A DNA stretch of 64,000 nucleotides, taken from contig NZ_CP058648.1 of assembly GCF_018141405.1 (NCBI RefSeq), positions 1,689,001 to 1,753,000 on the forward strand. The letters run 5' to 3'. The translations under genes and the position numbers were made by a program. Positions within the stretch are counted from its first letter, which is position 1, and each line of letters begins with the position of its first letter. Under the pieces are notes generated by a model, which saw nothing but the letters and a program-made list of their open reading frames with translations, did not search any database and had not been told where the DNA came from. The DNA is from Serpentinicella alkaliphila (lineage in GTDB: Bacteria; Bacillota; Clostridia; Peptostreptococcales; Natronincolaceae). Of this stretch, positions 1 through 64,000 are shown piece by piece.

Positions 1-1
1 C

Positions 2-988
2 TCACTTTCACAAAATCTTATACCGGTACATATTGCTTTTATACCGATATTAGTACCACCACTATTAGCACTATTCAATAAACTTAATATTGATAGAAGG
101 GCAGTAGCTTCAGCTTTAACATTTGGTTTAAAAGCACCATATGTAGCATTACCTGTAGGATATGGACTTATATTTCACAACATAATTAGAGATCAGATGA
201 CAGCTAACGGCATGGAAATAACTACTGATATGGTATATAAAGTTATGTGGATTCCAGGGTTAGCTATGGTATTGGGACTACTTATAGCAGTTTTCTATAC
301 TTACAGAAAGCCTAGAGAGTACAATGTGGACTTAGTAGTACAAGAAATAGCAGCTACAACTGATACACCAGTTAATATGATTGGAGTGTATGCTTCATTA
401 GTAGGTGCCATTGCTGCCTTAGCAATACAAATTAAAGTAGGTTCTTTACCCTTAGGGGCATTGGTTGGACTTTTAATTATGCTTTTATCTGGTGCAATTA
501 AGTTCAAAGACTTAGATAAATTTGTTAACAGCGGTATCGGAATGATGGGTTTCATTGCCTTTGTAATGTTAGTTGCTTCAGGTTATGGATCAGTTATACG
601 TGCAACTGGTGGAGTTGATTTATTAGTTCAAGCAGTATCTAGTGTTATGACAACTAAGTTAATTGGTGCAACAGTAATGATTTTATTAGGCTTAGTAATA
701 ACAATGGGAATAGGTACTTCCTTTGGAACAATTCCAATAATTGCAGTTATATATGTTCCTCTAGCAACAGCTATCGGATTCAGTATACCAGCAACAATTC
801 TTCTTATAGGAACTGCTGCAGCTCTTGGTGATGCTGGGTCACCAGTATCAGATAGTACTCTAGGGCCTACAGCAGGATTAAATGCAGATGGGCAGCACGA
901 TCACATTTGGGACACTTGTGTACCTACATTTATTCACTACAATATCCCATTAGTTATATTTGGTATATTAGGAGCTCTTATTTTATAA
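2..988 (+). CDS. Na+/H+ antiporter (NhaC-like) family permease, 5' end missing
   Basis: Integral membrane transporter of the Na+/H+ antiporter superfamily (NhaC/YuiF-like). Family members exchange Na+ for H+ or move small organic anions or amino acids. The reading frame is open from base 2 with no stop, so the gene starts upstream of the window and only about the last 328 residues are present. Visible features are several hydrophobic spans, a Pro-rich helix near the left edge (PVHIAFIPILVPPLL), a GIGTSFGTIPIIAVIYVPLA segment and the DAGSPVSDSTLGPTAGLNAD loop near the end, which is typical of this family. A strong terminator follows. The substrate cannot be told from sequence. An internal ATG at 197 is not the likely start because homology-like sequence continues upstream. 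Confidence 0.8.
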   Translation, partial: SLSQNLIPVHIAFIPILVPPLLALFNKLNIDRRAVASALTFGLKAPYVALPVGYGLIFHNIIRDQMTANGMEITTDMVYKVMWIPGLAMVLGLLIAVFYTYRKPREYNVDLVVQEIAATTDTPVNMIGVYASLVGAIAALAIQIKVGSLPLGALVGLLIMLLSGAIKFKDLDKFVNSGIGMMGFIAFVMLVASGYGSVIRATGGVDLLVQAVSSVMTTKLIGATVMILLGLVITMGIGTSFGTIPIIAVIYVPLATAIGFSIPATILLIGTAAALGDAGSPVSDSTLGPTAGLNADGQHDHIWDTCVPTFIHYNIPLVIFGILGALIL

Positions 989-1010
989 TCTTAAATAAAT
1001 AGCTAAATTT

Positions 1011-1055
1011 CAACCAGTTACGTAAATTAGTAACTGGTTGTTTATATTTTTTATA
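1011..1055 (+). terminator. Rho-independent terminator of the antiporter gene
   Basis: An 11-bp perfect stem (CAACCAGTTAC paired with GTAACTGGTTG) closes an 8-nt loop and is followed by a T-rich run. It lies 23 bases after the antiporter stop codon. Confidence 0.85.
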
Positions 1056-1174
1056 GTTTTATCTAATTATTCAGAATATAATTCCTTTGATTAAGAAGAT
1101 TATTCGTGTTAAAATAATATATTATTATTAGTTGTTTATTACTATTTATTAAGTAGAGAGATAGGAGGGAAAAG

Positions 1175-1711
1175 ATGAACACTAGAAAATTATTATATAA
1201 TTTAATTATAACAGGGTTATTAATGGCCTTAGTAACAGTTGCAACAATGCTGATCAAAGTGCCGATTCCAGTAACTAATGGATATATACATGTAGGGGAT
1301 AGTATGATTTTCTTAGCTGCAATTATGTTTGGTAAAAGAAAAGGGGCTCTTGCTGGGGGTATAGGCTCAGCTTTTGCAGATTTACTATGGGGGTATCCAC
1401 AATGGATATTACCAACTTTAGTTGTAAAGGGGCTAATGGGTTATTTAGTTGGAGCAATTGCAGATCAAGATAATGATAACGTAATTAATTTAAGAAATAT
1501 TCTAGCATTAGTTATAGGTGCTATAACTATGGCAACAGGCTATTTATTTGTGGGTGCTATTATGACTGGAAGCTTTGTTGCAGTTTTAGTTGAGGGGTTC
1601 CCGGCTGACTTAGTTCAAGGATTCGGTGGGGCCGCACTATTTATACCAATCGGTATTGCTTTAAAAAAAACAGATTATTTCAAAGGATCTATACTAAATA
1701 AAAGCTTATAA
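1175..1711 (+). CDS. ECF transporter S component (PF07155-type)
   Basis: A 178-residue, very hydrophobic protein with about five or six membrane spans. It matches the substrate-binding S component of energy-coupling-factor importers (ECF-ribofla_trS family). Supporting features are an amphipathic N-terminus, the segment GYIHVGDSMIFLAAIMFG, and the loop GGIGSAFADLLWGYPQWILPT, which is characteristic of this S-component group. S components bind a vitamin or cofactor precursor and use a shared EcfAAT module encoded elsewhere. AGGAGGG precedes the ATG by 6 bases. No riboswitch is apparent in the 120 bases upstream, so the substrate (riboflavin, thiamine precursor, queuosine precursor or other) stays open. 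The gene is monocistronic, with terminators on both sides. Confidence 0.8.
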   Translation: MNTRKLLYNLIITGLLMALVTVATMLIKVPIPVTNGYIHVGDSMIFLAAIMFGKRKGALAGGIGSAFADLLWGYPQWILPTLVVKGLMGYLVGAIADQDNDNVINLRNILALVIGAITMATGYLFVGAIMTGSFVAVLVEGFPADLVQGFGGAALFIPIGIALKKTDYFKGSILNKSL

Positions 1712-1720
1712 AGATAATTA

Positions 1721-1750
1721 AGATATAGTCTAGACTATATCTTTTTCTTT
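1721..1750 (+). terminator. Terminator after the ECF S-component gene
   Basis: A 22-base perfect palindrome (1721-1742, arms AGATATAGT and ACTATATCT around CTAG) is followed by a T-rich run ending near 1750. Confidence 0.75.
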
Positions 1751-1765
1751 TAGGGGGACGGCTAA

Positions 1766-3535
1766 ATGGAAAGTAGAAAGATATATTCTTTAAGTATACT
1801 AACTTTAATAATACTTACATTAACGAGTTCAATTACAGCAAATGAAATATTGAACGGTAACAGTAGAGTTACGGATAGGACACACAGCATAATAGCCAAT
1901 GAAATAGTAAAAAATATGACTTTAGAAGAAAAAGTTGGTCAGATGTTTATCGTTGATGCTGCTGGCTATAAACATAAACAGCCAACAGGTGGCATTATAC
2001 TATTTCAAAATGACATACATAGCATTGAGCAAATAGTTAACTTAACTAGTAATATACAAAAAAATTCTAAGATCCCTTTATTTATTGGTATAGATCAAGA
2101 AGGTGGAAATGTAAACCGACTAACAATAGGAACAACTACGGCAGGTAATATGGCCATAGGGGCCACAACATCAGAAAATTTTGCATTTGACACAGGAAAA
2201 CTAATAGGGGATGAATTAAGTTTACTAGGCATCAATGTAAATTTTGCCCCTGTACTTGATGTTAATAATAATCCAACAAACCCGATAATAGGGATAAGGT
2301 CCTTTAGTTCTAATGCTAGTTTAGTTGGGGAATTGGGTGTTGGATATATGAAAGGTTTAAAAAGAAGTGGGGTAATTGCTGTGGGGAAGCATTTTCCTGG
2401 ACATGGTGACACTAATGTTGACTCTCACTTAGGCTTACCGACTATAGGACATAAGTTAGACAGATTAAATGACATAGAACTAAAACCCTTCCAAAATGCT
2501 ATAGATAATAGCATAGAAATGATTATGACTGCCCATATTACATTTCCTACAATTGACAGTACAACTATTAAATCTAAAAAAGATGGACAAGCTATTACTA
2601 TTCCTGCAACCTTATCACATAAGGTTATAACTGAGTTACTACGAGAAGAAATGGGCTATAGGGGTGTTGTAATTTCTGACGCGTTTAATATGAAAGCAAT
2701 AGCTGATCACTTTTATGAAGAAGAATCGGTAGTTATGGCCATAAATGCTGGTGTAGATATTATATTAATGCCAATAAATAAAGAAAGGGCATATAATAGA
2801 GTTCTGAGAGAAGTAAAACTAGGAAATATTTCAGAGGAACGTATAAATGAATCAGTCATAAGGATTATTGAGCTAAAGAGTAAATATGGCATCTTAAAGC
2901 AAAATAATATAAGTAGCGACGCTAATAAATTCAAGATAGAAAAGGGAAAGATCATAGTTGGGGGTGTAGACCATAAAAGAATAGAAGAGGTAATCTCAGA
3001 TAATTCAGTTACTCTCCTAATAAATGAAAATAATGTTTTGCCTTTTAATATTAAGGATGGGGATAATATTCTTTTAATTACGCCTAATCTTAGAAGTAGG
3101 GATAATTCATTAAAAGCTATAAATAAGCTAATAGGTAATGGTAAAGTAATTATAGATTCAATAATTTATTCTTCTGGTACAGAACTAAACTTAGCACAAA
3201 AGAGCAAGATAAGTAAGGCCGATTATATAATTATGGGCACAAACAATTTAAGAAATAGAGATCGAAGAATAGATTATATTAACCAGCTTATTAGTTATAC
3301 TAATAAGCAGGACATTCCACTAGTTGTGTTTTCAACTGGGAATCCCTATGATATTATGTACTTACAACATACCAAAGCATATATTGCCACCTACGGAGAT
3401 TTTGATAGTAATATTAATTCTAGTTTAAAAGTAATATTAGGAAAGATAAGTCCAAAGGGTAAACTTCCAGTTGATATACCGAATAAAGATGCAACTGGAT
3501 TGCTATTCGAGTTTGGTCATGGATTGGAGTACTAA
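1766..3535 (+). CDS. nagZ: Beta-N-acetylhexosaminidase (glycoside hydrolase family 3, NagZ type), exported
   Basis: Hydrolyses terminal beta-GlcNAc, in Firmicutes mostly from muropeptides during cell-wall recycling outside the membrane. The 589-residue protein starts with a signal-peptide-like stretch (residues 1-26, cleavage plausible after a TSSITA-like segment). The GH3 barrel follows with the diagnostic KHFPGHGDTN motif (His209, His213, Asp215), the NagZ-specific His/Asp pair that acts as general acid/base. The likely nucleophile is Asp305 in VVISDAFNM. Upstream FIGIDQEGGNVNRL is the substrate-binding GIDQEGG motif. The C-terminal part (about residues 390-589) resembles the second, alpha/beta sandwich domain of Bacillus-type NagZ. 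GGGGGAC lies upstream of the ATG. The gene appears monocistronic. The family call is firm; the natural substrate is inferred. Confidence 0.9.
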   Translation: MESRKIYSLSILTLIILTLTSSITANEILNGNSRVTDRTHSIIANEIVKNMTLEEKVGQMFIVDAAGYKHKQPTGGIILFQNDIHSIEQIVNLTSNIQKNSKIPLFIGIDQEGGNVNRLTIGTTTAGNMAIGATTSENFAFDTGKLIGDELSLLGINVNFAPVLDVNNNPTNPIIGIRSFSSNASLVGELGVGYMKGLKRSGVIAVGKHFPGHGDTNVDSHLGLPTIGHKLDRLNDIELKPFQNAIDNSIEMIMTAHITFPTIDSTTIKSKKDGQAITIPATLSHKVITELLREEMGYRGVVISDAFNMKAIADHFYEEESVVMAINAGVDIILMPINKERAYNRVLREVKLGNISEERINESVIRIIELKSKYGILKQNNISSDANKFKIEKGKIIVGGVDHKRIEEVISDNSVTLLINENNVLPFNIKDGDNILLITPNLRSRDNSLKAINKLIGNGKVIIDSIIYSSGTELNLAQKSKISKADYIIMGTNNLRNRDRRIDYINQLISYTNKQDIPLVVFSTGNPYDIMYLQHTKAYIATYGDFDSNINSSLKVILGKISPKGKLPVDIPNKDATGLLFEFGHGLEY

Positions 3536-3614
3536 TGTTAATTGACATTAGATATAAAAAAAGATAAAATCAATTTGTTATGAAAATTTAAATTAAAGAA
3601 AGAGGATTAGTAGT

Positions 3615-5222
3615 ATGACGTTAGATAGATTTATAGATGAGGTTAAAAGAAGGAGAACATTCGCTATTATATCCCATCCAGATGCTGGTAAAACTACATT
3701 AACTGAAAAATTACTTCTTTATGGAGGTGCTATTAGATTAGCAGGTTCAGTTAAGTCTAGAAAAACACAAAAACATGCGGTATCTGATTGGATGGAAATA
3801 GAGAAACAAAGAGGTATTTCGGTTACATCGAGTGTTCTACAATTTAATTATAATAATTACTGTATAAATATATTAGATACTCCTGGCCATCAGGATTTCA
3901 GTGAAGATACCTATAGGACTTTAGTCGCTGCAGATAGTGCCGTAATGGTTATTGACTGTGCTAAAGGGGTAGAGGCCCAAACTAAAAAGTTATTCCATGT
4001 ATGTAAAATGAGAAATATACCTATATTTACTTTTGTTAATAAGCTAGATAGAGCTGGTAAGGACCCTTTTGAGTTAATGGAAGAGATTGAACAAGTGCTT
4101 GGAATCCGTTCTTATCCAATGAATTGGCCTATAGGAACTGATGGTAATTTTAAAGGGGTATATAATAGAATAGATAACCAAATCGAGCTATTTGAAGGTG
4201 GAAACCATGGGCAGTCAGTTGTTTCTTCTGTTTCAGGTGAGGTTTCAGATCCGGTTTTTAAAGATTTACTAGGTGAGCATCTGCATAAACAGCTAATGGA
4301 TGAGATTGAGCTATTAGATATAGCAGGAGATGACTTCGATTTAAATAAAATTTTAAAAGGTGAGCTTACCCCTGTATTCTTTGGAAGTGCCATGACGAAT
4401 TTTGGGGTACAACCTTTTCTGGAATCTTTCTTAGAAATAACAACACCGCCTTTAGCTAGACAAAGTAATCTAGGGTTAATCGATCCGGAAACCCAAAACT
4501 TTACTGGTTTTGTATTTAAGATACAAGCAAATATGAATCCTGCCCATAGGGATAGAATAGCCTTTATTAGAATATGTTCTGGAAAATTTGAAAAAGGTAT
4601 GGCAGTTAATCACGTTCGTGCAAAAAAAGTTATAAAGCTATCACAACCACAACAATTTTTAGCTCAGGATAGAGCAGTAGTAGAGGAAGCATACCCTGGT
4701 GATATAATTGGTGTACATGACCCTGGTATATTTAATATAGGAGATACTTTATGTCAGGATGCATCTAAAATAAAGTACGAAGGTATTCCTGTTTTTGCAC
4801 CAGAACATTTCGCAAAAGTATTTGCTAAAGACTCAATGAAAAGAAAGCAATTTTTAAAAGGTGTAGACCAGTTATCTGAAGAGGGAGCTATACAAGTATT
4901 TAAAAGACCTCATGTAGGAGTTGAAGAATTAATTATCGGTGTAGTTGGGGTCCTTCAATTTGAAGTATTAGAATACCGTTTAAAAAATGAGTATGGTGTA
5001 GATATTCAAATGCAGCAGCTTCCTTACAAATATATTAGATGGGTTGAAACAGAGAAGTTTGATCCGGATACATTTAGTATAACTATGGATACATTAATAG
5101 TTGAGGATCAGGATGATAAACCTGTTTTATTATTCCAAAACGAATGGTCTATACAAAAAGTAGAAGAGAGAAACAAAAACGCCGTATTAAAAGATATATC
5201 CTCAAGAAATGATGATAATTAG
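3615..5222 (+). CDS. prfC: Peptide chain release factor 3 (RF3)
   Basis: A translational GTPase that recycles RF1 and RF2 from the ribosome after peptide release. At 535 residues it is the usual RF3 length. The G1 loop HPDAGKTTLTE lies near residue 22, G2 is QRGISVTSS, G3 is DTPGHQDF near residue 88, and G4 is NKLD. The switch-region sequence VMVIDCAKGVEAQTKKLF and the C-terminal GVVGVLQFEVLEYRLKNEYG stretch are characteristic of RF3 rather than EF-G. AGAGG precedes the ATG. A strong terminator follows, and the convergent HD-domain gene lies just downstream. Nothing unusual is seen. Confidence 0.97.
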   Translation: MTLDRFIDEVKRRRTFAIISHPDAGKTTLTEKLLLYGGAIRLAGSVKSRKTQKHAVSDWMEIEKQRGISVTSSVLQFNYNNYCINILDTPGHQDFSEDTYRTLVAADSAVMVIDCAKGVEAQTKKLFHVCKMRNIPIFTFVNKLDRAGKDPFELMEEIEQVLGIRSYPMNWPIGTDGNFKGVYNRIDNQIELFEGGNHGQSVVSSVSGEVSDPVFKDLLGEHLHKQLMDEIELLDIAGDDFDLNKILKGELTPVFFGSAMTNFGVQPFLESFLEITTPPLARQSNLGLIDPETQNFTGFVFKIQANMNPAHRDRIAFIRICSGKFEKGMAVNHVRAKKVIKLSQPQQFLAQDRAVVEEAYPGDIIGVHDPGIFNIGDTLCQDASKIKYEGIPVFAPEHFAKVFAKDSMKRKQFLKGVDQLSEEGAIQVFKRPHVGVEELIIGVVGVLQFEVLEYRLKNEYGVDIQMQQLPYKYIRWVETEKFDPDTFSITMDTLIVEDQDDKPVLLFQNEWSIQKVEERNKNAVLKDISSRNDDN

Positions 5223-5227
5223 AACAG

Positions 5228-5258
5228 AACCCTCAGTTAATACGACTGAGGGTTTTTA
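5228..5258 (+). terminator. Terminator of prfC
   Basis: A 10-bp perfect stem (AACCCTCAGT with ACTGAGGGTT) encloses a 7-base loop and is followed by five Ts. It sits 6 bases after the prfC stop, between convergent genes. Confidence 0.9.
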
Positions 5259-5268
5259 ACATACTTAA

Positions 5269-5751
5269 TTAGTTTAAATCGTCATATTTAATTAATACTT
5301 GCATTTCAGGTATCATATAATCATCTGGGTAGTGATGGTGTTTAATTAACATAAGCATCTTTTCATCGGAAACTAAATTTTTTAAAAGCTCATATCCTAA
5401 ATGTCCATGGTTTAACTTATAGTTAAGAGCTTGTCTTAAAAATATAGGTAGATATGAGTCTTTAATCTTAAGTGCAATTGATATAACAACTAAGGATTTG
5501 TTTATTATTGAAAGATTGCTACTAATTTTACCTATGTCATGAAGGAGTGCAGCTTTAATTAATGTAGAATTAGCTGACATTTCCTTATTGCAGCCATATG
5601 CAACATTAAGACTATGGCGTTGTTCACTTAATCGAAGCTTGTAAAACAGTTCCTGTTCTTTATTATTTAAGTATTTTTCTATAAAAATTTTATCTTCATT
5701 ATATATTTTGGCATTAATACCATTTATAAACTGTCGTATTCTATAAATCAT
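5269..5751 (-). CDS. Small HD-domain (HDIG) phosphohydrolase-like protein
   Basis: A 160-residue cytoplasmic protein with a single HD domain. The N-terminal half carries the first metal-ligand His (SEQRHSLNVAYG). The central LLHDIGKI gives the His-Asp pair, and HGHLGYELLKNL and IKHHHYPDD supply further His ligands. HD domains bind divalent metals and usually hydrolyse phosphomonoester or phosphodiester bonds in nucleotides; the substrate here is unknown. I chose the ATG at 5751 rather than the in-frame GTG at 5760, because that GTG lies inside the AAGGGTG ribosome site, which sits 6 bases before the ATG. The gene is convergent with prfC. Confidence 0.75.
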   Translation of the reverse strand: MIYRIRQFINGINAKIYNEDKIFIEKYLNNKEQELFYKLRLSEQRHSLNVAYGCNKEMSANSTLIKAALLHDIGKISSNLSIINKSLVVISIALKIKDSYLPIFLRQALNYKLNHGHLGYELLKNLVSDEKMLMLIKHHHYPDDYMIPEMQVLIKYDDLN

Positions 5752-5892
5752 GTAAATCACCCTTAATTATTATAGTACATATTCTAAGTAATTAAAAATG
5801 CAATAGAGACAAAAGTGGTATAAGGAAATATATTTAATAATATATATAAAGTAAACATATAATTATTTTTTATAGATAAAGGGGGAGTTGTT

Positions 5893-6072
5893 TTGTTTAC
5901 ATGGATTGCATTAATTCTAATGATTGTTGGTGCAATTAACTGGGGACTAATGGGATTGTTCAAATTCAATATTATAGAAAAAATTTTTGGTAGAGGTAAA
6001 ATAACTAGAGTAATATATACATTAGTTGGTATATCAGCTATATATACACTGCTACTATTAATAATTAAGTGA
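5893..6072 (+). CDS. DUF378 (YuzA-type) small membrane protein
   Basis: A 59-residue protein of two hydrophobic helices. The opening FTWIALILMIVGAINWGLMG is the DUF378 signature (GAINWGL), and a second span ends in the basic tail LLLIIK. The start is a TTG at 5893, placed 7 bases after a GGGGGAG ribosome site; no ATG fits in frame. A perfect terminator follows within 6 bases of the stop. The function of the family is unknown. It is often a single gene in spore-forming Firmicutes, as here. Confidence 0.8.
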   Translation: MFTWIALILMIVGAINWGLMGLFKFNIIEKIFGRGKITRVIYTLVGISAIYTLLLLIIK

Positions 6073-6077
6073 TTTCT

Positions 6078-6105
6078 GAAGCGACAAGGGTCGCTTCTTT
6101 TTTTT
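6078..6105 (+). terminator. Terminator of the DUF378 gene
   Basis: An 8-bp GC-rich stem (GAAGCGAC with GTCGCTTC), a 4-base loop and an eight-T run. Confidence 0.92.
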
Positions 6106-6183
6106 ACTTAAATATAAAAATAACATATTTGTAACCTAAGCATATAATGGCATTGAGTAAGATACAATGAAAGGAGGATAACA

Positions 6184-7173
6184 ATGTATTATTATGGAAT
6201 GCCCTATTATATGAATCCAATGATAAATCAATTAACACCAGAGCCCGTTGTTTGTCCAGGAGGGTTTATATATACAGTTCAACCTGGAGATACGATGTTT
6301 AGAATTGCAAATAGGTACGGTATAAGTCTACAAGCATTAGTTGACGCAAACCCACAGATTCCCAATCCTAATGTACTAGTTGTAGGACAAAGAATATGTA
6401 TTCCTACAGCAGGTGTGACCCCACCAGTGCCGCCGGTAGATTTCTGTCCAGGAGGTACTGTTTACATTGTACAGCCAGGAGATACATTATTTTTAATTGC
6501 CAGAAGAGTGGGTGTAACATTACAAAGACTTATTGAAGCTAACCCACAGATTGCAGATCCTAATGTTATCCAAGTAGGACAAAGAATATGTATACCTCCA
6601 GTAGTGCCAACTCCACCAGTACCACCACTACCACCTGTAGTATGCCCCAGTGGAACAATATATATTGTTCAACCAGGTGACACAATGTTTATAATTGCAA
6701 GACGATTCGGAGTTAGCTTACAAAGATTAATTGATGCAAACCCACAAATAGCAGATCCAAATATAATTCAAGTAGGTCAAAGAATTTGTGTACCTGTACC
6801 TGATGCTCCACTTCCACCAGGAATTTGCAGAGTAACTCTAACTGTTGAGCCAGGTATTCAAGCCCTTGGAGGTACAGCATTTATAAATCTAGTTGATCCT
6901 ACACTATGGATTACAACCTTTGGTCTACCTAAATTATCAGAGTTAGGAAAAGATTATTGTGGCTACTTCGCTTGGGTAGTTGATAGAAATACAGGTATAT
7001 ATTTCTGTGTTGAATTAAAAGATTGTGTACCAGGTATATTAGCTGGTTACGGTAAAACTACAGGTGATTGGAGAAACTATGACGAAATAATTGTTACTGC
7101 GGAAAAAACAGCACATCCAAAGGCACCAGAAGGTATAGTAGTTTTAAGAGGTAGTCTAGCAGTTTGTAGATAA
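6184..7173 (+). CDS. Triple-LysM protein, probably spore- or envelope-associated
   Basis: A 329-residue protein without a signal peptide. After a Tyr/Met-rich N-terminus (MYYYGMPYYMNP) it has three near-identical LysM repeats at about residues 30-74, 94-138 and 160-204. Each opens Y(T/I)VQPGDT and closes VGQRIC(I/V)P, and they are joined by Pro-Val-rich linkers. A fourth domain (residues 215-329) begins GICRVTLTVEPG and is not one I can name. LysM binds GlcNAc-containing glycans such as peptidoglycan. The Tyr-rich N-terminus, lack of a secretion signal and conserved Cys at each repeat edge resemble clostridial spore-coat and cortex LysM proteins; that role is inferred. GGAGGA lies before the ATG, and a terminator follows. 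Confidence 0.85.
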   Translation: MYYYGMPYYMNPMINQLTPEPVVCPGGFIYTVQPGDTMFRIANRYGISLQALVDANPQIPNPNVLVVGQRICIPTAGVTPPVPPVDFCPGGTVYIVQPGDTLFLIARRVGVTLQRLIEANPQIADPNVIQVGQRICIPPVVPTPPVPPLPPVVCPSGTIYIVQPGDTMFIIARRFGVSLQRLIDANPQIADPNIIQVGQRICVPVPDAPLPPGICRVTLTVEPGIQALGGTAFINLVDPTLWITTFGLPKLSELGKDYCGYFAWVVDRNTGIYFCVELKDCVPGILAGYGKTTGDWRNYDEIIVTAEKTAHPKAPEGIVVLRGSLAVCR

Positions 7174-7177
7174 TATA

Positions 7178-7212
7178 AAAATCCTGTAGAGGAAACTCTA
7201 CAGGATTTTTTA
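7178..7212 (+). terminator. Terminator of the LysM gene
   Basis: A long stem (AAAATCCTGTAGAG with CTCTACAGGATTTT) capped by a GAAA tetraloop and followed by Ts. Confidence 0.93.
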
Positions 7213-7312
7213 ATATTTCAACCTCTTTATTAAATTAATTAAGAAATGTAGTATAATATAAGAGTAGGATAAAATTCTCTTCTGCCCAAAATAAAATAAA
7301 GGGGGAGTTTAA

Positions 7313-7696
7313 ATGGGAGAAAATAATATTATGGTTTGTGTTACTCAACAAAGGACTTGTGAAAGATTAATTAAAGCCGGACTGGAGTTGAGTAGCGAAA
7401 ATAGTAAACTATATGTAGTTCATGTTGCACCTAAGGGATTAAATATTCTAGGAAATTCAGAAGAAGGAGAAGCCTTAGACTATTTATTTGATATATCTAA
7501 AAATGTTGGTGCTGATATGACCGTAATCAGGTCATCGGAAACAAGCAAGTCAATAATAGATTTTTGCAAGAAAAATGATGTAAATATTATTGTTTTTGGA
7601 GAGTCTAGAGAAAATGTTAAAGGAAACAATATTATAGTAGATGTATCAAAGAAGTTATGCAATAAAGTTGAAATAAAGGTTATACCAACAAACTAG
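7313..7696 (+). CDS. Universal stress protein (Usp) domain protein
   Basis: A single 127-residue Usp-type alpha/beta domain. It opens with the strand NNIMVCVTQQRTCERLIKAG and continues with the second strand KLYVVHVAPKG, the same layout as the Usp domain of KdpD (VCVTQQ...CERLI...LYVVHV). The ATP-binding G-2x-G-9x-G(S/T) end motif of UspA is not obvious, so this may be a non-ATP-binding, UspFG/KdpD-like variant. The radical SAM gene begins 4 bases after its stop, so the two are probably co-transcribed. A GGGGGAG ribosome site lies before the ATG. The function in stress or K+ sensing is inferred from the family only. Confidence 0.7.
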   Translation: MGENNIMVCVTQQRTCERLIKAGLELSSENSKLYVVHVAPKGLNILGNSEEGEALDYLFDISKNVGADMTVIRSSETSKSIIDFCKKNDVNIIVFGESRENVKGNNIIVDVSKKLCNKVEIKVIPTN

Positions 7697-7700
7697 AAAA

Positions 7701-8651
7701 GTGAGCTGGAATTTTTTGGAAGATAAAGAATTATATAAAACTTACTCAAAGTACCTTGTTGATAAATATGGAGATAAGGTGTACAAACTCCCAGTTAATC
7801 TACCTCTAACATGTCCAAATAGAGATGGAACTATTGGAATTGGTGGGTGTACTTTTTGTGCAGATGTGGGAGCGGGTTTCGAAAGTCTATGTAATACAAT
7901 TTCAGTTAGAGATCAACTTATAAAGAATAAAGAATATATTTCTAAAAAGTATAAGGCTAAAAAATTTATAGCCTATTTTCAAAACTATACAAACACTTAT
8001 TTACCTATAGATGAATTCAAAAAATATGTACTAGAGTCAATAATAGATGATGTAGTAGAAATTGCAATATCAACTAGACCTGATTTTATTGAAGAAGAGT
8101 ATTTACAGTTCTTAAAGGAAGTAGAAATTAATAAAGGGGTTTCAATTTCTATGGAATTGGGTTTGCAAACCGTCAATTATCATACACTAAAGAAAGTAAA
8201 TAGGGGTCATGGATTATCTGAATTTATAGATGCGGTATTAAGAATAAAAAAATATGGCTTCAATATATGTGTTCACCTTATTTTAAATTTACCTTGGGAT
8301 AATATGGACGATGTTCTTGAAAATGCGAGGATATTATCTGTTTTAGATATAGATCAAGTTAAACTCCACGCTTTGTACATCATTAATGGTACTGTTATGG
8401 GTGATATGCATCAAAATCATGAATTTACAATGATACCAGTTGAGGAATATATGGAGCGTGTTATTGTATTTTTGGAAAATATACATCCAGAAATAGTGGT
8501 ACAAAGGCTAATTGGTAGAGCTCCAGAGGAGAATAGTTTATTTGTAAATTGGAATATGAGTTGGTGGAAAATTAGGGATGAAATCCATGAAATAATGCAC
8601 CAAAGAGGAAGCTATCAAGGCAAAAACTATTTATTTAAAAATAATAAATGA
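7701..8651 (+). CDS. TIGR01212-family radical SAM protein (YtqA-like)
   Basis: A 316-residue radical SAM enzyme. The opening KVYKLPVNLPLTCPNRDGTI is the family signature. Three cysteines, CPNRDG and GGCTFC, form the cluster-binding set in the spacing used by this family rather than the plain CX3CX2C. Further landmarks are SMELGLQTVNYHTLKKVNRGH, an S-adenosylmethionine-site strand, and the C-terminal VVQRLIGRAPEENSLF. The start is a GTG only 4 bases after the Usp gene, with a weak ribosome site, so translational coupling is likely. The family is conserved in Firmicutes; a role in RNA modification has been proposed for relatives, but I cannot assign a substrate here. Confidence 0.85.
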   Translation: MSWNFLEDKELYKTYSKYLVDKYGDKVYKLPVNLPLTCPNRDGTIGIGGCTFCADVGAGFESLCNTISVRDQLIKNKEYISKKYKAKKFIAYFQNYTNTYLPIDEFKKYVLESIIDDVVEIAISTRPDFIEEEYLQFLKEVEINKGVSISMELGLQTVNYHTLKKVNRGHGLSEFIDAVLRIKKYGFNICVHLILNLPWDNMDDVLENARILSVLDIDQVKLHALYIINGTVMGDMHQNHEFTMIPVEEYMERVIVFLENIHPEIVVQRLIGRAPEENSLFVNWNMSWWKIRDEIHEIMHQRGSYQGKNYLFKNNK

Positions 8652-8732
8652 AAGCAGGAAAAATACTGAAAATATAGAATATTTCATATAATGTAGTATT
8701 AGTACTAAAAATTAAAGGGGGCAATCTTTATT

Positions 8733-9152
8733 ATGATAAAACTCATTGTTGGAAGAGAAGGCGGTGGGAAAACAAAGGCCTTGATAGAGTTAGCAAATGA
8801 AGCATTAAAGAAAACCAAAGGCAATATTGTTTTTCTAGATTATGATAATAATAACATGTATCAAATAGATTATAGAATACGCTTTATGAGTGTTACTGAG
8901 TATAAGATTGTGGATGAGGCGGGATTATACGGCTTTATATGTGGAGTAATCGCATCAAATTACGATGTTGAAAACATATACATAGATGGAATATATAAGC
9001 TTACCAACAAGGATATATCTGAACTTAAGGATTTTATTAAAGCATTGACTGAAATCGAAATAAAATATAACGTTAACTTTACAATTACTGTTACTGGTGA
9101 AGAAAAAGATTTACCTGATTATCTAAAAAAATACGTTATTCAAGCAATATAA
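8733..9152 (+). CDS. Small P-loop ATP-binding protein (clostridial, function unknown)
   Basis: A 139-residue protein with a clear Walker A motif at its N-terminus (VGREGGGKTKALIELA). A possible Walker B-like strand is NIYIDGIYKL at about residues 84-93, and IVFLDYDN is another Asp-ending strand. The rest predicts as a compact RecA-like alpha/beta fold without accessory domains. Such proteins are common in Clostridia and are often loosely labelled PilT-like, but no pilus genes are nearby, so I do not accept that name. GGGGGC lies before the ATG. A GC-rich hairpin at 9156-9178 follows but lacks a clear T-run. Confidence 0.6.
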   Translation: MIKLIVGREGGGKTKALIELANEALKKTKGNIVFLDYDNNNMYQIDYRIRFMSVTEYKIVDEAGLYGFICGVIASNYDVENIYIDGIYKLTNKDISELKDFIKALTEIEIKYNVNFTITVTGEEKDLPDYLKKYVIQAI

Positions 9153-9288
9153 ACTAAGCCCCTGTTTACACAGGGGCATAGTTGTGGGTAATTTTATTAT
9201 TTTTACTAAAAATTGATTTAATTAAAGAAATTAATGTTATAATAACTCTTGAGTAATAACATAACCTAGTAAGATATGGGGTGATTAT

Positions 9289-10092
9289 ATGCACGCTACT
9301 GAATGGAGAAGGTTTTTAATACCTTACGAAAATGCGGTAGAAGAACTTAAAGTAAAATTTAAAAGTATAAGAACTGAGCTACGTTCTATAGGTGAATATT
9401 CACCAATTGAATTTGTAACTGGTAGAGTAAAAAGGGTATCTAGCATCATTGAAAAAGCTAAAAAACTTGGCGTAGATATGGAAGATATAAGTACGGGTAT
9501 AGAAGATATAGCAGGAATAAGGATAATGTGTCAATTTGTTGAAGATATCTATACTGTTGTTGACTATATAAGGGATAGAGATGGCAGAGATTTAGAGATT
9601 GTCTATGAGAAGGACTATATAAATAATTATAAAGATAGTGGGTACAGAAGCTATCATATAATAATAAAATATCCAATCCAGACTGCCTTAGGACCGAAAA
9701 CAATTTTAGCTGAAATTCAAATAAGAACTTTGGCTATGAATTTTTGGGCTACTATTGAACACTCTTTAAAATATAAGTATAAACAAAATATTCCTGAACA
9801 TATTGAAGAGCGGATTAAAAAAGCAGCGGATGCTGCATTCAAGCTGGATCAGGAAATGTCAGTTATACGACATGAAATAAGATTAGCTCAGAAAATGTTT
9901 GAGGTTAGATCTAAAACTATATCAAACATATTGAGAAATATATATTTGCTCCGTTCTTCTGGAAGAATTACAGAGGTAGAGCAATTTCAAGAACGATTAA
10001 ATAGGGTTTGGGATAACAGTGAAGTAGTTGATTTAAAATTATTAGATCAAGAGATAAGCAATATTATAGAGAATTATAACTTAAAGGATTAG
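9289..10092 (+). CDS. Small alarmone synthetase, RelA/SpoT synthetase domain (RelQ/YjbM-like)
   Basis: Makes (p)ppGpp from ATP and GDP or GTP in the cytoplasm without a hydrolase domain. The 267-residue protein shows the synthetase landmarks: EFVTGRVKRVSSIIEKAKKL near the start of the catalytic core, DIEDIAGIRIMCQF (the catalytic region of RelA_SpoT), GYRSYHIIIKYP and the substrate-loop EIQIRTLAMNFWATIEHSLKYKY. The C-terminal 70 residues are helical, as in RelQ-type enzymes that assemble as tetramers. The protein is about 50 residues longer than Bacillus RelQ, mostly at the C-terminus. The metallophosphoesterase gene follows after 25 bases and is probably co-transcribed. Confidence 0.85.
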   Translation: MHATEWRRFLIPYENAVEELKVKFKSIRTELRSIGEYSPIEFVTGRVKRVSSIIEKAKKLGVDMEDISTGIEDIAGIRIMCQFVEDIYTVVDYIRDRDGRDLEIVYEKDYINNYKDSGYRSYHIIIKYPIQTALGPKTILAEIQIRTLAMNFWATIEHSLKYKYKQNIPEHIEERIKKAADAAFKLDQEMSVIRHEIRLAQKMFEVRSKTISNILRNIYLLRSSGRITEVEQFQERLNRVWDNSEVVDLKLLDQEISNIIENYNLKD

Positions 10093-10117
10093 TAATATTT
10101 TTTATAAAGGTGATAAA

Positions 10118-10807
10118 ATGGCACTCTATGCGATAGGAGACTTACATTTAAGTTTTAGTAACAATAAGCCAATGGACGTATTTGGTCAGCATTGGCTTAA
10201 TCATTATAAAAAAATTGAAGAAAATTGGGATATGGTAGTAACTGAGAGGGATTCCGTATTAATACCAGGGGATATATCTTGGGCTATGACACTTAATGAA
10301 GCTATATTAGATTTACAGTGGATTGATAAACGGCCGGGACAGAAAATCCTCATTAAGGGAAATCATGACTACTGGTGGGGTTCCATTACTAAATTAAATA
10401 AGCTATTCGAAAATATGCACTTTGTTCAAAACAATTTTTTTCCTTATGGTGAATATGCTATTTGTGGAACTAAGGGCTGGAGTGCTCCAAACGATAGGAA
10501 GATTACTGAGCAGGATGAAAAAATATATCTTAGAGAGGCAAATAGACTGAGACAATCCATTGAAAGTGCTAGTAGGGCCGGGTATGAAAATTTCATTATT
10601 ATGCTACATTATCCACCAACTAATGAAAGATTTGAGCCATCTCTATTCACACAAATAATAGAAGAATTCAGTGTAGAGAAAGTGATATATGGGCATCTAC
10701 ATGGAGAGGGGTCCTATTCCTGTGGACTTAAGGGTCTATATAATGGTGTAGAGTATTGTCTTGCTTCTTGTGATTATCTTAACTTTGATTTATTACGTGT
10801 AAAGTAG
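10118..10807 (+). CDS. Calcineurin-like metallophosphoesterase
   Basis: A 229-residue cytoplasmic phosphohydrolase. All five metal-binding blocks are visible: GDLHLSF (D-x-H), PGDISW (G-D), KGNHDYWW (G-N-H-D), LHYPPTN (catalytic-site His) and YGHLHG (G-H-x-H). The spacing fits the COG1768-like branch of the superfamily. The substrate is unknown. It begins 25 bases after the alarmone synthetase with AAAGGTG before the ATG, which suggests a two-gene unit in which it might act on nucleotides; that link is inference. Confidence 0.8.
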   Translation: MALYAIGDLHLSFSNNKPMDVFGQHWLNHYKKIEENWDMVVTERDSVLIPGDISWAMTLNEAILDLQWIDKRPGQKILIKGNHDYWWGSITKLNKLFENMHFVQNNFFPYGEYAICGTKGWSAPNDRKITEQDEKIYLREANRLRQSIESASRAGYENFIIMLHYPPTNERFEPSLFTQIIEEFSVEKVIYGHLHGEGSYSCGLKGLYNGVEYCLASCDYLNFDLLRVK

Positions 10808-10826
10808 AAGACTTAAGAGGTTATTT

Positions 10827-11435
10827 ATGAAAAAGGGAATTGTTGTAGCTATTATAGGTATTTTACTATTAACCAGCATACCTCAGTATAGAATCATAAA
10901 AAGATATGAGAAGACACTAATTAATACATATGAATTACATGTTAGTTAGGCTGAATATTTTGGACAGAATGATGCTTCTAGACATATAGACAAGGCATTG
11001 GTTTCAATTAATCTAGAAGATTATTATGACCTAATTAAACATTTGGGTGATCTATCAGCGTCATTTTCTGTTGCTGAGGCAGCATTTAGCTTTATGGGAA
11101 CTTATTTAGATATGAAAGCACAAAATAGAGTAGAAGTATTCAGTTATTATTTAAGCTGGTTTTATAGAGACCTGAATGATTATTTACATAATACTATTAA
11201 TAATGTTCAGAAATCAGTAATTAATAAGGAAAAACTTATTGATGAACTTACTCAATTGAAAGAGGCATTTGAATACATGGAGACTAAAATTACGAGGGAA
11301 TTATTAACTGATGAAAGTATTCATGAAATGAACATAACTTGGCATGAAACAATCCAAAAACTTCTAAGGGACTACCCTGAGCATCCTGGTTGTATGGTTT
11401 ACAAGGAAAAATACTATAGAAGTTTGGAAAATTAA
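10827..11435 (+). pseudogene. Membrane-anchored helical protein interrupted by an in-frame TAG
   Basis: An ATG at 10827 opens a signal-anchor sequence (MKKGIVVAIIGILLLTS) that runs to a TAG at 10947-10949. The same frame then continues, without another stop, through about 160 more residues to 11435. The second part is helical and acidic (DYYDLIKHLGDLSASF, FSYYLSWFYRDLND) and has no family I recognise. The absence of any frame change and the obvious leader suggest a single gene of about 202 codons broken by one nonsense change. Downstream restart is possible but would lose the membrane anchor. It follows the phosphoesterase by 19 bases, so it was likely the third gene of that unit. Confidence 0.6.
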
Positions 11436-11445
11436 ATTAGATAAA

Positions 11446-11474
11446 TAAAGTGGGGCAACTTAACCCCACTTTGC
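11446..11474 (-). terminator. Terminator of fba, shared between convergent genes
   Basis: The stem AAAGTGGGG / CCCCACTTT lies between two converging genes. On the minus strand it is followed by a T-rich stretch (TTTATTTAT), which suits fba. The plus-strand T-run is shorter. Confidence 0.7.
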
Positions 11475-11477
11475 TAA

Positions 11478-12452
<975 letters not shown>

Positions 12453-12631
12453 TCATTGAAAATTATATCACTTTTTAATAGTTAATACTATGAATTTTTG
12501 GCATTATACAGTAAAATATAATTAATATGTCCAATTATATTTATATAAAAAGTAATGATGGTTTTTGCAAAATACATTAATATTTTAACCGTAAGTATGA
12601 TAAAATATATTAAGGAATTGAGGTGATTATT

Positions 12632-13147
12632 GTGCGAGTAAAAGCTCATATACCAAATATGTTTACTTTCTTTAATTTAATACTTGGAGTTTTATCAATT
12701 ATTAATATTTTACAGGAGGACTATGTTGCAGCTTCTTTATTAATATTACTAGCTGCTTTTATGGACCGTTTTGATGGAAGTTTAGCGAGAAAATTTGATG
12801 TTGAAAGTGAGTTTGGGAAAGAGCTAGATTCCCTGTGTGATTTAATATCCTTTGGTGTTGCGCCATCGGTTTTAATATGGAGTTTTCAATTAGGTGAATT
12901 AGGTTTCTTTGGACTAGGAGCTATACTTTTATTTGCAGTTTGTGGGGCATACCGTTTAGCACGATACAATATTATGGAATTTGATGGAGTATATATGGGA
13001 ATACCGATTACTATGTGTGGTGGTATTGTTGCTCTTATGACTCTATATTCTATAAATTATAGTTCAAATGCATACGTTGTTAGTTCAATTGTTATCTTAC
13101 TATCATATTGTATGATAAGTAAAAGAATAAAATTAAAGAAGCGTTAA
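12632..13147 (+). CDS. pssA: CDP-diacylglycerol--serine O-phosphatidyltransferase
   Basis: Membrane enzyme that makes phosphatidylserine, the precursor of phosphatidylethanolamine. The 171-residue protein opens HIPNMFTFFNLILG, then shows the CDP-alcohol phosphotransferase signature DGSLAR...G...D...D (full D-G-x2-A-R-x8-G-x3-D-x3-D pattern) at about residues 50-72. Several hydrophobic helices follow, as does the pssA-like ICDxISFGVAPS-type segment (LCDLISFGVAPSVLIW). I chose the GTG at 12632, which lies 5 bases after AGGTGA; the upstream in-frame GTG at 12623 is inside that ribosome site. No psd gene is adjacent. Confidence 0.9.
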   Translation: MRVKAHIPNMFTFFNLILGVLSIINILQEDYVAASLLILLAAFMDRFDGSLARKFDVESEFGKELDSLCDLISFGVAPSVLIWSFQLGELGFFGLGAILLFAVCGAYRLARYNIMEFDGVYMGIPITMCGGIVALMTLYSINYSSNAYVVSSIVILLSYCMISKRIKLKKR

Positions 13148-13165
13148 TAGAATATGACTACATAA

Positions 13166-13190
13166 AGGCTCCTATATGGGGTCTTTTGCT
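13166..13190 (+). terminator. Terminator of pssA
   Basis: A 7-bp stem (AGGCTCC with GGGGTCT, two G-U pairs) around TATAT, followed by TTTTGCTT. Confidence 0.55.
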
Positions 13191-13210
13191 TACAGTAAAG
13201 GGTGTTGAAA

Positions 13211-13762
13211 TTGAGATACATACATGGCGAAAACCTCTTTGAAAAGTTTTCTAATCATAGGGAGGCTTTAATAGAACAATTTAAAAAGGGAGATATTTCT
13301 AAGAAGGAGTTTATCGAGCAAAATTATAGTTTTATACAGAGAATGGACATAAAACCATTTAAAAATATTGATAACTTTGATAAGGCAATATTTAACTACC
13401 AATACTATAATATGATGGCAAAGTATTGTTTTCTGCAAGCTAAGCAGATGAGAAAAAATGATAAGCATACGGATCTAACCAAAGACTTAATGGATAAGGT
13501 TAATTATAATTATAGAAAGAAAGATGATAGTACTTTAAAGGCAATTGAATTGTTGGATTTTTCTAATGTAGAGGCATACTACATCAAAGTTTCTTCTGAA
13601 AACCTAAAGAAACAACTTTTTGAGGTGACTTTTAAAGACTATCCAAAAATTATTTTACACTCTAGGAACCAATGGCTTGTAAATAGATTGAGAGAAGAAA
13701 TGGTATTTAAAGAAGGAGTAAGAAGGTCACTAATTGACAATTATATAAATGAAAAGTATTAA
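13211..13762 (+). CDS. Conserved clostridial protein of unknown function
   Basis: A soluble, basic, mostly helical protein of about 183 residues with no signal peptide or membrane span. Landmarks are YIHGENLFEKFSNHREALIE near the start, EFIEQNYSFIQRMDIKPF, and DYPKIILHSRNQWLVNRLRE near the end. It resembles uncharacterised proteins seen in several Clostridia (DUF6648-like, from memory), but I cannot give it a function. The GTG at 13202 and TTG at 13205 lie in or too near the AAAGGGTG ribosome site, so the TTG at 13211 (8 bases from AAAGGG) is the better start. The RsuA-type gene begins 24 bases downstream and may be co-transcribed. Confidence 0.65.
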   Translation: MRYIHGENLFEKFSNHREALIEQFKKGDISKKEFIEQNYSFIQRMDIKPFKNIDNFDKAIFNYQYYNMMAKYCFLQAKQMRKNDKHTDLTKDLMDKVNYNYRKKDDSTLKAIELLDFSNVEAYYIKVSSENLKKQLFEVTFKDYPKIILHSRNQWLVNRLREEMVFKEGVRRSLIDNYINEKY

Positions 13763-13786
13763 GGATTATACACTTTGGAGGGTATT

Positions 13787-14515
13787 ATGGGAAAAACCTT
13801 AAGATTAGATAAGATATTGGCGAACTTAGGATATGGAAGTAGAAAAGATATAAGGAAAATATGTAAACAAGGTTTGGTTATTGTTGACAACAAGGTTGTA
13901 AAAGATAGCTCAAAGCATGTTGATCCATATGAAAGTGAAATTAAAATTGGAGACGAAATAATTGAATATAAAGAGTTTGTATATTTAATGATGAATAAAC
14001 CTGATGGAGTAATCTCTGCAACAGAAGATTCAATACATCAAACAGTTATTGATTTGTTAGATGAAGAGCATAGAATATTTGAGCCATTTCCAGTGGGGAG
14101 ACTAGATAAAGATACGGAGGGACTACTACTACTAACTAACGATGGGAAACTTGCCCACCAGTTACTTTCGCCTAAAAAACATGTACCAAAAACCTACTAT
14201 GCTAAAGTAATAGGAAAAGTTACGGATGAGGATATAAAGAAATTCGAAATAGGAGTTAAAATAGAAGAGGAGTATACTACATTACCAGCGGAATTAGTTA
14301 TATTAAAATCAGATGAAATATCAGAAATAGAACTAACTATTTACGAAGGAAAATTTCATCAAGTAAAAAGAATGTTTGAAGCTGTAGATAAGAAGGTTGA
14401 ATATTTAAAAAGATTATCTATGGGCCCGTTACAACTAGATGAGGATTTACAGCTTGGTGAATATAGGGAATTAACGGATGAAGAATTAGAAGAGTTATTT
14501 CAAATTAAAATTTAA
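13787..14515 (+). CDS. rsuA: RsuA-family rRNA pseudouridine synthase
   Basis: Converts a specific rRNA uridine (U516 in 16S rRNA for RsuA proper) to pseudouridine. The 242-residue protein has an N-terminal S4 RNA-binding domain (about residues 4-60, LRLDKILANLGYGSRKDI) and a catalytic domain with the active-site Asp in FPVGRLDKDTEGLLLLTNDG. The downstream LAHQLLSPKKHVPKTYYAKV and GKFHQVKRMFEAV stretches suit the RsuA branch better than RluB, E or F. The ATG at 13787 is 5 bases after GGAGG; an in-frame TTG at 13775 overlaps that site and is rejected. Confidence 0.85.
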   Translation: MGKTLRLDKILANLGYGSRKDIRKICKQGLVIVDNKVVKDSSKHVDPYESEIKIGDEIIEYKEFVYLMMNKPDGVISATEDSIHQTVIDLLDEEHRIFEPFPVGRLDKDTEGLLLLTNDGKLAHQLLSPKKHVPKTYYAKVIGKVTDEDIKKFEIGVKIEEEYTTLPAELVILKSDEISEIELTIYEGKFHQVKRMFEAVDKKVEYLKRLSMGPLQLDEDLQLGEYRELTDEELEELFQIKI

Positions 14516-14586
14516 AAATTGTAAATCAGGGGTATTAATTATTTATTAATATATATCTAAAAGCAATCCATTAAAGGAGGGATCTT

Positions 14587-15351
14587 ATGTATAAAATAGT
14601 AACTGCAGAAAGATTTTTTTGGGAGGGGATTGATTTAAACAATAAAGTAGTGCTGGAAGGGGGCACTAGCTGGGGAAATACAACTAGGATTATAGTTAAT
14701 AAAATTCTAGAAAACAATTGGAATACTAAGTTAATATCTGTAGATATTGATGATAGTCATTTTAATGAAATTGAAGATGAGTTGAGACAAAGCTACAATC
14801 AGTTACAATTAATGAAAGGTGATTTAAGTAATCTCGACTTTATTGAGGATGAATCCATTGATGTTGTTATATGTAATTATACAATGTCTTCAGTTAATCA
14901 GTTCCCTTTAAGAGTACTTAAAGCACTTAAGGAATTGTATAGAGTATTAAAAAAAGACGGACAACTACTTATAACTGAGGAGATGCCCTTATGGTCTATT
15001 GACAATACAGAGTTTTGTTATTGGTCTAAAAGATCTAGGATTATAAAAAGTATAAGTGTGTTGAAAGCTATGCCTCATTTTAATGAAATATATCCAAATG
15101 ATTTAGAGGAATCCTTAAAAATAGTTGGATTTAGGAATATAGAATGTCAGCAATTTAAGGAGAAAATAGATGCTGAACTGGCTACTAAGTTTTTAGATAA
15201 AAAGAAACAAACTTTGATAAAAGGTTCAAATGATTTAGATAATGATAATGTAACGAAGGGCTTCGTTCAGTTGACAGAAGAACTTGTAAAGAAATTTGAA
15301 GGAACTGAAGAGTTTTCAGCACCAGCATATATTATAAAAGCTAAAAAATAG
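14587..15351 (+). CDS. SAM-dependent class I methyltransferase
   Basis: A 254-residue protein with a Rossmann-type methyltransferase fold. Motif I appears as VVLEGGTSWGNTT. An acidic strand end LISVDIDD follows, then the DVVICNYTMSS motif of Methyltransf_11-type enzymes and the helix LKELYRVLKKDGQLLITEEM. The C-terminal quarter is Lys-rich. A good AAAGGAGGG ribosome site precedes the ATG. The substrate is unknown, and the neighbours (a pseudouridine synthase and an rRNA methyltransferase) do not prove an RNA substrate. A terminator follows. Confidence 0.75.
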   Translation: MYKIVTAERFFWEGIDLNNKVVLEGGTSWGNTTRIIVNKILENNWNTKLISVDIDDSHFNEIEDELRQSYNQLQLMKGDLSNLDFIEDESIDVVICNYTMSSVNQFPLRVLKALKELYRVLKKDGQLLITEEMPLWSIDNTEFCYWSKRSRIIKSISVLKAMPHFNEIYPNDLEESLKIVGFRNIECQQFKEKIDAELATKFLDKKKQTLIKGSNDLDNDNVTKGFVQLTEELVKKFEGTEEFSAPAYIIKAKK

Positions 15352-15392
15352 TTTCTAAATGTTGGCGAATAATAGAAATTTAGGGTATAATA

Positions 15393-15425
15393 TAGTGACT
15401 TGAAAAACGGGTCACTATTTTTATT
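15393..15425 (+). terminator. Terminator after the methyltransferase gene
   Basis: TAGTGAC pairs with GTCACTA across an 11-base loop and is followed by TTTTTATTA. Confidence 0.75.
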
Positions 15426-15497
15426 ATATATTAAAAAATAACAAATACTATAATGAACAAATTCTAATAGTAGTTATTACATAGGAGTGAGATCAAT

Positions 15498-16865
15498 ATG
15501 CCTAAGAAGAAGGAAATAGTAGAATTTATAATAGATGAAAATGAATTTGGTGGAAAAGCCTACGGTTACATAGATAATACAAAAATATCTGTCAAGAATG
15601 CAATTAAAGGTCAGAAAGTTAAGGCAATAATTTCGAAGGTAAGAAATAATAAGGCTGAAGCTAAGGTTATGGAAGTTTTAGAAAGGTCAGCATTAGAGCA
15701 GGAGGAGAACTGTCTTCACTTTGGGGTATGTGGTGGTTGTTTTAAACAGACAGTTTCTTACGAAAATCAACTGGCGATGAAAGAAAATCAAGTAAAAAAA
15801 TTGTTTCAAGAACTTAACATAGAATACAAAGAATGGATGGGTATTGAAGGGAGTCCACTTCCCTATACTTATAGAAATAAGATGGAATTTTCCTTTGGTG
15901 ATGAAGAAAAGGGTGGACCTCTAACTTTAGGTATGCACAAAAAAGGAAGGCATTATGATATAGTAACAGTTGACGAGTGCTTAATCATGGACGAGGATTT
16001 TAGAAAGATTCTTACTACGATTTTAGATTATTTTAAAGAAAAAAATGTTCCTTATTATAACAGTAGGAGTCATATAGGCTATTTAAGACATTTAGTAGTA
16101 AGAAAAGCATATTTTACGAAAGAAATACTAATTAATTTAGTCACAACTACACAGTTAGAGCATGATATGAATGAAATAAGAGACATAATTATTAATACAA
16201 ACTTCCAAGGGAAATTAGTAGGTTTACTACACACATTTAATGATAATTTAGCTGACACTGTACAAAGTGATAAAACTGAAATTCTTTATGGACAAGATTT
16301 TGTAATGGAAGAGCTTTTAGGTCTAAAATTTAAAATATCTGCGTTTTCATTTTTTCAAACAAATAGCCCTGGTGCAGAAAAACTTTACTCTATAGTTAGG
16401 GACTTTGTTGGAAATTCTGATAACCAAATGGTATTTGATCTTTATTGTGGAACTGGTACTATCGGTCAAATTGTAGCGCAAAATGCGAAAAAAGTAATTG
16501 GAATAGAACTGATCGAAGATGCAGTAGAAGCAGCTAATAATAACGCTAAACTAAACAATTTAAACAATTGTACATTTATATCAGGAGATGTTAAAGAAAA
16601 AATAAAAGAATTAAAAGATAAGCCAGATATTATTATATTAGATCCACCAAGAGCAGGAATTCATCCCCAAGCTCTTCAAGATATTATAGCCTTTAATGCA
16701 CCACAAATAGTTTATGTTTCATGTAATCCTAAAACACTCGTAAGAGATTTGGTAGAATTAGGAAATAAAGGATACGAAATAAAAAAAGTTAAATGTATGG
16801 ATATGTTTCCGCATACACCCCACGTGGAGTGTGTTGTCTTGATGTCAAAGGCAAAAAAATTATAG
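15498..16865 (+). CDS. rlmD: 23S rRNA (uracil-C5)-methyltransferase, RlmD/RumA type
   Basis: Methylates uracil (U1939 in E. coli numbering) of 23S rRNA using SAM. The 455-residue protein has an N-terminal TRAM domain (about residues 1-60), then the iron-sulfur cysteines CLHFGVCGGC and a fourth Cys in TVDECLIM. The methyltransferase core follows with VFDLYCGTGTIGQIVA (SAM motif I), DIIILDPPRAGIH (motif IV) and the catalytic nucleophile in VYVSCNPKTLVRDL. AGGAGTGAG precedes the ATG. Firmicutes often have several TrmA/RumA paralogs, so the exact target base is inferred. A bipartite hairpin terminator follows. Confidence 0.9.
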   Translation: MPKKKEIVEFIIDENEFGGKAYGYIDNTKISVKNAIKGQKVKAIISKVRNNKAEAKVMEVLERSALEQEENCLHFGVCGGCFKQTVSYENQLAMKENQVKKLFQELNIEYKEWMGIEGSPLPYTYRNKMEFSFGDEEKGGPLTLGMHKKGRHYDIVTVDECLIMDEDFRKILTTILDYFKEKNVPYYNSRSHIGYLRHLVVRKAYFTKEILINLVTTTQLEHDMNEIRDIIINTNFQGKLVGLLHTFNDNLADTVQSDKTEILYGQDFVMEELLGLKFKISAFSFFQTNSPGAEKLYSIVRDFVGNSDNQMVFDLYCGTGTIGQIVAQNAKKVIGIELIEDAVEAANNNAKLNNLNNCTFISGDVKEKIKELKDKPDIIILDPPRAGIHPQALQDIIAFNAPQIVYVSCNPKTLVRDLVELGNKGYEIKKVKCMDMFPHTPHVECVVLMSKAKKL

Positions 16866-16885
16866 GCAAGAACCCCAGTAATAAA

Positions 16886-16962
16886 GGGCTTTCCAGCGTT
16901 TGCTGCTTAATGTTGTAAAAATAGCTGCCGGCAAATTGACTGGAAAGCTCTATTTTTATTTT
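16886..16962 (+). terminator. Terminator of rlmD, branched hairpin
   Basis: An outer stem GGGCTTTCCAG / CTGGAAAGCTC (16886-16896 with 16940-16950) encloses about 43 bases containing a small GCCGGC palindrome, and is followed by TATTTTTATTTT. The gap from here to 17180 shows no coding region I can support. Confidence 0.6.
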
Positions 16963-17179
16963 GCGTATGAACAGGTCGACCTCATTAATTGAGAGAGGGT
17001 TTAGTTGACACGACAGATCAGATAACGGGCATTTTTACATAGGTTGATGAGAAGTGTTAGATGTGTTTGTACACGTATCGCAACGATTACAGCTATTATA
17101 ACCATAAAAAAATATTAATAGATCTCATATTCCGCTGAATAGATTATAAAATCCCATCTTTGACAGTTAATAAAGAAAA

Positions 17180-17219
17180 AAAGCTTGTAACCTGTTATAA
17201 ATAGAAGGTTACAAGCTTT
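17180..17219 (-). terminator. Terminator at the 3' end of decayed element IS-B
   Basis: A 13-bp perfect stem (AAAGCTTGTAACC with GGTTACAAGCTTT) is followed on the minus strand by TTTTTTTCTTT. It lies 31 bases past the original stop of the IS-B transposase (17250), so it is probably that element's own terminator. Confidence 0.7.
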
Positions 17220-17249
17220 ATATATTTGTCCAAAAAGTGCGTAATTTTT

Positions 17250-17343
17250 TTATCTTTTCGTATCTTTAAAAATATTTTTCATATGTGTGTTTTTTATTAT
17301 TTGATGATCCGTTCTGAAGCCAAAAGCCTCATGAAGTGCATCT
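17250..17343 (-). pseudogene. C-terminal piece of the IS-B transposase, left of IS-A
   Basis: On the minus strand this reads DALHEAFGFRTDHQII, then KNTHMKNIFKDTKR and a stop, a lysine-rich ending normal for clostridial transposases of this group. The first 52 bases (17292-17343) are identical to 19446-19497, where the same protein is cut and instead runs into IS-A sequence (PDFRT, stop). This piece is therefore the true end of the IS-B transposase. Confidence 0.8.
17292..17343. repeat. 52-bp target-site duplication, left copy
   Basis: A perfect 52-base direct repeat of 19446-19497, directly abutting the left terminal inverted repeat of IS-A. Unusually long, variable target duplications are a documented trait of IS1634 and IS1549 elements. 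Confidence 0.9.
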
Positions 17344-17432
17344 CCTGACTTTGGAACATCATTCATAAGAAAAAGTGCTGTAATCGTCTGTCTATAGAAG
17401 TTTCAGCACTTTTTATTGTTGTTTTACGTTCA

Positions 17433-19293
17433 CTACATCTTTTTAATTATATTGGGGATTTCATTACTTAGCAGAACATTCTTTTCAATCTTAAATATGT
17501 CTTTGTTTATTTTACTATTAAGTAATTTGTCTGACATTATATATAATTTGTCTACTTTGTAATCAATTTCATCTATTATAAATCCTTCTAGTCCATTGAT
17601 TATTTCATAGGTAGATAATTCAACTTTATTCACTGCTAACTTATACTCTAATATTCTTTGCATTACTAAGGCTAAATAACAAATTAAAAAATGCGACCTA
17701 ATTCTTCGTTCTTTAAAGTGATATACTGGTCTTGTTTTTAAATTTGTTTTTAATATTCTAAAGGATTCTTCAATTTTATATAGAGATTTATAAGCTACCA
17801 TTATATCTCTTTGGGTTCATATCCACTTTATTTGTAACAATGTAAAAATATCCGAAATTTTCTTGCTCTTGTTTAATTATTTCCTCATCAATTTCAATGT
17901 TTATTTTTTCTTTAGGGTTTTCTACTGCTTTATAATACTTGCTTTTGGATTTAGTTGTTGAGTTGATTGTAAAATCCTTTATATTCTTTTTAGCTCTTTC
18001 AATCATTTTCTCTTGTTTAAACATCTCACGTTCTTTGTAGACATCTGAATATTTTTTTATGATTAATTCGTCATAGGTTTCATCATTCTGACTCACCTTT
18101 CTTTTACTGGTTATATATCCGCTTTTGTATTTAGCTTCTGCATTAGAAGTTATGTTCCAAGATGAATTAAATTTCTTCTCTTTTAAATCTTTAGGAACTG
18201 CACTGCCCTTAGAACCTACAATGTAACTAAGCCCTTTACCTCGAATCATCTCTAAGTTAGCCCTTGAATTTAAGCCCCTATCGGCCACTATTATGATTTC
18301 TTTTATGGTGTAATTATTTAATATATCGTCAATGACTTCTTCCATGGTATGTAATTCATGTTTGTTGCCTTTAAAAAGCCTATAAGAAATAGGTATCCCA
18401 TTGGTGTCTATTAGTAAGCCCATAACAACTTGTGTTTCATTTCTTTTATTATCCTTACTCATACCTCTTTCTCTAAATCCGTCTTCATCAAAAGACTCAA
18501 AGTAATAGGTTGTACAGTCATAAAATGCTAATGACATATTTCTATCTGGAATAATCTTTCCTATATGATCATTTAAATGTTTGAAAAGTTTATTTTCATT
18601 CATTTCAAAATTTTTATCATAGGTAGCTATATTTTGTTCCAATTCATCAGAAGTGTTTTTAATGTTATATTCTAATATTTTTTTAGCCTCTGAATCAACG
18701 GTATCTAAGAGGATTTCCATGTTTTTTATGAGCTGAACTCCATCTGTTAGTGCTTTAGATTTATGTTTATTAAATCCAGAAAAAACATCTAGGGAAGAAT
18801 AAATGTTATCGCTATTCACAAAACTGAAATCATATAGGAAATCATCTTTTCTAGAAGCCACTTCAAGCTTGCTTGAAGGATTAAATAATCTACCAAGTAC
18901 CTGATAGAACATTAAGTTACTAAAGGAATAATCTAGTTTAGAATCTTTCACCATTTTAGTAAAAAAGTTAGGTAATTTCAATTGGTTAAAGATTTTTAGG
19001 TATGGAAGATAACCTAAGTTTTTATGATTAAGAGAAAGCTTATCTTTTGACAATGATTCAATGAAATCTTCAAAGTTTTCAAATCCTTGAGAAGCTTCAT
19101 CCAGTCTAATCATTTCTTTTAGATCTGCTTCAGCTTGAGCAAGAGCTTCCTTACCTGATTTAGAATCTAAATCATGAGTACCAAAACCTTTAATCTGAAT
19201 TTTTTTTGATTTCTTAGTTTTGGGATCTCTAATCCCCTTAGCGATTGATATAAAATATTTACCATTTGGTCTTTTAGATTTACTAATATACAT
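17433..19293 (-). pseudogene. IS1634-family transposase with a single-base frameshift
   Basis: A DDE transposase of the IS4/IS1634 superfamily. The first frame runs from the ATG at 19293 (after GGAGGTG) to a stop at 17788. It contains the first catalytic Asp in FYDCTTYYFES and the second in IIVADRGLNSRA. The third catalytic residue lies in the shifted frame: YKSLYKIEESFRILKT carries the IS4-type Y-(2)R/K-(3)E-(6)K motif. Removing one base near 17808 turns ...MNPKRYNGSL-stop into ...NPKDIMVAYKSLYKIEESF, so a one-base insertion explains the break. IS1634 elements are not known to use programmed frameshifting, so the copy is probably dead. Confidence 0.85.
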
Positions 19294-19376
19294 GCTACAC
19301 CTCCACAAAAACCCTCTAACTATATTATACATCATATTCTACACCACGACAAGTCGTGAGCGTTAATAAATAAAAA

Positions 19377-19417
19377 AATAATGAGAAATGTTAAAAATTA
19401 GACATTTACTCATTATT
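19377..19417 (-). terminator. Inward-facing terminator inside the right end of IS-A
   Basis: A 15-bp stem with one bulged base (AATAATGAG-AAATGT with ACATTT-A-CTCATTATT) is followed on the minus strand by a long T-run. It lies between the IS end and the transposase start, so it would stop transcription entering from the flank. Confidence 0.75.
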
Positions 19418-19445
19418 TGTTATTAATTTATGTTCTGAAGTCAGG

Positions 19446-19497
19446 TTTTATTATTTGATGATCCGTTCTGAAGCCAAAAGCCTCATGAAGTGCATCT
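19446..19497. repeat. 52-bp target-site duplication, right copy
   Basis: The exact repeat of 17292-17343, abutting the right end of IS-A. It lies inside the IS-B transposase gene. Confidence 0.9.
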
Positions 19498-21066
19498 GTA
19501 AAATCTGTGCGTGTGTAAGTTGGAATATAGCCATCGCCAAGGATTTCATAAAAATTCATACCCCTTAACTCTCGTATGATTTCAGTACAGGTGAACTTGT
19601 TATCTAAGTGTTTTTCAAGATATCTATAAAGCACCATTGCCAAGAAACAAGTTGTAAAGTGTGCTTCTATACGATCATCTCTTGTTAAGTACACTGATCT
19701 TGCCTTAAATTCACTTTTCATAATTCTAAAGCATTCTTCAATCTCCCAACGTTTATGATTAACTTTAATAATTTCAGAAGCTTCATCTTCTAAATTTGTG
19801 CATACAGCATAAAAACCATCATATGCCTCTTCTTTTGATATAATATCTGAATCCAGTCGATAGAGGTCCTTTTCTGCCACCTCACCATCTGATGTAACGC
19901 TTGTTTTTCCTATAAATCTTTTGTAATCGTTCTGATTACACTTGTTGAGTTTTTGATGGATTGTTTTCTATTACCTTAACAAAGACGCTCAATTTGTTTA
20001 TTTCGAATTTTTCTTTGATAGTCTCTATATTTAATTGAATAAGTTACAATTAGCTTTTGTTCCAAACCATTTTCTTTAATCCATCGCTCTTTATAAAAAG
20101 TAATATCTGCAAAATTGTCTTCTTCAATATCAGAGATATCGAAAACCTTACTACTACCACTTAAACTCCATCCTTCGCTAGAAAGTGCCCATTCTTTAAG
20201 ATGTTTTTTAAGTTTTTTGATTGACTGAGTGGTTATAAAAGCACGTCCACCTTGATCATTAAATTTCCTATTGTCATTTGACGCTAGTCCAGCATCTGTG
20301 CATACGACAAACTTTGAGAGTTTGAAATCATTAAGTATCTTCTGTTCTAAAGGCTTTAAAGTGAGCTGTTCATTAGTATTACCTTTAGTAATGCTAAATT
20401 CTAGTGGAATACCATCCCCATCCATAAAAAGACCCATTTGTACGATAGGATTAGGTTTGTGTTCCTTTGAATACCCATACTGTTTTAAGCCTTGCTCTTG
20501 CTCAATCTCAAAGAAGTAATTCGTACAGTCATAATAAAGAATTCCTGAATTACGCTTAGAAAGTTTATAACTATTTTTATAAAGCTCTGATTGAATATAA
20601 TCAGTTTCCTTAGAAATAACTTCAAGTGCTCTATAAATATGTTGAATATCAAAATCAGGTTTTTCTAAAAATCTAGTAGATAGGTTATAGGTTGAAAGCT
20701 TAGAACCAGGAAAGATAATTCTACCATATAAAAGTCTAGATAGTATGGAGTCAAGATTAAAAGTGAATTTATGGCGATAGGAAATCTCTTTACAGATTTT
20801 GTGAATCCCTAGATCATGATAAATCTTTTGAAGAAATAGATAGCCTCCATTAAAAGACAGTTGCTTATCTTTACCAATAAGTTTGTAGGCGAGTATTGAA
20901 CCATGATTGTACTATTTTCTTCTTTTTCTTTTTTATTAAGTTCATCGATATATTTCTTAGCCCATTCAATAGGGTCTTCCCCGTTTAACTTGTTAAGAAG
21001 CTCATCATATGTACCTAGTTTTTCAGCTTAAGAAGCTGCATGGCGAGTTATATCAAGGGATGTCAT
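19446..21066 (-). pseudogene. IS-B transposase body, multiple frameshifts and a stop
   Basis: Transposase fragments of the IS4/IS1634 superfamily in several frames. An N-terminal piece near 20880-21066 contains AEKLGTYDELLNKLNGEDPI preceded by an in-frame stop. A middle piece (19976-20437) contains MGLFMDGDGIPLEFSITKGN and FVVCTDAGLASNDNRKF, the second DDE Asp. A distal piece (19446-19880) contains RWEIEECFRIMKSEFKARSV, the Y/R-E-K block. The first 30 or so residues expected of the family are missing. At 19446 the frame is cut by IS-A. The true C-terminus is at 17250-17343. Confidence 0.8.
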
Positions 21067-21254
21067 TTATATTATCCGTATAAAAAATTATACATTCTTG
21101 TATATTCAGAGGTTTTGTATTTCTTCTAGGATAATCATTTCTCTCGGAGGATGATTCAGATTATCTTAGATCTAAGATAATCTGAAGGAAGCTGGAGGCA
21201 AAGCACAGAACTGAGGTACACACGAATCACATTCGAGGCTCAATCAAATGGATG

Positions 21255-21655
21255 AGGTTGCAAACATTACAAAATCGATATTTAAAACCATAATACAGAG
21301 AGAGCTTTAGCAAATCATCCGAAGGGTACTTCTCGCTTTTACTAACAAACTTTTTGACGGCTACCTTCATATTGTCATATACTACGGTTTGATAGACTCC
21401 ACCAATTCGATTTAAGAATTTAACATGAGCATCTAAGATAGAGCATCTCTAATGTAGTTACAGACAGTAGGATAGCTTATTACCATAACCTTCTTCTATT
21501 AGGCATTCATAAATATCAATTTTCTTCTTTTGCTGGTTACTTCTACCTGTTGCCTTTTTGATCTCATTTTCATTAAGGAAGAACTGAATTCTTTCAATTA
21601 TTGAATCAGAAAAGCTTTCTTCTAATACTATTACTACTATCGTATTAGGTTGTTC
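21255..21655 (-). pseudogene. istA: IS21-family IstA transposase remnant
   Basis: On the minus strand one frame reads FSDSIIERIQFFLNENEIKK and QKKKIDIYECLIEEGYG. Another continues SYPTVCNYIRDAL, and after an internal deletion a third reads FLNRIGGVYQTVVYDNMKVA, KSEKYPSDDLLKLSLYYGFK and YRFCNV. These are consecutive blocks of clostridial IS21 IstA proteins. The stretch between NYIRDAL and DAHVKF, about 70 residues in intact proteins and including a catalytic Asp, is gone. No istB is present. The remnant ends at the stop of the MFS gene. Bases 21067-21254 hold only a palindromic stretch near 21172 (TTATCTTAGATCTAAGATAA) and no gene. Confidence 0.7.
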
Positions 21656-21657
21656 TA

Positions 21658-22875
21658 TTAAACCAGCTGCTTGATATCAAATTCTTTTGTTGAAATATAG
21701 CTTGTTATTCCAACAACAATCATTATAATTCCAACTATTACCATCCAATTATTAACTCCTATGGTTTCAGCTATTGGACCTGCAATAAACATTCCAATTG
21801 GAGCTGCAAAACTCATAACGCTTGTAATAAGTGATAGGACTTTTCCTAAATTTTCTGGAGGTACAGATCTCTGAATATATGCTGTAAATGGAATGTTGAA
21901 CCCTGAACCTGTAGAACCCATTAAAAAAACTAAGATGCAAAATACCCAAAATAAGTTTGCAGGTATTAGACCAGCAATTATGGATGTAAGGCCGAGTAAG
22001 CCTGTAAAAAGAGATATCATTAGAAATTGTTTTTTTAATCCTCCGAAGACACTAATTAACATTGCAGCAACCAGCATACCTAATGAAAATAACGTTTGAA
22101 CCAAACCATTATGCCATGCGCTTCCGAAAAAATAATTACGAACCATCAAAGGAAGCAGAATTCCTAATGGGACAAAAACAATGGTAGATATAAGCATTGG
22201 AATTGAAAGCCTCAATAATGCTTTGTTTGATTTGATTGCAAGTATTCCTTGTTTCATATCTTGAAAGACATAAATTTTACCTGTTCGATTTGAGTTTAAC
22301 TGTGGGGTTTTTATAATTGTGAGTGTAACAATTGCTAAGAAAGCACCGAGAACATCTAGCAGCATTATCCACTGAAGATTTGTGATGCTCATTAATAGTG
22401 CACCAAGCATTGGTCCTAGCATTGTACATGCAGTATTTATCATCTGCCCAAAGCCTCCTGCTTTAGTCAACTCATCCTGAGGCACGATTTGTGGAATAAT
22501 TGCTTGTAATGCAGGCTTATGGAATGTTTCCCCCAAAGCTCTTACAAATAGAACTAAATACACTAGCGTTAATGAACGTATACCTAAAAAAAATAAAATA
22601 CCTAAAAGTAAACTAGATGCGGCTACAATACCATCAGCAAGGATAATTATTTTTTTTCGGTTAAACCTATCAATCCAAACTCCAGCGAATAGGCCTATAA
22701 TTGCTTGTGGTAATAACCCCGCTACACTTGCAATAGTAAGTGCAAGCGCAGATCCAGTTTCAATAGTAATCCACCAAATAATCGAAAACTGAACGGCACA
22801 AGAACTTAATAGTGAAAATGATTGACCAAAATATAATGCAAAGAATGACTTCTTCCAGGTATTTAACTGATTCAT
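21658..22875 (-). CDS. MFS efflux transporter, DHA3/macrolide-exporter-like
   Basis: A 405-residue, 12-span major facilitator. The opening FFALYFGQSFSLLSSCAVQF, the loop 2-3 signature GLFAGVWIDRFNRKKIIIL, and RALGETFHKPALQAIIPQIV are typical of the DHA3 group that includes the Mef macrolide exporters and many uncharacterised drug exporters. It follows the glycosyltransferase gene by 4 bases on the same strand, with its GGAGG ribosome site overlapping the glycosyltransferase stop, so the pair is translationally linked. The divergent TetR gene at 24249 is the likely regulator. The substrate is not determined; export of a glycosylated compound is a reasonable inference. Confidence 0.85.
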   Translation of the reverse strand: MNQLNTWKKSFFALYFGQSFSLLSSCAVQFSIIWWITIETGSALALTIASVAGLLPQAIIGLFAGVWIDRFNRKKIIILADGIVAASSLLLGILFFLGIRSLTLVYLVLFVRALGETFHKPALQAIIPQIVPQDELTKAGGFGQMINTACTMLGPMLGALLMSITNLQWIMLLDVLGAFLAIVTLTIIKTPQLNSNRTGKIYVFQDMKQGILAIKSNKALLRLSIPMLISTIVFVPLGILLPLMVRNYFFGSAWHNGLVQTLFSLGMLVAAMLISVFGGLKKQFLMISLFTGLLGLTSIIAGLIPANLFWVFCILVFLMGSTGSGFNIPFTAYIQRSVPPENLGKVLSLITSVMSFAAPIGMFIAGPIAETIGVNNWMVIVGIIMIVVGITSYISTKEFDIKQLV

Positions 22876-22879
22876 ATAA

Positions 22880-24127
22880 TTACCTCCGAAGACATTCCAT
22901 TATGACATTGGCGCAATCACTTGCACCATTTTCGGATGCAATCTTACTTCCAAGGTTTACTGAATTCTTTACAATATCATCACTCAGTGCATACTGAATT
23001 GCATTGGCAAGAATATTAGATGTAACTGATTTTTTAGGAAGTGGTTTTGCAGCAACACCAAGATCGTATGCACGATGGGCCCAAGCAAATTGATCATTTG
23101 AAAAGGGTATTATCACGCTAGGAACTCCTGCTTTGAAGCCAGCTGCAGTAGTACCTGCCCCACCATGATGACATACAGCTGATACTTTATCAAATAACCA
23201 TGAATGAGGGATGCTATCTATAGCTAATATGTTATCAGTTATGTTTGGAGGAGTACCCATTCCGCAGATAATTCCTCGCTTACCAGTTTTGTTGATTGCA
23301 TCTACTGCAAGCTCAGCTAAATCTTTATGTTTTCCTAATGATGTCATGCTACCAAAACCAATATAAACAGGTTTCTCACCTTTGTCCAGGAACTTAGCTA
23401 GCTTAGTATCAGGTATATACTCACTCGGTTCCTCGACAAACCAATAGCCATATTGATGTATATTTTTATTCCAGTCGTTAGGTCGCTCAAACACAAAGTT
23501 ACTGCATGATACTATAGCTGGATGCATTAAATCACTGTGTTTTTCAAAAGGACAACCAAAACTTTCTGGTAGTTTTCCGAATTTTTCTTTCCAGAAGCCT
23601 TTTACAGAATCTTTAGATGCCATCCATAACATTCCTTGAAGCATAGAGTAACTAATTGATTTAGTTATAGGATTTGAAGGTGATTTTCCATACATAACAA
23701 CTGACAAGTACTCACTTGTTTTGTGCATAGGAAATGGCGATGCTAAGACAGATGGGATTGCAAATTTTTGTGCTGCAAAATATCCAATTGAACACCCGGG
23801 GTGATAGATAATCAACTCACTTCCCTCACAAGCTGAGTAGTAGTCGTTTACCATATGGACTCCATATTCCTTCATTTTGTTAAAAGTCAAAAGCATCTTT
23901 AGGGGATTATCTGATGATCCTGCTGCCTCAAGAAGCTTCGGATCCACATTAAGGGTTTCAATATCAGCCTCAATTGGGTAAATATCTATTCCATAATTTT
24001 GAATAAAGCCCTTAAAGCTCTTACTTGCTGTGATGCGTACATCCTTTCCCATTTTCTTAAGCTCCTGTGCAAGTGCTATATAGGGCTGGAAATCTCCTCG
24101 TGAACCTGAGCATAGAATAGTAATCAT
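22880..24127 (-). CDS. UDP-glycosyltransferase (GT1, MGT/sterol-glucosyltransferase-like)
   Basis: A 415-residue GT-B fold enzyme that transfers a sugar from a nucleotide donor to a lipophilic acceptor. The N-terminus ITILCSGSRGDFQPYIALAQ is the acceptor-side signature of sterol and rhamnosyl-type UGTs. The C-terminal donor-binding motif is VCHHGGAGTTAAGFKAGVPS followed by PFSNDQFAWA. VYIGFGSMTS precedes it. AAGGAGG lies before the ATG. It pairs with an MFS exporter, with a TetR gene divergent, a layout used by antibiotic inactivation/export or small-molecule biosynthesis modules. Which of these applies is not decidable from sequence. Confidence 0.85.
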   Translation of the reverse strand: MITILCSGSRGDFQPYIALAQELKKMGKDVRITASKSFKGFIQNYGIDIYPIEADIETLNVDPKLLEAAGSSDNPLKMLLTFNKMKEYGVHMVNDYYSACEGSELIIYHPGCSIGYFAAQKFAIPSVLASPFPMHKTSEYLSVVMYGKSPSNPITKSISYSMLQGMLWMASKDSVKGFWKEKFGKLPESFGCPFEKHSDLMHPAIVSCSNFVFERPNDWNKNIHQYGYWFVEEPSEYIPDTKLAKFLDKGEKPVYIGFGSMTSLGKHKDLAELAVDAINKTGKRGIICGMGTPPNITDNILAIDSIPHSWLFDKVSAVCHHGGAGTTAAGFKAGVPSVIIPFSNDQFAWAHRAYDLGVAAKPLPKKSVTSNILANAIQYALSDDIVKNSVNLGSKIASENGASDCANVIMECLRR

Positions 24128-24149
24128 ATATTAACCTCCTTGAACAATC

Positions 24150-24213
24150 CAACATCATGTTGTATGATATAATTATAAAATCTTAGATAAAAATCATCAA
24201 CCAACAATATTGT
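24150..24213. promoter_or_regulatory. Divergent control region with two candidate TetR operators
   Basis: Between the glycosyltransferase and tetR starts are two short palindromes with similar half-sites: CAACAT-C-ATGTTG at 24150-24162 and ACAATATTGT at 24204-24213 (in context CAACAATATTGTGTT). Both could bind the adjacent TetR dimer. This is read from symmetry only. Confidence 0.4.
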
Positions 24214-24248
24214 GTTATTTGTCGGATTTGAAAAGGGGTAATTTAATC

Positions 24249-24812
24249 ATGAATAAAAGAACGGAAATTACTGCGCAGACAAAACAAAATCTTATGGATG
24301 CCTTTTGGGATTTATATTGTGAAAAAAGAATTGAAAAAATTACTGTTAAAGAAATCGCAAATAAAGCGGGATATAATAGGGGAACTTTCTATGAGTACTT
24401 CACAGATGTTTATAATGTACTGGATGAAATTGAAAACTCACTAATCCCTTCTCTTGATGAGTTGCCCCCGTTTTCAACACCAACAGGAACAATTGGGATG
24501 CCATTAGATGTATTTTTTAATGTATGGGAACAAAATGCTAAGTACTATTCGGTATTGCTTGGAGATAAAGGTGATCCGGCTTTTGCGAGAAAGTTAAAGA
24601 ATTCCATTAAACCGACAATTATGAAAGTGCTTGAAGATAAGCCTGACATTGATTTAAGAGAAATAGATTATATTCTGGAATATACACTTACTGCTATGAT
24701 TGGCATTATGAGTTATTGGTTTATAAAAGAAATGACTCTTTCAAGGGATAGACTGTTTATTCTTATTCACAGGTTGATGGAAGATGGAGTAACGAGTCAC
24801 TTGCCACTATAG
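24249..24812 (+). CDS. TetR/AcrR-family transcriptional regulator
   Basis: A 187-residue repressor. The N-terminal helix-turn-helix is KITVKEIANKAGYNRGTFYEYF (written across about residues 27-48), a standard TetR recognition helix ending in FYEYF. The C-terminal ligand-binding part is helical and less conserved. I chose the ATG at 24249, 7 bases after AAAAGGGG; the in-frame TTG at 24210 precedes the ribosome site. It is transcribed away from the glycosyltransferase/MFS pair, which it most likely represses. Confidence 0.85.
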   Translation: MNKRTEITAQTKQNLMDAFWDLYCEKRIEKITVKEIANKAGYNRGTFYEYFTDVYNVLDEIENSLIPSLDELPPFSTPTGTIGMPLDVFFNVWEQNAKYYSVLLGDKGDPAFARKLKNSIKPTIMKVLEDKPDIDLREIDYILEYTLTAMIGIMSYWFIKEMTLSRDRLFILIHRLMEDGVTSHLPL

Positions 24813-25260
24813 CATATGAAACCGAAGAGCGTGATTTCATAAGATCAAATTATTAGTGTTCAGAAGCTTAGCTAAAGAGGTAGATCATAGTTATTAAATC
24901 TTCGAAATTTACCTATAAGGGGCATTGGATTGTTTGTAATATTTTTCTTAGAGGTTTGATTAGAAATCAGAAATTACTTATATGAATTTCAGAAATAATG
25001 TTCCTAGACATGTTCCGGCATACGACCATTTCTCAAAAAACAGTGAAAAAGCTATTGAAATGTTACCACATACATCGGTGTCAAATTACCCTCTGACATC
25101 AATGCTATCAACACGTTGAGTGTGTTATGTTAATAAAGCAGAAATAGAGTATTCATATGTTCCCTCATACTAAGGTGGGGGGATTTTTTATATATATGGG
25201 GCCTAACTTTTTGTGCAGAACGAAGGATATTTGTGTTAATGTTTTGTTTTTGCGTAATTA
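24813..25260. other. Intergenic stretch without a supportable gene
   Basis: No convincing coding region. A 45-codon open stretch (24982-25119, MNFRNNVPRHVPAYDHFSKN...) has no ribosome site and no family I know, and may be debris of an older gene. A weak hairpin with a T-run (TCCCTCA...TGGGGGGATTTTTT, 25161-25190) could be a terminator. The promoter and operator of the next gene begin at 25261. Confidence 0.4.
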
Positions 25261-25299
25261 ATTATCCTGATTGACAGGATAATAGTATTACACTACAAT
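25261..25299 (+). promoter_or_regulatory. Consensus promoter with operator palindrome over the -35 box
   Basis: TTGACA at 25271-25276, a 17-base spacer and TACAAT at 25294-25299 make a sigma-A promoter. A perfect 9-bp inverted repeat, ATTATCCTG-ATTGA-CAGGATAAT (25261-25283), covers the -35 box. This is the expected layout for autoregulation by the TetR protein encoded 60 bases downstream. Confidence 0.7.
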
Positions 25300-25360
25300 A
25301 AAAACATATAAACAAAATGTTTTTATAATTATACAAAATATAAACTTGAGGTGAGATGCT

Positions 25361-25957
25361 ATGCCGAAATTTACAGAAATAGAAAAAGAAAGAATCAAGT
25401 TAGAAATGATGCAGGCTGCACATAAGAGTTTTATAGCAAAGGGGTTAAAAAATACATCTATTGAAGATATAACTTCTTCTGTGTCGATAGCAAAGAGTAG
25501 TTTTTATGTTTTCTTTGAATCAAAAGAGGTACTTTATCTCGAACTATTAGCCCTTGAAGGGCAAGAGATTGAAAAAAAGGTTTGGCCTAAGGTTGAGCAA
25601 GCCAAGGATGTACGTGATGCAATTAAGACATATCTATATGCAATGGCTTTGGAGTTGGAATCGAACATATTAACACAAAGGTTAATAACTGACATAGAAG
25701 AATACAAAATGGTAGCTCGAAAGGTAAATCCTCAATATGTAGCAACAAAGACTCTAAGAAGTATTGTTCCCCTTAAGGAATTTATCATGAAGAATAAGGA
25801 GTCAAAGAAATTAATCGATGAGGATGTAGAGGTTATTGCTGGTGTTATTCGATCAGCTTTAGCAATGATTATTCATAAAAAGGATGTTGAGGAGGATACT
25901 TATCCTAAAGTACAAGAAATTCTATTTAATGCTATAGCTAATGAACTTACGAAATAA
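25361..25957 (+). CDS. TetR/AcrR-family transcriptional regulator (second)
   Basis: A 198-residue regulator with an N-terminal TetR domain: helix-turn-helix SIEDITSSVSIAKSSFYVFF at about residues 30-49, then ESKEVLYLELL. The C-terminal domain is helical. GAGGTGAG precedes the ATG. Upstream lies a promoter overlapped by a perfect palindrome, suggesting autorepression. Downstream lie a broken MFS gene and a macrolide phosphotransferase gene on the same strand, so it probably controlled that resistance unit, with drug binding relieving repression. Confidence 0.85.
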   Translation: MPKFTEIEKERIKLEMMQAAHKSFIAKGLKNTSIEDITSSVSIAKSSFYVFFESKEVLYLELLALEGQEIEKKVWPKVEQAKDVRDAIKTYLYAMALELESNILTQRLITDIEEYKMVARKVNPQYVATKTLRSIVPLKEFIMKNKESKKLIDEDVEVIAGVIRSALAMIIHKKDVEEDTYPKVQEILFNAIANELTK

Positions 25958-26017
25958 TCCTCTAATCAAAATTGGATTTGAAGATACATTATATTGCAAA
26001 TTTTAGGAGGGGTCTCA

Positions 26018-26041
26018 ATGAGAGGTAATTTTTTTATATAA
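26018..26041 (+). other. Possible 7-codon leader ORF with strong ribosome site
   Basis: AGGAGGGG then, 6 bases later, ATG and MRGNFFI-stop. It lies about 65 bases before the start of the MFS pseudogene, in a resistance unit. Short leaders control many macrolide-resistance genes, but it may equally be the scar of a deletion. Confidence 0.25.
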
Positions 26042-26105
26042 GATTAAGAGGGTAAGGTTGAGCTCTCAATGTCTCAAGAGAAGTTGAAATTGAGGTGATA
26101 CGTCA

Positions 26106-27367
26106 ATGAAATCTGAAAAGACAATAATGAATAAAAATTGGTAGGATGGTATCAGATACAGGATCAACTATTCAGATGATTATTATGCACCTATATATTT
26201 TTGATATTGGCGGCACAGCTGCAACAATAGGAATTTTTTTATTTCTGTCATTTTTACCTACACTTATTATTTACCCCTTTGCAGGAGTGTTTGGCGATAG
26301 GTTGAATAGAAAAACTATTATGGTAGTAACAGATTTAATTAGTGCAGGAGTAATCTTAATGTTGGTCATACTGGCTTATTGGGATATGTCAAGTATAGGA
26401 ATTCTTCTAGTGGCGCAAGTAATAATAATTCTGATGAATGGACTATTTGAACCGGCAACACGAGGGATGCTACCACAACTTGTGTATAAGGAAGAAGTGA
26501 CACGTAGCAATGCCCATGGTATCCACTATGAGAGCTGCATCAATTGTGGTAGGACCAGTGATTGGCGCAGCCTTATATGCGAAGTTTGGTATGGTTATAG
26601 TATTTCTGGTTAATGAAGCTTCTTTCTTGTTGTCAGCAATCAGTGAAATGATGAGAGTACAAGTACATGACAGTAAAGTCAAAATCAGGCATCGTAGGCG
26701 TCTTTAAGGACATATTAGAAGGTATAGAATTTATTCGGTCAAATAGAATAATAGGTTTACTTTTCTTATTTTATTTAGCAAATTATATGATACTCCAACC
26801 AATTTTTAGTGTTATTTTACCTTTACTATTTAAAACTAGTTTGAATTTTTCCCATATATGGTACGGTTATATACAAGTGATTGTTATTTTGGGAGGATTA
26901 ATAGGAAGTATTTTCGTTGGAATATTATTTGAAAAGGATGGAGAGTTAAGAAAACCATTGGTGTGGGGAACTGGTTTGTAACGGTTGCAATGATTTTTTG
27001 TGTAGTTTTGATATTGCCTGGCAGTATATTTTTGTTGGGAAAAGATATTGTTTTATTATTTGTTTCGATTGCAGGAGCACTATGTTTGTTAAGTACAGCG
27101 AGTGCATTTATCATTATTCCAATTCAGGCACACATTCAAAAGGAGACACCAACACAATATATGTCTAGGGTATTTTCTATGATGGGTTTGCTGTCACGAG
27201 GGGGTATCCCCTTAGGAGCTTTGATTTATGGATTTGTCCTTGAGCGAATTTCATTGCACAGTACGATGTTTTCCATTACCTTAATAATGATAGCAACGTT
27301 CATAGGGATTGTTGTATTCCTATTAAGGGAAACTAGAGATTTAAAAGAGTCCAATGAGAGTATGTAA
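26106..27367 (+). pseudogene. MFS exporter pseudogene with several frameshifts
   Basis: A DHA3/Mef-like transporter broken into at least four frames. From the ATG at 26106 (after GAGGTGA) the first frame stops within 13 codons at TAG. Other frames continue: MVSDTGSTIQMIIMHLYIFD and GVFGDRLNRKTIMVVTDLIS (26146-26613), MVSTMRAASIVVGPVIGAAL (26510-26707), GVFKDILEGIEFIRSNRIIG (26667-26981) and VFSMMGLLSRGGIPLGALIY (26963-27367). Read in order they rebuild a normal exporter of about 410 residues with all major MFS landmarks. Each break is a small indel, so loss of function looks recent. It sits between a TetR gene and mph. Confidence 0.85.
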
Positions 27368-27419
27368 GGCGAAAAAGAATAATTTTAAATTGAATTAATA
27401 ATGCTAAGGAGTGATTTGG

Positions 27420-28343
27420 ATGAGTAGAACAAAAGAAGAAGTTGTTGAAATAGCAAAAAAGCATGGCTTAAAGATAAAAGAGGATATTTTGAAATTCAAT
27501 GAGTCAGGACTTGACTTCCAGGTGGTATTTGCCATTGATTTAGAAGGAAACGAATGGGTACTACGTTTTCCAAGGCGTGAGGATGTTATGTCAAAGACAA
27601 TAATGGAGAAAAAGGCATTAGATTTGGTGAATCGATATATTACAACATTTGAAGCACCGAATTGGTCTATCTATACAGGAGAGCTGATAGCATATAAGAG
27701 GTTAAATGGTTATCCGGCAGGAACAATAGACCATGAAATACAGAACTATATTTGGAAAATTGATATTAATAATGTTCCACATTCCTTTCATCAGACATTA
27801 GGGAGGGTATTAGCAAAGTTGCATAGTATTCCAAGGGAAGAGGCAAAAGAAGCTGGACTAGTGGTTTACACACCAGAAGAAGTAAGACAGTTAATGAAAA
27901 AAAGAATGGAAACAGTAAAGGCAAAATTTGGAGTCGGTGAAGCGTTGTGGAATAGATGGCAAATGTGGTTAAATAACGATAAATTGTGGCCAAAAGAAAC
28001 AGGTTTTATTCATGGAGATATTCATGCAGGACATACTTTAATTGATAATAATGCTAATGTAACTGGCTTAATTGATTGGACAGAAGCAAAGGTGGCAGAT
28101 GTATCAAATGATTTTGTATTCCAGTATAAGGCTTTTGGTGAAGAAGGACTTGAATCTCTTATCATTGCTTATAAAGAGGCTGGAGGATACCATTGGCCAA
28201 AGATGAAAGATCATATCATTGAATTAGTTGCCGCCTACCCAGTTGATATTGCGGAATTTGCTATCACATCTAGTTTGGAAGAATATGAACAGTTGGCGAA
28301 ACAAACTTTAGAGGTTGAGACTGCTTTTGGTAAGTTTGTATAA
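27420..28343 (+). CDS. mph: Macrolide 2'-phosphotransferase (Mph family)
   Basis: Inactivates macrolides by GTP-dependent phosphorylation of the 2'-OH of the desosamine sugar, in the cytoplasm. The 307-residue length fits the Mph family. The kinase fold shows the nucleotide-binding region with [20 protein letters not shown], the catalytic loop [15 protein letters not shown] (His198, Asp200) and the metal-binding Asp in [17 protein letters not shown], all characteristic of Mph enzymes including the intrinsic Bacillus types. The ATG at 27420 lies 8 bases after AAGGAG; the in-frame GTG at 27411 overlaps that site. It is the only intact gene of its TetR-MFS-mph unit. Actual drug spectrum is unknown. 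Confidence 0.87.
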
Positions 28344-28465
28344 TTAGATTGGAATAAAGAGGAAATCTAAGTTTAAACTTAAAGGAGATAGAAGTTAAAA
28401 GCTATGCCGTTATAAGAATAATACAAACATGGGTGCACAGGTGCTTACTATGTCAATTAACTGAA

Positions 28466-28497
28466 GGAAAAAGGGGAACCAAATATATTAGGTTCCC
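28466..28497 (-). terminator. Terminator of the ppx-ppk operon
   Basis: On the minus strand GGGAACC and GGTTCCC form a stem around a 10-base AT loop, followed by CCTTTTTCC. It lies 30 bases beyond the ppx stop. Confidence 0.7.
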
Positions 28498-28526
28498 TGG
28501 AACACCGAAAAAAAGACATAAAGTAG

Positions 28527-30047
28527 TTAAAGGACTTTAATGCAGAGATTTTTCTTGAAATTTTTCCTAAAAAGGTTTTCAAATTCCATAGCACCTGATA
28601 CCTCAAGGGCGACTGGGAGTGAGGAGTGTATTAACAGGGTAACGGTATCTTTAGTAATATTACAGCGAAGTTTTTCTATGCTACTGGATTCCCCTCTATC
28701 TAGCTTTTCTGCAATTTTTAAAAAAATACTTAATTTTTTTATAATTTTGTAGTCATTATGATTGATGAGCATGTTAAAATTTTTCCAATTTCCCTTAAAA
28801 CTATTTTCACGATGCATTGCTACTAAAAAGGCACAAATAACTCTCTCTTTGTTGCTCAAGCCATTTAATGGAACAGATAACGTTAAATAAAATCCATGTT
28901 TATGATGATTGTAATAATCTAAGTGAATTCCTATGTCATGAATTAGGGCAGAAACCGCTAATAGTTTTCTTTCCTGATCACTTAAGCCATGTAGCTTATG
29001 AGTCTCATCGAATAGAGTTAAAGCCAAATTTTTTACTTGATGGCAATGCTCTAAGTTCATATCATAATTTTTAATGATATTTGTAATACTATGAAAGAGA
29101 ACATCCTCCAAAATTTCTCTCTGGTGCGTTTTTTGTAGATAATTCTCATAAAATACACCTTCTCTCAAGCCATTACCACTTATAGTAAGTGTTTGAGAGT
29201 TCGTATATTCCATCAATGCCGTGATAGGAACTATTCCAGCGGTAATAATATCAATACGGTTCTTTGATATACCTCCAACATCCTTTAGATTAGCCTTAGG
29301 TCCATGATTTACCTTTTCATAAACAGATAGGACCTCATTGTACGTCATTTGATAATTGTGTAGAATTTCTAAGGGGAACCTAATGTCGTGCATATTGATT
29401 TTTGCTAAAGTTCTTGCAGTACCTCCTAAACCAATAACTGGCAGTTTTCTAGTTTCTTTGAGCCAATCAATTTGTTTGAATTGATTTCTAATAAAATTTT
29501 CTAATGATTTTATAGCCTGCTCTTCGATAACTTCTTTATGTAAGAAAATCTCTGTTAGGGTCATAGAACCATAAGGAATACTTACAGAACGCTTAAGTCT
29601 TCTGTTTTTAATCCATCCTATCTCAGTGCTACCACCTCCGACGTCAATGGTCAAGCCTTCAGTTAAATCTAAAGTATTAATGATACCTAGATAACCGTAA
29701 TAGGCCTCCTTTTCTCCAGAAATAATCTGAAATTGAAGTCCTGTCTCATCTTTAACCAAATCTAGAAAAGCCTGTTGATTTTTTGCATTTCTAATGGCAG
29801 CAGTGGCAATGGGATAAACTTCTTCTACACGATGAATTTTGATTAACCTCTTAAATAGTTTAAGAGCATTTAATGTCCTTTCCATAGGTTGAGGCTTGAG
29901 AATCATATCGCTTCCCATACCTTCGCTTAATCGAACCATATCCTTCACTTGATCCATCAATTTATAGGAATCATCATCATAAATTCTCATAATAATCATT
30001 CTTAGAGAGTTAGAGCCTAAATCTATAATAGCAATTTTTTTATCCAT
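28527..30047 (-). CDS. ppx: Exopolyphosphatase / GppA family phosphatase with HD domain
   Basis: Releases phosphate from polyphosphate ends or hydrolyses pppGpp. The 506-residue protein starts with the ASKHA-type phosphate loop AIIDLGSNSLRMIIM. It continues with the TAAIRNAKN segment, the active-site Glu region FQIISGEKEAYYGYLGI, the second loop LTIDVGGGSTEIGWI and VIGLGGTARTLAKI. The C-terminal third is an HD domain with ALIHDIGIHLDYYNHHKHG. GGAGGGAG precedes the ATG. It is the last gene of a three-gene minus-strand operon (Ppx-like, Ppk, Ppx), 18 bases after ppk. All canonical motifs are present, so it is probably the active phosphatase of the locus. Confidence 0.9.
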   Translation of the reverse strand: MDKKIAIIDLGSNSLRMIIMRIYDDDSYKLMDQVKDMVRLSEGMGSDMILKPQPMERTLNALKLFKRLIKIHRVEEVYPIATAAIRNAKNQQAFLDLVKDETGLQFQIISGEKEAYYGYLGIINTLDLTEGLTIDVGGGSTEIGWIKNRRLKRSVSIPYGSMTLTEIFLHKEVIEEQAIKSLENFIRNQFKQIDWLKETRKLPVIGLGGTARTLAKINMHDIRFPLEILHNYQMTYNEVLSVYEKVNHGPKANLKDVGGISKNRIDIITAGIVPITALMEYTNSQTLTISGNGLREGVFYENYLQKTHQREILEDVLFHSITNIIKNYDMNLEHCHQVKNLALTLFDETHKLHGLSDQERKLLAVSALIHDIGIHLDYYNHHKHGFYLTLSVPLNGLSNKERVICAFLVAMHRENSFKGNWKNFNMLINHNDYKIIKKLSIFLKIAEKLDRGESSSIEKLRCNITKDTVTLLIHSSLPVALEVSGAMEFENLFRKNFKKNLCIKVL

Positions 30048-30065
30048 TGGTCTCCCTCCTGTTAA

Positions 30066-32234
30066 TTAACTGGTTTTTGGCTCAATTATAATATTCTCAA
30101 CCGCGTTAATGCTGTCATTAGAGGTAACAGGCTCAAAAACAGGGTTGGAGTTTTGGTTCTTATGTTTTTTGACTTCTTTCATAGCAAGTTTATAGAAAAA
30201 GATTTGAGAATCCAGAGTCTTTTTACCCCTCTTGTCAATTTTTAAATATTTCCCTTCCGAATTCAACCGGTTAGCTTTTACAGTATCTAATAGAGAAATT
30301 TCAAGCAATTCTATGATTCGCTCTTTAGCAATAATATCTTCAATAGGAAAAAGCGTCTCTATTCTTCTGTCTAAATTTCTTGGCATCCAATCACTGCTAG
30401 AAAGATATATATCTTCAGAACCATCGTTATGAAAGTAGTAGATTCGGCTATGTTCTAAAAACCTACCTACTATACTAATAACACGAATGTTTTCGCTAAT
30501 ATGAGGAATGCCTGGTTTTAGACAACAGATACCTCTTATAATTAAATCAACCTTAACTCCAGCTATAGATGCACGGTACAAAGCCTTAATAATGTCTATA
30601 TCTACTAGGGAGTTCATTTTTGCAATAATTTTTGCTTTTTTTCCTTGTTGGGCATGTTGGATCTCAGCTTTAATTAACTCCATAAATTTTCCCCTTAGGT
30701 TAAGAGGTGCTACTTCTAGTTTATACAAGTCAGGGGGGTCTGAGTAACCAGATAACATATTAAAGATTGCAGAGACATCTGCGCCAAAAGTCTCCTTACA
30801 GGTAAAAAGACCAATATCCGTATAAAACTTTGCTGTAATATCATTATAGTTCCCAGTACCTAAGTGAACATATCTTTTTATTCTATTTTCCTCTATCCGG
30901 ACAACAAGAGTAATTTTACAGTGGGTTTTAAGTCCTACTAAACCATAAATTACATGACAACCTGCTTTTTCAAGTTTTTTTGCCCATTGAATATTATTTT
31001 CTTCATCAAAACGAGCCTTAACCTCTAATAAGACCGTAACCTGTTTTCCTCTTTCTGCAGCTTCTATCAAGGCCTGTACAATAGGGGAATCCCCACTTAC
31101 CCTGTATAGGGTTTGCTTGATGGCTAGTACTTGTGGATCAATCGAAGCTTTTTTTACGAAGTCAATAACAGGGTCAAAGCTTTCGTAGGGGTGATGGAGA
31201 AGGATGTCCTTTTTTGCAATAGCATCTAATATGTCATCACTATCGATCAGATCCTTAGGTATTTGAGGGGTATGATGGGGATATTTCAAGAAATCATAAC
31301 CCTCTAGGTTATATATTTTCAAGAGAAAAGTTAAATCTAGAGGCCCATCAATATAATAAATTTCCCCTTCGTGAATCTCCAAAGCAGTTTTTAGTATATG
31401 GATTAGTCTTGTATCTATAGATTTATGAATTTCTAACCGAATAGCTGATCCTCGTCTTCTATTTCTCAAAGATCGCTCTATTTCAACAAGTAAATCTTCT
31501 GCGTCTTCCTCTTCGATCGTTAAATCTGTGTCCCTAGTGATGCGATAAGGAAAAGAACAAACAACTGGATGCCCCAGGAATAATTCTTCAATAAATAGGG
31601 TAATTATTTCTTCTAAAAGGATAAAACGCTTAGAGTGACCTTTGCTGCAAGGTAACTCTTTGAAACGAGGAAGTAGAGAGGGAACTTGGACCGTTGCAAA
31701 AACAAATTCACCCTCTGCAGACTTATCTTCAATTAGAACAGCAATATTTAGGCTTTTGTTCAAAATTAATGGGAAAGGTCTACTGGAATCCACTGCCATG
31801 GGAGTCAAAACAGGGTAAACAACATTCTTAAAATAGTCTTCTAAAAAAAGTATTTCGTCTTTATGTAAATCATCCTTCGATAAAAGAAATATGCTTTGCT
31901 TTTTTAAACTAGGTACAATAGAATTATTGAAAAGCTGATACTGTTGAGAAATCATTTTATGTGTCTCTAAAGAAATAGCATTAAGCTGTTTTTTAGGTGA
32001 GAGACCAGAGGGATCAAGTTTATTATAACCAGCAAGAACCTGATTCTTTAAGGAGGCTACTCGAATCATAAAGAACTCATCAAGATTTGAACTAACAATG
32101 GATAAAAATTTTAAACGTTCAAGTAATGGATTTTTACTATTTTTGGCCTCTTGTAAAACTCTATAGTTAAATTCCAACCAACTAAGTTCTCTGTTAATAT
32201 AGTATTCCCTTTTATTTAAATTTACTTCTACCAT
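30066..32234 (-). CDS. ppk: Polyphosphate kinase 1
   Basis: Reversibly polymerises the gamma-phosphate of ATP into inorganic polyphosphate. The 722-residue protein has the PPK1 layout: the N-terminal domain begins YYINRELSWLEFNYRVLQEA. The head domain follows, then the C1/C2 catalytic domains with the autophosphorylated His region in VVRIEENRIKRYVHLGTGNY, the YVHLGTGNYND motif, and DIYLSSSDWMPRNLDRRIE with Arg residues for phosphate binding. Its start lies 2 bases after the stop of the upstream Ppx-like gene, so the two are translationally coupled. The last 35 residues (NSNPVFEPVTSND...) form an extra polar tail. Confidence 0.95.
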   Translation of the reverse strand: MVEVNLNKREYYINRELSWLEFNYRVLQEAKNSKNPLLERLKFLSIVSSNLDEFFMIRVASLKNQVLAGYNKLDPSGLSPKKQLNAISLETHKMISQQYQLFNNSIVPSLKKQSIFLLSKDDLHKDEILFLEDYFKNVVYPVLTPMAVDSSRPFPLILNKSLNIAVLIEDKSAEGEFVFATVQVPSLLPRFKELPCSKGHSKRFILLEEIITLFIEELFLGHPVVCSFPYRITRDTDLTIEEEDAEDLLVEIERSLRNRRRGSAIRLEIHKSIDTRLIHILKTALEIHEGEIYYIDGPLDLTFLLKIYNLEGYDFLKYPHHTPQIPKDLIDSDDILDAIAKKDILLHHPYESFDPVIDFVKKASIDPQVLAIKQTLYRVSGDSPIVQALIEAAERGKQVTVLLEVKARFDEENNIQWAKKLEKAGCHVIYGLVGLKTHCKITLVVRIEENRIKRYVHLGTGNYNDITAKFYTDIGLFTCKETFGADVSAIFNMLSGYSDPPDLYKLEVAPLNLRGKFMELIKAEIQHAQQGKKAKIIAKMNSLVDIDIIKALYRASIAGVKVDLIIRGICCLKPGIPHISENIRVISIVGRFLEHSRIYYFHNDGSEDIYLSSSDWMPRNLDRRIETLFPIEDIIAKERIIELLEISLLDTVKANRLNSEGKYLKIDKRGKKTLDSQIFFYKLAMKEVKKHKNQNSNPVFEPVTSNDSINAVENIIIEPKTS

Positions 32235-32236
32235 CC

Positions 32237-33781
32237 TTATGCCTCTCTTTCTATACTTAGAATAGGTGTAATGCCAAAGACCTCCTCAAAAAAGAAGGAT
32301 TTATTATGGAAGGTCCACTCTTCCAGTAGAGTATCGGCTTTAGCAATAGCTTTAATAATCATTTTTTTTTCTTGAAACTTTACTCTAATATCCTTAATTT
32401 TTTGTTGGTGACTTCTGTCAAGGGCATCAGCAATTCTGATGATTGATACTAGCTTGGCAACAACAACTCTATCCTGGAAGCTCAACTGATTAAAATTTTT
32501 ATGGGCCATAGTAGGGGTCAAGTCACTATGATATTTTGCGATGTTAGCTATAATCTCCAACTGTTGTTGGGAAATCCCCATAATATTAGAAGCTATAATA
32601 ATGTCGTAGGAGTGTTTATAGTGCTTATTCATATTAATAAATTTTCCTATGTCATGTAGTACTGCTGCCAATGATAGTAATAATCTTTCTTGGTCACCTA
32701 AACCATGGAATTTTTTTAAAGCATCAAATAGAATCAAAGATTTCTTCTCTACTTCATGTGCATGATTTTGATCACAACGATATTTTTCTGCTATTGTTTT
32801 AACAAGTGAATAAGTATCTTGGAGAAATTCTTGCTTTCTATTAGTATTGAATTTCTCATCTATAATATTAGAAACAATGCCATCCTCTAAGGATACCAAA
32901 GGGGTGTAGATCTTGGCAGAGGAGGTCGTGTCCAAAAATATTTTTGTAAGCATCATAGTAGGAAGGAGTATATAGGCCCCTTCTTGGGAAATGTTGTGAC
33001 GATATATTGCTTTATGGTGGGGGTTTTTAAGAAGTTCCTGATATATAGTTAAAAACCGAGTTTTATCAATCAAATAATCAGTGCAATTACAAATGCTGCA
33101 TATATCCTTGATGATGTCACCAACTAAAACAAAGTGCTTAATTGGCCCATGAAAATCAAAAGTTTTCCATAGTATATCAGTATTACTTCTGATATAATCC
33201 TCTAAAACTTTAGGGAAGTTCAGGGTCTTATCTTCTAGACTCACTAAAAGCTCCTTCAGCCTAAGGGAACCTAGCTTTAAATCTTGGCTAAAGGTTAAAT
33301 TTCCATTACTATAGATAGAAAGTTCGATACTACCTGAACCAATATCTAAAAACATAGATCCTTCACTTCTACGTTGTTGATAATTAGGGAGCTTTTCTCT
33401 AACAGCCTTATATGTAAGAAATCTTTTAAGAGAACTATTTATAAGTTCAACATTTAATCCTGTTTTTGATTTAATCTGATCTAAAATATAATCTCTATTT
33501 TCTGCTTCTCTGATGCCGGTGGTAGCAAAAGCCTGATAAGTTTGTACCTTGTAAGTATTCATCAATCTTTTGAAACCTTTAAGAATCTGACAAACTTCAT
33601 CAACAACTTCATAGCTTACTTTACCTTTTGAAAATGTATCTCTTCCCAATGAGGTTTTCTTACTAACCTTTTCTAGTGTTATAATTTCTTGTTTTTCTGT
33701 TACCTCAACGATCTTTATTTTTAAGGCATGGGAGCCTACGCTTATACCAGCAATTGTTAAGGGCTTTTTACTTTTATTCAT
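32237..33781 (-). CDS. Degenerate Ppx/GppA-family protein with HD domain
   Basis: The first gene of the polyphosphate operon, 514 residues. It keeps the two-lobed Ppx/GppA fold plus a C-terminal HD domain (VLHDIGKFINMNKHYKHS), but its active-site motifs are changed. The N-terminal phosphate loop reads AGISVGSHALKIKIVE instead of IDLGSNSxR. The catalytic-Glu segment reads VELINSSLKRFLTYKAV where the partner has SGEKEAYYG. The GGT loop is LVGDIIKDICSI. The second loop DIGSGSIELSIY is only partly kept. Polyphosphate hydrolysis is therefore doubtful, while the HD pair is intact. It may be a regulatory or polyP-sensing paralog; this is inference. The gene overlaps nothing and couples directly to ppk. 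Confidence 0.8.
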   Translation of the reverse strand: MNKSKKPLTIAGISVGSHALKIKIVEVTEKQEIITLEKVSKKTSLGRDTFSKGKVSYEVVDEVCQILKGFKRLMNTYKVQTYQAFATTGIREAENRDYILDQIKSKTGLNVELINSSLKRFLTYKAVREKLPNYQQRRSEGSMFLDIGSGSIELSIYSNGNLTFSQDLKLGSLRLKELLVSLEDKTLNFPKVLEDYIRSNTDILWKTFDFHGPIKHFVLVGDIIKDICSICNCTDYLIDKTRFLTIYQELLKNPHHKAIYRHNISQEGAYILLPTMMLTKIFLDTTSSAKIYTPLVSLEDGIVSNIIDEKFNTNRKQEFLQDTYSLVKTIAEKYRCDQNHAHEVEKKSLILFDALKKFHGLGDQERLLLSLAAVLHDIGKFINMNKHYKHSYDIIIASNIMGISQQQLEIIANIAKYHSDLTPTMAHKNFNQLSFQDRVVVAKLVSIIRIADALDRSHQQKIKDIRVKFQEKKMIIKAIAKADTLLEEWTFHNKSFFFEEVFGITPILSIEREA

Positions 33782-33913
33782 GACGATTCCCCCAGGTAAT
33801 TTTAGTAAATATTTTATATTATATTTCAGGGGAATGATGTCTTAAAGCTCAAAAATGTTAAATTTTTGTTAAATTTTAGATTGAATTAACATTAATCTTA
33901 ACAAAGAATGGTA

Positions 33914-34297
33914 CTATTTAATTGTTGTTTTTAAACCAGTAATTAGATAAATGATGGTCTGGGGTAAAAGAGCTAAATGAGGGGAACTAATCAATGTAAA
34001 GTACCAGATGTAAATTATAATTCGAAAATGTACAATTATTATATTTTTTATGCTTTTAAAAAATGTACAAATATTTTTACTTATATTTATTGGCATTAGG
34101 AGATATGCTTTCTGCCATAGGAATGGTAAAAAAACCTGAAACAGCACCGACATCGAGTAAAGTATGATTTTTTGGATAGGCATTTGGCTAATAAGTACCT
34201 CCGGTGGTATGAGTTTCTCTCTTTGATTGTTATCTAAAAAAGCAATTTTATTTAAAAGCTTTTGATCTAGTTGATTGTGATTATACATGTGATTCAT
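33914..34297 (-). CDS. Putative small membrane protein, uncertain
   Basis: A 127-codon frame upstream of the polyphosphate operon, on the same strand. It has a polar N-terminus (YNHNQLDQKLLNKIAFLDNN) and two or three hydrophobic stretches (KIILYSMSVLFQVFLPFLW, YIWYFTLISSPHLALLP). The ribosome site is weak (GGAAG). I recognise no family. It may be a real lineage-specific gene, a decayed one, or chance in AT-rich DNA. The gap to the ppx-like gene (132 bases) probably holds the operon promoter. Confidence 0.3.
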   Translation of the reverse strand: MNHMYNHNQLDQKLLNKIAFLDNNQREKLIPPEVLISQMPIQKIILYSMSVLFQVFLPFLWQKAYLLMPINISKNICTFFKSIKNIIIVHFRIIIYIWYFTLISSPHLALLPQTIIYLITGLKTTIK

Positions 34298-34386
34298 AAT
34301 ATAACTTCCATAAAATATAATACAGAATGTAATTATCTATATTTGCAAAATGAGTAGTTCTAACTGCTTATATTTCTAACTCTTTT

Positions 34387-34672
34387 TCAAATAATATCAT
34401 AAATACGTTTTTTTTTAAGGTGGTTAACCATCTTATCTTCGGCGTCCCTCATAATCTTCTCTATATTACAAGCATGATTCTCATTCATTTCACAAGTGAA
34501 AAGCCGCCACTACCTTCTATAGCTTGAATGACGTCGTAAAAGCTAATTTCAGTTTTAGTCTTCCTAAGAACCCCCATTTACTCCAGGCGTAGACTGTATA
34601 AGGTCAGCCTTGACTAATTGAGTTAGCTTTTGTAATTCCTTCGCAAACATAATACAGACTGCATTCATCCAT
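34387..34672 (-). pseudogene. Rrf2-family transcription regulator pseudogene
   Basis: On the minus strand the frames read, in order, MFAKELQKLTQLVKADLIQS, TPGVNGG, YDVIQAIEGSGG, then EMNENHACNIEKIMRDAEDK and MVNHLKKK. This is the central wing region and C-terminal half of an Rrf2 protein (S/TxxGxxGG wing, YDVIxAIEG helix, one of the cluster cysteines). At least two frameshifts and the loss of the N-terminal helix-turn-helix make it non-functional. Rrf2 proteins of this type (IscR, NsrR, CymR, SaiR) sense Fe-S, NO, Cys status or other signals; which one is lost here cannot be told. Confidence 0.7.
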
Positions 34673-34740
34673 GATATATTGGTGGATTTTGTTATGGCAA
34701 TAAAAGTTTTAGTTAGATAATTTTATGTTCATATTAAATA

Positions 34741-34786
34741 TTGACACTGTTAAGATACAAAAGTATAATAACCTTAACGATGTTAA
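34741..34786 (+). promoter_or_regulatory. Perfect-consensus promoter and operator of the TetR/hydrolase pair
   Basis: TTGACA (34741-34746), a 17-base spacer and TATAAT (34764-34769), immediately followed by a palindrome TTAAC-GAT-GTTAA (34774-34786) over the expected start of transcription. GTTAAG inside the spacer is a possible second half-site. A repressor bound there would block initiation. Confidence 0.7.
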
Positions 34787-34806
34787 CATACTGGAGGTTA
34801 TAGGAA

Positions 34807-35391
34807 ATGACAAGTAAACCATATCACCATGGAGATCTACGAAATTCACTAATAGAAGCTGGTATTGAGCTAATTAACCAAGAGGGTGCAAAACAATTTT
34901 CATTACGAAAAGTATCTAGACTATGTGGTGTAAGTCAAGCAGCCCCGTATAGTCACTTTCAAAGTAAAGAGGATCTATTGGAAGCAATGCAGGCCCATGT
35001 TGTGAAACAGTTTATGGAGATACTGGAGAATGCAATAAAATCTTGCGCTAATCCAAATGACCCAAGTACTCTTGTTCAAATTGGTAAGAGTTATGTTATG
35101 TTTTTTATTAATAACCCCCAATATTTCTATTTTCTATTTTCTCAGCCGTGTATGGAGGTGAATCTTTCCTTAGATGGTGATGGAAGCTCGAACTTTCCAC
35201 CTTTTGAGTTTTTAAAAACCGTTGCTTTGCCTATTTTCAGAGGGATGGGAATGACAAAGCTTAAAATGGAAGATGCAATCATCTCCTTATGGGCGACCGT
35301 GCATGGCCTTGCTTCCATTGCAACAATGAAAAATGTGCATTATGACAAGGCTTGGGAAGAAAAAATCGAAGATATTATTTGGAATAAATAA
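34807..35391 (+). CDS. TetR/AcrR regulator with WHG-type C-terminal domain
   Basis: A 194-residue repressor. The N-terminus YHHGDLRNSLIEAGIELI is typical of this TetR subgroup. The helix-turn-helix is FSLRKVSRLCGVSQAAPYSH. The C-terminal domain contains ISLWATVHGLASIA, the WHG motif (TetR_C_33-type). GGAGG lies upstream of the ATG. The hydrolase gene begins 42 bases downstream on the same strand, so the two are probably co-transcribed from the consensus promoter at 34741 and autoregulated. Confidence 0.87.
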   Translation: MTSKPYHHGDLRNSLIEAGIELINQEGAKQFSLRKVSRLCGVSQAAPYSHFQSKEDLLEAMQAHVVKQFMEILENAIKSCANPNDPSTLVQIGKSYVMFFINNPQYFYFLFSQPCMEVNLSLDGDGSSNFPPFEFLKTVALPIFRGMGMTKLKMEDAIISLWATVHGLASIATMKNVHYDKAWEEKIEDIIWNK

Positions 35392-35432
35392 ATTTACTAG
35401 CCATTGGCTATACAAATAAGGAGTAACAGGGG

Positions 35433-36356
35433 ATGTTTATTAAGGGTAGGGATAAAGCGAAGCCAGTACTGCTTTTCCTGCATGGAGGTCCAGGTCTACC
35501 TACGTATTGGCTTACTAGTAAATATCCTACAGGTCTTGAGGATTATTTTACGGTCTGCTATTGGGAAACACGAGGTACTGGACTTTCCTATAATTCGGAG
35601 GTTCCCCCTAAGACTGTTACATGGGAGCAGTTGATATCCGACACAATAGAGGTATCAAACTACCTTCGCAAGCGCTTTGGACAGGAAAAGATTTACCTAA
35701 TGGGACATTCGGGAGGATCTTTTCTTGGGATTCAGGTTGCTGCACGGGCACCAGAGCTGTACAACGCCTATATCGGCGTGGCTCAGATGTCACGACAGTT
35801 CGAATCTGAAAAACTAGCATACAAATATATGATAGAACAGTATACGAAGGTCAGGAATATAAGAATGGTCCAAAAGCTTGAGAAGTTTCCTATACCTGAA
35901 ATGAATGCTGTGCCAAAGGCATATCGTAATCTACGTGACGAAGCGATGCATAGGCTTGGCATAGGTACGATGCACAATATGAAGTCGGTAATCACGGGTG
36001 TCTTTTTCACAAGCTTTCAGAGTAGGGAGTATACCCTTAGTGAAAAGATAAATTTATGGCGTGGTAAAAACTCTAGCCAATATCAGAAGATGTGGGATGA
36101 GATGATGGAAACGGATTTGACTAAGATAGTACAGAAGTTGAACATTCCCGTCTATTTCTTTGAAGGTATACACGATTATACATGCAATTATACTTTAACT
36201 AAAGAGTATTTTGAGAAACTACAGGCACAGATGAAAGGATTCTATACCTTTACAAATTCAGCCCATAGCCCAATTTTTGAAGAATCTGAAAAAGTCAAAG
36301 AAATATTGGAAAAGGATGTGTTGGCAGGAGCAACTAATTTGGCTGATAAAATATAA
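35433..36356 (+). CDS. Alpha/beta hydrolase, proline-iminopeptidase-like
   Basis: A 307-residue hydrolase of the S33-like group. The oxyanion-hole motif VLLFLHGGPGLPTYWL is near the N-terminus. The nucleophile elbow is YLMGHSGGSFLGIQ. The acid is probably in FFEGIHDYTCNY and the catalytic His is in NSAHSPIFEES. Relatives usually carry 30-60 more residues before HGGPG, often a membrane anchor, so this copy may be N-terminally shortened. The ATG at 35433 has a reasonable GGAG upstream. The substrate is unknown; these proteins are often encoded next to TetR genes, as here. Confidence 0.8.
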   Translation: MFIKGRDKAKPVLLFLHGGPGLPTYWLTSKYPTGLEDYFTVCYWETRGTGLSYNSEVPPKTVTWEQLISDTIEVSNYLRKRFGQEKIYLMGHSGGSFLGIQVAARAPELYNAYIGVAQMSRQFESEKLAYKYMIEQYTKVRNIRMVQKLEKFPIPEMNAVPKAYRNLRDEAMHRLGIGTMHNMKSVITGVFFTSFQSREYTLSEKINLWRGKNSSQYQKMWDEMMETDLTKIVQKLNIPVYFFEGIHDYTCNYTLTKEYFEKLQAQMKGFYTFTNSAHSPIFEESEKVKEILEKDVLAGATNLADKI

Positions 36357-36567
36357 GGCAAAATCAATTATATGAGTATGTCTGATAAAATGGAAGATTA
36401 GCATATTAAAGAAAAATGAAATTCAAAGGAGATCTAAATAACTATTTTATATAATGTTATTATAGCTTCAGGGTAGGAAAACAAAAGGGTTTTTATACTT
36501 AGTATATTTTAAAATAAATTGTAGTAAATTTTAAAAAAGGATTTTTTAAAAAAAGGGTGAAGGATAG

Positions 36568-37374
36568 ATGAAAGAGAAGAAATTTGATTTTATGTGGAAG
36601 TATGTGTTGAACACATACATATTGTTTTGGATAATGATTTTAGGAATCGGTGGTTTTGCGTCTATGGTGTTCCATGCCCCAACTTTTGTAATGAAATGGG
36701 TAGCGGTATTGTGTAGCTGGTCACCAACTATTGTACTTCTAGTTATGCTAAAAAATTTAAAGTCCGGTATGAGTATTAAGAAATTCTATAAGAAAGCATT
36801 TAATGAAAAACTGAAAATTGATCTGATTTTGATTATACCAATCATAATAATTGGGATTTTCTTGCTGTCAGTATGGATTTTGTCTACAATAGAACAAACA
36901 CCTATTATAGCGCAGCTTATATTTGTTCCATCTACTATATTAAGTACCATTCTGTTTACGATTTTACAGGGACCATCAGGGGAAGAGTCTGGATGGCGTG
37001 GTTATTTACGTCCAGAAATGGAAGCAAGATATGGTTTCGTTAGAGGAAATATTATTCTAGGTGTGGTTTGGGCATTTTGGCATACGCCCCTTTGGTTTGT
37101 CGATTCTGATTTTGTTGGATTGAATTCATTAATTTATATCGTATCAAATATAGTCGTTATGATGGCTTTAACAATTATTATGGCCGTATTTATGAAAAAA
37201 TGTGATAATTTATTTATAGCCTTCTGGATTCACTTCTGTTTTAACTTCTCATTAAGCTTCTTTGCAGGAGACGCTTATTTTTTCGCGATTATTTCTATTC
37301 TATATCTTGTAGTTGGAGTGGCTTTTATTGGAATATATTTAAGCAGTAACAAAAAAGTTACATCTTGTGGTTAA
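36568..37374 (+). CDS. CPBP-family intramembrane metalloprotease (CAAX-like)
   Basis: A 268-residue polytopic membrane protein with about eight hydrophobic helices. It has the three Abi/CPBP motifs: [13 protein letters not shown] (EExxxR, residues 139-144), [10 protein letters not shown] (residue 171 on, FxxxH) and the third block [10 protein letters not shown] (about residue 220, HxxxN). The family includes CAAX prenyl endopeptidases, bacteriocin-immunity proteins and regulators of signalling; in Firmicutes the substrate is usually unknown. A GGGTGAAGG ribosome site precedes the ATG. No bacteriocin gene is visible beside it. Confidence 0.85.
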
Positions 37375-37400
37375 ATAAACGTAATGTTTTTAGTAGTATA

Positions 37401-37612
37401 ATGATAGCAAAAATAAATGTTCTTGCGGACACACAATATAGGGAGGACTATAAACTTAGTAGAGAATTGAGAATGGTGAAGAATAGTATTGCAAAATTAG
37501 GGGTACATAATAAATTGAGATGGGAAGTGTATATCCTGAATATTATAAGGAGTACGCTTTCACAGGTTTCTTTTTCAAAACCATTAGCATGTTAGTATCG
37601 AGGCCGAATTAA
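37401..37612 (+). pseudogene. Gene fragment in two frames, family not recognised
   Basis: One frame reads INVLADTQYREDYKLSRELR and MVKNSIAKLGVHNKLRWEV. A one-base shift gives SVYPEYYKEYAFTGFFFKTI, then SMLVSRPN and a stop. The two pieces look like consecutive parts of one protein C-terminus, and I cannot name it. There is no start or ribosome site, so only a 3' remnant is left. Confidence 0.35.
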
Positions 37613-37768
37613 ATGTAGATATGACGTACGCATAGCAAGTATTAATTTTAAAGTTCAGTAAGTGAGTCGTTTTCAAATTTCAGCCTTGTTTTAAGGATAC
37701 TTCCACTTCTATAATAAAACAACTATATCCTACCTCAAACAAATTATATAATAAAGTGTGTTGTTATT

Positions 37769-37799
37769 TTCCCTCAGACTACAAGTTGAGGGAATTTTA
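37769..37799 (+). terminator. Terminator-like hairpin
   Basis: TTCCCTCA and TGAGGGAA pair around a 10-base loop, followed by TTTTAATTT. Bases 37613-37995 otherwise hold no gene I can support. Confidence 0.55.
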
Positions 37800-37995
37800 A
37801 TTTAAGGGAGTCTAACTTAGATACTTGCGAAAAAAGTATGGAGATAAGATTGTAGGGTATAGAGATATTATATAAATGATATATTTGAGTATTTTGAGGT
37901 CCTGTAGCGAATATAGAATGTAAGTGAAGTTAGAATAGATTGAAAACATAGGATTTTAATATTTAGAAAAAGAATAGAAATAAATTCAAAAACAG

Positions 37996-38024
37996 TGTAA
38001 CCTTCTTTAAGGTAAGCCGTTTAT
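37996..38024 (+). promoter_or_regulatory. ECF-type promoter of the sigma/anti-sigma operon
   Basis: TGTAAC (37996-38001), a 16-base spacer and CGTTTAT (38018-38024), placed 21 bases before the sigma-factor start. This is the AAC ... CGT layout used by ECF sigma factors of the SigV/SigW kind, and it predicts autoregulation. Confidence 0.6.
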
Positions 38025-38044
38025 ATAGTGAAAGGGGGTTTTCG

Positions 38045-38551
38045 ATGAAGTCTGATGCCATGGACAGAGCCTATAGAAAATATTATAAAGAGCTTTACCT
38101 TTACGCCCTAAGTCTCTGCCGGCAGGAAGATATGGCGAAGGATTTAGTCAGTGAAACCTTCTATAAAGCCTTTATCACTTCGAATGTACCAGAGGGATCA
38201 TTTAAGTATTGGCTTTTTAGGATTTTAAAGAATCACTTTATTGACCTAAAACGCAAGGATCACGAATGCTTAACATTAGATTATTACAAGTATGCTCTAT
38301 CGCACATCTCTGAAAAGGGGCCGGCAAAGAGTGTTCTTCAAAAGGAAAGGGATCAACGCATCTACCAGCTTCTAATTAGACTAGAGCCAGAAAACTACAG
38401 GGAGGTTCTCTATCTGTATTATTATGGAGAAATGAGTATCAGAGATATTTCTATTACTATTGATCGGTCGGAAAGCCATACAAAAACCACTCTATATAGA
38501 GCTCGAAAAAAATTGGGAAAAGAATTAAAGGAGGATTCCTATGAATTTTAA
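38045..38551 (+). CDS. ECF-type RNA polymerase sigma factor
   Basis: A 168-residue sigma-70 family member with only regions 2 and 4. Region 2 includes YALSLCRQEDMAKDLVSETF and FKYWLFRILKNHFIDLKRK (core binding and -10 recognition). Region 4 includes YREVLYLYYYGEMSIRDISI with the helix-turn-helix around SITIDRSESHTKTTLYRARK. AAAGGGGG lies before the ATG. The downstream gene overlaps by 11 bases and encodes its membrane anti-sigma factor, so the pair is translationally coupled. The inducing signal is unknown. Confidence 0.9.
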   Translation: MKSDAMDRAYRKYYKELYLYALSLCRQEDMAKDLVSETFYKAFITSNVPEGSFKYWLFRILKNHFIDLKRKDHECLTLDYYKYALSHISEKGPAKSVLQKERDQRIYQLLIRLEPENYREVLYLYYYGEMSIRDISITIDRSESHTKTTLYRARKKLGKELKEDSYEF

Positions 38552-39806
38552 AGACTTATTGAAGCGGTATAAAGAAGGAACTGCAACAGACGAAGAGGTA
38601 AAGATTATTGAGGAAGAACTGGAAAAATATGAATCTTTAGAAGGATATTTTGCTGAGAGTATATCTGATCAGTTTTTCAAAACAGATAAATTTGATGGAG
38701 AGACCCTTCCGATCAATGGAGATGAGATAAGAAATATTCAAAAGGTTGTTAATCATAGGTTAGTTAAAGTTGTAATCACATCTGTATTTATTGTGATAGT
38801 ACTTTACATTGGATTTTTTTACGGAGTTTCCAGTGTAGTAGATAAAATGTACTATGATCCTACAGCGATTACTCAGTCAGAAGAACAGCAATTTAAATCA
38901 TCTGATTTTTCTTATGACATGCAAGCTTATATTAGCTTGAATATGCCAGGGCATTCTATTTACTCTTTTACCTTCCAGAAACCGAAAGGGTTTGGGACTT
39001 ATGAACTAAGCTATTCTTTGTGGGATCTCTTTACAAAAAATGATCAACGACATTTTATTGACCTTTCAAGGGGAAGAATTACTCACGCTATTGATGGAAT
39101 CTTCAGCACACAAAACCGATTCAGTAAATGGCAAGGTTTTGAAAAGATACTGTATCCTTTTCCTGAATATGCATCAAAAGATGCTATAATACTAAGAGAT
39201 GAAGATGCTCAACGAAAAAATGAAGTAACTCTTCGTTATTTAAACGAGCTTAATCCCCTTTCCTTTATATCTATGAGTATTGTTTTTGATGAAGATCTTA
39301 CTATGGAAGAGTTTTATCACATGAGGAGAGAGTATTCGGCACTTGACTTTAAATGGGTAGGGGTTCGTACCACGGATCCAGGTACCCAATGGAGTGAAAC
39401 GCAACCAATGCATTTAGTAGGATTTAACCCGAATTTCAATGATGAACCATCCTCGAATCGCCGACCTGATTCGGAAAAATACCCACTTTTTAATCTAGTT
39501 GATATGTGGGATGAACGCACTTTATCAGAAAAGGATTTTCCTGAGGCCTATGGAACCCATTTTCGATCACGTTTGAAATACTTAAGAAATCGTAAAGAAT
39601 TTGTAGAAATCTTTGACTATAATTTTTATAAGATAGACTTTTATGATGATGCCATTAAGTACATTGATGAACACGGAGTTAAGACCTACGGAGTGCTTGT
39701 ATATGGAACGGCAGAAGAATTTTTAGAACACATCGATGAAATACCTTATGATACTATTCATATCAATAGTGTTTTATCTACGAGACCAAATATTTACTAT
39801 CGATAA
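38541..39806 (+). CDS. Membrane anti-sigma factor (Sigma_reg_N / Sigma_reg_C type)
   Basis: A 421-residue partner of the preceding sigma factor. The cytoplasmic N-terminus (about residues 1-70, FKDLLKRYKEGTATDEEVKI) is the sigma-binding part. One membrane helix spans roughly residues 76-98 (VVITSVFIVIVLYIGFFYGV). The large outer domain carries the regions seen in Sigma_reg_C proteins, such as LNPLSFISMSIVFDEDLTME and WVGVRTTDPGTQ. Overlap with the sigma gene implies equimolar synthesis. It presumably holds the sigma factor inactive until an envelope signal is sensed. A terminator shared with the convergent dehydratase gene follows. Confidence 0.82.
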   Translation: MNFKDLLKRYKEGTATDEEVKIIEEELEKYESLEGYFAESISDQFFKTDKFDGETLPINGDEIRNIQKVVNHRLVKVVITSVFIVIVLYIGFFYGVSSVVDKMYYDPTAITQSEEQQFKSSDFSYDMQAYISLNMPGHSIYSFTFQKPKGFGTYELSYSLWDLFTKNDQRHFIDLSRGRITHAIDGIFSTQNRFSKWQGFEKILYPFPEYASKDAIILRDEDAQRKNEVTLRYLNELNPLSFISMSIVFDEDLTMEEFYHMRREYSALDFKWVGVRTTDPGTQWSETQPMHLVGFNPNFNDEPSSNRRPDSEKYPLFNLVDMWDERTLSEKDFPEAYGTHFRSRLKYLRNRKEFVEIFDYNFYKIDFYDDAIKYIDEHGVKTYGVLVYGTAEEFLEHIDEIPYDTIHINSVLSTRPNIYYR

Positions 39807-39836
39807 ACAATAATGATTTTTTAATAAATAAAAAGC

Positions 39837-39876
39837 ATCCCCTTCTAGATAAAGTCGGAAGGGGATACTTATTGAT
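39837..39876 (+). terminator. Terminator of the sigma/anti-sigma operon
   Basis: A 9-bp stem ATCCCCTTC / GAAGGGGAT with a 12-base loop, followed after 8 bases by a T-rich run. It lies between convergent genes and may serve both. Confidence 0.65.
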
Positions 39877-39887
39877 AATTTTTTTTA

Positions 39888-41564
39888 TCATCGAGAAGGT
39901 ATAACCGCCCCCTCGGATGCAGCTTTAACGTTTTTTCTATATTGATATAAATATCCCTTAACACTTTGATAGGATACTTTTCTACCTTCTTTTCTTCGTT
40001 GTTCAAAATCAACATTTGGTGCATCAATACTGTCTCGCATTACATCAACAGTGATCATATCTCCGTTCTTTAAATAGGCAATAGGTCCATCGTCAATTGC
40101 CTCTGGACAAATATGACCAACAAAACATCCGTTGTTAGAACCAGAAAATCTTCCATCGGTTATAACACAAACCTTGCTGCCTAGATTCATCCCCACTAAT
40201 AACTTCATAGCCTTATACATTTCTGGCATACCAGGTCCCCCTTTAGGACCTTCGTTTCTAATAACAATTACATCCCCGGGCTGTACTTGATTACCCCGAA
40301 TACCATTCAATGCTTCTTGCTCGCTTTCGTAAATCCTTGCAGGACCTTGAAAATAAAGGGCTTCTATAGGAATGGCAGAGGGCTTTGTTACTGCACCATC
40401 TGGAGCAAGATTACCTTTTAAGATTGCAATACCACCACGGGTGTGAACGGGTTTATCTAGACTTCTAATTACATCATTATTATAGTTTTTAAACATCTGA
40501 AGATTTTCCTCTATTGTTTTTGAGGTGCAGGTCATGCAGTCTAAAGACAGCTGACTTCTAAGCTCCTTCATAATTGCTGGAACTCCACCTGCTTCATAAA
40601 AATCCAGCAAAGTATATTGACCTGCCGGAATCATAGGGACTAAATGAGGTATGGATTTACTAATTTCTCCAAACTCAAAGATATCTAATGATATTTCAGC
40701 CTCGTGGGCTAAAGCTAATAAATGCAATACAGCATTTGTAGAACCCCCTATGGCAGAGTTTACTTTAATAGCGTTTATAATTGCATCTTTCGTTATAATA
40801 TCCTTTGCTAATATTTCTTTATGTACTAGGTTCATTATTGTCCTGCCACTATCAAAGGCAATGCTTAGCCTTCTACTATAAACAGCAGGCACTGCAGCAC
40901 TACCTGGAAGGGCAAGTCCTATAGCCTCAGCTAGACAACACATAGTATTGGCTGTTCCAAGCATTGCACAGGAACCAATTGTAGGTACCGCATGATCTTC
41001 TATCCAATTGAATTTTTCTTGGTCTATAGCACCTGACTTTAGTGCTCCCTCGGATTGTTGGATAATAGAATGGTCGATATATTCTCCTCCATAGGGATTT
41101 CCTTCCTTCATTCTACCCGGTAGAGTTGGACCTCCATTTACAAATACGGTAGGCACATTTACTCGCATTGCCCCCATAAGCATTCCTGGGACGATTTTGT
41201 CACAGGAACCTAGAAGAACTAAGCCGTCTAGCCTATGGGCTTCAATCATAGCTTCAATATCATTAGCAATCATTTCTCTAGTGGGTAGCACATATCTCAT
41301 TCCCCTATGCCCCATAGCGATCCCATCACAAGCTCCAATGGTGCCGAATTCTACTGGGGTTCCACCTGAAGCATATATTCCTTCTTTTACTTTTTGTGTC
41401 AGCTGTTTTAAGTTCATATGCCCTGGACAAATTGAATTGAAAGAATTTACTATACCAATAATAGGTTTTTCAAGCTCTGCATTACTAAAACCACTTGATT
41501 TATAAAGAGCCCTTACATTTGCCCATTCTGGACCACGTAAAATATCACGACTTCTATTAAACAT
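39888..41564 (-). CDS. ilvD: Dihydroxy-acid dehydratase / IlvD-Edd family dehydratase
   Basis: Fe-S dehydratase of 558 residues. It shows TIGACDGIAMGHRGMRY, LLGSCDKIVPGMLMGAMRV and PTIGSCAMLGTANTMCCLAE (cluster cysteines and the carboxylate loop), NSAIGGSTNAVLHLLALA, and the C-terminal VITDGRFSGSNNGCFVGH. The family includes IlvD of branched-chain amino-acid synthesis and catabolic sugar-acid dehydratases. No other ilv or leu gene is near, and a second family member sits 6 kb away in a catabolic operon, so a sugar-acid role is as likely as biosynthesis. GGAAGGGTGAAACG precedes the ATG. Transcribed alone. Confidence 0.8.
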   Translation of the reverse strand: MFNRSRDILRGPEWANVRALYKSSGFSNAELEKPIIGIVNSFNSICPGHMNLKQLTQKVKEGIYASGGTPVEFGTIGACDGIAMGHRGMRYVLPTREMIANDIEAMIEAHRLDGLVLLGSCDKIVPGMLMGAMRVNVPTVFVNGGPTLPGRMKEGNPYGGEYIDHSIIQQSEGALKSGAIDQEKFNWIEDHAVPTIGSCAMLGTANTMCCLAEAIGLALPGSAAVPAVYSRRLSIAFDSGRTIMNLVHKEILAKDIITKDAIINAIKVNSAIGGSTNAVLHLLALAHEAEISLDIFEFGEISKSIPHLVPMIPAGQYTLLDFYEAGGVPAIMKELRSQLSLDCMTCTSKTIEENLQMFKNYNNDVIRSLDKPVHTRGGIAILKGNLAPDGAVTKPSAIPIEALYFQGPARIYESEQEALNGIRGNQVQPGDVIVIRNEGPKGGPGMPEMYKAMKLLVGMNLGSKVCVITDGRFSGSNNGCFVGHICPEAIDDGPIAYLKNGDMITVDVMRDSIDAPNVDFEQRRKEGRKVSYQSVKGYLYQYRKNVKAASEGAVIPSR

Positions 41565-41654
41565 CGTTTCACCCTTCCCTAAAAGTTTTTTATGTTTACT
41601 TCATAATGCTTCCGTGTTTGGAACATCCTTGAATAGGCTAACTTATCGCTACCT

Positions 41655-41958
41655 TTAAAAAAACCTGTAGCTAGCAGTCCTGTGTGAATACATGTTAGAT
41701 GATGGACAAAAAAGAATATCATTATTTTTACGTTTTTCTATTAATTTCACATCTCCACGCTCAGTCATAACTTGCTCTTTAATCAATGGATATGCTGATT
41801 TCTTTATAAATACATTTACTTCTCTATCTAATGAGTAATCTAAATCATGTTTTAACCTATTAAATAAAATCAAATAAGTTCTCCAGTCTTCAAATTCAAC
41901 TAAAAGTCTATATCATTTTTGTAATTTTCTTCTTTCTTAGCGGAACAAATAGATTCAT
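41655..41958 (-). pseudogene. Short broken reading frame of unknown origin
   Basis: On the minus strand an ATG at 41958 opens MNLFVPLRKKKITKMI and stops. One base on, a new frame runs RLLVEFEDWRTYLILFNRLK ... EKRKNNDILFCPSSNMYSHR to 41655. The second frame is open for about 85 codons, has no proper start and is lysine-rich. I recognise no family. A frameshifted small gene is the simplest reading, but chance cannot be excluded. Between here and 42330 nothing else is recognisable. Confidence 0.3.
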
Positions 41959-42329
41959 CTTTAATATATTATACAGTTTTTTACATATTCTAACAACACA
42001 TACTGCTATAACGAAGCTTGTTAGTATTTTATCTAAGAAGCTTTTACAAAGGAACAATTGTTTAGCTTAGTTATCCTAATGATATATCCACTAATGGTGG
42101 ACATAAAAGAAAAAATTTTAAAATAACAACTTTAAAGGCTTTAATTTACCAATGTATATTATAGGCCTTTATTTAGAGGGTATGAGTTGTCATTGAAAGG
42201 TTAAGAGATAAAACTGGATTATTTGGCTTTATTAAATATTTGTATAAATATACTTTTGAGCAACAACAACGTATCCAAATCACTCAATCTATTCACTATT
42301 AGTTTTAGTAAATGTGAAAAACACTGGTT

Positions 42330-42385
42330 AAGTTGTATTACAACTTGATTAAAGGATTTAAACTTAATGGAGTTGTATTACAAAT
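42330..42385. promoter_or_regulatory. Candidate GntR/FadR operators upstream of the sugar-acid operon
   Basis: AAGTTGT-ATT-ACAACTT (42330-42346) is a perfect 7-bp inverted repeat. A second copy, AGTTGTATTACAAAT (42371-42385), is nearly symmetric, and a third half, AAAGTTGTATGAC, starts at 42535 just after the promoter -10 box. TTGTAT-ACAA cores are common operators for FCD-domain GntR regulators, one of which is encoded next. Confidence 0.55.
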
Positions 42386-42497
42386 ATGGATAAGTATACA
42401 AAACTAAGAATAATATTTAAATTCCTGTAAAAACCAATTCATTCTTGGGTTATGCAGTTTTGTTTTGGGAGAGTATTGTTAAATTACTCAATAAATA

Positions 42498-42527
42498 TTG
42501 ACACTATTTACCATAATGTAATATAAT
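42498..42527 (+). promoter_or_regulatory. Promoter of the GntR-led operon
   Basis: TTGACA (42498-42503), an 18-base spacer and TATAAT (42522-42527). The half-operator AAAGTTGTATGAC begins 8 bases downstream, near the predicted start of transcription. Confidence 0.65.
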
Positions 42528-42572
42528 TAAGTTAAAAGTTGTATGACGAGTCAAGCGTGGGGAAGTGATAGG

Positions 42573-43292
42573 ATGGACCAGAAGAAAATAAATATTAGTG
42601 AAATCGTTTATAAGGCTATTGAAGAAAAAATCTTTAATAAAGAGTGGACACCAGGCATGAAGATAGCTTCTGAAAATCAATTATCTCAAGAATTGGGTGT
42701 CAGTAGAATGTCGGTAAGAGAAGCCATTGAGAAAATGGTGGCCTTAAATATACTTACAAAAAAGCATGGTGGAGGAACCTTTGTTAATGAGCTATCCCCC
42801 TCAATCTATCTTAATGGCCTAATACCAATGATTATACTTGATCATGACGACTTGTTGGATGTATTAGAGTTTAGAGAAGTAATAGAGGTAGACAGTGCTA
42901 GACTTTGTGCAGAGCGTTGTGATGAAGAAACTATTGAAGCGTTGGAAAGATGTTATCAAGTGATGTGTGATAATAACAATAAATCACCTGAATTTGCAAA
43001 TGCTGACTATCAATTTCATATGGAAATAGCTAAAGGGTCTAAAAACTCTTTAGTTGCCAAAGTAAACACCATATTAACGGATATTTGGAAATTACAGCAG
43101 GAGGAAATAAATCGTTGTCTAGGACCTTCCGGAGGGGTTCAAGAGCATAAGAAAATATTGGATGCAATAAAATCAAGGGATCCACAATTAGCTGCTCTCT
43201 TTATGCAAAGGCATATTCGAAGAACCTATAATGAAATTCTTAAGATTAAGGAAAAAGAAAAAGAAATTATAGTTAAAGAGGTGACGGCATGA
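42573..43292 (+). CDS. GntR-family regulator, FadR subgroup (FCD domain)
   Basis: A 239-residue repressor or activator. The N-terminal winged helix (about residues 6-70) contains KIASENQLSQELGVSRMSVR and ends in the wing LTKKHGGGTFVNE. The C-terminal FCD domain is helical, with metal/ligand residues expected in DLLDVLEFREVIEVDSARLC and NADYQFHMEIAKGSKNSLV (D...H) and H in MQRHIRRTY. The ATG at 42573 has GGGGAAGTG upstream and is preferred to the ATG at 42543. It overlaps the next gene by 4 bases (ATGA), which ties it to the dehydrogenase and TRAP genes it probably controls through the 42330-42385 sites. Confidence 0.85.
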   Translation: MDQKKINISEIVYKAIEEKIFNKEWTPGMKIASENQLSQELGVSRMSVREAIEKMVALNILTKKHGGGTFVNELSPSIYLNGLIPMIILDHDDLLDVLEFREVIEVDSARLCAERCDEETIEALERCYQVMCDNNNKSPEFANADYQFHMEIAKGSKNSLVAKVNTILTDIWKLQQEEINRCLGPSGGVQEHKKILDAIKSRDPQLAALFMQRHIRRTYNEILKIKEKEKEIIVKEVTA

Positions 43293-44368
43293 TAAGAGCA
43301 ACAGTAAAATTTCCTAGCTATACGATTCAGGAAGATGCTCTATTGACTGTTGGAGGTGTTATAAAATCCTATGGTCAGAGGGTACTGATAGTGGGTGGAA
43401 AAATTGCTTTAGAAAAAGCACAAGAAAAACTAAGAAAATCCTTGGATGAAAATAAATTAGAGATAGTTGATTTTATGTGGTATGGAGGAGAGTGTACATA
43501 TTCTAACATAGATAAGATTGTCGAAAAGGCGAAGAATGAAAGTGTAGATATAATAGTAGGAGTGGGGGGAGGAAAGGCCCTGGATACGTCAAAAGCCGCT
43601 GCAGAGGGGGCTGGTATTCCATCTGTTACAATACCAACTACTGCTGCTACATGTGCAGCTACTACGCCGTTATCTATTATATATACAGAAAAAGGTGACT
43701 TTGAAGCCTTACTTCATTTAAGTTCACCACCTGTTCACATTTTTATGGATAGTATTATAATAGCAGATGCTCCTACAAAATACTTATGGGCGGGTATAGG
43801 TGATACCATTGCAAAGTATTATGAAGTAAGACTAACTACTAGAGGAAAAAAGCTGTCTCATAGTCCAGCTATGGCTAAAGAGCTAAGTGTCATGTGTCTT
43901 GAACCCTTATTGGAATATGGAAGGAAGGCCTTAGAGGATAGTGATAATAAAATAGCCTCCTACGAACTAGAACAGGTTATCTTAAATAACATAATTAGTA
44001 CTGGTATTGTTTCTATGCTTGTGGGGGATGAAAATAACGGTGCTATTGCTCATGGTACCTTCTATGGATTTACGTTATTAGAAGAAATAGAGAAGCACCA
44101 TCTTCATGGTGAGGTTGTAGCCTATGGGGTACTACTTCTATTAGCTATCGATAAACAGGAAGAAGAATTAGAACGATTAATTGCTTTCTATAAGGAAATA
44201 AAGCTACCGATTAGTTTGAAGGATTTGGGTGTTAAGAATGATAGGGCTTATTTGGATGGTGTATTGGAGAAGGCAATAAATGCTCCGGATATGAAAAAGG
44301 TACCTTATATTGTAACTAAAGACATGTTATTTGAAGCAATGCAGAAGCTAGAGGCATTAAAAGGTTAG
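43289..44368 (+). CDS. Iron-containing alcohol dehydrogenase, GldA/HcxA-like
   Basis: A 359-residue NAD(P)-dependent dehydrogenase of the Fe-ADH superfamily. The dinucleotide loop is DIIVGVGGGKALDTSKAAAE. Next come IPTTAATCAATTPLSIIYTE and the metal-binding Asp/His set in YLWAGIGDTIAKYYEVRL (Asp), AIAHGTFYGF (His) and HLHGEVVAYG (His). The TTAATCAATTPLS block closely resembles the E. coli hydroxycarboxylate dehydrogenase HcxA (YbdH) rather than glycerol dehydrogenase. This favours reduction of a 2-oxo or aldehyde acid, which suits a sugar-acid pathway. It is translationally coupled to the GntR gene. Confidence 0.8.
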   Translation: MIRATVKFPSYTIQEDALLTVGGVIKSYGQRVLIVGGKIALEKAQEKLRKSLDENKLEIVDFMWYGGECTYSNIDKIVEKAKNESVDIIVGVGGGKALDTSKAAAEGAGIPSVTIPTTAATCAATTPLSIIYTEKGDFEALLHLSSPPVHIFMDSIIIADAPTKYLWAGIGDTIAKYYEVRLTTRGKKLSHSPAMAKELSVMCLEPLLEYGRKALEDSDNKIASYELEQVILNNIISTGIVSMLVGDENNGAIAHGTFYGFTLLEEIEKHHLHGEVVAYGVLLLLAIDKQEEELERLIAFYKEIKLPISLKDLGVKNDRAYLDGVLEKAINAPDMKKVPYIVTKDMLFEAMQKLEALKG

Positions 44369-44388
44369 CACAAACTATTGTTAGTGTT

Positions 44389-44420
44389 TCTTTGTATTAT
44401 ATTTTACTATGATACAAAGA
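44389..44420 (+). promoter_or_regulatory. Intercistronic inverted repeat before the TRAP genes
   Basis: TCTTTGTAT (44389-44397) and ATACAAAGA (44412-44420) form a 9-bp perfect stem with a 14-base AT loop and no T-run. It could be a processing or stabilising hairpin for the solute-binding-protein message, or an operator. Confidence 0.4.
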
Positions 44421-44453
44421 CATTATAAAAAACCATGCAAAGGGGATGCATTC

Positions 44454-45497
44454 ATGAGAAACATGAAAAAAATTGTTGCTTTAATGTTGGCATTTTCACT
44501 AGTATTAGTAGGTTGTACTAGTAAATCAACTGGAGGAAACACAGGGCCAGGAACAAGCGCTGAGCAAGAGAAGTTTGTTATTCGTGCGGGAATCGGTCTT
44601 AACGATCAACATCCACAGTTCAAAGGTTTAGAAGTGTTTAAAGAATATGTTGAAAGAGAAAGTGAAGGTAGAATCGAAGTTCAACTATTCCATAGCAGTC
44701 AATTAGGTGATGATATACAAATGATGGAAGCACTTCAGTTAGGAAGTCAAGAGATGACATGTCCTTCAACTGCACCAATTACATCTATTGACAAAAGATT
44801 TATGGCTTTTGACCTTCCGTTCTTATTCCCAAGTCCTCAAATAGCAGATGCTATTTTGGATGGTCCAATCGGACAAGAGTTACTTGATGGATTACAAGAG
44901 AGTGGTTTAGTGGGATTAGCTTATTGGGAAAATGGATACCGTCATTTAACAAACAATAAAGTAGCTGTATCTTCGCCTGCAGATATGACGGGGTTAAAAA
45001 TTAGAACAATGGAAAACCAGGTTCACTTAGATTTCTTTAGAGCTTTAGGTGCTCAACCTACTCCAATGCCTTTTGGTGAGTTATTTACAGCTATGCAACA
45101 AGGAGTAGTAGATGGTCAAGAAAACCCTGTTCCAACAATTTATCTACAAAACTTTAATGAAGTACAAAAATATACAACCTTAACTGGTCATGTGTACAGT
45201 CCATTTGTATTAATGATGAGTAAGATATTCTATGATGGATTGCCAACAGATTTACAAGAAGTAGTTAGAGAAGGGGCGATTGTAGCTAGAGATGAGCAGA
45301 GAGCTATTAATCGTGCATATACGGAAGAGCTGGCAGACGGATTAAGAGAAAAAGGTATGACTGTAATTGAGTTAACACCTGAACAACAACTGGCTTTCCA
45401 AACAGCTACGAGCTCTACGGTTGAAAAGTTCAGAAATGAAATTGGAGCAGAAACTGTAAATAAAATTTTAGCAGAAATCGAGCGTTTATCTAATTAA
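44454..45497 (+). CDS. dctP: TRAP transporter solute-binding protein, DctP family, lipoprotein
   Basis: The extracytoplasmic receptor of a tripartite ATP-independent transporter, 347 residues. It starts with a lipoprotein signal (MKKIVALMLAFSLVLVGC, lipobox LVGC) and a Thr/Gly-rich linker. The DctP fold follows with QLGDDIQMMEALQLGSQEMT, the ligand-Arg region TGLKIRTMENQVHLDFFRAL and PMPFGELFTAMQQGVVDGQE, which are the strongest family markers. The ATG at 44454 follows AAAGGGG; the longer frame from 44409 lacks a ribosome site. Typical ligands are organic or sugar acids. A terminator-like hairpin separates it from the permease genes. Confidence 0.9.
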   Translation: MRNMKKIVALMLAFSLVLVGCTSKSTGGNTGPGTSAEQEKFVIRAGIGLNDQHPQFKGLEVFKEYVERESEGRIEVQLFHSSQLGDDIQMMEALQLGSQEMTCPSTAPITSIDKRFMAFDLPFLFPSPQIADAILDGPIGQELLDGLQESGLVGLAYWENGYRHLTNNKVAVSSPADMTGLKIRTMENQVHLDFFRALGAQPTPMPFGELFTAMQQGVVDGQENPVPTIYLQNFNEVQKYTTLTGHVYSPFVLMMSKIFYDGLPTDLQEVVREGAIVARDEQRAINRAYTEELADGLREKGMTVIELTPEQQLAFQTATSSTVEKFRNEIGAETVNKILAEIERLSN

Positions 45498-45551
45498 AAT
45501 AATAAATAACAAAGAATAGATTAACAACTGTATATGGGAGAACACAATTGA

Positions 45552-45586
45552 AAAGGAGTTTAAATTATATTAAACTCCTTTTTGAT
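45552..45586 (+). terminator. Partial terminator (attenuator) between dctP and dctQ
   Basis: A 12-bp perfect stem AAAGGAGTTTAA / TTAAACTCCTTT with a 6-base loop and a T-run, located inside the TRAP operon. It would let the binding protein be made in excess over the permease. Confidence 0.75.
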
Positions 45587-45602
45587 TAGAAGGAGGCAAG
45601 CG

Positions 45603-46136
45603 ATGATTGAAAAGTTAAGCTATATACCTAAGGTTTTAGGGATAGTGAATAAATGGATTAGCTATATAGTTAAGGGGGCTATCTCTTTAAATTTGCTAAC
45701 GATGGTTGGTATTGTATTTTATGCTGTTATAAGCCGTAACTTCCTTAATGCCTCTATTGCCTGGGCAGAAGAATTATCTAGAATCTTATTTATATGGCTA
45801 GTATTTAGTGGTGCGGTTTTAGGACTATATTATAGAGATCACTTAGGGTTGACGCTGTTGGTCGAACGTTTTAAACCTAAACAACAGTTAGTTTTTGAAA
45901 TTATTTCATGGATATTAATTATAGTTGTAACAAGAGCGATGATTTATGGTGGAGATAGAATTGTAACGACAATTAAAAATGCGAGAACACCTGCATTAGG
46001 TCTGCCTACAACTTTGAAGTATTGGCCGGTACTATTGGCTGGATATGCTATGGTTTTAATTAGTATCGAAAGTTTATTTCATAGTATTATTAAGCTGGTA
46101 AAACAATTTGTCGATAATAATGGGAGGGGGGAATAG
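45603..46136 (+). CDS. dctQ: TRAP transporter small permease, DctQ family
   Basis: A 177-residue membrane protein with four predicted helices: about residues 20-40, 52-72 (with the family marker FLNASIAWAEELSRILFIWL), 95-115 and 135-155. It bridges the receptor and the large permease. AGGAGG lies 6 bases before the ATG at 45603; the frame extends to a TTG at 45582 that is upstream of the ribosome site. It is followed by dctM after 3 bases. Confidence 0.88.
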   Translation: MIEKLSYIPKVLGIVNKWISYIVKGAISLNLLTMVGIVFYAVISRNFLNASIAWAEELSRILFIWLVFSGAVLGLYYRDHLGLTLLVERFKPKQQLVFEIISWILIIVVTRAMIYGGDRIVTTIKNARTPALGLPTTLKYWPVLLAGYAMVLISIESLFHSIIKLVKQFVDNNGRGE

Positions 46137-46139
46137 GCA

Positions 46140-47420
46140 ATGGATATGCTAATAATATTTATAGTTTCACTATTTGGATTTTTGTTAATTGGTGTACCCG
46201 TAGCGTTTTGTTTAGGTTTGGCTGCCCTTGTAATGATGGGTATGCAGAACTTTGGCTATGACGTATTAGTGCAGAAAATGGTTGGTGGTATTGACAGCTT
46301 CCCCCTTTTAGCTGTACCTTTTTTTATGCTTGCAGGGGAAATTATGAACACAGGTGGTATAGCTAAAAGAATCATTAATCTTTCAAACGCACTTGTTGGA
46401 CATATTACTGGAGGATTAGGTTTAGTAAATATTGTTGCTAGTATGTTCTTTGGGGGAATTTCTGGGTCCTCGGTTGCTGATACTGCAGCTATAGGGGGAT
46501 TGTTAATTCCTGCCATGAAAGAAGATGGGTATGATGCAGATTTTTCTGCTGCTGTAACAGCGTCATCCTCTACTATGGGTATTGTTATACCCCCGAGTAT
46601 TCCTATGATTTTATTTGGACTAATTAGTGGTGTTTCTGTAGTTAAAATGTTCTTAGGAGGAATTATTCCAGGTATTCTTATTGGATTTTCTCTACTGTTT
46701 CTGACCTATTTTATTTCTAAAAAGAGAAATTACCCGAAAGGAGATAAGTTTTCTTTAATTAGGGTATTTAAAGCCCTTAAGGAATCAATATGGGCAGTGC
46801 TTTTACCTGTTATTATTATAGGAGGTATTATCTCTGGATACTTTACACCTACGGAAGCAGCCGTTGTATCAGTTGTATATGCTTTAATTGTTTCGCTATT
46901 AATATATAAGGAAATGACAATAAAAGATTTACCAAAAGTATTGATTGATACTGGAAAAACCACAGGTATTGTAATGTTAGTTGCGGGAACTGCTATGGTA
47001 GTTGCATGGCTACTTACTGTTGTGAGAATACCACAAACTATCGCAACAACAATTCTATCCATTTCGGAAAATCCATTTGTGGTCCTGTTGATTATAAATT
47101 TCTTCTTATTGTTGGTTGGAAGCGTTATGGATTTAACACCAGCTCTATTAATTCTAGGCCCAGTATTATTACCCGTAGCTAGAGAAGTAGGCATTGACCC
47201 TGTTTTCTTTGGTGTAATGATGGTAATAAACTTAGGTATAGGACTGGTAACACCTCCTGTAGGTACAATATTATATATTTCCTGTGGAATTGCAAAAATT
47301 TCATTGGAACGAATTGTAAAGGCTATGATGCCTTTTCTAGTAACACAAGTTGCGATACTACTAATAATTATAATATTTCCACAGTTGGTTCTTTGGATAC
47401 CGAATAATGCACTGAGATAG
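46140..47420 (+). CDS. dctM: TRAP transporter large permease, DctM family
   Basis: A 426-residue, 12-helix Na+- or H+-coupled transport subunit. Diagnostic segments are GVPVAFCLGLAALVMMGM, FPLLAVPFFMLAGEIMNTGG, the conserved loop FFGGISGSSVADTAAIGGLL, SSTMGIVIPPSIPMILFG and LGIGLVTPPVGTILYISCGI. The coordinates fit with a 3-base gap from dctQ and GGAGGGGG before the ATG. Substrate specificity resides in the binding protein. Confidence 0.93.
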   Translation: MDMLIIFIVSLFGFLLIGVPVAFCLGLAALVMMGMQNFGYDVLVQKMVGGIDSFPLLAVPFFMLAGEIMNTGGIAKRIINLSNALVGHITGGLGLVNIVASMFFGGISGSSVADTAAIGGLLIPAMKEDGYDADFSAAVTASSSTMGIVIPPSIPMILFGLISGVSVVKMFLGGIIPGILIGFSLLFLTYFISKKRNYPKGDKFSLIRVFKALKESIWAVLLPVIIIGGIISGYFTPTEAAVVSVVYALIVSLLIYKEMTIKDLPKVLIDTGKTTGIVMLVAGTAMVVAWLLTVVRIPQTIATTILSISENPFVVLLIINFFLLLVGSVMDLTPALLILGPVLLPVAREVGIDPVFFGVMMVINLGIGLVTPPVGTILYISCGIAKISLERIVKAMMPFLVTQVAILLIIIIFPQLVLWIPNNALR

Positions 47421-47466
47421 TATGTGTATAGTTAGTTGTCAGATTGAAATTTCGGGAGGTACATAG

Positions 47467-49200
47467 ATGCTTAAAAGTCAAGAAATAAGAAAAAAAGCCC
47501 CAGAAATGGACTCCTTACGGATAGGGATGGGATGGTCGGTGGAGGAATTGTCTAAACCTCAAATAATTATTGAGAGTACCTTTGGTCACAGTCATCCTGG
47601 GAGTGCCCACTTGGATGTTTTGGTAGAGGAGGCTTACCAAGGAGTAGTTTCAAATGGAGGAAAACCATCTAAATTCTTTGCCACAGATATTTGCGATGGT
47701 CAAGCTCAGGGTCATGATGGTATGAACTACTCTTTAGCGTCAAGAGAGTACATCGCTAATATGATAGAAATCCATATGGGTGCTACACCTTATGATGCAG
47801 GTGTATTTATTGCTAGCTGTGACAAGGGAATGCCAGCGCATCTACAGGCAATTGCTAGAATGGATATCCCGTCGGTAGTTTTAACTGGAGGTACTATGAA
47901 GGCTGGTCCTAATATGCTGACATTAGAACAGATAGGCACATATAATGCTAAATATCAAAGGAAGGAAATTACTGAACAGGAGTTTACTGATTTTAAGCAT
48001 AATGCTTGTCCTTCTTGTGGTGCTTGCTCTTTTATGGGTACAGCTGCTACAATGCAGATTATGGCAGAAGCATTAGGTTTAGCCTTGCCAGGTACAGCCT
48101 TTATGCCAGCTACAGCAGAGGAGCTAAAGGGACTTGCAAGAAAAGTTGGAGAACATGCTGTTAAGCTTGTGGAAATGGATATAAGACCATCGCAAATACT
48201 AACAAAAAAAGCTTTCGAAAATGCAATTATGGTACATGCAGCTATTGCAGGTTCGTCAAACTCTTTGTTGCATATTCCAACAATTGCCCATGAGTTAGGA
48301 ATTGAAATAGCTCCACAGATGTTTGATGAAATTCATAGGAAAATTCCATTTATCCTAAATATACGTCCAAGTGGATTTTATCCGGGTGAGTATTTTTGGT
48401 ATGCTGGAGGGGTTCCGGGGGTTATGGAAGAAATTAGAGAGTATTTACACCTAGATGTTATTACTGTAACAGGAAAAACTTTAGGTGAAAACTTAGATGA
48501 GTTGAAAATGAACGGCTATTATGATGTATGCTATCGACATTTAGTTGAGAAAGGCGTGCGCAAAGAAGATATTTTAAAAACAACTAAAAACCCAATTCAA
48601 GCTCAAGGTGCAATAGCTATTTTAAAGGGTAATCTAGCTCCTGAAGGGGCTGTTGTAAAACATTCAGCTATAGCAAAAGAAATGCTACAAGCTACTTTAG
48701 TTGCAAGAACCTTTGATAGTGAAGAAGAAGCTATGGAGGCCGTATTGACTAAAGAAATTAGTCCGGGAGATGCCGTTATTATACGATATGAAGGGCCTAA
48801 GGGTTCTGGTATGCCTGAGATGTTTTATACAACAGAAGCCATTGCTTCTGATCCTGAGTTGGTTTCAACTACAGCATTAATTACTGATGGAAGATTCTCT
48901 GGAGCTACTAGAGGCCCGGCTATAGGGCATATTTCTCCGGAAGCCAGTGAAGGGGGACCTATTGCATTAGTGGAGGAAGGTGACTTGATTTCACTAGATA
49001 TTCCGAATAGAAGCATTGACATTATTGGTGTAAAAGGTGAAGAAAGGTCTAAAGAGGAAATAGAAAAAATTCTTATAGAAAGAAAAGCCAAGTGGATAAA
49101 ACCAAAGCCTAAATATACAAAAGGTGCCCTTGGGATTTATACTAGGTTGGCTGTATCTCCTATGAAGGGTGGCTATATGGAGTTTAAAGAAGGAATGTAA
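47467..49200 (+). CDS. IlvD/Edd-family dehydratase, sugar-acid type
   Basis: A 577-residue Fe-S dehydratase. It carries FATDICDGQAQGHDGMNYSL, FIASCDKGMPAHLQAIARMD and NACPSCGACSFMGTAATMQI (the cluster cysteines and an extra CPSCGAC spacing typical of the aldonate group). It also carries AAIAGSSNSLLHIPTIAHEL and TALITDGRFSGATRGPAIGH. The CPSCGAC and the STFGHSHPGSAHLD opening distinguish it from biosynthetic IlvD and suggest an aldonate or related hydroxy-acid dehydratase. It is the last gene of the GntR-dehydrogenase-TRAP operon, 46 bases after dctM, with GGGAGG upstream. Substrate unknown. Confidence 0.85.
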   Translation: MLKSQEIRKKAPEMDSLRIGMGWSVEELSKPQIIIESTFGHSHPGSAHLDVLVEEAYQGVVSNGGKPSKFFATDICDGQAQGHDGMNYSLASREYIANMIEIHMGATPYDAGVFIASCDKGMPAHLQAIARMDIPSVVLTGGTMKAGPNMLTLEQIGTYNAKYQRKEITEQEFTDFKHNACPSCGACSFMGTAATMQIMAEALGLALPGTAFMPATAEELKGLARKVGEHAVKLVEMDIRPSQILTKKAFENAIMVHAAIAGSSNSLLHIPTIAHELGIEIAPQMFDEIHRKIPFILNIRPSGFYPGEYFWYAGGVPGVMEEIREYLHLDVITVTGKTLGENLDELKMNGYYDVCYRHLVEKGVRKEDILKTTKNPIQAQGAIAILKGNLAPEGAVVKHSAIAKEMLQATLVARTFDSEEEAMEAVLTKEISPGDAVIIRYEGPKGSGMPEMFYTTEAIASDPELVSTTALITDGRFSGATRGPAIGHISPEASEGGPIALVEEGDLISLDIPNRSIDIIGVKGEERSKEEIEKILIERKAKWIKPKPKYTKGALGIYTRLAVSPMKGGYMEFKEGM

Positions 49201-49700
49201 ACACTAGATACTTTATGGTATATTGTATTGCTATGAAGCTAGTACACTCGTGACCTCGTAGTATTGAATTATGAAAGCTTTAATCGTTATACATATACTT
49301 GAAAAATACTGGAATATCTAATATTTATTCTTGAATATATCAATGTATGTACTTAGTATAAATGTCAATAGTACGTAATTGCTTTAGGAGAAGGTTTTTA
49401 CTGACGATAAGTTGTCTGTAGAAAATGTCTTCTAAGGCTTTTTTTATTATCGAAATTTTGGTTGTTTTATAATTTAATCTATTTCTTGAGAGAAGGGAGC
49501 TAATAAGGTTATTTTTGAATACTGATATACAATTTAAAAATTTGAAGTGGGTTAAAAGGATTGAAAACATTAGACTGAGAAGGTTTAAGACATACCATGC
49601 TTTTCCATACTAATTACTCCTAATTATATATATAATGGTGTTATGCGTTATGTAAACTTACTGCAACTTTTAAGTATAAGGGGAGCTTTTGGGTGGTGTT
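49201..49700. other. Intergenic stretch without a recognised gene
   Basis: AT-rich, with a minus-strand open frame (49340-49570) that has no ribosome site or known family and looks random. No clear terminator follows the dehydratase gene. The promoter of the glycosyltransferase gene is presumably near 49620-49680 but no consensus stands out. Confidence 0.4.
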
Positions 49701-51047
49701 ATGGTGACTGATGGAAAGATTATCGAAAGCGATCGGCTAGAACGAAAAGGGATATATATAAAAGTGTGGATTAAGTTTCTTATTGCCCACTTTGGTGCAC
49801 TTCTGTGGGTAGGAGTTTCTATCGTTTTGTCATTAAGATGGGTAGGGGAGCTAGGTACTATTGTTTCAGTGCCATTTGCCATTATAATTATCACGGGGAT
49901 AGCTTACATTCCTGGATATATTAATGCTTTTACTGTTATGAGTCTTCTGAGCGATAAGCAACCTAAGTTTGTGACCGTAAGTCCTGAAGAAGACATTACA
50001 ATAATCATTGCCTGCAGAAATGAAGAGAATGCTATAGGGGAAACATTAGGATATATAGCAAAGCAGGATTATGAAGGGGAAATAAAAGTAATAGTAGTGG
50101 ATAACGCTTCTACTGATGGAACTTATGAAGAGTCCAAGAGGGCTGGAGAAAACCTAAAACTAAACATTACTGTAATTAATGAGAACATACCAGGAAAATA
50201 CAATGCTCTAAATAGGGCTTTAAAATATGTGGATACTGAATTTGTAGCTACTCTTGATGCAGATACTTTGCTACATAAGTCATCTGTTAGATATATTGTA
50301 TCTAGAATGATATCGGCCCCATCAGATGTTTGTGCTGTGGCAGGATCTGTTCTTGTAAGAAATAGTAGGACCAGTTTTATTGCTAAACTTCAAGAATGGG
50401 ATTACTTCTTAGGTATAGCAAGCATTAAAAGAATGCAAGGATTATATCAAGGGACGTTAGTTGCTCAAGGAGCATTTTCTTTATACAAAACAGAAGTATT
50501 GAAGTATGTAGGGGGTTGGCCTGATGCTATTGGAGAAGATATAGTTCTAACATGGAAATTTTTTGAAAATAAATGGAGAGTTTTCTATGAGCCTCTAGCT
50601 GTGGCTTTTACTGATGTGCCAATTTCACTTAAACATTTAGCAAGGCAGAGAAGTAGGTGGGCGAGAGGAATGATAGAGGCTCTTAAGGCTGTGAAGCCTT
50701 GGAAGCAACCCTTGGGATATATTAAATATCTTACTAGTATAAATCTAATTATGCCATATCTTGATATTATCTACACATTCGTATTGATACCAGGTTTGAT
50801 TATTGCACTGTATGGGAAATACCACATTGTAGGACCTGTGACGATATTTGTATTACCACTTTCGATGATTCAGAACTTTGTATTATATAGATATCAGCAA
50901 TATGTTTTTAAAAATTTAGGCTTAAGCATTAGAAAAAATAGATTTGGCTTTATTGTATACGTTTTGTTCTATCAAATGCTCATGAGTCCAATCTCGATAC
51001 TTGGATATATGCAGGAAGTTTTCTTTCTAAAGCGTGTATGGAAATAA
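49701..51047 (+). CDS. Membrane glycosyltransferase, family 2 (processive type)
   Basis: A 448-residue enzyme resembling poly-GlcNAc or hyaluronan-type synthases. Two membrane helices lie near the N-terminus (FLIAHFGALLWVGVSIVLSL and a second near residue 65). The cytoplasmic GT2 domain holds the Asp motifs VDNASTDG and TLDADTLLHKS, the acceptor-site Asp in WPDAIGEDIVLTWKFF and the Q(Q/R)xRW motif as RQRSRWARGM. Three further helices end the protein. The start could be the ATG at 49701 or the TTG at 49689, which is only 3 bases after GGGGAG; I favour the ATG. Product and acceptor are unknown, and no export or modification genes are adjacent. Confidence 0.8.
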   Translation: MVTDGKIIESDRLERKGIYIKVWIKFLIAHFGALLWVGVSIVLSLRWVGELGTIVSVPFAIIIITGIAYIPGYINAFTVMSLLSDKQPKFVTVSPEEDITIIIACRNEENAIGETLGYIAKQDYEGEIKVIVVDNASTDGTYEESKRAGENLKLNITVINENIPGKYNALNRALKYVDTEFVATLDADTLLHKSSVRYIVSRMISAPSDVCAVAGSVLVRNSRTSFIAKLQEWDYFLGIASIKRMQGLYQGTLVAQGAFSLYKTEVLKYVGGWPDAIGEDIVLTWKFFENKWRVFYEPLAVAFTDVPISLKHLARQRSRWARGMIEALKAVKPWKQPLGYIKYLTSINLIMPYLDIIYTFVLIPGLIIALYGKYHIVGPVTIFVLPLSMIQNFVLYRYQQYVFKNLGLSIRKNRFGFIVYVLFYQMLMSPISILGYMQEVFFLKRVWK

Positions 51048-51210
51048 GAGGTGCCTATTAATCTTCTGCATAAAAATTGAGGAATTGGTAAGATGAATAA
51101 TAATTAAGTGTAATTTGTAAATCGTAATCTAAGTTTAAGGAGGAGAAATCCTTAATACTTAGTATATGTGAGTTATATCTATAGGTGGTGGGTTATTTTA
51201 TAATTACATA

Positions 51211-51259
51211 AAAAGGACGGGTAGATTGCTTTTTTAACCAAAATACCTGCCCTTTTTTT
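51211..51259 (+). terminator. Terminator downstream of the glycosyltransferase region
   Basis: An imperfect stem AAAAGGACGGGTA / TACCTGCCCTTTT followed by Ts. It resembles the hairpin at 55278-55320 in sequence (AGGACRGGTA ... TACCTGYCCT). Confidence 0.75.
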
Positions 51260-51285
51260 ATGAACCAAATAACATTTTAGAGCCA

Positions 51286-51596
51286 TTAACATCTAAAAAA
51301 TCTAATTTCTCTTAAATCTATACCGATAAAACTCCAGCCCCTTCTTGTGTGTTGCCAACTTGCAACAGAGGTAGGGCCAACGAATATTGGATAGAATACA
51401 AAGCTTCTTCCGTTAATTAATTCTACAAAGGTAAATTTAAATAAACAGAATCTAATTGCTCCAGGATCTACTGGGTAGGGCTGTTGGAAATCTCCTGATG
51501 GTGGTGGAGGACTTACGGGTGGCTGTAGTAAACTTGTGGAGGACCAAAGGGAGATCTTCCGTATGGGGGCTGATTATAATATACGTGATCATACAT
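51286..51596 (-). pseudogene. Small Tyr/Pro-rich protein gene with one frameshift
   Basis: From an ATG at 51596 (GGAGG upstream) the minus strand reads MYDHVYYNQPPYGRSPFGPP, then hits a stop. One base shift in the proline codons restores PPPPSGDFQQPYPVDPGAIR, FVELINGRSFVFYPIFVGPT, SVASWQHTRRGWSFIGIDLR and a stop at 51286. The C-terminal domain (about 65 residues, aromatic-rich, ending REIRFFRC) looks well formed and resembles small, uncharacterised clostridial proteins with Tyr/Pro-rich heads, possibly spore-coat related. The frameshift lies near 51520 in a CCACCACC repeat, a likely slippage site. Confidence 0.6.
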
Positions 51597-51868
51597 TTGC
51601 AATGTTTCCTCCTTACCTATCTGAAATTTATAAGCTACTTAGTTAACTTCTAAGATATAAAGGTATTACCTTCTATATCTCGCTTCATTATATGCACATA
51701 AATTAAAGGTGCTCAAATTCTTGAAGTAAATTTCAGTAGAAACACGTGCGTAGTTTTGAGTGAGTTTAAAGCGCGTTCGTCATGAGGGATTATAATATTA
51801 AGAACATTATAAAAATAAGAAAGAGAATAGTGGATAGTGATTATTAAGACTTACAAAAAGGAAGCTAC

Positions 51869-52650
51869 CTATTTATCAACTAGACTATTAACTACTACAA
51901 GACGATTGTAATAATTTTTTTGTCTTAAGAGGTCTAAATATTGACCAGGAGAACAACTAGAGAACTCGCTAAAATCCTTGTACATGTGGGATTGGCCATA
52001 GTAACCTGCTTCTTGGGCTATTAGAATGAGGCTGGATTGATTAGGATTAGCAATATATTTATTCAGTTTGTTCAATACATACTGAAATCGTATGATTTTA
52101 CTTAATAGTTTTGGAGACATTCCGAAATACTCAGTAAATTTGAGATTTGTATGTCTTTCTGAATATCCAATTTCATAGGCTAAATCCTTTATTTTTATTT
52201 GTCCTTTAGACTCAATAACTCTTTTTATCATATGATTTTTTAGAAGCAGAGGGCTTGATGTGGATTTAGTTTTTTCTATTTGTTTTGTGTAAAATTCCAT
52301 GAAGTAGGATACCTGGGTCATAAAATCCATACTAGTTACAATTTTTTCATAATATCTCTAGTCTCAAGAATATCTTTTAATGAAATAGTGTTACCAATAA
52401 TTTCTTTAATATGGATATCCTTATTTATTAAGTACTCACCAGGATAAAATCTAACACCAAAATAAAAACTTGAAGGATTAGATAACACTTTTTTAGGTTG
52501 TAAAACTGTAGCGCAGATTTCAGCATTGGGTGACGTGTCATTACAAGTAAAGAGAAGGTCGAAGCATGCGTCTGGAACTGCTATCATATCCTCTGATTCC
52601 AATACATCCCTTTTGAAAGTATAAAAATGTGAAATGCCATAATTATTCAT
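51869..52650 (-). pseudogene. AraC-family regulator with a one-base frameshift
   Basis: The first frame (52650 down to 52336) is an N-terminal sensing domain (YGISHFYTFKRDVLESEDMI ... KDILETRDIMKKL). The second frame (52330 down to 51869) holds two AraC helix-turn-helix units: IKIKDLAYEIGYSERHTNLK and LILIAQEAGYYGQSHMYKDF, then the FSSCSPGQY signature. Adding one A to the six-A tract at 52342-52347 (coding strand AAAAAA) joins them as ...DIMKKIVTSMDFMTQVSYF, so a single homopolymer deletion caused the break. It is divergent from the oxidase operon at 52871 and was probably its activator. Confidence 0.8.
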
Positions 52651-52870
52651 GATAACTTTGTAATATTTCTTAGCTGATAATACGAAATATGGTTATACTT
52701 AAATAACTTAAAACTTTCAATATAAAACGTTAAATTTAACATTAAATTTTCAGAAAAATCAAATAACATTTAAAAAACACGAACATTATCTGTTTTTTAT
52801 AATACGAATCGTACGCCTTGCGACTTATAATAAATACATAGTTATAAAGTTTAAATCCTATATCGAATAA

Positions 52871-53278
52871 ATACGCTCTCAAAACATACCATGTAATCCT
52901 TGTCAGGACTCTTGTCCTAAAAATTGTATTCTGATAGGTGATGATATAACTGCACTATCGGTTTTTGATGAATCTACACTTTGTATTGGGTGTGGAATGT
53001 GTGTAGCTTCTTGCTCGGGGCAGGCAATATTTTTAATTGATAACGATAGAGAAGATGGATATAGTTACGTAACTATACCATATGAGTTTCTACCCCTTCC
53101 GGAGGTAACCTCCAAAGGTCAGGCCTTAGACAGAAGTGGTACAGTGGTTTGTGAGGCAAAAGTTATAGAAATTAAGTCAATAAAGGCCTATGATTTGCCT
53201 CACCTAGTAACCTTTCGTGTACCAGAAGAGATGGGTACAAGTACTCGATTCTTTAGACAACTGAAGGAGGTACACTAA
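52871..53278 (+). CDS. 4Fe-4S dicluster subunit of an amine/amino-acid oxidase complex, 5' end missing
   Basis: A two-cluster ferredoxin-like protein. The frame holds PCNPCQDSCPKNCILIG and LCIGCGMCVASCSGQAIFLI, that is, two CxxC-type cluster motifs, then a beta-rich C-terminus. The frame opens just after a stop at 52868 with no ATG, GTG or TTG before the first Cys block, and the only ATG (52997) would delete the first cluster. The 5' end is therefore probably lost, together with the 2Fe-2S and FAD genes that usually precede it in such operons. The BFD gene follows after 2 bases. Proteins of this kind pass electrons in opine, hydroxyproline or D-amino-acid dehydrogenases of the HcnABC type. 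Confidence 0.65.
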   Translation: MRSQNIPCNPCQDSCPKNCILIGDDITALSVFDESTLCIGCGMCVASCSGQAIFLIDNDREDGYSYVTIPYEFLPLPEVTSKGQALDRSGTVVCEAKVIEIKSIKAYDLPHLVTFRVPEEMGTSTRFFRQLKEVH

Positions 53279-53280
53279 AA

Positions 53281-53607
53281 ATGAGAAAGATTAATGACAG
53301 ATCTAGGAATTTAGGAGTTTTTATGGAAATGGCGGACGACGAAATAATTATATGTAGATGTGAAGAGGTTACAAAGGGTGAAATACGGAGAGCGATACAT
53401 GCTGGCATGTTTACACTTCAGGAAGTAAGAAAGTTTTTGCGTACAGGTATGGGTCTGTGTCAGGGGCAGACCTGTGGGAAGTTAGTAAAAGCTATTATTG
53501 CGCGAGAACTTAATATATCACCTAATGAACTAGAATCATCAACTGGCCGTGCTCCGATGCGTCCTATTGAAATGCAGGTACTGGCCAATGAAAGAAAGGA
53601 GGGCTGA
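53281..53607 (+). CDS. BFD-like [2Fe-2S]-binding protein
   Basis: A 108-residue protein with the bacterioferritin-associated-ferredoxin fold. The cluster cysteines are in IIICRCEEVTKGEI and MGLCQGQTCGKLVKAII, the CxC ... CxxxxC pattern of the family. In HcnABC-like oxidase complexes this domain links the FAD subunits. AAGGAGG precedes the ATG, and it overlaps neither neighbour but lies within 5 bases of both, so it is in the same operon as the ferredoxin and FAD oxidoreductase genes. Confidence 0.85.
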   Translation: MRKINDRSRNLGVFMEMADDEIIICRCEEVTKGEIRRAIHAGMFTLQEVRKFLRTGMGLCQGQTCGKLVKAIIARELNISPNELESSTGRAPMRPIEMQVLANERKEG

Positions 53608-53611
53608 TCGT

Positions 53612-54742
53612 ATGGAAAATCATGCAGATGTTGTCATTGTTGGGAGTGGAGTAATCGGAAATGATGCAGCCTACTATTTAGCAAAAGAGGGAAAGTATGT
53701 AATAGTATTAGAAATAAGTGACCACATTGGTGATGGTGGTTCAACTAGAAATGGGGGTGGGGTTAGGCAGTCAGGTAGACATCCTGCTGAATTGCCACTT
53801 GCTATGTATAGCGTACAAAACCTATGACCGAAACTTTCAGAGGAACTTGGTATAGATGTTGAGTATTATCAAGAAGGAAACTTGAGATTAGGTAAAACAC
53901 AGGAGCACCTCAAAATTTTAAAAGAGCTTACGGAACGATCAAAAACATTGGGTTTGGATGTAAGAATGATAGATGGGGATGAGGCAAGAAATATTAATCC
54001 GTATCTTTCAGATGAAGCTATTGGAGCTAGTTGGTGTCACACTGATGGGCATGCTAATCCTTTGTTAGTAACACTTGCTTACTACATGAAAGGTAGAGAG
54101 TTGGGCGTACGATTCATAACTGGTGAGGAAGTTATAGAAGTTAGAAAGATTAAGGGTAGGGCACGAAAAGTAGTGACTGAGAACAATATCTATGAAGGGG
54201 ATAAAATTATTATTGCGGCCGGTCTAAATACTCGTCAAATAGTTAGAACTATAGGGATAGATGTGCCAATGAATCCTGTTCTATTAGAAGTATTTGTTAC
54301 AGAACCTCTACCTGAAATGTTTTATCATAAGCTTGGAACAGCAGAGGCTGATTTTTATGGGCATCAAAGTACTCATGGGTCCTTTGTTTTTGGGGGGACA
54401 TCGAGATTGGATGCTTTTGCTTTAGAACCTGAAAATAATCGGACTATGAGTATTACTGCACCATATATTTGTCGTGGAATAATTAAATACTTTCCTAATT
54501 TAAAAGAACTAAAGATTATAAGGACATGGTCAGGCTACATTGATGATTGTGTTGATCATATACCAGTCATTAGTAATGTTGAAGAAGTTCCTGGTTTGAT
54601 CATTGCCTGTGCTTTTTCAGGCCACGGATTTGGTATTTCACCAGCAGTAGGAATACTACTTTCTGAATTGGCTTTGGATAAAGAGACAACTTTAGATATT
54701 AGTCCTTTTCGATATAATCGTTTTAAGGCAAAAATACAATGA
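53612..54742 (+). pseudogene. FAD-dependent oxidoreductase (DadA/glycine-oxidase type) with an in-frame TGA
   Basis: From the ATG at 53612 (AGGAGGG upstream) the frame starts with the FAD loop DVVIVGSGVIGNDAAYYLA and the DAO signature GDGGSTRNGGGVRQSGRHP. A TGA at 53825-53827 interrupts VQNL-x-PKLSEELGIDVEYY. The same frame then runs without another stop to 54742, with the substrate-domain block EGNLRLGKTQ and the FAD-binding end CAFSGHGFGISPAVGILLSE. Relatives usually have Trp at the TGA position, so TGG to TGA is the likely mutation. The whole protein would be 376 residues, a normal size. The RidA gene overlaps its stop (ATGA). Confidence 0.85.
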
Positions 54743-55158
54743 TGAAAGGTAGTGCAGCAATGAAAATGGAAAGAAAAAATTACTATTCAGGAAGTGCATT
54801 AGAAGAAAAGGTTGGATTTTCAAGAATGGTATCCATTGGACCCTTCATCCATATCGGAGGAACAACTTCTGTACAACCAGATGGAAGCGTATTTGGGATA
54901 GATAGTCCATACGAACAGACAAAATATATATTACAAAAACTCATTCATTTATTAGAGGGGGCTGGGGCTACTATTGAAGATGTTATAAAAGTAAAATGCT
55001 ACACAACTGAGATGTCCTATGCTCAGGAAATAGCAAAAGCGTATACTGAATCATTTTTTGAAGTTAAACCTTTACTCACAATTGTTGGAATTACTATGTT
55101 GAATAGGGAGACTCAACTAGTAGAAATAGAATTGGAAACCGTAAAAGTAAATAGCTAG
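54739..55158 (+). CDS. RidA-family enamine/imine deaminase
   Basis: A 139-residue Rid protein. Landmarks are FIHIGGTTSVQPDGSVFGID, the helix YEQTKYILQKLIHLLEGAGA, VIKVKCYTTEMSYAQEIAKA and the closing TIVGITMLNRETQLVEIELE. It lacks the conserved Arg (Arg105 in RidA) seen in the pyruvate-imine deaminases, the position reading NRETQL, so it belongs to a Rid subgroup with altered or no imine hydrolase activity. Context explains its presence: amino-acid oxidases make imines, and Rid proteins clear them. Its start overlaps the oxidoreductase stop; the first ATG (54739) or ATG at 54760 could be used. Intact. Confidence 0.8.
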   Translation: MMKGSAAMKMERKNYYSGSALEEKVGFSRMVSIGPFIHIGGTTSVQPDGSVFGIDSPYEQTKYILQKLIHLLEGAGATIEDVIKVKCYTTEMSYAQEIAKAYTESFFEVKPLLTIVGITMLNRETQLVEIELETVKVNS

Positions 55159-55277
55159 CAATATGAAAATTGCTTCTGTAGCACTTCCTGGTAAATACAC
55201 GTAGCTGTTTTAGGAAACATGTTGTTTTGAATTTTTCTCCTTAGTGCTGTAATCCTTGAGTTAGATAACGAAATAAG

Positions 55278-55320
55278 AAGGACAGGTAAATTGAGAGTCA
55301 ATAAATATACCTGTCCTTTT
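55278..55320 (+). terminator. Terminator of the oxidase operon
   Basis: An 11-bp perfect stem AAGGACAGGTA / TACCTGTCCTT with a 19-base loop, followed by TT and a short T-rich tail. Confidence 0.75.
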
Positions 55321-55509
55321 GCTTATTAGTTTAAACTATATCTAACTTAGCTTAGAATATCCTATAAAAAACTTTGAATAATTCGTTAACCTCTATGCTT
55401 TAAGAGAATATAATGAATTGCATAAGGGTTATTATTGTTTAGAAGGTATATTCTACATTTATTACTGTTATAAGAATAGCAAAATTATAAATGTTGTGGG
55501 GGAAAGTAT

Positions 55510-55953
55510 ATGGAAAGATTGGATCCTGAAAAGCTTTCTGTGGAATTCAGACCGGGGGTAACAACAACTGAACCAATATTAGGACGAAAATATACATTGA
55601 CACACTCTGATATAACAGCTGAGTTATTTCTGACTATAGGCTTAGAATTTGCACATGATAAAATCACTACAATGAGGGATGAGGTTTTGGCAGAATGGAG
55701 AAGTTCTAATTCGGGTTTATTTCTTTATGTATACGTTTATGTAGGTAATTTTGGATCGACAATGAACGCCATAAGAAATACTATCTTTAGGCGTGAACTA
55801 CCATTGGCACTTGAAGCTATTGTTTATGGGGACAATAAATTTTTCACAGTACATCCACAATTATATTACGCTCCTATATGGATATATTTTGATTCTACAG
55901 ATTATAGCTATAATCGGTTTGAGTACTGGGGTACTCCTATGGATTATAAGTAA
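55510..55953 (+). CDS. Staygreen (SGR) family protein
   Basis: A 147-residue cytoplasmic protein. The opening ERLDPEKLSVEFRPGVTTTE, PILGRKYTLTHSDITAELFL, TIGLEFAHDKITTMRDEVLA and the closing HPQLYYAPIWIYFDSTDYSY are the consecutive blocks of the Staygreen family (PF12638), whose plant members remove Mg from chlorophyll a. Bacterial members exist in non-photosynthetic Firmicutes; their natural substrate is not settled. There is no porphyrin gene nearby. GGGGGAAAG precedes the ATG with a good spacing. The gene is monocistronic. Confidence 0.8.
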   Translation: MERLDPEKLSVEFRPGVTTTEPILGRKYTLTHSDITAELFLTIGLEFAHDKITTMRDEVLAEWRSSNSGLFLYVYVYVGNFGSTMNAIRNTIFRRELPLALEAIVYGDNKFFTVHPQLYYAPIWIYFDSTDYSYNRFEYWGTPMDYK

Positions 55954-56162
55954 GTACTAGTGAGAAATAAGTAGACTTAGAATTAGTGGCTGCTGAAAAT
56001 AATCTCATATAACTAGCAGATGCGTTTCTTGGTCATAAAGTACAACTAGTCATTTGGAACAAAATGAATTACAAAAACTTGAGTATCTTAACACGTATAT
56101 TAATCTTAAGTTAAACATTAAGGTTGAAAAATAGACGATATAAAAACAAAACAAAGAAAATT

Positions 56163-56208
56163 ACGTTCCTTGAGGAAAAATGATTGCTAGTTGGAACGTG
56201 ATTTTTTA
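56163..56208 (+). terminator. Terminator downstream of the Staygreen gene
   Basis: ACGTTCC (56163-56169) pairs with GGAACGT (56193-56199) and is followed by GATTTTTTATTTT. Bases 55954-56160 and 56209-56399 show no gene; the latter presumably holds the promoter of the NAGPA-domain gene. Confidence 0.75.
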
Positions 56209-56399
56209 TTTTATAAATTACTTATTACAAAATGAAAACTATCTTGGCTTCCATAATGTCCACTAATAGAGACCTTGATGTACAAGTAGTTTTGGCATAA
56301 AAATGTAATACAAATGTAATTTAATTGTTGCAAGAGTGGTATATAATTATATTGGAAATATAGTATAAATTTAGTAAATGACTTAGGAGGAGATGCTCT

Positions 56400-59192
56400 A
56401 TGAGAAGATTTAAAAAAGCCCTAGCTACGATAGGAATAGTTTCTATAATAGTGACCAGTTCTATTTCCAGTGTTTTTGCAATTGAAAGTGTTGTTTATGA
56501 AAAACAAAGTAGACAGATGATTTCTAGCGGTGTAACCCATAAACATGTTTTAAGATTTGGCAAGGATGGATGGCTCAATGCCAATGTTGTATATATTGAC
56601 TTAGATAATCCTTCTATGAATCTAGATATATTACAAAGTGCTAATGGAATAACAACAAAAGAAACCCTATCTACTATGGTAAACAGAAATCAAAATGTAG
56701 TAGCAGCTATCAATGCTGATTTTTTTTATTTAACGACCCCAGACTCTCCGATGGGGGCTATGATTAAAGATGGAGAAATGATCAGTAGTCCTATTTTTGT
56801 AGAAAACTTTGCAACCCTATCGATTAATAAAAATAATGAGGCTTATGCAGATTATTTGAAGTGTGAAATTTATGTGTCAACTGATAAGGGAAATAGTATA
56901 CCAGTAACTACGATTAATAAATATACCCATGAATACCAAGGGATTATGTTGATAGATAGTAATTGGGGTGCTAGTACTCCAGGTTATAATCCAAAGCATT
57001 ATGATATGGTAGAGATAGTTGTTATTGGGGATACTGTTACAGAGGTAAGGCGACAACAACCTTCAACATTAATTCCACAAAATGGTTATGTTTTGCTTTC
57101 ATCACAAGATAATGCAAGGGTCTTATTTGATAATATAAAAGTAGGAGATAATTTAAAAGTAAATACAAATATTTCTCCATTTGTGCTAGAAGATATAAAG
57201 CTAGCTATAGGTGGGGGTACTGTATTGGTAAAAAACGGACAGCCTTTCACTTTTACGCAAAGCATAACTGGAAACCATCCTAGAACAGCAGTAGGTATAA
57301 CAAAGGATAGAAAAAAATTAATTATGGTAACAGTGGATGGAAGACATAGTTCTTTTGTTGGAGTAGATGGTAAGCGATTAGCTGATTTAATGATAGAGTT
57401 AGGTAGTCATGAAGCTATACTAATGGATGGTGGAGGTTCTACCACTATGATGGCTAGAGGCTTAGGGAACTCCCATGCAGAATTAGTAAATATTCCTTCC
57501 GACGGAGGGGAAAGAAGAATTGTAAATGGATTAGCAGTTGTTTCTCAAAGTATTCAAACTGAGTTAAATGGTATTACTACAGCAATTAGTGAAGACAAAG
57601 GATTTGTCGGAACCTCAAGAGAGATTTTGGTTAAAGCCTTTGATACAAATTATAATCCCCTAGCAGTGAATCAAAAAGAATTAAGGTTTTTGATAAAGAA
57701 GGGTGAAGGCTTCTTTCAGGGTAACCGTTTTATACCTACAAGGGCTGGGGAAACGATAATAGAGGTAGATTACTTAGGAAAAAAATCAGAAGTTAAATTG
57801 AAAGTGCTTGAAGAAGTAAGATTATTGCAGATATCTCCAGGAAGTATTGCATTGAGCCCCGGTGGAAATGCTACACCAAAGGTAATTGGTGTTGATAAGA
57901 ATGGATATAGTGCTACTATTTCTACAGGGGACTTAAGCTGGAAAGATGAAAAAGGGCTAGGTACCTTTATAAATGGGGTGTATACGGCAGGGGAAAAAAG
58001 TGGTACGACTACATTGATCGCTACATTTAAGAATCAGACTGCTACTGTACCTGTTGTAATAGCATCTAATAAAATTTCATTAGGTGGATTAGACAAATAT
58101 AACTATAAATTTACTTCTTTCCCAGCAACTGTGACTGGAAGTGTTTCAAAGGACACTAACACAAAGGTTGGACAGCATTCCTTGAAATTAGAGTATGACT
58201 TTACTCAAACAGATGGAACAAGGGCCGCATATATTGAATTTGAAGGGGGAAATGTGATTTTACCTTCTAACCCTACGAAAATAGGTCTATGGGTATTCTC
58301 TTATGAAAATACTCCTGGATGGATTAGGGGAAATGTTAAGGACGCAAGTGGAACAAGATATACTATTGATTTTAAAAGAGGTATCGATTGGATTGGTTGG
58401 CAATACTTAGAGGCAAACCTACCGCAAAACATTTTATCAACGGTTGAGTTAGAGAGAATTTACGTAGTTGAGACGGACAGTAATAATAAGGTTGGGGGTA
58501 AACTTTTATTTGATGGTCTTGATGTTACTTATGGAACTCAATCAACTGCAGTTATTGAGCAAAGGGGACTAGAGGATTATTTGAATGTTCCATACGAAGC
58601 TAAAGGAACACAGTTTTTTGTACATAGCGGAGTTATCTATAGCGAAGCTATGAGTCAAATAAATGCTGAAACTACGGAAAAATTGAAGACTGCGATTAAT
58701 AATAATTACGATGTAGCCATATTTACGGACAATCTAAAAAGTGACATTGTTAGTGGATTAAATAAACCAACAGTTATTGCTTCTCGAGGATACGAAATGA
58801 GAGAATATGAAGATAATCTAATTATTTACTTAGACAGCAGATCTGGAGGTCTTCGAAATACTGATTTTAGCCAGTGGCCATGGTTGATGAATCTATTAAA
58901 AACTAATAACAAGAAAAATGTTTTTGTTATATTACCAGGACCTATTAGTGGGTTTACAGATCAACTGGAGGCAAAGCTATTGCGACAAACTTTAACAGAT
59001 GCTGCTGAGAAAGATAAGAACGTTTTTGTTCTTCAGAATGGGGGACAAAGTGTTCAACCTGAGTTACTAGATGGTGTAAGATATATTTCCACTGGTATGT
59101 ATAACAATACTACTGGAAGGTCTTCCAAGTATGTACTTTTCAATATATTAAATAATCAAGTTACTTACCAAATAAAAGATATAACTGAGTAA
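56400..59192 (+). CDS. Exported phosphodiester-glycosidase (NAGPA-domain) protein, large
   Basis: A 930-residue secreted protein. Residues 1-27 form a signal peptide (LATIGIVSIIVTSSISSVFA). A NAGPA domain covers about residues 90-395. Its blocks are VVAAINADFFYLTTPDSPMG, LAIGGGTVLVKNG, HPRTAVGITKDRKKLIMVTV, DGRHSSFVGVDGKRLADLMI, EAILMDGGGSTTMMARGLGN and RIVNGLAVVSQ; the DGGGSTT motif is the hallmark. Family members cleave GlcNAc-1-phosphodiesters, such as teichoic-acid or glycan links. Two Ig-like regions (about 400-565), a carbohydrate-binding-like jelly roll (about 570-720) and a phosphoesterase-like end follow. AGGAGGAG precedes the ATG. The terminator is at 59238. Confidence 0.85.
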   Translation: MRRFKKALATIGIVSIIVTSSISSVFAIESVVYEKQSRQMISSGVTHKHVLRFGKDGWLNANVVYIDLDNPSMNLDILQSANGITTKETLSTMVNRNQNVVAAINADFFYLTTPDSPMGAMIKDGEMISSPIFVENFATLSINKNNEAYADYLKCEIYVSTDKGNSIPVTTINKYTHEYQGIMLIDSNWGASTPGYNPKHYDMVEIVVIGDTVTEVRRQQPSTLIPQNGYVLLSSQDNARVLFDNIKVGDNLKVNTNISPFVLEDIKLAIGGGTVLVKNGQPFTFTQSITGNHPRTAVGITKDRKKLIMVTVDGRHSSFVGVDGKRLADLMIELGSHEAILMDGGGSTTMMARGLGNSHAELVNIPSDGGERRIVNGLAVVSQSIQTELNGITTAISEDKGFVGTSREILVKAFDTNYNPLAVNQKELRFLIKKGEGFFQGNRFIPTRAGETIIEVDYLGKKSEVKLKVLEEVRLLQISPGSIALSPGGNATPKVIGVDKNGYSATISTGDLSWKDEKGLGTFINGVYTAGEKSGTTTLIATFKNQTATVPVVIASNKISLGGLDKYNYKFTSFPATVTGSVSKDTNTKVGQHSLKLEYDFTQTDGTRAAYIEFEGGNVILPSNPTKIGLWVFSYENTPGWIRGNVKDASGTRYTIDFKRGIDWIGWQYLEANLPQNILSTVELERIYVVETDSNNKVGGKLLFDGLDVTYGTQSTAVIEQRGLEDYLNVPYEAKGTQFFVHSGVIYSEAMSQINAETTEKLKTAINNNYDVAIFTDNLKSDIVSGLNKPTVIASRGYEMREYEDNLIIYLDSRSGGLRNTDFSQWPWLMNLLKTNNKKNVFVILPGPISGFTDQLEAKLLRQTLTDAAEKDKNVFVLQNGGQSVQPELLDGVRYISTGMYNNTTGRSSKYVLFNILNNQVTYQIKDITE

Positions 59193-59237
59193 GAAGAGTT
59201 TAAAAGTAATAAGGGATGAAAAATAGGGTAAATAAAG

Positions 59238-59277
59238 AACTTACACAATATACTATAGTTATGTGTAAGTTTTTTTG
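59238..59277 (+). terminator. Terminator of the NAGPA gene
   Basis: A 10-bp perfect stem AACTTACACA / TGTGTAAGTT with a 14-base loop and seven Ts. Confidence 0.9.
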
Positions 59278-59407
59278 TTTTCAAATTATAAAAATAATGA
59301 TAGAAGAATAAAAATTTAAACTTATGTGGTGGAATAAGAAATAATTGGTAACAGTAACAGACTTTCTGTATATGTGTCACGAAATCACTTAACTAGTGGG
59401 GATGAAT

Positions 59408-59498
59408 ATGGAAGATATAAGGAAGAGAATAAGTAATAAAAAAGCAATTAGATGAATGTAAGAACCAACTAGCTGCTTCCAGTAAATGCATAGGTTAA
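59408..59498 (+). pseudogene. Spo0E-like aspartyl-phosphate phosphatase remnant
   Basis: After a GGGG ribosome site the ATG at 59408 reads MEDIRKRISNKKAIR-stop. Removing one A from the six-A run gives MEDIRKRISNKKQLDECKNQ then LAASSKCIG-stop, the first helix of a Spo0E-family protein. The SQELD motif that contacts Spo0A is not reached before the stop, so it is truncated as well as shifted. It ends 3 bases before the trkA-like stop on the opposite strand. Confidence 0.45.
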
Positions 59499-59500
59499 TT

Positions 59501-60139
59501 TTAGAGTTTATTTAGGTACATCTTATGACTAATAACAACTAATACATCGTTTTTCTTGATTATATCGTCACTAGAAAGCGATAATTTAATTTCATCACCA
59601 CTTTTTATTGCAACAACATTTGCATTATATGTAAGTCTAAAATTTAATTCAGCGAGACTCTTTTCTTCCCATTCAGGTAATGCAATAACCTCTACAATAC
59701 TATAATCAGGTGATAATTCAATATAATCTAATAAATTTGTAGCGATTAAATTATGTGCTATTCTAATACCCATATCTCTTTCAGGAAAAATGACCCGATC
59801 AGCACCAACAGACTCTAAGATTTTTGCATGAATATTGTTTAATGCTTTTACCACAATACGTTTAGCTCCTAGATCTTTTAGGTTTACAATTGTCATAATA
59901 GAAGCCTCTACATTATTTCCAATACCTATAACAATAGCATCGAAATTTTCTATTCCCAGCGATGCTAAATTGTCCGGGTTTGTAGAATTACCCTGAACTG
60001 AATACGAAACTTTATCACTTAATTCCTGTACCAGTTTTACATCGATATCCATAATAGCTACATATTTGTCCATTTTCACTAGTGCATCGGCAACGCTTCT
60101 ACCAAAACGACCACAACCTATTATGAGAAAATCTTTCAT
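59501..60139 (-). CDS. TrkA-family (RCK domain) K+ uptake regulatory subunit
   Basis: A 212-residue cytoplasmic gating ring subunit of a Ktr/Trk K+ transporter. The TrkA-N part starts FLIIGCGRFGRSVADALVKM (GxGxxG nucleotide loop with Asp in AIMDIDVKLV). It continues with YSVQGNSTNPDNLASLGIEN, IVIGIGNNVEASIMTIVNLK and VVKALNNIHAKILESVGADR. A TrkA-C domain (about residues 135-212) ends the protein. AAGGTTG precedes the ATG weakly. No KtrB pore gene is adjacent; one must be elsewhere if the protein works. It is divergent from the membrane-anchored RCK-like protein at 60384. Confidence 0.88.
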   Translation of the reverse strand: MKDFLIIGCGRFGRSVADALVKMDKYVAIMDIDVKLVQELSDKVSYSVQGNSTNPDNLASLGIENFDAIVIGIGNNVEASIMTIVNLKDLGAKRIVVKALNNIHAKILESVGADRVIFPERDMGIRIAHNLIATNLLDYIELSPDYSIVEVIALPEWEEKSLAELNFRLTYNANVVAIKSGDEIKLSLSSDDIIKKNDVLVVISHKMYLNKL

Positions 60140-60217
60140 ATTGACAACCTTTCTAACTCTTTGGATTCTAAACTAGTGTTCTTAATTAGGATAGAAAAAT
60201 ATATAAATTACTAGGTA

Positions 60218-60337
60218 AGAGTTTATTATAAATATATGCTATACAATAAACAATGTAATATAATAAACTCTCTATTGCAATAAAGCCATATAAATATTAA
60301 TACGATATTAACATCTATAAATAAATATTAATACAAT
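60218..60337. promoter_or_regulatory. Divergent control region with an inverted repeat and a 31-bp-spaced direct repeat
   Basis: A 13-bp perfect inverted repeat (AGAGTTTATTATA at 60218-60230 and its complement at 60259-60271) lies near the trkA side. Two direct repeats AAATATTAATAC(G/A)AT (60292-60306 and 60323-60337) are 31 bp apart, three helical turns, next to the 60384 gene. Direct repeats suit an OmpR/KdpE-type regulator. AT-rich DNA makes chance symmetry possible. No ydaO-type riboswitch is seen. Confidence 0.4.
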
Positions 60338-60383
60338 CTTTATAACTATAGCAGTAAACTACTATCAAAAGGAGGAGAGTAAT

Positions 60384-60893
60384 TTGACTTTTATAGTAGT
60401 TTTAATTGTAATAGTTATTTTACTTATCGGATACTATTTAATGGATCAAGTAGATAAGTTCTTAGAAAGCTACGCTGATTATGAAAATTGTTTTTATGTA
60501 GGTGCAGATAGCAAAGAGATAAAAGAAAAAGTGGTTTTAATATATGGAAACAATGAGCTAACTAAATTAGTAGAAGCTTATTGTTATTCTCAAAAATATA
60601 TATATGAATCCATAACTGATATCAATTGCATAAGCACTGTGTCAAATTATAGATGTTTGTTTGCGCTATCTTATAATGATGTAGATAATTTAATGATTAG
60701 CTCTGTTGCATTTAAAGTTTATTCTATCCCTAATATAATTGCATTATGTAACAATCAGAGTTACTTAAAGATATATAATGAATTTAGATTTGATGAGGTA
60801 CTACTTTATAATGATAATATAACCATGCTTTTTAATACAATAAAGGGATGGCTAGAAGATGCGGCCAAAGACAAAAGTCAAGATTTGATTTAA
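60384..60893 (+). CDS. Membrane-anchored degenerate RCK/TrkA-N-like protein
   Basis: A 169-residue protein. One N-terminal membrane helix (FIVVLIVIVILLIGYYLMD) is followed by a cytoplasmic domain. That domain follows the pattern of TrkA-N: VVLIYGNNELTKLVEAYC at the nucleotide-loop place (no GxGxxG), FALSYNDVDNLMISSVAFKV, SIPNIIALCNNQSYLKIYNE and FRFDEVLLYND, which matches the VIARVNN...GVDRVI end of RCK domains. It has therefore lost nucleotide binding but kept the fold, by inference. The start is a TTG at 60384 after AGGAGGAG. It faces a real TrkA gene and precedes KdpD/E, so a role in K+ sensing is plausible. The stretch 60894-61167 after it has only a 24-codon open frame (61067-61141). Confidence 0.6.
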   Translation: MTFIVVLIVIVILLIGYYLMDQVDKFLESYADYENCFYVGADSKEIKEKVVLIYGNNELTKLVEAYCYSQKYIYESITDINCISTVSNYRCLFALSYNDVDNLMISSVAFKVYSIPNIIALCNNQSYLKIYNEFRFDEVLLYNDNITMLFNTIKGWLEDAAKDKSQDLI

Positions 60894-61167
60894 CTTATGA
60901 AAAACTATCATACAAGCAGGGACTTAATTTTGCAAATGACTAATTTAGAGTAATAAAACTATTGACCAGATAGCTGTTAGAGTTAAAAAAAGAATATAAT
61001 TAATAAAATTAATATGACCACAGCGTAATATGATGAAAAGGCAATCTCTTTGACCTGTTAAAGCATATGTCTAAAAAAGAAAAACATTTAATTAATGCAG
61101 GAAATAAAGCAGATATATTGAGCCTATTAAAGAAATTCTAGCTAAAGTAATGTGATACAATAGATTA

Positions 61168-62618
61168 GTGGAGGTGAGCATTATTAACAAGAAAAAACAA
61201 ATTCACACAAATTACATCCTCAAGCTTCTATTAATTACAGCCATATCCACAATCTTATCTCTAACTTTAGGTAGTTTTGGTATAGGTAAAGAAAGTATAA
61301 TTATGGTGTTTTTAGTTGGTGTTTTGATTGTAACTGTCACCACAAAGGGTTATTTTTATGGTATATTCGCAGCAATCGTCAGTGTGCTTATGTTCAACTA
61401 CTACTTTACAGCGCCAACTTATACTCTTATCACTTATTACAGCAATGATGTTATACTAATGGTATCATTTCTAGGGGTATCACTGATATCCGGAACAATG
61501 ACAAAAAGATTTCAACAACAATTACAAATTTCCCAACAAAATGAGCACACTGCAAGACTGCTATATAGAATTACAGAGAGCTTCTTAAATATTACTGGAC
61601 AAAGACAAATTATTATCAAGGGCATTGATTGTATTTATGATAACACTGGCTACAATAGTAGAGTATTATTAGTAGAGTCTGATAAAATGAATATTTATGA
61701 GAGCAGAGAATTTGTAATAGGTAATATGGAAATGATGGAAATACCAATTAGAGGGTTAACGAAGAAGCTGGGTGTCATGCAGATCATCTACTCTAAAGAA
61801 ACTTTTACCTTTGAGCGTGAACTTCTAATTAAGACTGTTGTGACACAAATGGGTTTGTCACTCGATAGAGAGTTTATATATAATGAACGTGAAAATATTC
61901 GTATTGCCATGGAACGTGAGAAGATGCACAGTAACATACTAAGGGCTATATCCCATGATCTAAGAACACCATTAACAGGTATCGTTGGTGCTAGTGGGGT
62001 AATACTTGAGAATTTAAATCAGTTAGAGAAATCTAGTATAGAGAACCTTGTTTCTGATATTAATGAAGAGGCAATTTGGCTAAATAGCTTGTAGAAAACA
62101 TTCTAAATATGACCCGAATTAATGAAGGTAAGCTTATAATAGAAAAGAATTATGAGGTGGTTGATGATATTATTTATGAGGCAATTAGGCATATCAATAA
62201 CATATCGAAGACAAGAAGCATATCTGTATCAATGCCTGATGAAATAGTGACTCTTTTAATAGATGGAAAGCTAATTGTACAAGTACTCATTAATCTATTA
62301 GATAATGCTATAAAACATACACAGGAGGATTGTAGGATATTTATTCGAGTATATACAGAGGGTGATATGGCAATTTTCGAAGTGGCAGATGATGGAAATG
62401 GAGTAGATGAGAGTATTCAAACATCACTATTTGATAGCTTTGTCACTCTTTCTAGTAAGATTATAGATGATAAAAGGGGAATTGGTCTTGGCCTATCAAT
62501 ATGCAAAGCCATTGTGGAAGCTCATGACGGTACCATATATGTGGGAGAGGCTGCTGAAGGTGGGGCCTTATTTACATTTAAAATACCACTGGTAGGAGAG
62601 GATAATAATGGAGGATAA
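61168..62618 (+). pseudogene. kdpD: KdpD-like sensor histidine kinase with a one-base deletion
   Basis: A K+-response kinase shortened to its C-terminal half: four membrane helices (DUF4118, about residues 20-105), a GAF-like linker, then the HisKA box ILRAISHDLRTPLTGIVGAS with the phospho-His. The frame ends at a TAG at 62092-62094. Inserting one G after TTG near 62091 restores LVENILNMTRINEGKLIIEK and the ATPase domain (NLLDNAIKHTQED, DDGNGVDESI, GIGLGLSICKAIVEAHDG). The KdpD-specific N-terminal sensory and Usp domains are absent. The start is unclear (GTG at 61168 or a rarer codon after GGAGGTG). The second frame overlaps kdpE by 11 bases. Confidence 0.8.
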
Positions 62619-63303
62619 TTTAAAAATATTAATCATTGAAGACGACAAATATATACGAAATTTCATATCTCTTTCCTTAAAAACAAGTGGATATGTTTTT
62701 GAAACTGCAAAGACAGGTTTAGATGGGATTTCACTATTCTATAGCAATCACCCAGATATCATATTACTTGATTTAGGATTACCAGATATAGATGGTATCG
62801 ACATCATTAAATCAATTCGTATGATTTCAGATGTGCCGATTTTGGTAGTGTCTGCTAGAGGTCAGGAGACTGAAAAGATAGCTGCACTAGATGAGGGGGC
62901 AGATGATTATATTACAAAACCATTTCATATGGGAGAATTAATGGCACGTATTCGTGTTATTCAAAGAAAACTAAAAAAGGCAATACAGTTCGAAAATATT
63001 GAAAAATTTCATATGGATTACCTTGTAATTGACTATGAAAAGAGGATGGTTTTAGTTGATCAAAATGAAGTGCATTTAACACCTATTGAATATAAAATAT
63101 TATTACTTTTAGTAGCAAATAAAGGTAAAGTCCTTACTCATAACTATATTTTGAAGGAAGTGTGGGGTTACGGCGAAACCGGTGATCCAAAGTCTATTCG
63201 TGTTTTTGTGGCAAATCTCAGACGAAAGATTGAGAAGGATCGTGCTGTTCCACGGTTTATTTTGACAGAGGTTGGGGTAGGCTATAGATTTGCAAATGAA
63301 TAA
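62608..63303 (+). CDS. kdpE: KdpE-like response regulator, OmpR family
   Basis: A 231-residue DNA-binding response regulator. The receiver domain has the acidic pair ILIIEDDKYIRNF, the phospho-acceptor in DIILLDLGLPDIDG, Thr/Ser in PILVVSARGQE and Lys in DDYITKPFHMGEL. The winged-helix output domain (residues 135-231) includes VHLTPIEYKILLLLVANKGK and SIRVFVANLRRKIEKDRAVP with GVGYRF at the end, closest to KdpE. It is translationally coupled to the kinase gene. There is no kdpFABC nearby, so targets must be elsewhere or are the K+-linked genes next door. Confidence 0.88.
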   Translation: MEDNLKILIIEDDKYIRNFISLSLKTSGYVFETAKTGLDGISLFYSNHPDIILLDLGLPDIDGIDIIKSIRMISDVPILVVSARGQETEKIAALDEGADDYITKPFHMGELMARIRVIQRKLKKAIQFENIEKFHMDYLVIDYEKRMVLVDQNEVHLTPIEYKILLLLVANKGKVLTHNYILKEVWGYGETGDPKSIRVFVANLRRKIEKDRAVPRFILTEVGVGYRFANE

Positions 63304-63326
63304 AAGCAGTTAAGGGAGATTTAAGT

Positions 63327-63765
63327 ATGAAAAATAGTTTTAGAGTACCATGGCATCTTTGGTTCGTTGCACTATTTTTTATATATTTATCTACGCTAAT
63401 GGGTTCTACGATTACTTTATGATGCTTAGTCATAATGAAGCATACTATAATTCTCAAGGCTATGGATTAGATGTATTTGAATACTTTACAGATTATCCTA
63501 TCCTGCCTTTAGTATTCTGGACAATTAATGTTGGTAGTGGTTTAATTGCACCAGTGCTACTTCTATTCCGGTCCCGCTGGGCGGTTCTGGTTGCTTTATT
63601 TCATCTATATCTATATTGTGCCTAGAACTTATTACATTTACATTTATGAATCGTTGGAATGTCCTAGGGCCATGGATATCCATTTTTGATGTAGCTATAC
63701 TTCTTATGACATTTGGACTTTATTTCTATAGTAAAGCAATGGTCAAACGTGGAGTATTAAGATGA
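63327..63765 (+). pseudogene. Small polytopic membrane protein gene with two frameshifts
   Basis: From the ATG at 63327 the frame reads MKNSFRVPWHLWFVALFFIY and then breaks in a T-run. A second frame carries YANGFYDYFMMLSHNEAYYN, YFTDYPILPLVFWTINVGSG and APVLLLFRSRWAVLVAL and breaks again. A third reads SSISILCLELITFTFMNRWN ... YFYSKAMVKRGVLR. Joined, they make a sound protein of about 145 residues with four helices. I recognise it as a small membrane family of unknown role. It follows kdpE by 23 bases with AAGGGAG upstream. Nothing is coded from 63766 to 64000. Confidence 0.6.
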
Positions 63766-63853
63766 TTGTATAACAATACATACATGACTCGCTTTTACTA
63801 GAGAGTATTGTTATGCTTATAAATAATACATATACTTATTAACAGAACATCAT

Positions 63854-63893
63854 AAATCTCCCTTTTGGCTTATAAATAAGGGAGATTTTTATT
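63854..63893 (+). terminator. Terminator after the kdpDE locus
   Basis: An 11-bp perfect stem AAATCTCCCTT / AAGGGAGATTT with a 13-base loop, followed by TTATT. Bases 63894-64000 show nothing. Confidence 0.88.
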
Positions 63894-64000
63894 ATGTAGT
63901 TAAAAATGTTGAAAATATTGTCACTATCTATAAGAGGTACAACCTCATATAATTACAATATAATATTAATGATTTGTTCGATTAAACAATAAATATCATT

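Follow-up and report, generated by a model that had tools for sequence, protein, structure and literature searches.

The window (64,000 nucleotides of DNA, positions 1,689,001-1,753,000 of a closed 3.26-Mb genome) contains an insertion element of the IS1634 family with an exact 52-bp target duplication at its ends, and long duplications were the rule across several clades of this family. The two target junctions of such insertions are not equivalent: in the clade of the window element, one had a specific sequence and the other was nearly non-specific. It is likely that the two ends of this DDE element, whose transposase has the Tn5 fold, were inserted in succession at two distinct places, and not 5-6 bp apart in one concerted step. 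The duplications would be long because the two ends enter the target at separate places. Long variable duplications in the IS1634 family have stood as an unexplained exception to the fixed-stagger rule, and the different sequence rules at the two ends make an ordered, uncoupled two-site attack directly testable.

The window element and its target duplication

The element covers positions 17344-19445 (2102 bp), with the transposase on the minus strand. Its limits were supported by seven copies in the genome, 97-100% identical, which had common ends. The terminal inverted repeat downstream of the transposase (IRR, CCTGACTTTGGAACAT, 17344-17359, plus strand) and that upstream of it (IRL, CCTGACTTCAGAACAT on the minus strand, 19430-19445) were also common to the seven copies. 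The two repeats agreed at 14 of 16 bases, as the initial annotation had stated. The 52-bp repeats immediately outside the ends, at 17292-17343 on the left and 19446-19497 on the right, were confirmed as exact and are spaced 2154 bp; the probability that an exact 52-mer arose here by chance is negligible.

The transposase gene of the window copy is disrupted by a frameshift, an indel relative to the intact copy L006, which carries the only intact transposase of this element in the genome. The N-terminal part of 515 aa (17788-19335, minus strand) contains the first two catalytic D residues of the DDE triad. The C-terminal part of 122 aa (17433-17801, minus strand) is out of frame. The IS1634-family model NF033559 matched the 515-aa part with 222 bits against a cut-off of 100, in agreement with the IS1634-type assignment made initially.

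The element was inserted in another IS1634-type element, also on the minus strand, which extends from 17153 to about 21025 in two pieces (17153-17343 and 19498 to about 21025). In the window copy this host element is frameshifted and truncated at the far end. It belongs to clade A, one of the promoter-aimed clades described below, and four other copies of it in the same genome had exact duplications of 122, 348, 207 and 117 bp. Five uninterrupted copies (L203-L207, same genome) each contained the 52-mer once, with one substitution and with flanks identical in context. When the window element and one repeat were removed, the site matched these five copies gaplessly at about 99.5%, and the rejoined reading frame of the host transposase ended in ...HQIIKNTHMKNIFKDTKR, the same end as in the intact copy L333. 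The initial annotation had taken the rejoined frame as proof of a duplication and had proposed comparison with empty sites. Both lines of evidence agreed: the 52-mer is single in five empty sites, none of which held two tandem 52-bp units, and it is therefore a true target duplication made at insertion. Beside the truncated host element, an 83-base stretch (about 21179-21261) also occurred at four other places of the genome with 92% identity; it is possibly a small interspersed repeat.

Duplications in other copies and near relatives

The seven copies in the genome had duplications of 52, 6, 252, 167, 90 (one mismatch), 858 (three mismatches) and 90 bp. A 6-bp repeat was found at only one copy (L002). 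Uniform short duplications at the other copies, which the initial annotation had named as evidence against its reading, were thus absent (6, 90, 90, 167, 252 and 858 bp).

Twelve copies of an 89%-identical element were found in G003, a genome of a different genus in the same family. All were intact and differed from each other by at most 2 bases. Eleven had duplications of 117, 88, 216, 94, 106, 318, 113, 98, 96, 197 and 222 bp, and the twelfth (L060) kept 52 bp of a likely 260-bp repeat. A relative of 73% identity in G337 had duplications of 336, 88, 189 and 90 bp. In another G337 locus (L149, G337:C1:493825-506812), an element lay 99 bp inside a sister copy, and its 145-bp duplication ran across the sister's end, giving a near-tandem pair. 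The genome_contigs search gave three relatives, one of which, of 76% identity in Clostridiaceae bacterium HSG29, was flanked by an exact repeat of 1825 bp. No relatives of the element were found in the viral_contigs search. The lengths from copy to copy in the element's own genome, G003 and G337 support the initial suggestion that the element makes long, variable duplications like those of IS1634 and IS1549.

Long and short classes in the IS1634 family

The survey was extended to about 160 additional loci in 23 genomes from the order, class and phylum. Element ends were defined by comparison between copies together with the terminal repeats, and all insertions in the survey are survivors. The long class comprised 118 insertions of 38 IS1634-family elements, with duplications of 30-1825 bp (median 128 bp, quartiles 87 and 215 bp), and the repeats were exact in 109 of the 118. 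A short class of five elements (G198B, G662C, G501B, G1005c and G996d) had duplications of 6 bp, once 7 bp. In the tree, the short-class proteins were placed outside the supported long-class groups, on long branches whose placement is unsure.

Beyond the 118 insertions, about 20 long-class copies had imperfect, nested or swapped repeats, about 12 had no trace of a duplication, and two had short repeats (6 and about 15 bp). The repeat of about 15 bp belonged to L282 (G1013:C1:1672907-1682727, element at 3897-6004); in this class, only the 6-bp repeat at copy L002 of the window element was shorter. Two loci of G501, L184 and L185, had no repeats of their own; a 147-bp repeat was common to both, as expected from recombination between copies or from misassembly. 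In G061, a 4.2-kb repeat held a shorter IS1634-like element at three places (L158, L161 and L162). For the 1018-bp case at L158, no homologous empty site was found among relatives. Single plasmid records, in which the ends were defined from one copy each, gave duplications of about 610 bp (Mycobacterium riyadhense), 43 bp (Mycoplasmopsis), 33 bp (Persicobacter), 32 bp (Rhodococcus) and 13 bp (Ligilactobacillus). Annotation tools for insertion elements that seek short repeats only would miss or mislabel such insertions.

Unequal junctions in the clade of the window element

The window element and its copies in the same genome were grouped into one clade with the elements of G003, G337A and HSG29. 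A match of at least 4/5 to TTATA was present at one junction in 20 of 22 insertions and at both in 1 of 22, against a background of 5%. Exactly one strong TTATA junction was found in 19 of the 22 insertions (permutation p = 0.001 against random pairing of ends). The specific site (a|TTATA) was taken by either end. At the secondary junction, the preference was limited to A at +1 (84%) and a purine at -1. In the window copy, the primary junction is at 19445|19446, where the target reads TTTTAT outward from IRL (19446-19451, plus strand). The secondary junction is at 17343|17344, where AGAT is read outward from IRR (17340-17343, minus strand), with A at +1 as in most secondary junctions of the clade.

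In this clade, a -35 box was found in 4 of 25 cases (expected 3.2), and the downstream genes showed no direction bias (11:14). Since neither signal was present, the promoter result described below is not transferable to the window element, which has neither TTGACA-17-TATAAT nor a codirectional gene as a recurrent feature of its clade's sites. On either side of the site, the flanking genes mostly pointed toward it (6:16 and 5:17), and this convergence indicates that the clade sits in intergenic DNA at gene ends. When terminators were considered as the target, terminator-like hairpins were found at 13 of 22 insertions of this clade compared with 20 of 83 elsewhere, at no fixed distance.

Promoters at the specific junction of clades A, B and C

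Most other long-class elements had their specific junction always at IRR, with ATTATA or TTATA read outward; the register was constant within each element. Read backward, this sequence is the -10 box of a sigma-A promoter. Because the two registers were blurred in a pooled motif profile, they were set element by element. With the register and the fixed end of each element assigned in this way from the data, the mean match to TATAAT in clade A was 4.74 at IRR versus 1.87 at IRL. At the IRL junction of the fixed-end elements nothing like TATAAT was found, merely a G at -1. Three elements with long duplications (G945, G996c and G1031) had no clear primary motif.

We predicted beforehand that a -35 box would lie upstream of the site and a codirectional gene downstream, and both were found. 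TTGACA (at least 4/6) was enriched at a spacer of 17 only (26 of 83 insertions); other spacers gave 1 to 9, about 4. The gene downstream of the site, defined as the longest open frame within 900 bases, was codirectional in 73 cases and opposite in 10 (clade A 35:3, clade B 8:0, clade C 29:5). Where TATAAT was perfect, a -35 box accompanied it in 16 of 27 insertions (59%) versus 7.7% of 745 occurrences in the same flanking DNA (p = 8e-12). Among eight held-out insertions, scored in the best of three registers, TATAAT matched 6/6 in seven, a -35 box was present in four (two of them perfect TTGACA-17-TATAAT) and the downstream genes were 6:2 codirectional. The results show that the primary site in clades A, B and C is a real promoter, with a -35 box at a 17-bp spacer and a downstream gene. 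The second junction lay 30-1800 bp upstream of the specific site and had little specificity.

A replication-fork bias in the strand attacked first was also considered. The first attack was against the fork in 28 cases and with it in 14 (p = 0.04, the terminus being assumed opposite dnaA), but promoter direction would produce such a bias, and the fork was therefore dropped as a mechanism.

Proposed mechanism and alternatives

In the ordered two-site attack that we favour, the 3'-OH of the first end would attack one strand at the specific site, and the second end would attack the opposite strand 30 to 1800 bp away; prior unwinding of the target would not be required. Once the IRR 3' end is joined to the 5' side of the nick, a target 3'-OH would remain. 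Both target 3'-OH ends could then be extended by strand-displacement synthesis of the host, copying the segment between the nicks, and ligation would yield an element flanked by long direct repeats. The distance between the two attacks would equal d, the length of the duplication. An exact d-base duplication would arise if the second end joins on the side where both ends remain connected to the segment between the nicks, and the opposite polarity would yield deletions. The second junction was always on the side that gives a duplication, and deletions were rare or absent among these insertions. We infer attack order, polarity, host synthesis and the part played by RNA polymerase from static junctions, in which no intermediate is seen.

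In the promoter-aimed clades, the template strand would receive the first joint at the -7/-6 (or -8/-7) step, a position that is melted in the open complex. The duplication would extend upstream beyond the -35 box, so that the target gene would keep a complete promoter. It may be, with the chances about even, that much of the IS1634 family takes RNA polymerase-bound promoters as targets, IRR joining the melted -10 template strand and IRL the other strand upstream of the polymerase, with the target gene's promoter left intact. If so, these elements would be bacterial transposons that target the transcription machinery and insert harmlessly. The smallest duplications (30-34 bp) just exceed the 29 bp of the -35/-10 pair. 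RNA polymerase as the sole cause of this minimum was weakened by the clades that lack promoter aiming, where the minima were 33-52 bp. These similar values suggest that the 30-bp minimum may be set by the transposition complex and not by RNA polymerase.

A concerted attack, in which the transposase holds two target segments joined by a bend or loop and both ends act simultaneously, makes largely the same predictions as the ordered model. If the loop has a smallest possible size, a lower bound near 30 bp would be expected in non-promoter clades too, as found, and DNA upstream of a promoter bends around RNA polymerase. However, duplication lengths showed no helical phasing (R 0.08 at 10.5 bp, p 0.53), and the sequence rules differ between the two junctions; we consider this explanation unlikely. 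It is also rather improbable that each end attacks a different sister chromosome, at positions that do not correspond, so that after resolution one product carries a long duplication and the other lacks a segment of similar size. Variable lengths and uncoupled ends would be accounted for in this way, but deletions should then be about as frequent as duplications, whereas the 118 clear and about 20 imperfect duplications compare with about 12 traceless copies. At least one traceless pair among these (L184 and L185) is explained by recombination between copies, and the minimum near 30 bp would be left unexplained.

That the promoter association reflects selection and not targeting is very unlikely. 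All copies are survivors, so promoter-sparing insertions would be retained, and a long duplication leaves an intact promoter upstream of the target gene. Selection cannot, however, account for a junction at one fixed base of the -10 box that recurs across the elements, and TATAAT away from insertions was rarely accompanied by a -35 box. Ordinary 5-6 bp insertion into a pre-existing tandem repeat, or later recombinational growth of the duplication, might be suggested by the 6-bp copy L002 and by relatives that always have 6 bp, but it is refuted for the window copy by the five empty sites and is hardly credible elsewhere, given that nearly all long repeats are exact with edges that coincide with a specific motif at one junction, a pattern with promoter-aligned edges that recombination between 6-bp repeats would not yield. 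Ordered attack at two separate sites thus remains the reading that we prefer.

Comparison with known systems

A search of solved structures by sequence gave no match for the transposase. The AlphaFold model of the G003 transposase (mean pLDDT 86) had Tn5 transposase (IS50, IS4 family) as its nearest solved fold (Z 20.3 over 346 residues). The likeness lies in the fold and the DDE chemistry, with sequence identity of about 10%. Residues D259, D338 and E508 were invariant in 40 transposases of both the long and the short class. Tn5 makes a fixed 9-bp target duplication, unlike the long variable ones of the window element.

Several features of the window element can be compared with the description of the IS1634 family by De Palmenaer et al. 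2008 (PMC2266710). Both ends read CCTGACTT, in agreement with the terminal consensus C-----YT of the family. The length of 2102 bp is slightly over the typical 1500-2000 bp. The family has a YREK motif without R, and the clade of the window element has a partial one, with Y501, L504 in the R position, E508 and K515. The same work gave 5-6 bp as the duplication length of the family and 8-514 bp for IS1634 and IS1549, and stated that no mechanistic model had been put forward. The window element departs from 5-6 bp in all copies but one; since the type element IS1634 does so as well, duplication length is unsound as a criterion of membership. New insertions with 6-bp repeats were reported for ISGka5 of Geobacillus (PMC8024623) and ISPfe2 of Paracoccus (PMC3281130), which carry the same family name and resemble the five short-class elements found here.

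We found no junction asymmetry and no promoter-aimed or two-step model for the IS1634 family in the open-access literature; nor did we find there a description of the target-selection mechanism in bacteria to which promoter-aimed attack points. IS1634 of Mycoplasma mycoides and IS1549 of Mycobacterium smegmatis share with the window element the transposase family, the C...G termini and long duplications that differ between copies of one element. Long duplications were therefore already known from these two elements, with the range extended here to 1825 bp and across 38 elements, and it is the ordered, promoter-aimed attack that appears to be new.

Follow-up and report, generated by a model that had tools for sequence, protein, structure and literature searches.

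The open reading frame at 60384-60893 of the window (the whole stretch of DNA that was analysed, 64,000 nucleotides) encodes a member of an unnamed clostridial family, in which one N-terminal membrane helix is joined to a shortened RCK lobe devoid of the nucleotide loop, and whose gene shows tight genetic linkage to a short DUF4118 sensor kinase. The function which we favour, with a probability of about 0.4, is that of a membrane-tethered accessory subunit, which would dock on the TrkA/TrkH machinery and inform or restrain the sensor kinase. RCK lobes are known as components of the rings by which K+ channels and transporters are gated. Each single part of the protein is known; their combination in one unnamed family appears to be new.

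Architecture and family

The protein (Table 1) is composed of a membrane helix (residues 2 to about 20, the helix as such extending to residue 35), a linker (36-48) and a degenerate RCK N-lobe (49-167). The Pfam model TrkA_N (PF02254) matched residues 50-140 with 22.2 bits, which falls just below its gathering cut-off of 23.8 bits; matches with E<=0.01 were obtained for 10 of 21 family members. For the RCK C-lobe (TrkA_C, PF02080) there was no Pfam match in the protein or its family, the chain stopping after the N-lobe. NCBIfam yielded no fitting model, only fragments of TrkA models, and neither Pfam nor NCBIfam holds a family that covers the protein. Searches of viral contigs and of PHROGs gave no match to the family.

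Relatives were found in 24 clostridial loci. Among 98 related genomes searched, six others of the same family held homologues at 37-70% identity, and a different family of the order contributed three genomes with weaker ones (26-28%); profile searches widened the distribution to several clostridial families. With homologues across these genomes, the open reading frame is a gene and no chance reading frame. An eleventh match among the 98 relatives (G070) proved to be an ordinary TrkA. Weak matches in many genomes, confined to profile positions of about 90-155, were not counted as members either; those at L021, L079, L082, L083, L103 and L104 were ordinary TM1088A/B-like TrkA proteins.

In 21 aligned members the residues G16, D24, S96, D99, N102, C122 and N123 are invariant. 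Best conserved are the motif GYxxMxKxDxF of the N-terminal, juxtamembrane part and the motif ALSxxDxDNL...CN. The original prediction had described an RCK/TrkA-N-like domain without GxGxxG and with a membrane helix in front, and both features were confirmed: the top-scoring hydrophobic stretch of 19 residues was N-terminal in all 21 members, and GxGxxG was present at the nucleotide loop in none of them, compared with 20 of 20 neighbouring TrkA proteins. Relative to TrkA, some 25 residues are missing between the loop and beta4. It is implausible that the protein binds nucleotide at the usual site.

Cys122-Asn123 was kept in 21 of 21 members despite the fast evolution of the protein (mean identity 27%, 15 loci); TM1088B has Val-Asn. 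A redox or thiol role of C122 is possible. The dN/dS values of the window ORF against its relatives were 0.22-0.29, those of pairs from intact operons 0.24-0.37; to judge by these ratios, the window ORF is open under normal constraint.

Predicted fold and ancestry

AlphaFold modelled the window protein (mean pLDDT 86.8) as a helix at residues 2-35, a disordered linker and a Rossmann-like beta-alpha domain, and the model of a distant member (pLDDT 81.8) agreed with it. In both models a beta-alpha-beta unit runs straight into beta-alpha-beta-alpha-beta-alpha, and alphaB-beta3-alphaC as well as the RCK C-lobe are missing. Best Foldseek matches for both were the RCK of GsuK and the TM1088A/B ring (3l4b). 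Structure comparison gave Z scores of 12.9 for GsuK (2.2 Å, 115 aligned) and 12.3 for KtrA 5but (2.2 Å, 112). Many receiver domains of response regulators followed closely at Z 11-12 (maximum 11.9 against the window-protein model), so that the fold alone cannot separate RCK from receiver; with beta3 missing, the sheet is five-stranded and thus receiver-like. RCK ancestry was therefore decided by sequence profiles, which matched RCK proteins only, and a receiver ancestry was rejected.

When the family was compared by hhalign with clostridial TM1088B-like proteins, a probability of 98.5% (E 3.6e-15) was obtained; the TrkA of its own operon reached 1%, being of the wrong subfamily. Direct profile scores (hmmsearch) were 41-54 bits for TM1088B-like, 10-35 for TM1088A-like and about 0 for own-operon TrkA proteins. 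A profile search of the PDB listed TM1088A (4e-8), TM1088B (6e-4) and then the RCK of E. coli Kch. On sequence grounds, the closest known relatives are thus TM1088B-type subunits and not the neighbouring TrkA.

TM1088B is the subunit without nucleotide binding in a solved two-subunit ring, and its ring-contact residues are Leu80, Phe81 and Met111 (PMC4380455). In the alignment, Leu80 corresponds to L103, which is L or I in 21 of 21 members, and Phe81 to M104, a mostly hydrophobic site; the counterpart of Met111 is F134, which is unconserved in distant members. According to the best reading, the family would descend from a TM1088B-type RCK subunit, having lost the loop, alphaB-beta3-alphaC and the C-lobe and gained a membrane helix.

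Comparison with known systems

TM1088B, which belongs to the TM1088A/B-TM1089 Trk system of Thermotoga maritima (PDB 3l4b; PMC4380455), and its homologues in clostridia share with the family a homologous N-lobe, best in its second half. Like the family, TM1088B has no usable nucleotide loop and is encoded beside TrkH and another RCK subunit. It is, however, soluble, with a full N-lobe and a domain-swapping RCK C-lobe, whereas the family has one N-terminal membrane helix and neither C-lobe nor alphaB-beta3-alphaC. TM1088A (PDB 2g1u), the best PDB match by sequence, also consists of an N-lobe only, but it is soluble, has GxGxxG and binds AMP (PMC4380455). KtrA and TrkA proteins (PF02254 plus PF02080, for example the trkA product of the same operon) share the RCK/TrkA-N fold class and the context of K+ transport, but bind nucleotide via GxGRFG and possess TrkA_C. 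In the channels GsuK (the top fold match) and MthK a membrane helix is followed by RCK, as in the family, which differs by having no pore domain, one helix only and a single short lobe. The N-terminal sensor domain of KdpD and the KdpD accessories LprF/LprJ and UspC (PMC3610689) have no sequence or fold relation to the family; the family might act likewise on the DUF4118 kinase, from outside the C-terminal half.

In Pfam, NCBIfam and the open-access literature, no described family was found with a membrane helix and a loop-less RCK lobe. The earlier statement that no family of this design was known agrees with this result, but the design does have a precedent in its closest relative, TM1088B, an RCK subunit without nucleotide from a solved two-subunit ring.

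Genomic neighbourhood

The usual order in relatives is the gene itself, trkH, trkA, a DUF4118 histidine kinase and a KdpE-like regulator. At 17 of 24 loci the gene is located directly 5' of trkH, often with an overlap of the coding regions (up to 40 bp; 29 bp in four close relatives). At L073 and L074 trkH-trkA is divergent. There is no adjacent trkH in the window, L016 and L018-L020, where gene, trkA, kinase and regulator are still together. Kinase and regulator were present at 22 of 22 loci free of contig-end cuts, and trkA was paired genomically with the gene at every uncut locus. Within the 98 relatives, 10 genomes had gene and kinase, a single one had just the kinase, located at a contig edge, and the gene alone occurred in none (Fisher p 8e-13); for 391 genomes of the class the numbers were 10, 2 and 0 (p 3e-18), values which overstate the linkage, since related genomes are not independent. 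The family thus occurs nearly always with a short K+-type sensor kinase, and therefore probably ties K+ transport to gene control. An unrelated fold or a missing K+ neighbourhood, named beforehand as grounds for refutation, were both looked for and neither was found.

The original prediction had also proposed that the protein could poison RCK rings, i.e., that it is a negative subunit which breaks TrkA rings. It would fit this role as truncated kin of ring subunits without a C-lobe, but the gene heads the operon of the very TrkA to be poisoned, overlaps trkH translationally and never occurs apart from the kinase; specific support was not found, and we consider this the least probable explanation.

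The kinases of the window and of L012 contain DUF4118, HisKA and HATPase only; the KdpD sensor domain PF02702 and Usp are absent. The window regulator gave its best NCBIfam score with the KdpE model (215.5 bits; model cut-off 325 bits). A kinase-regulator pair without the gene and without Trk genes occurs at L105 and L106, which are the two kinase-only cases, and trkH-trkA pairs without the gene are common (L080, L108). At L108 trkH-trkA is followed by kinase and regulator, the gene being absent, and the kinase is extended at its N-terminus by a stretch that weakly resembles Usp. At L109 and L110 a KdpD-domain protein, encoded separately, precedes the short-form kinase; the two halves of this split KdpD, a protein with KdpD domain and GAF and the DUF4118 kinase, lie side by side (L109 3904-7157, by Pfam; L110 4737-7975, by similarity).

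A direct sensor, which detects a small ligand or the redox state and signals to the kinase independently of TrkA, would suit the close linkage to a kinase without cytosolic sensor domain, as well as the invariance of Cys122-Asn123 and of S96, D99 and N102 in 21 of 21 members. It appears unlikely, considering that the nucleotide loop and its segment are lost, that D99 and N102 are general RCK positions and that a ligand pocket is only putative.

Another explanation is a role confined to the transporter, as a structural or gating subunit: the lobe would join the TrkA ring as TM1088B does with TM1088A, the helix would pack on TrkH and set assembly or gating, and the kinase would be linked merely as the regulator of the operon. 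The nearest relatives are ring subunits, the frequent overlap with trkH directly 3' fits such a partner, and the mirror-tree distance correlation of the gene was highest with TrkH (0.95, compared with 0.92 for the kinase, values that do not decide between the partners). However, five loci keep the gene with the kinase and not with trkH, trkH-trkA commonly does without the gene, and the protein has neither the RCK C-lobe nor the second half of the nucleotide lobe. A transporter-only role seems somewhat less likely and ranks next after the accessory subunit that informs the kinase; both roles are what we infer from the evidence.

An Rfam scan 5' of the operon, which covered the window and a set of loci of relatives, revealed no c-di-AMP riboswitch and no other element. 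Between the regulator and a second trkA, L012 (7791-8138) and L013 (5436-5897) contain an ORF of 115-153 amino acids, without Pfam match in the L012 copy; the ORF overlaps this second trkA by 4 bp. Separately, clostridial operons of the TM1088A/B-like type, trkA-trkA-trkH, were located just 3' of genes for a large histidine kinase and response regulators (L104 2985-8501, L083, L018 2632-8154 and L021 6912-12492); this arrangement is a second, separate case of Trk and two-component genes.

The copy in the window

Table 1. Features of the locus in the window
Feature	Positions	Strand	Basis and remarks
TrkA, GCGRFG loop intact, TrkA_C present, head to head with the gene under study	59501..60139	-	Pfam
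Shine-Dalgarno sequence AGGAGG	60370..60375	+	8 bases 5' of the TTG start; sequence
Gene under study, 169 aa	60384..60893	+	TTG start; ORF call and homologues
trkH 5'-end relic without its start codon, reading RFDLTYEKLS in another frame	60862..60907	+	blastn to L012 3468-3524 and L013
Deletion junction, about 1.8 kb missing relative to L012/L013	60908..60953		Window 60907 = L012 3524; 60954 = L012 5343
trkA (ktrA-like) 3'-end relic	60954..61141	+	Broken by 14-bp insertion and 1-bp deletion
Sensor kinase part, DUF4118 and HisKA, KdpD-like without KdpD/Usp domain	61168..62094	+	Pfam; L012 alignment
HATPase part of the same kinase, other frame	62109..62618	+	Pfam; L012 alignment
KdpE-like response regulator	62608..63303	+	NCBIfam, Pfam

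The operon of the window has decayed. Positions 60294-60907 align to L012 2907-3524, and 60954-63302 to L012 5343-7676; the deleted span extends from about codon 17 of trkH to about residue 173 of trkA, i.e., it comprises most of both genes. The trkH relic and the 3' end of the gene overlap, just as the two genes do in relatives. Loss of one base at about 62090, either genuine or due to an error in sequencing, causes a frameshift that truncates the kinase ORF. The window protein is thus the remainder of a K+ operon. The genome encodes two other TrkH genes.

The head-to-head position with a normal TrkA, which the original prediction noted, exists in the window but is not the usual arrangement, as the gene normally leads the trkH-trkA-kinase-regulator operon; the homologue of this TrkA in L012 (57% identical over the full length) and L013 is situated at the 3' end of that operon. 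Similarly, the genes 3' of the ORF, taken before for KdpD/E, do encode a KdpD-like kinase and a KdpE-like regulator, but the kinase is no full KdpD and is split by the frameshift, and the trkH and trkA between are mostly deleted.

That the gene is a functionless relic in this genome could be supposed from the deletion of trkH and trkA and the frameshifted kinase. Yet its ORF is intact with the low dN/dS given above, while the trkA relic has suffered indels, and the family as a whole would be left unexplained; we regard this as quite improbable. The window protein may still be working with the TrkA encoded at 59501-60139.

Apparent frameshift-split genes were also noticed nearby, namely for an AraC-type regulator (51869-52650, - strand), an FAD oxidoreductase (53549-54742, +), the kinase (61168-62618, +) and a membrane protein (63327-63767, +). 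They reflect either local gene decay or assembly indel errors; the genome, a single contig with a completeness of 99.76%, speaks against assembly errors throughout. A protein of 930 amino acids with an apparent signal peptide is encoded upstream of the trkA gene (56400-59192, +).

Proposed function

In the accessory subunit proposed here, the membrane helix would hold the RCK-like domain at the inner membrane face, and the retained half-lobe beta4-alphaD-beta5-alphaE, the half with the ring-contact residues in TM1088B, would dock at TrkH on the TrkA/KtrA ring, which binds nucleotide. The protein would then relay the state of the ring to the kinase, replacing the missing N-domain of KdpD; the simplest relay would be a kinase which is switched off at sufficient K+. 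The protein of the window could act only with the 59501 TrkA and, provided that the frameshift is a reading error, with the kinase.

Precedents exist for KdpD. The E. coli protein minus its N-domain responds to K+ limitation, without repression at high K+ (PMC2714519). KdpD also has known accessory proteins, and membrane lipoproteins of M. tuberculosis act as such (PMC3610689). To go by the title of a paper from 2000, cited in PMC3610689, the N-domain of KdpD complements in trans.

Taken with this literature, the loop-less half-lobe with ring contacts, the membrane tether and the sensor-less kinase favour an adaptor between the Trk complex and the kinase. It is supported by the five loci where gene, kinase and regulator are kept although trkH is missing, by the intact, constrained window ORF next to a trkA relic hit by indels, and by the arrangements without the gene, in which the kinase has a Usp-like extension (L108) or a separate KdpD-domain protein (L109/L110). 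Against the adaptor, the coding overlap with trkH argues equally for a transporter partner; the kinase-regulator pairs without the gene at L105 and L106, the slightly higher distance correlation with TrkH and the unconserved F134 count against the adaptor as well. Among the functional guesses made earlier, sensing of K+ status for the kinase best fits the kinase linkage, the mechanism being what we infer.

Sensing of K+ by KdpD-type kinases is still debated. With considerable doubt it may be suggested that this undescribed family couples the gating ring of a K+ transporter to a membrane sensor kinase, in that a nucleotide-blind RCK lobe would replace the KdpD sensor domain in trans and the gating state would become the signal for transcription. 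Half an RCK lobe, without nucleotide site, tied to the membrane and encoded beside a sensor-less kinase, suggests a direct route from the state of a transporter to gene expression, and a compact natural system of five genes would make K+ sensing of the KdpD type testable.
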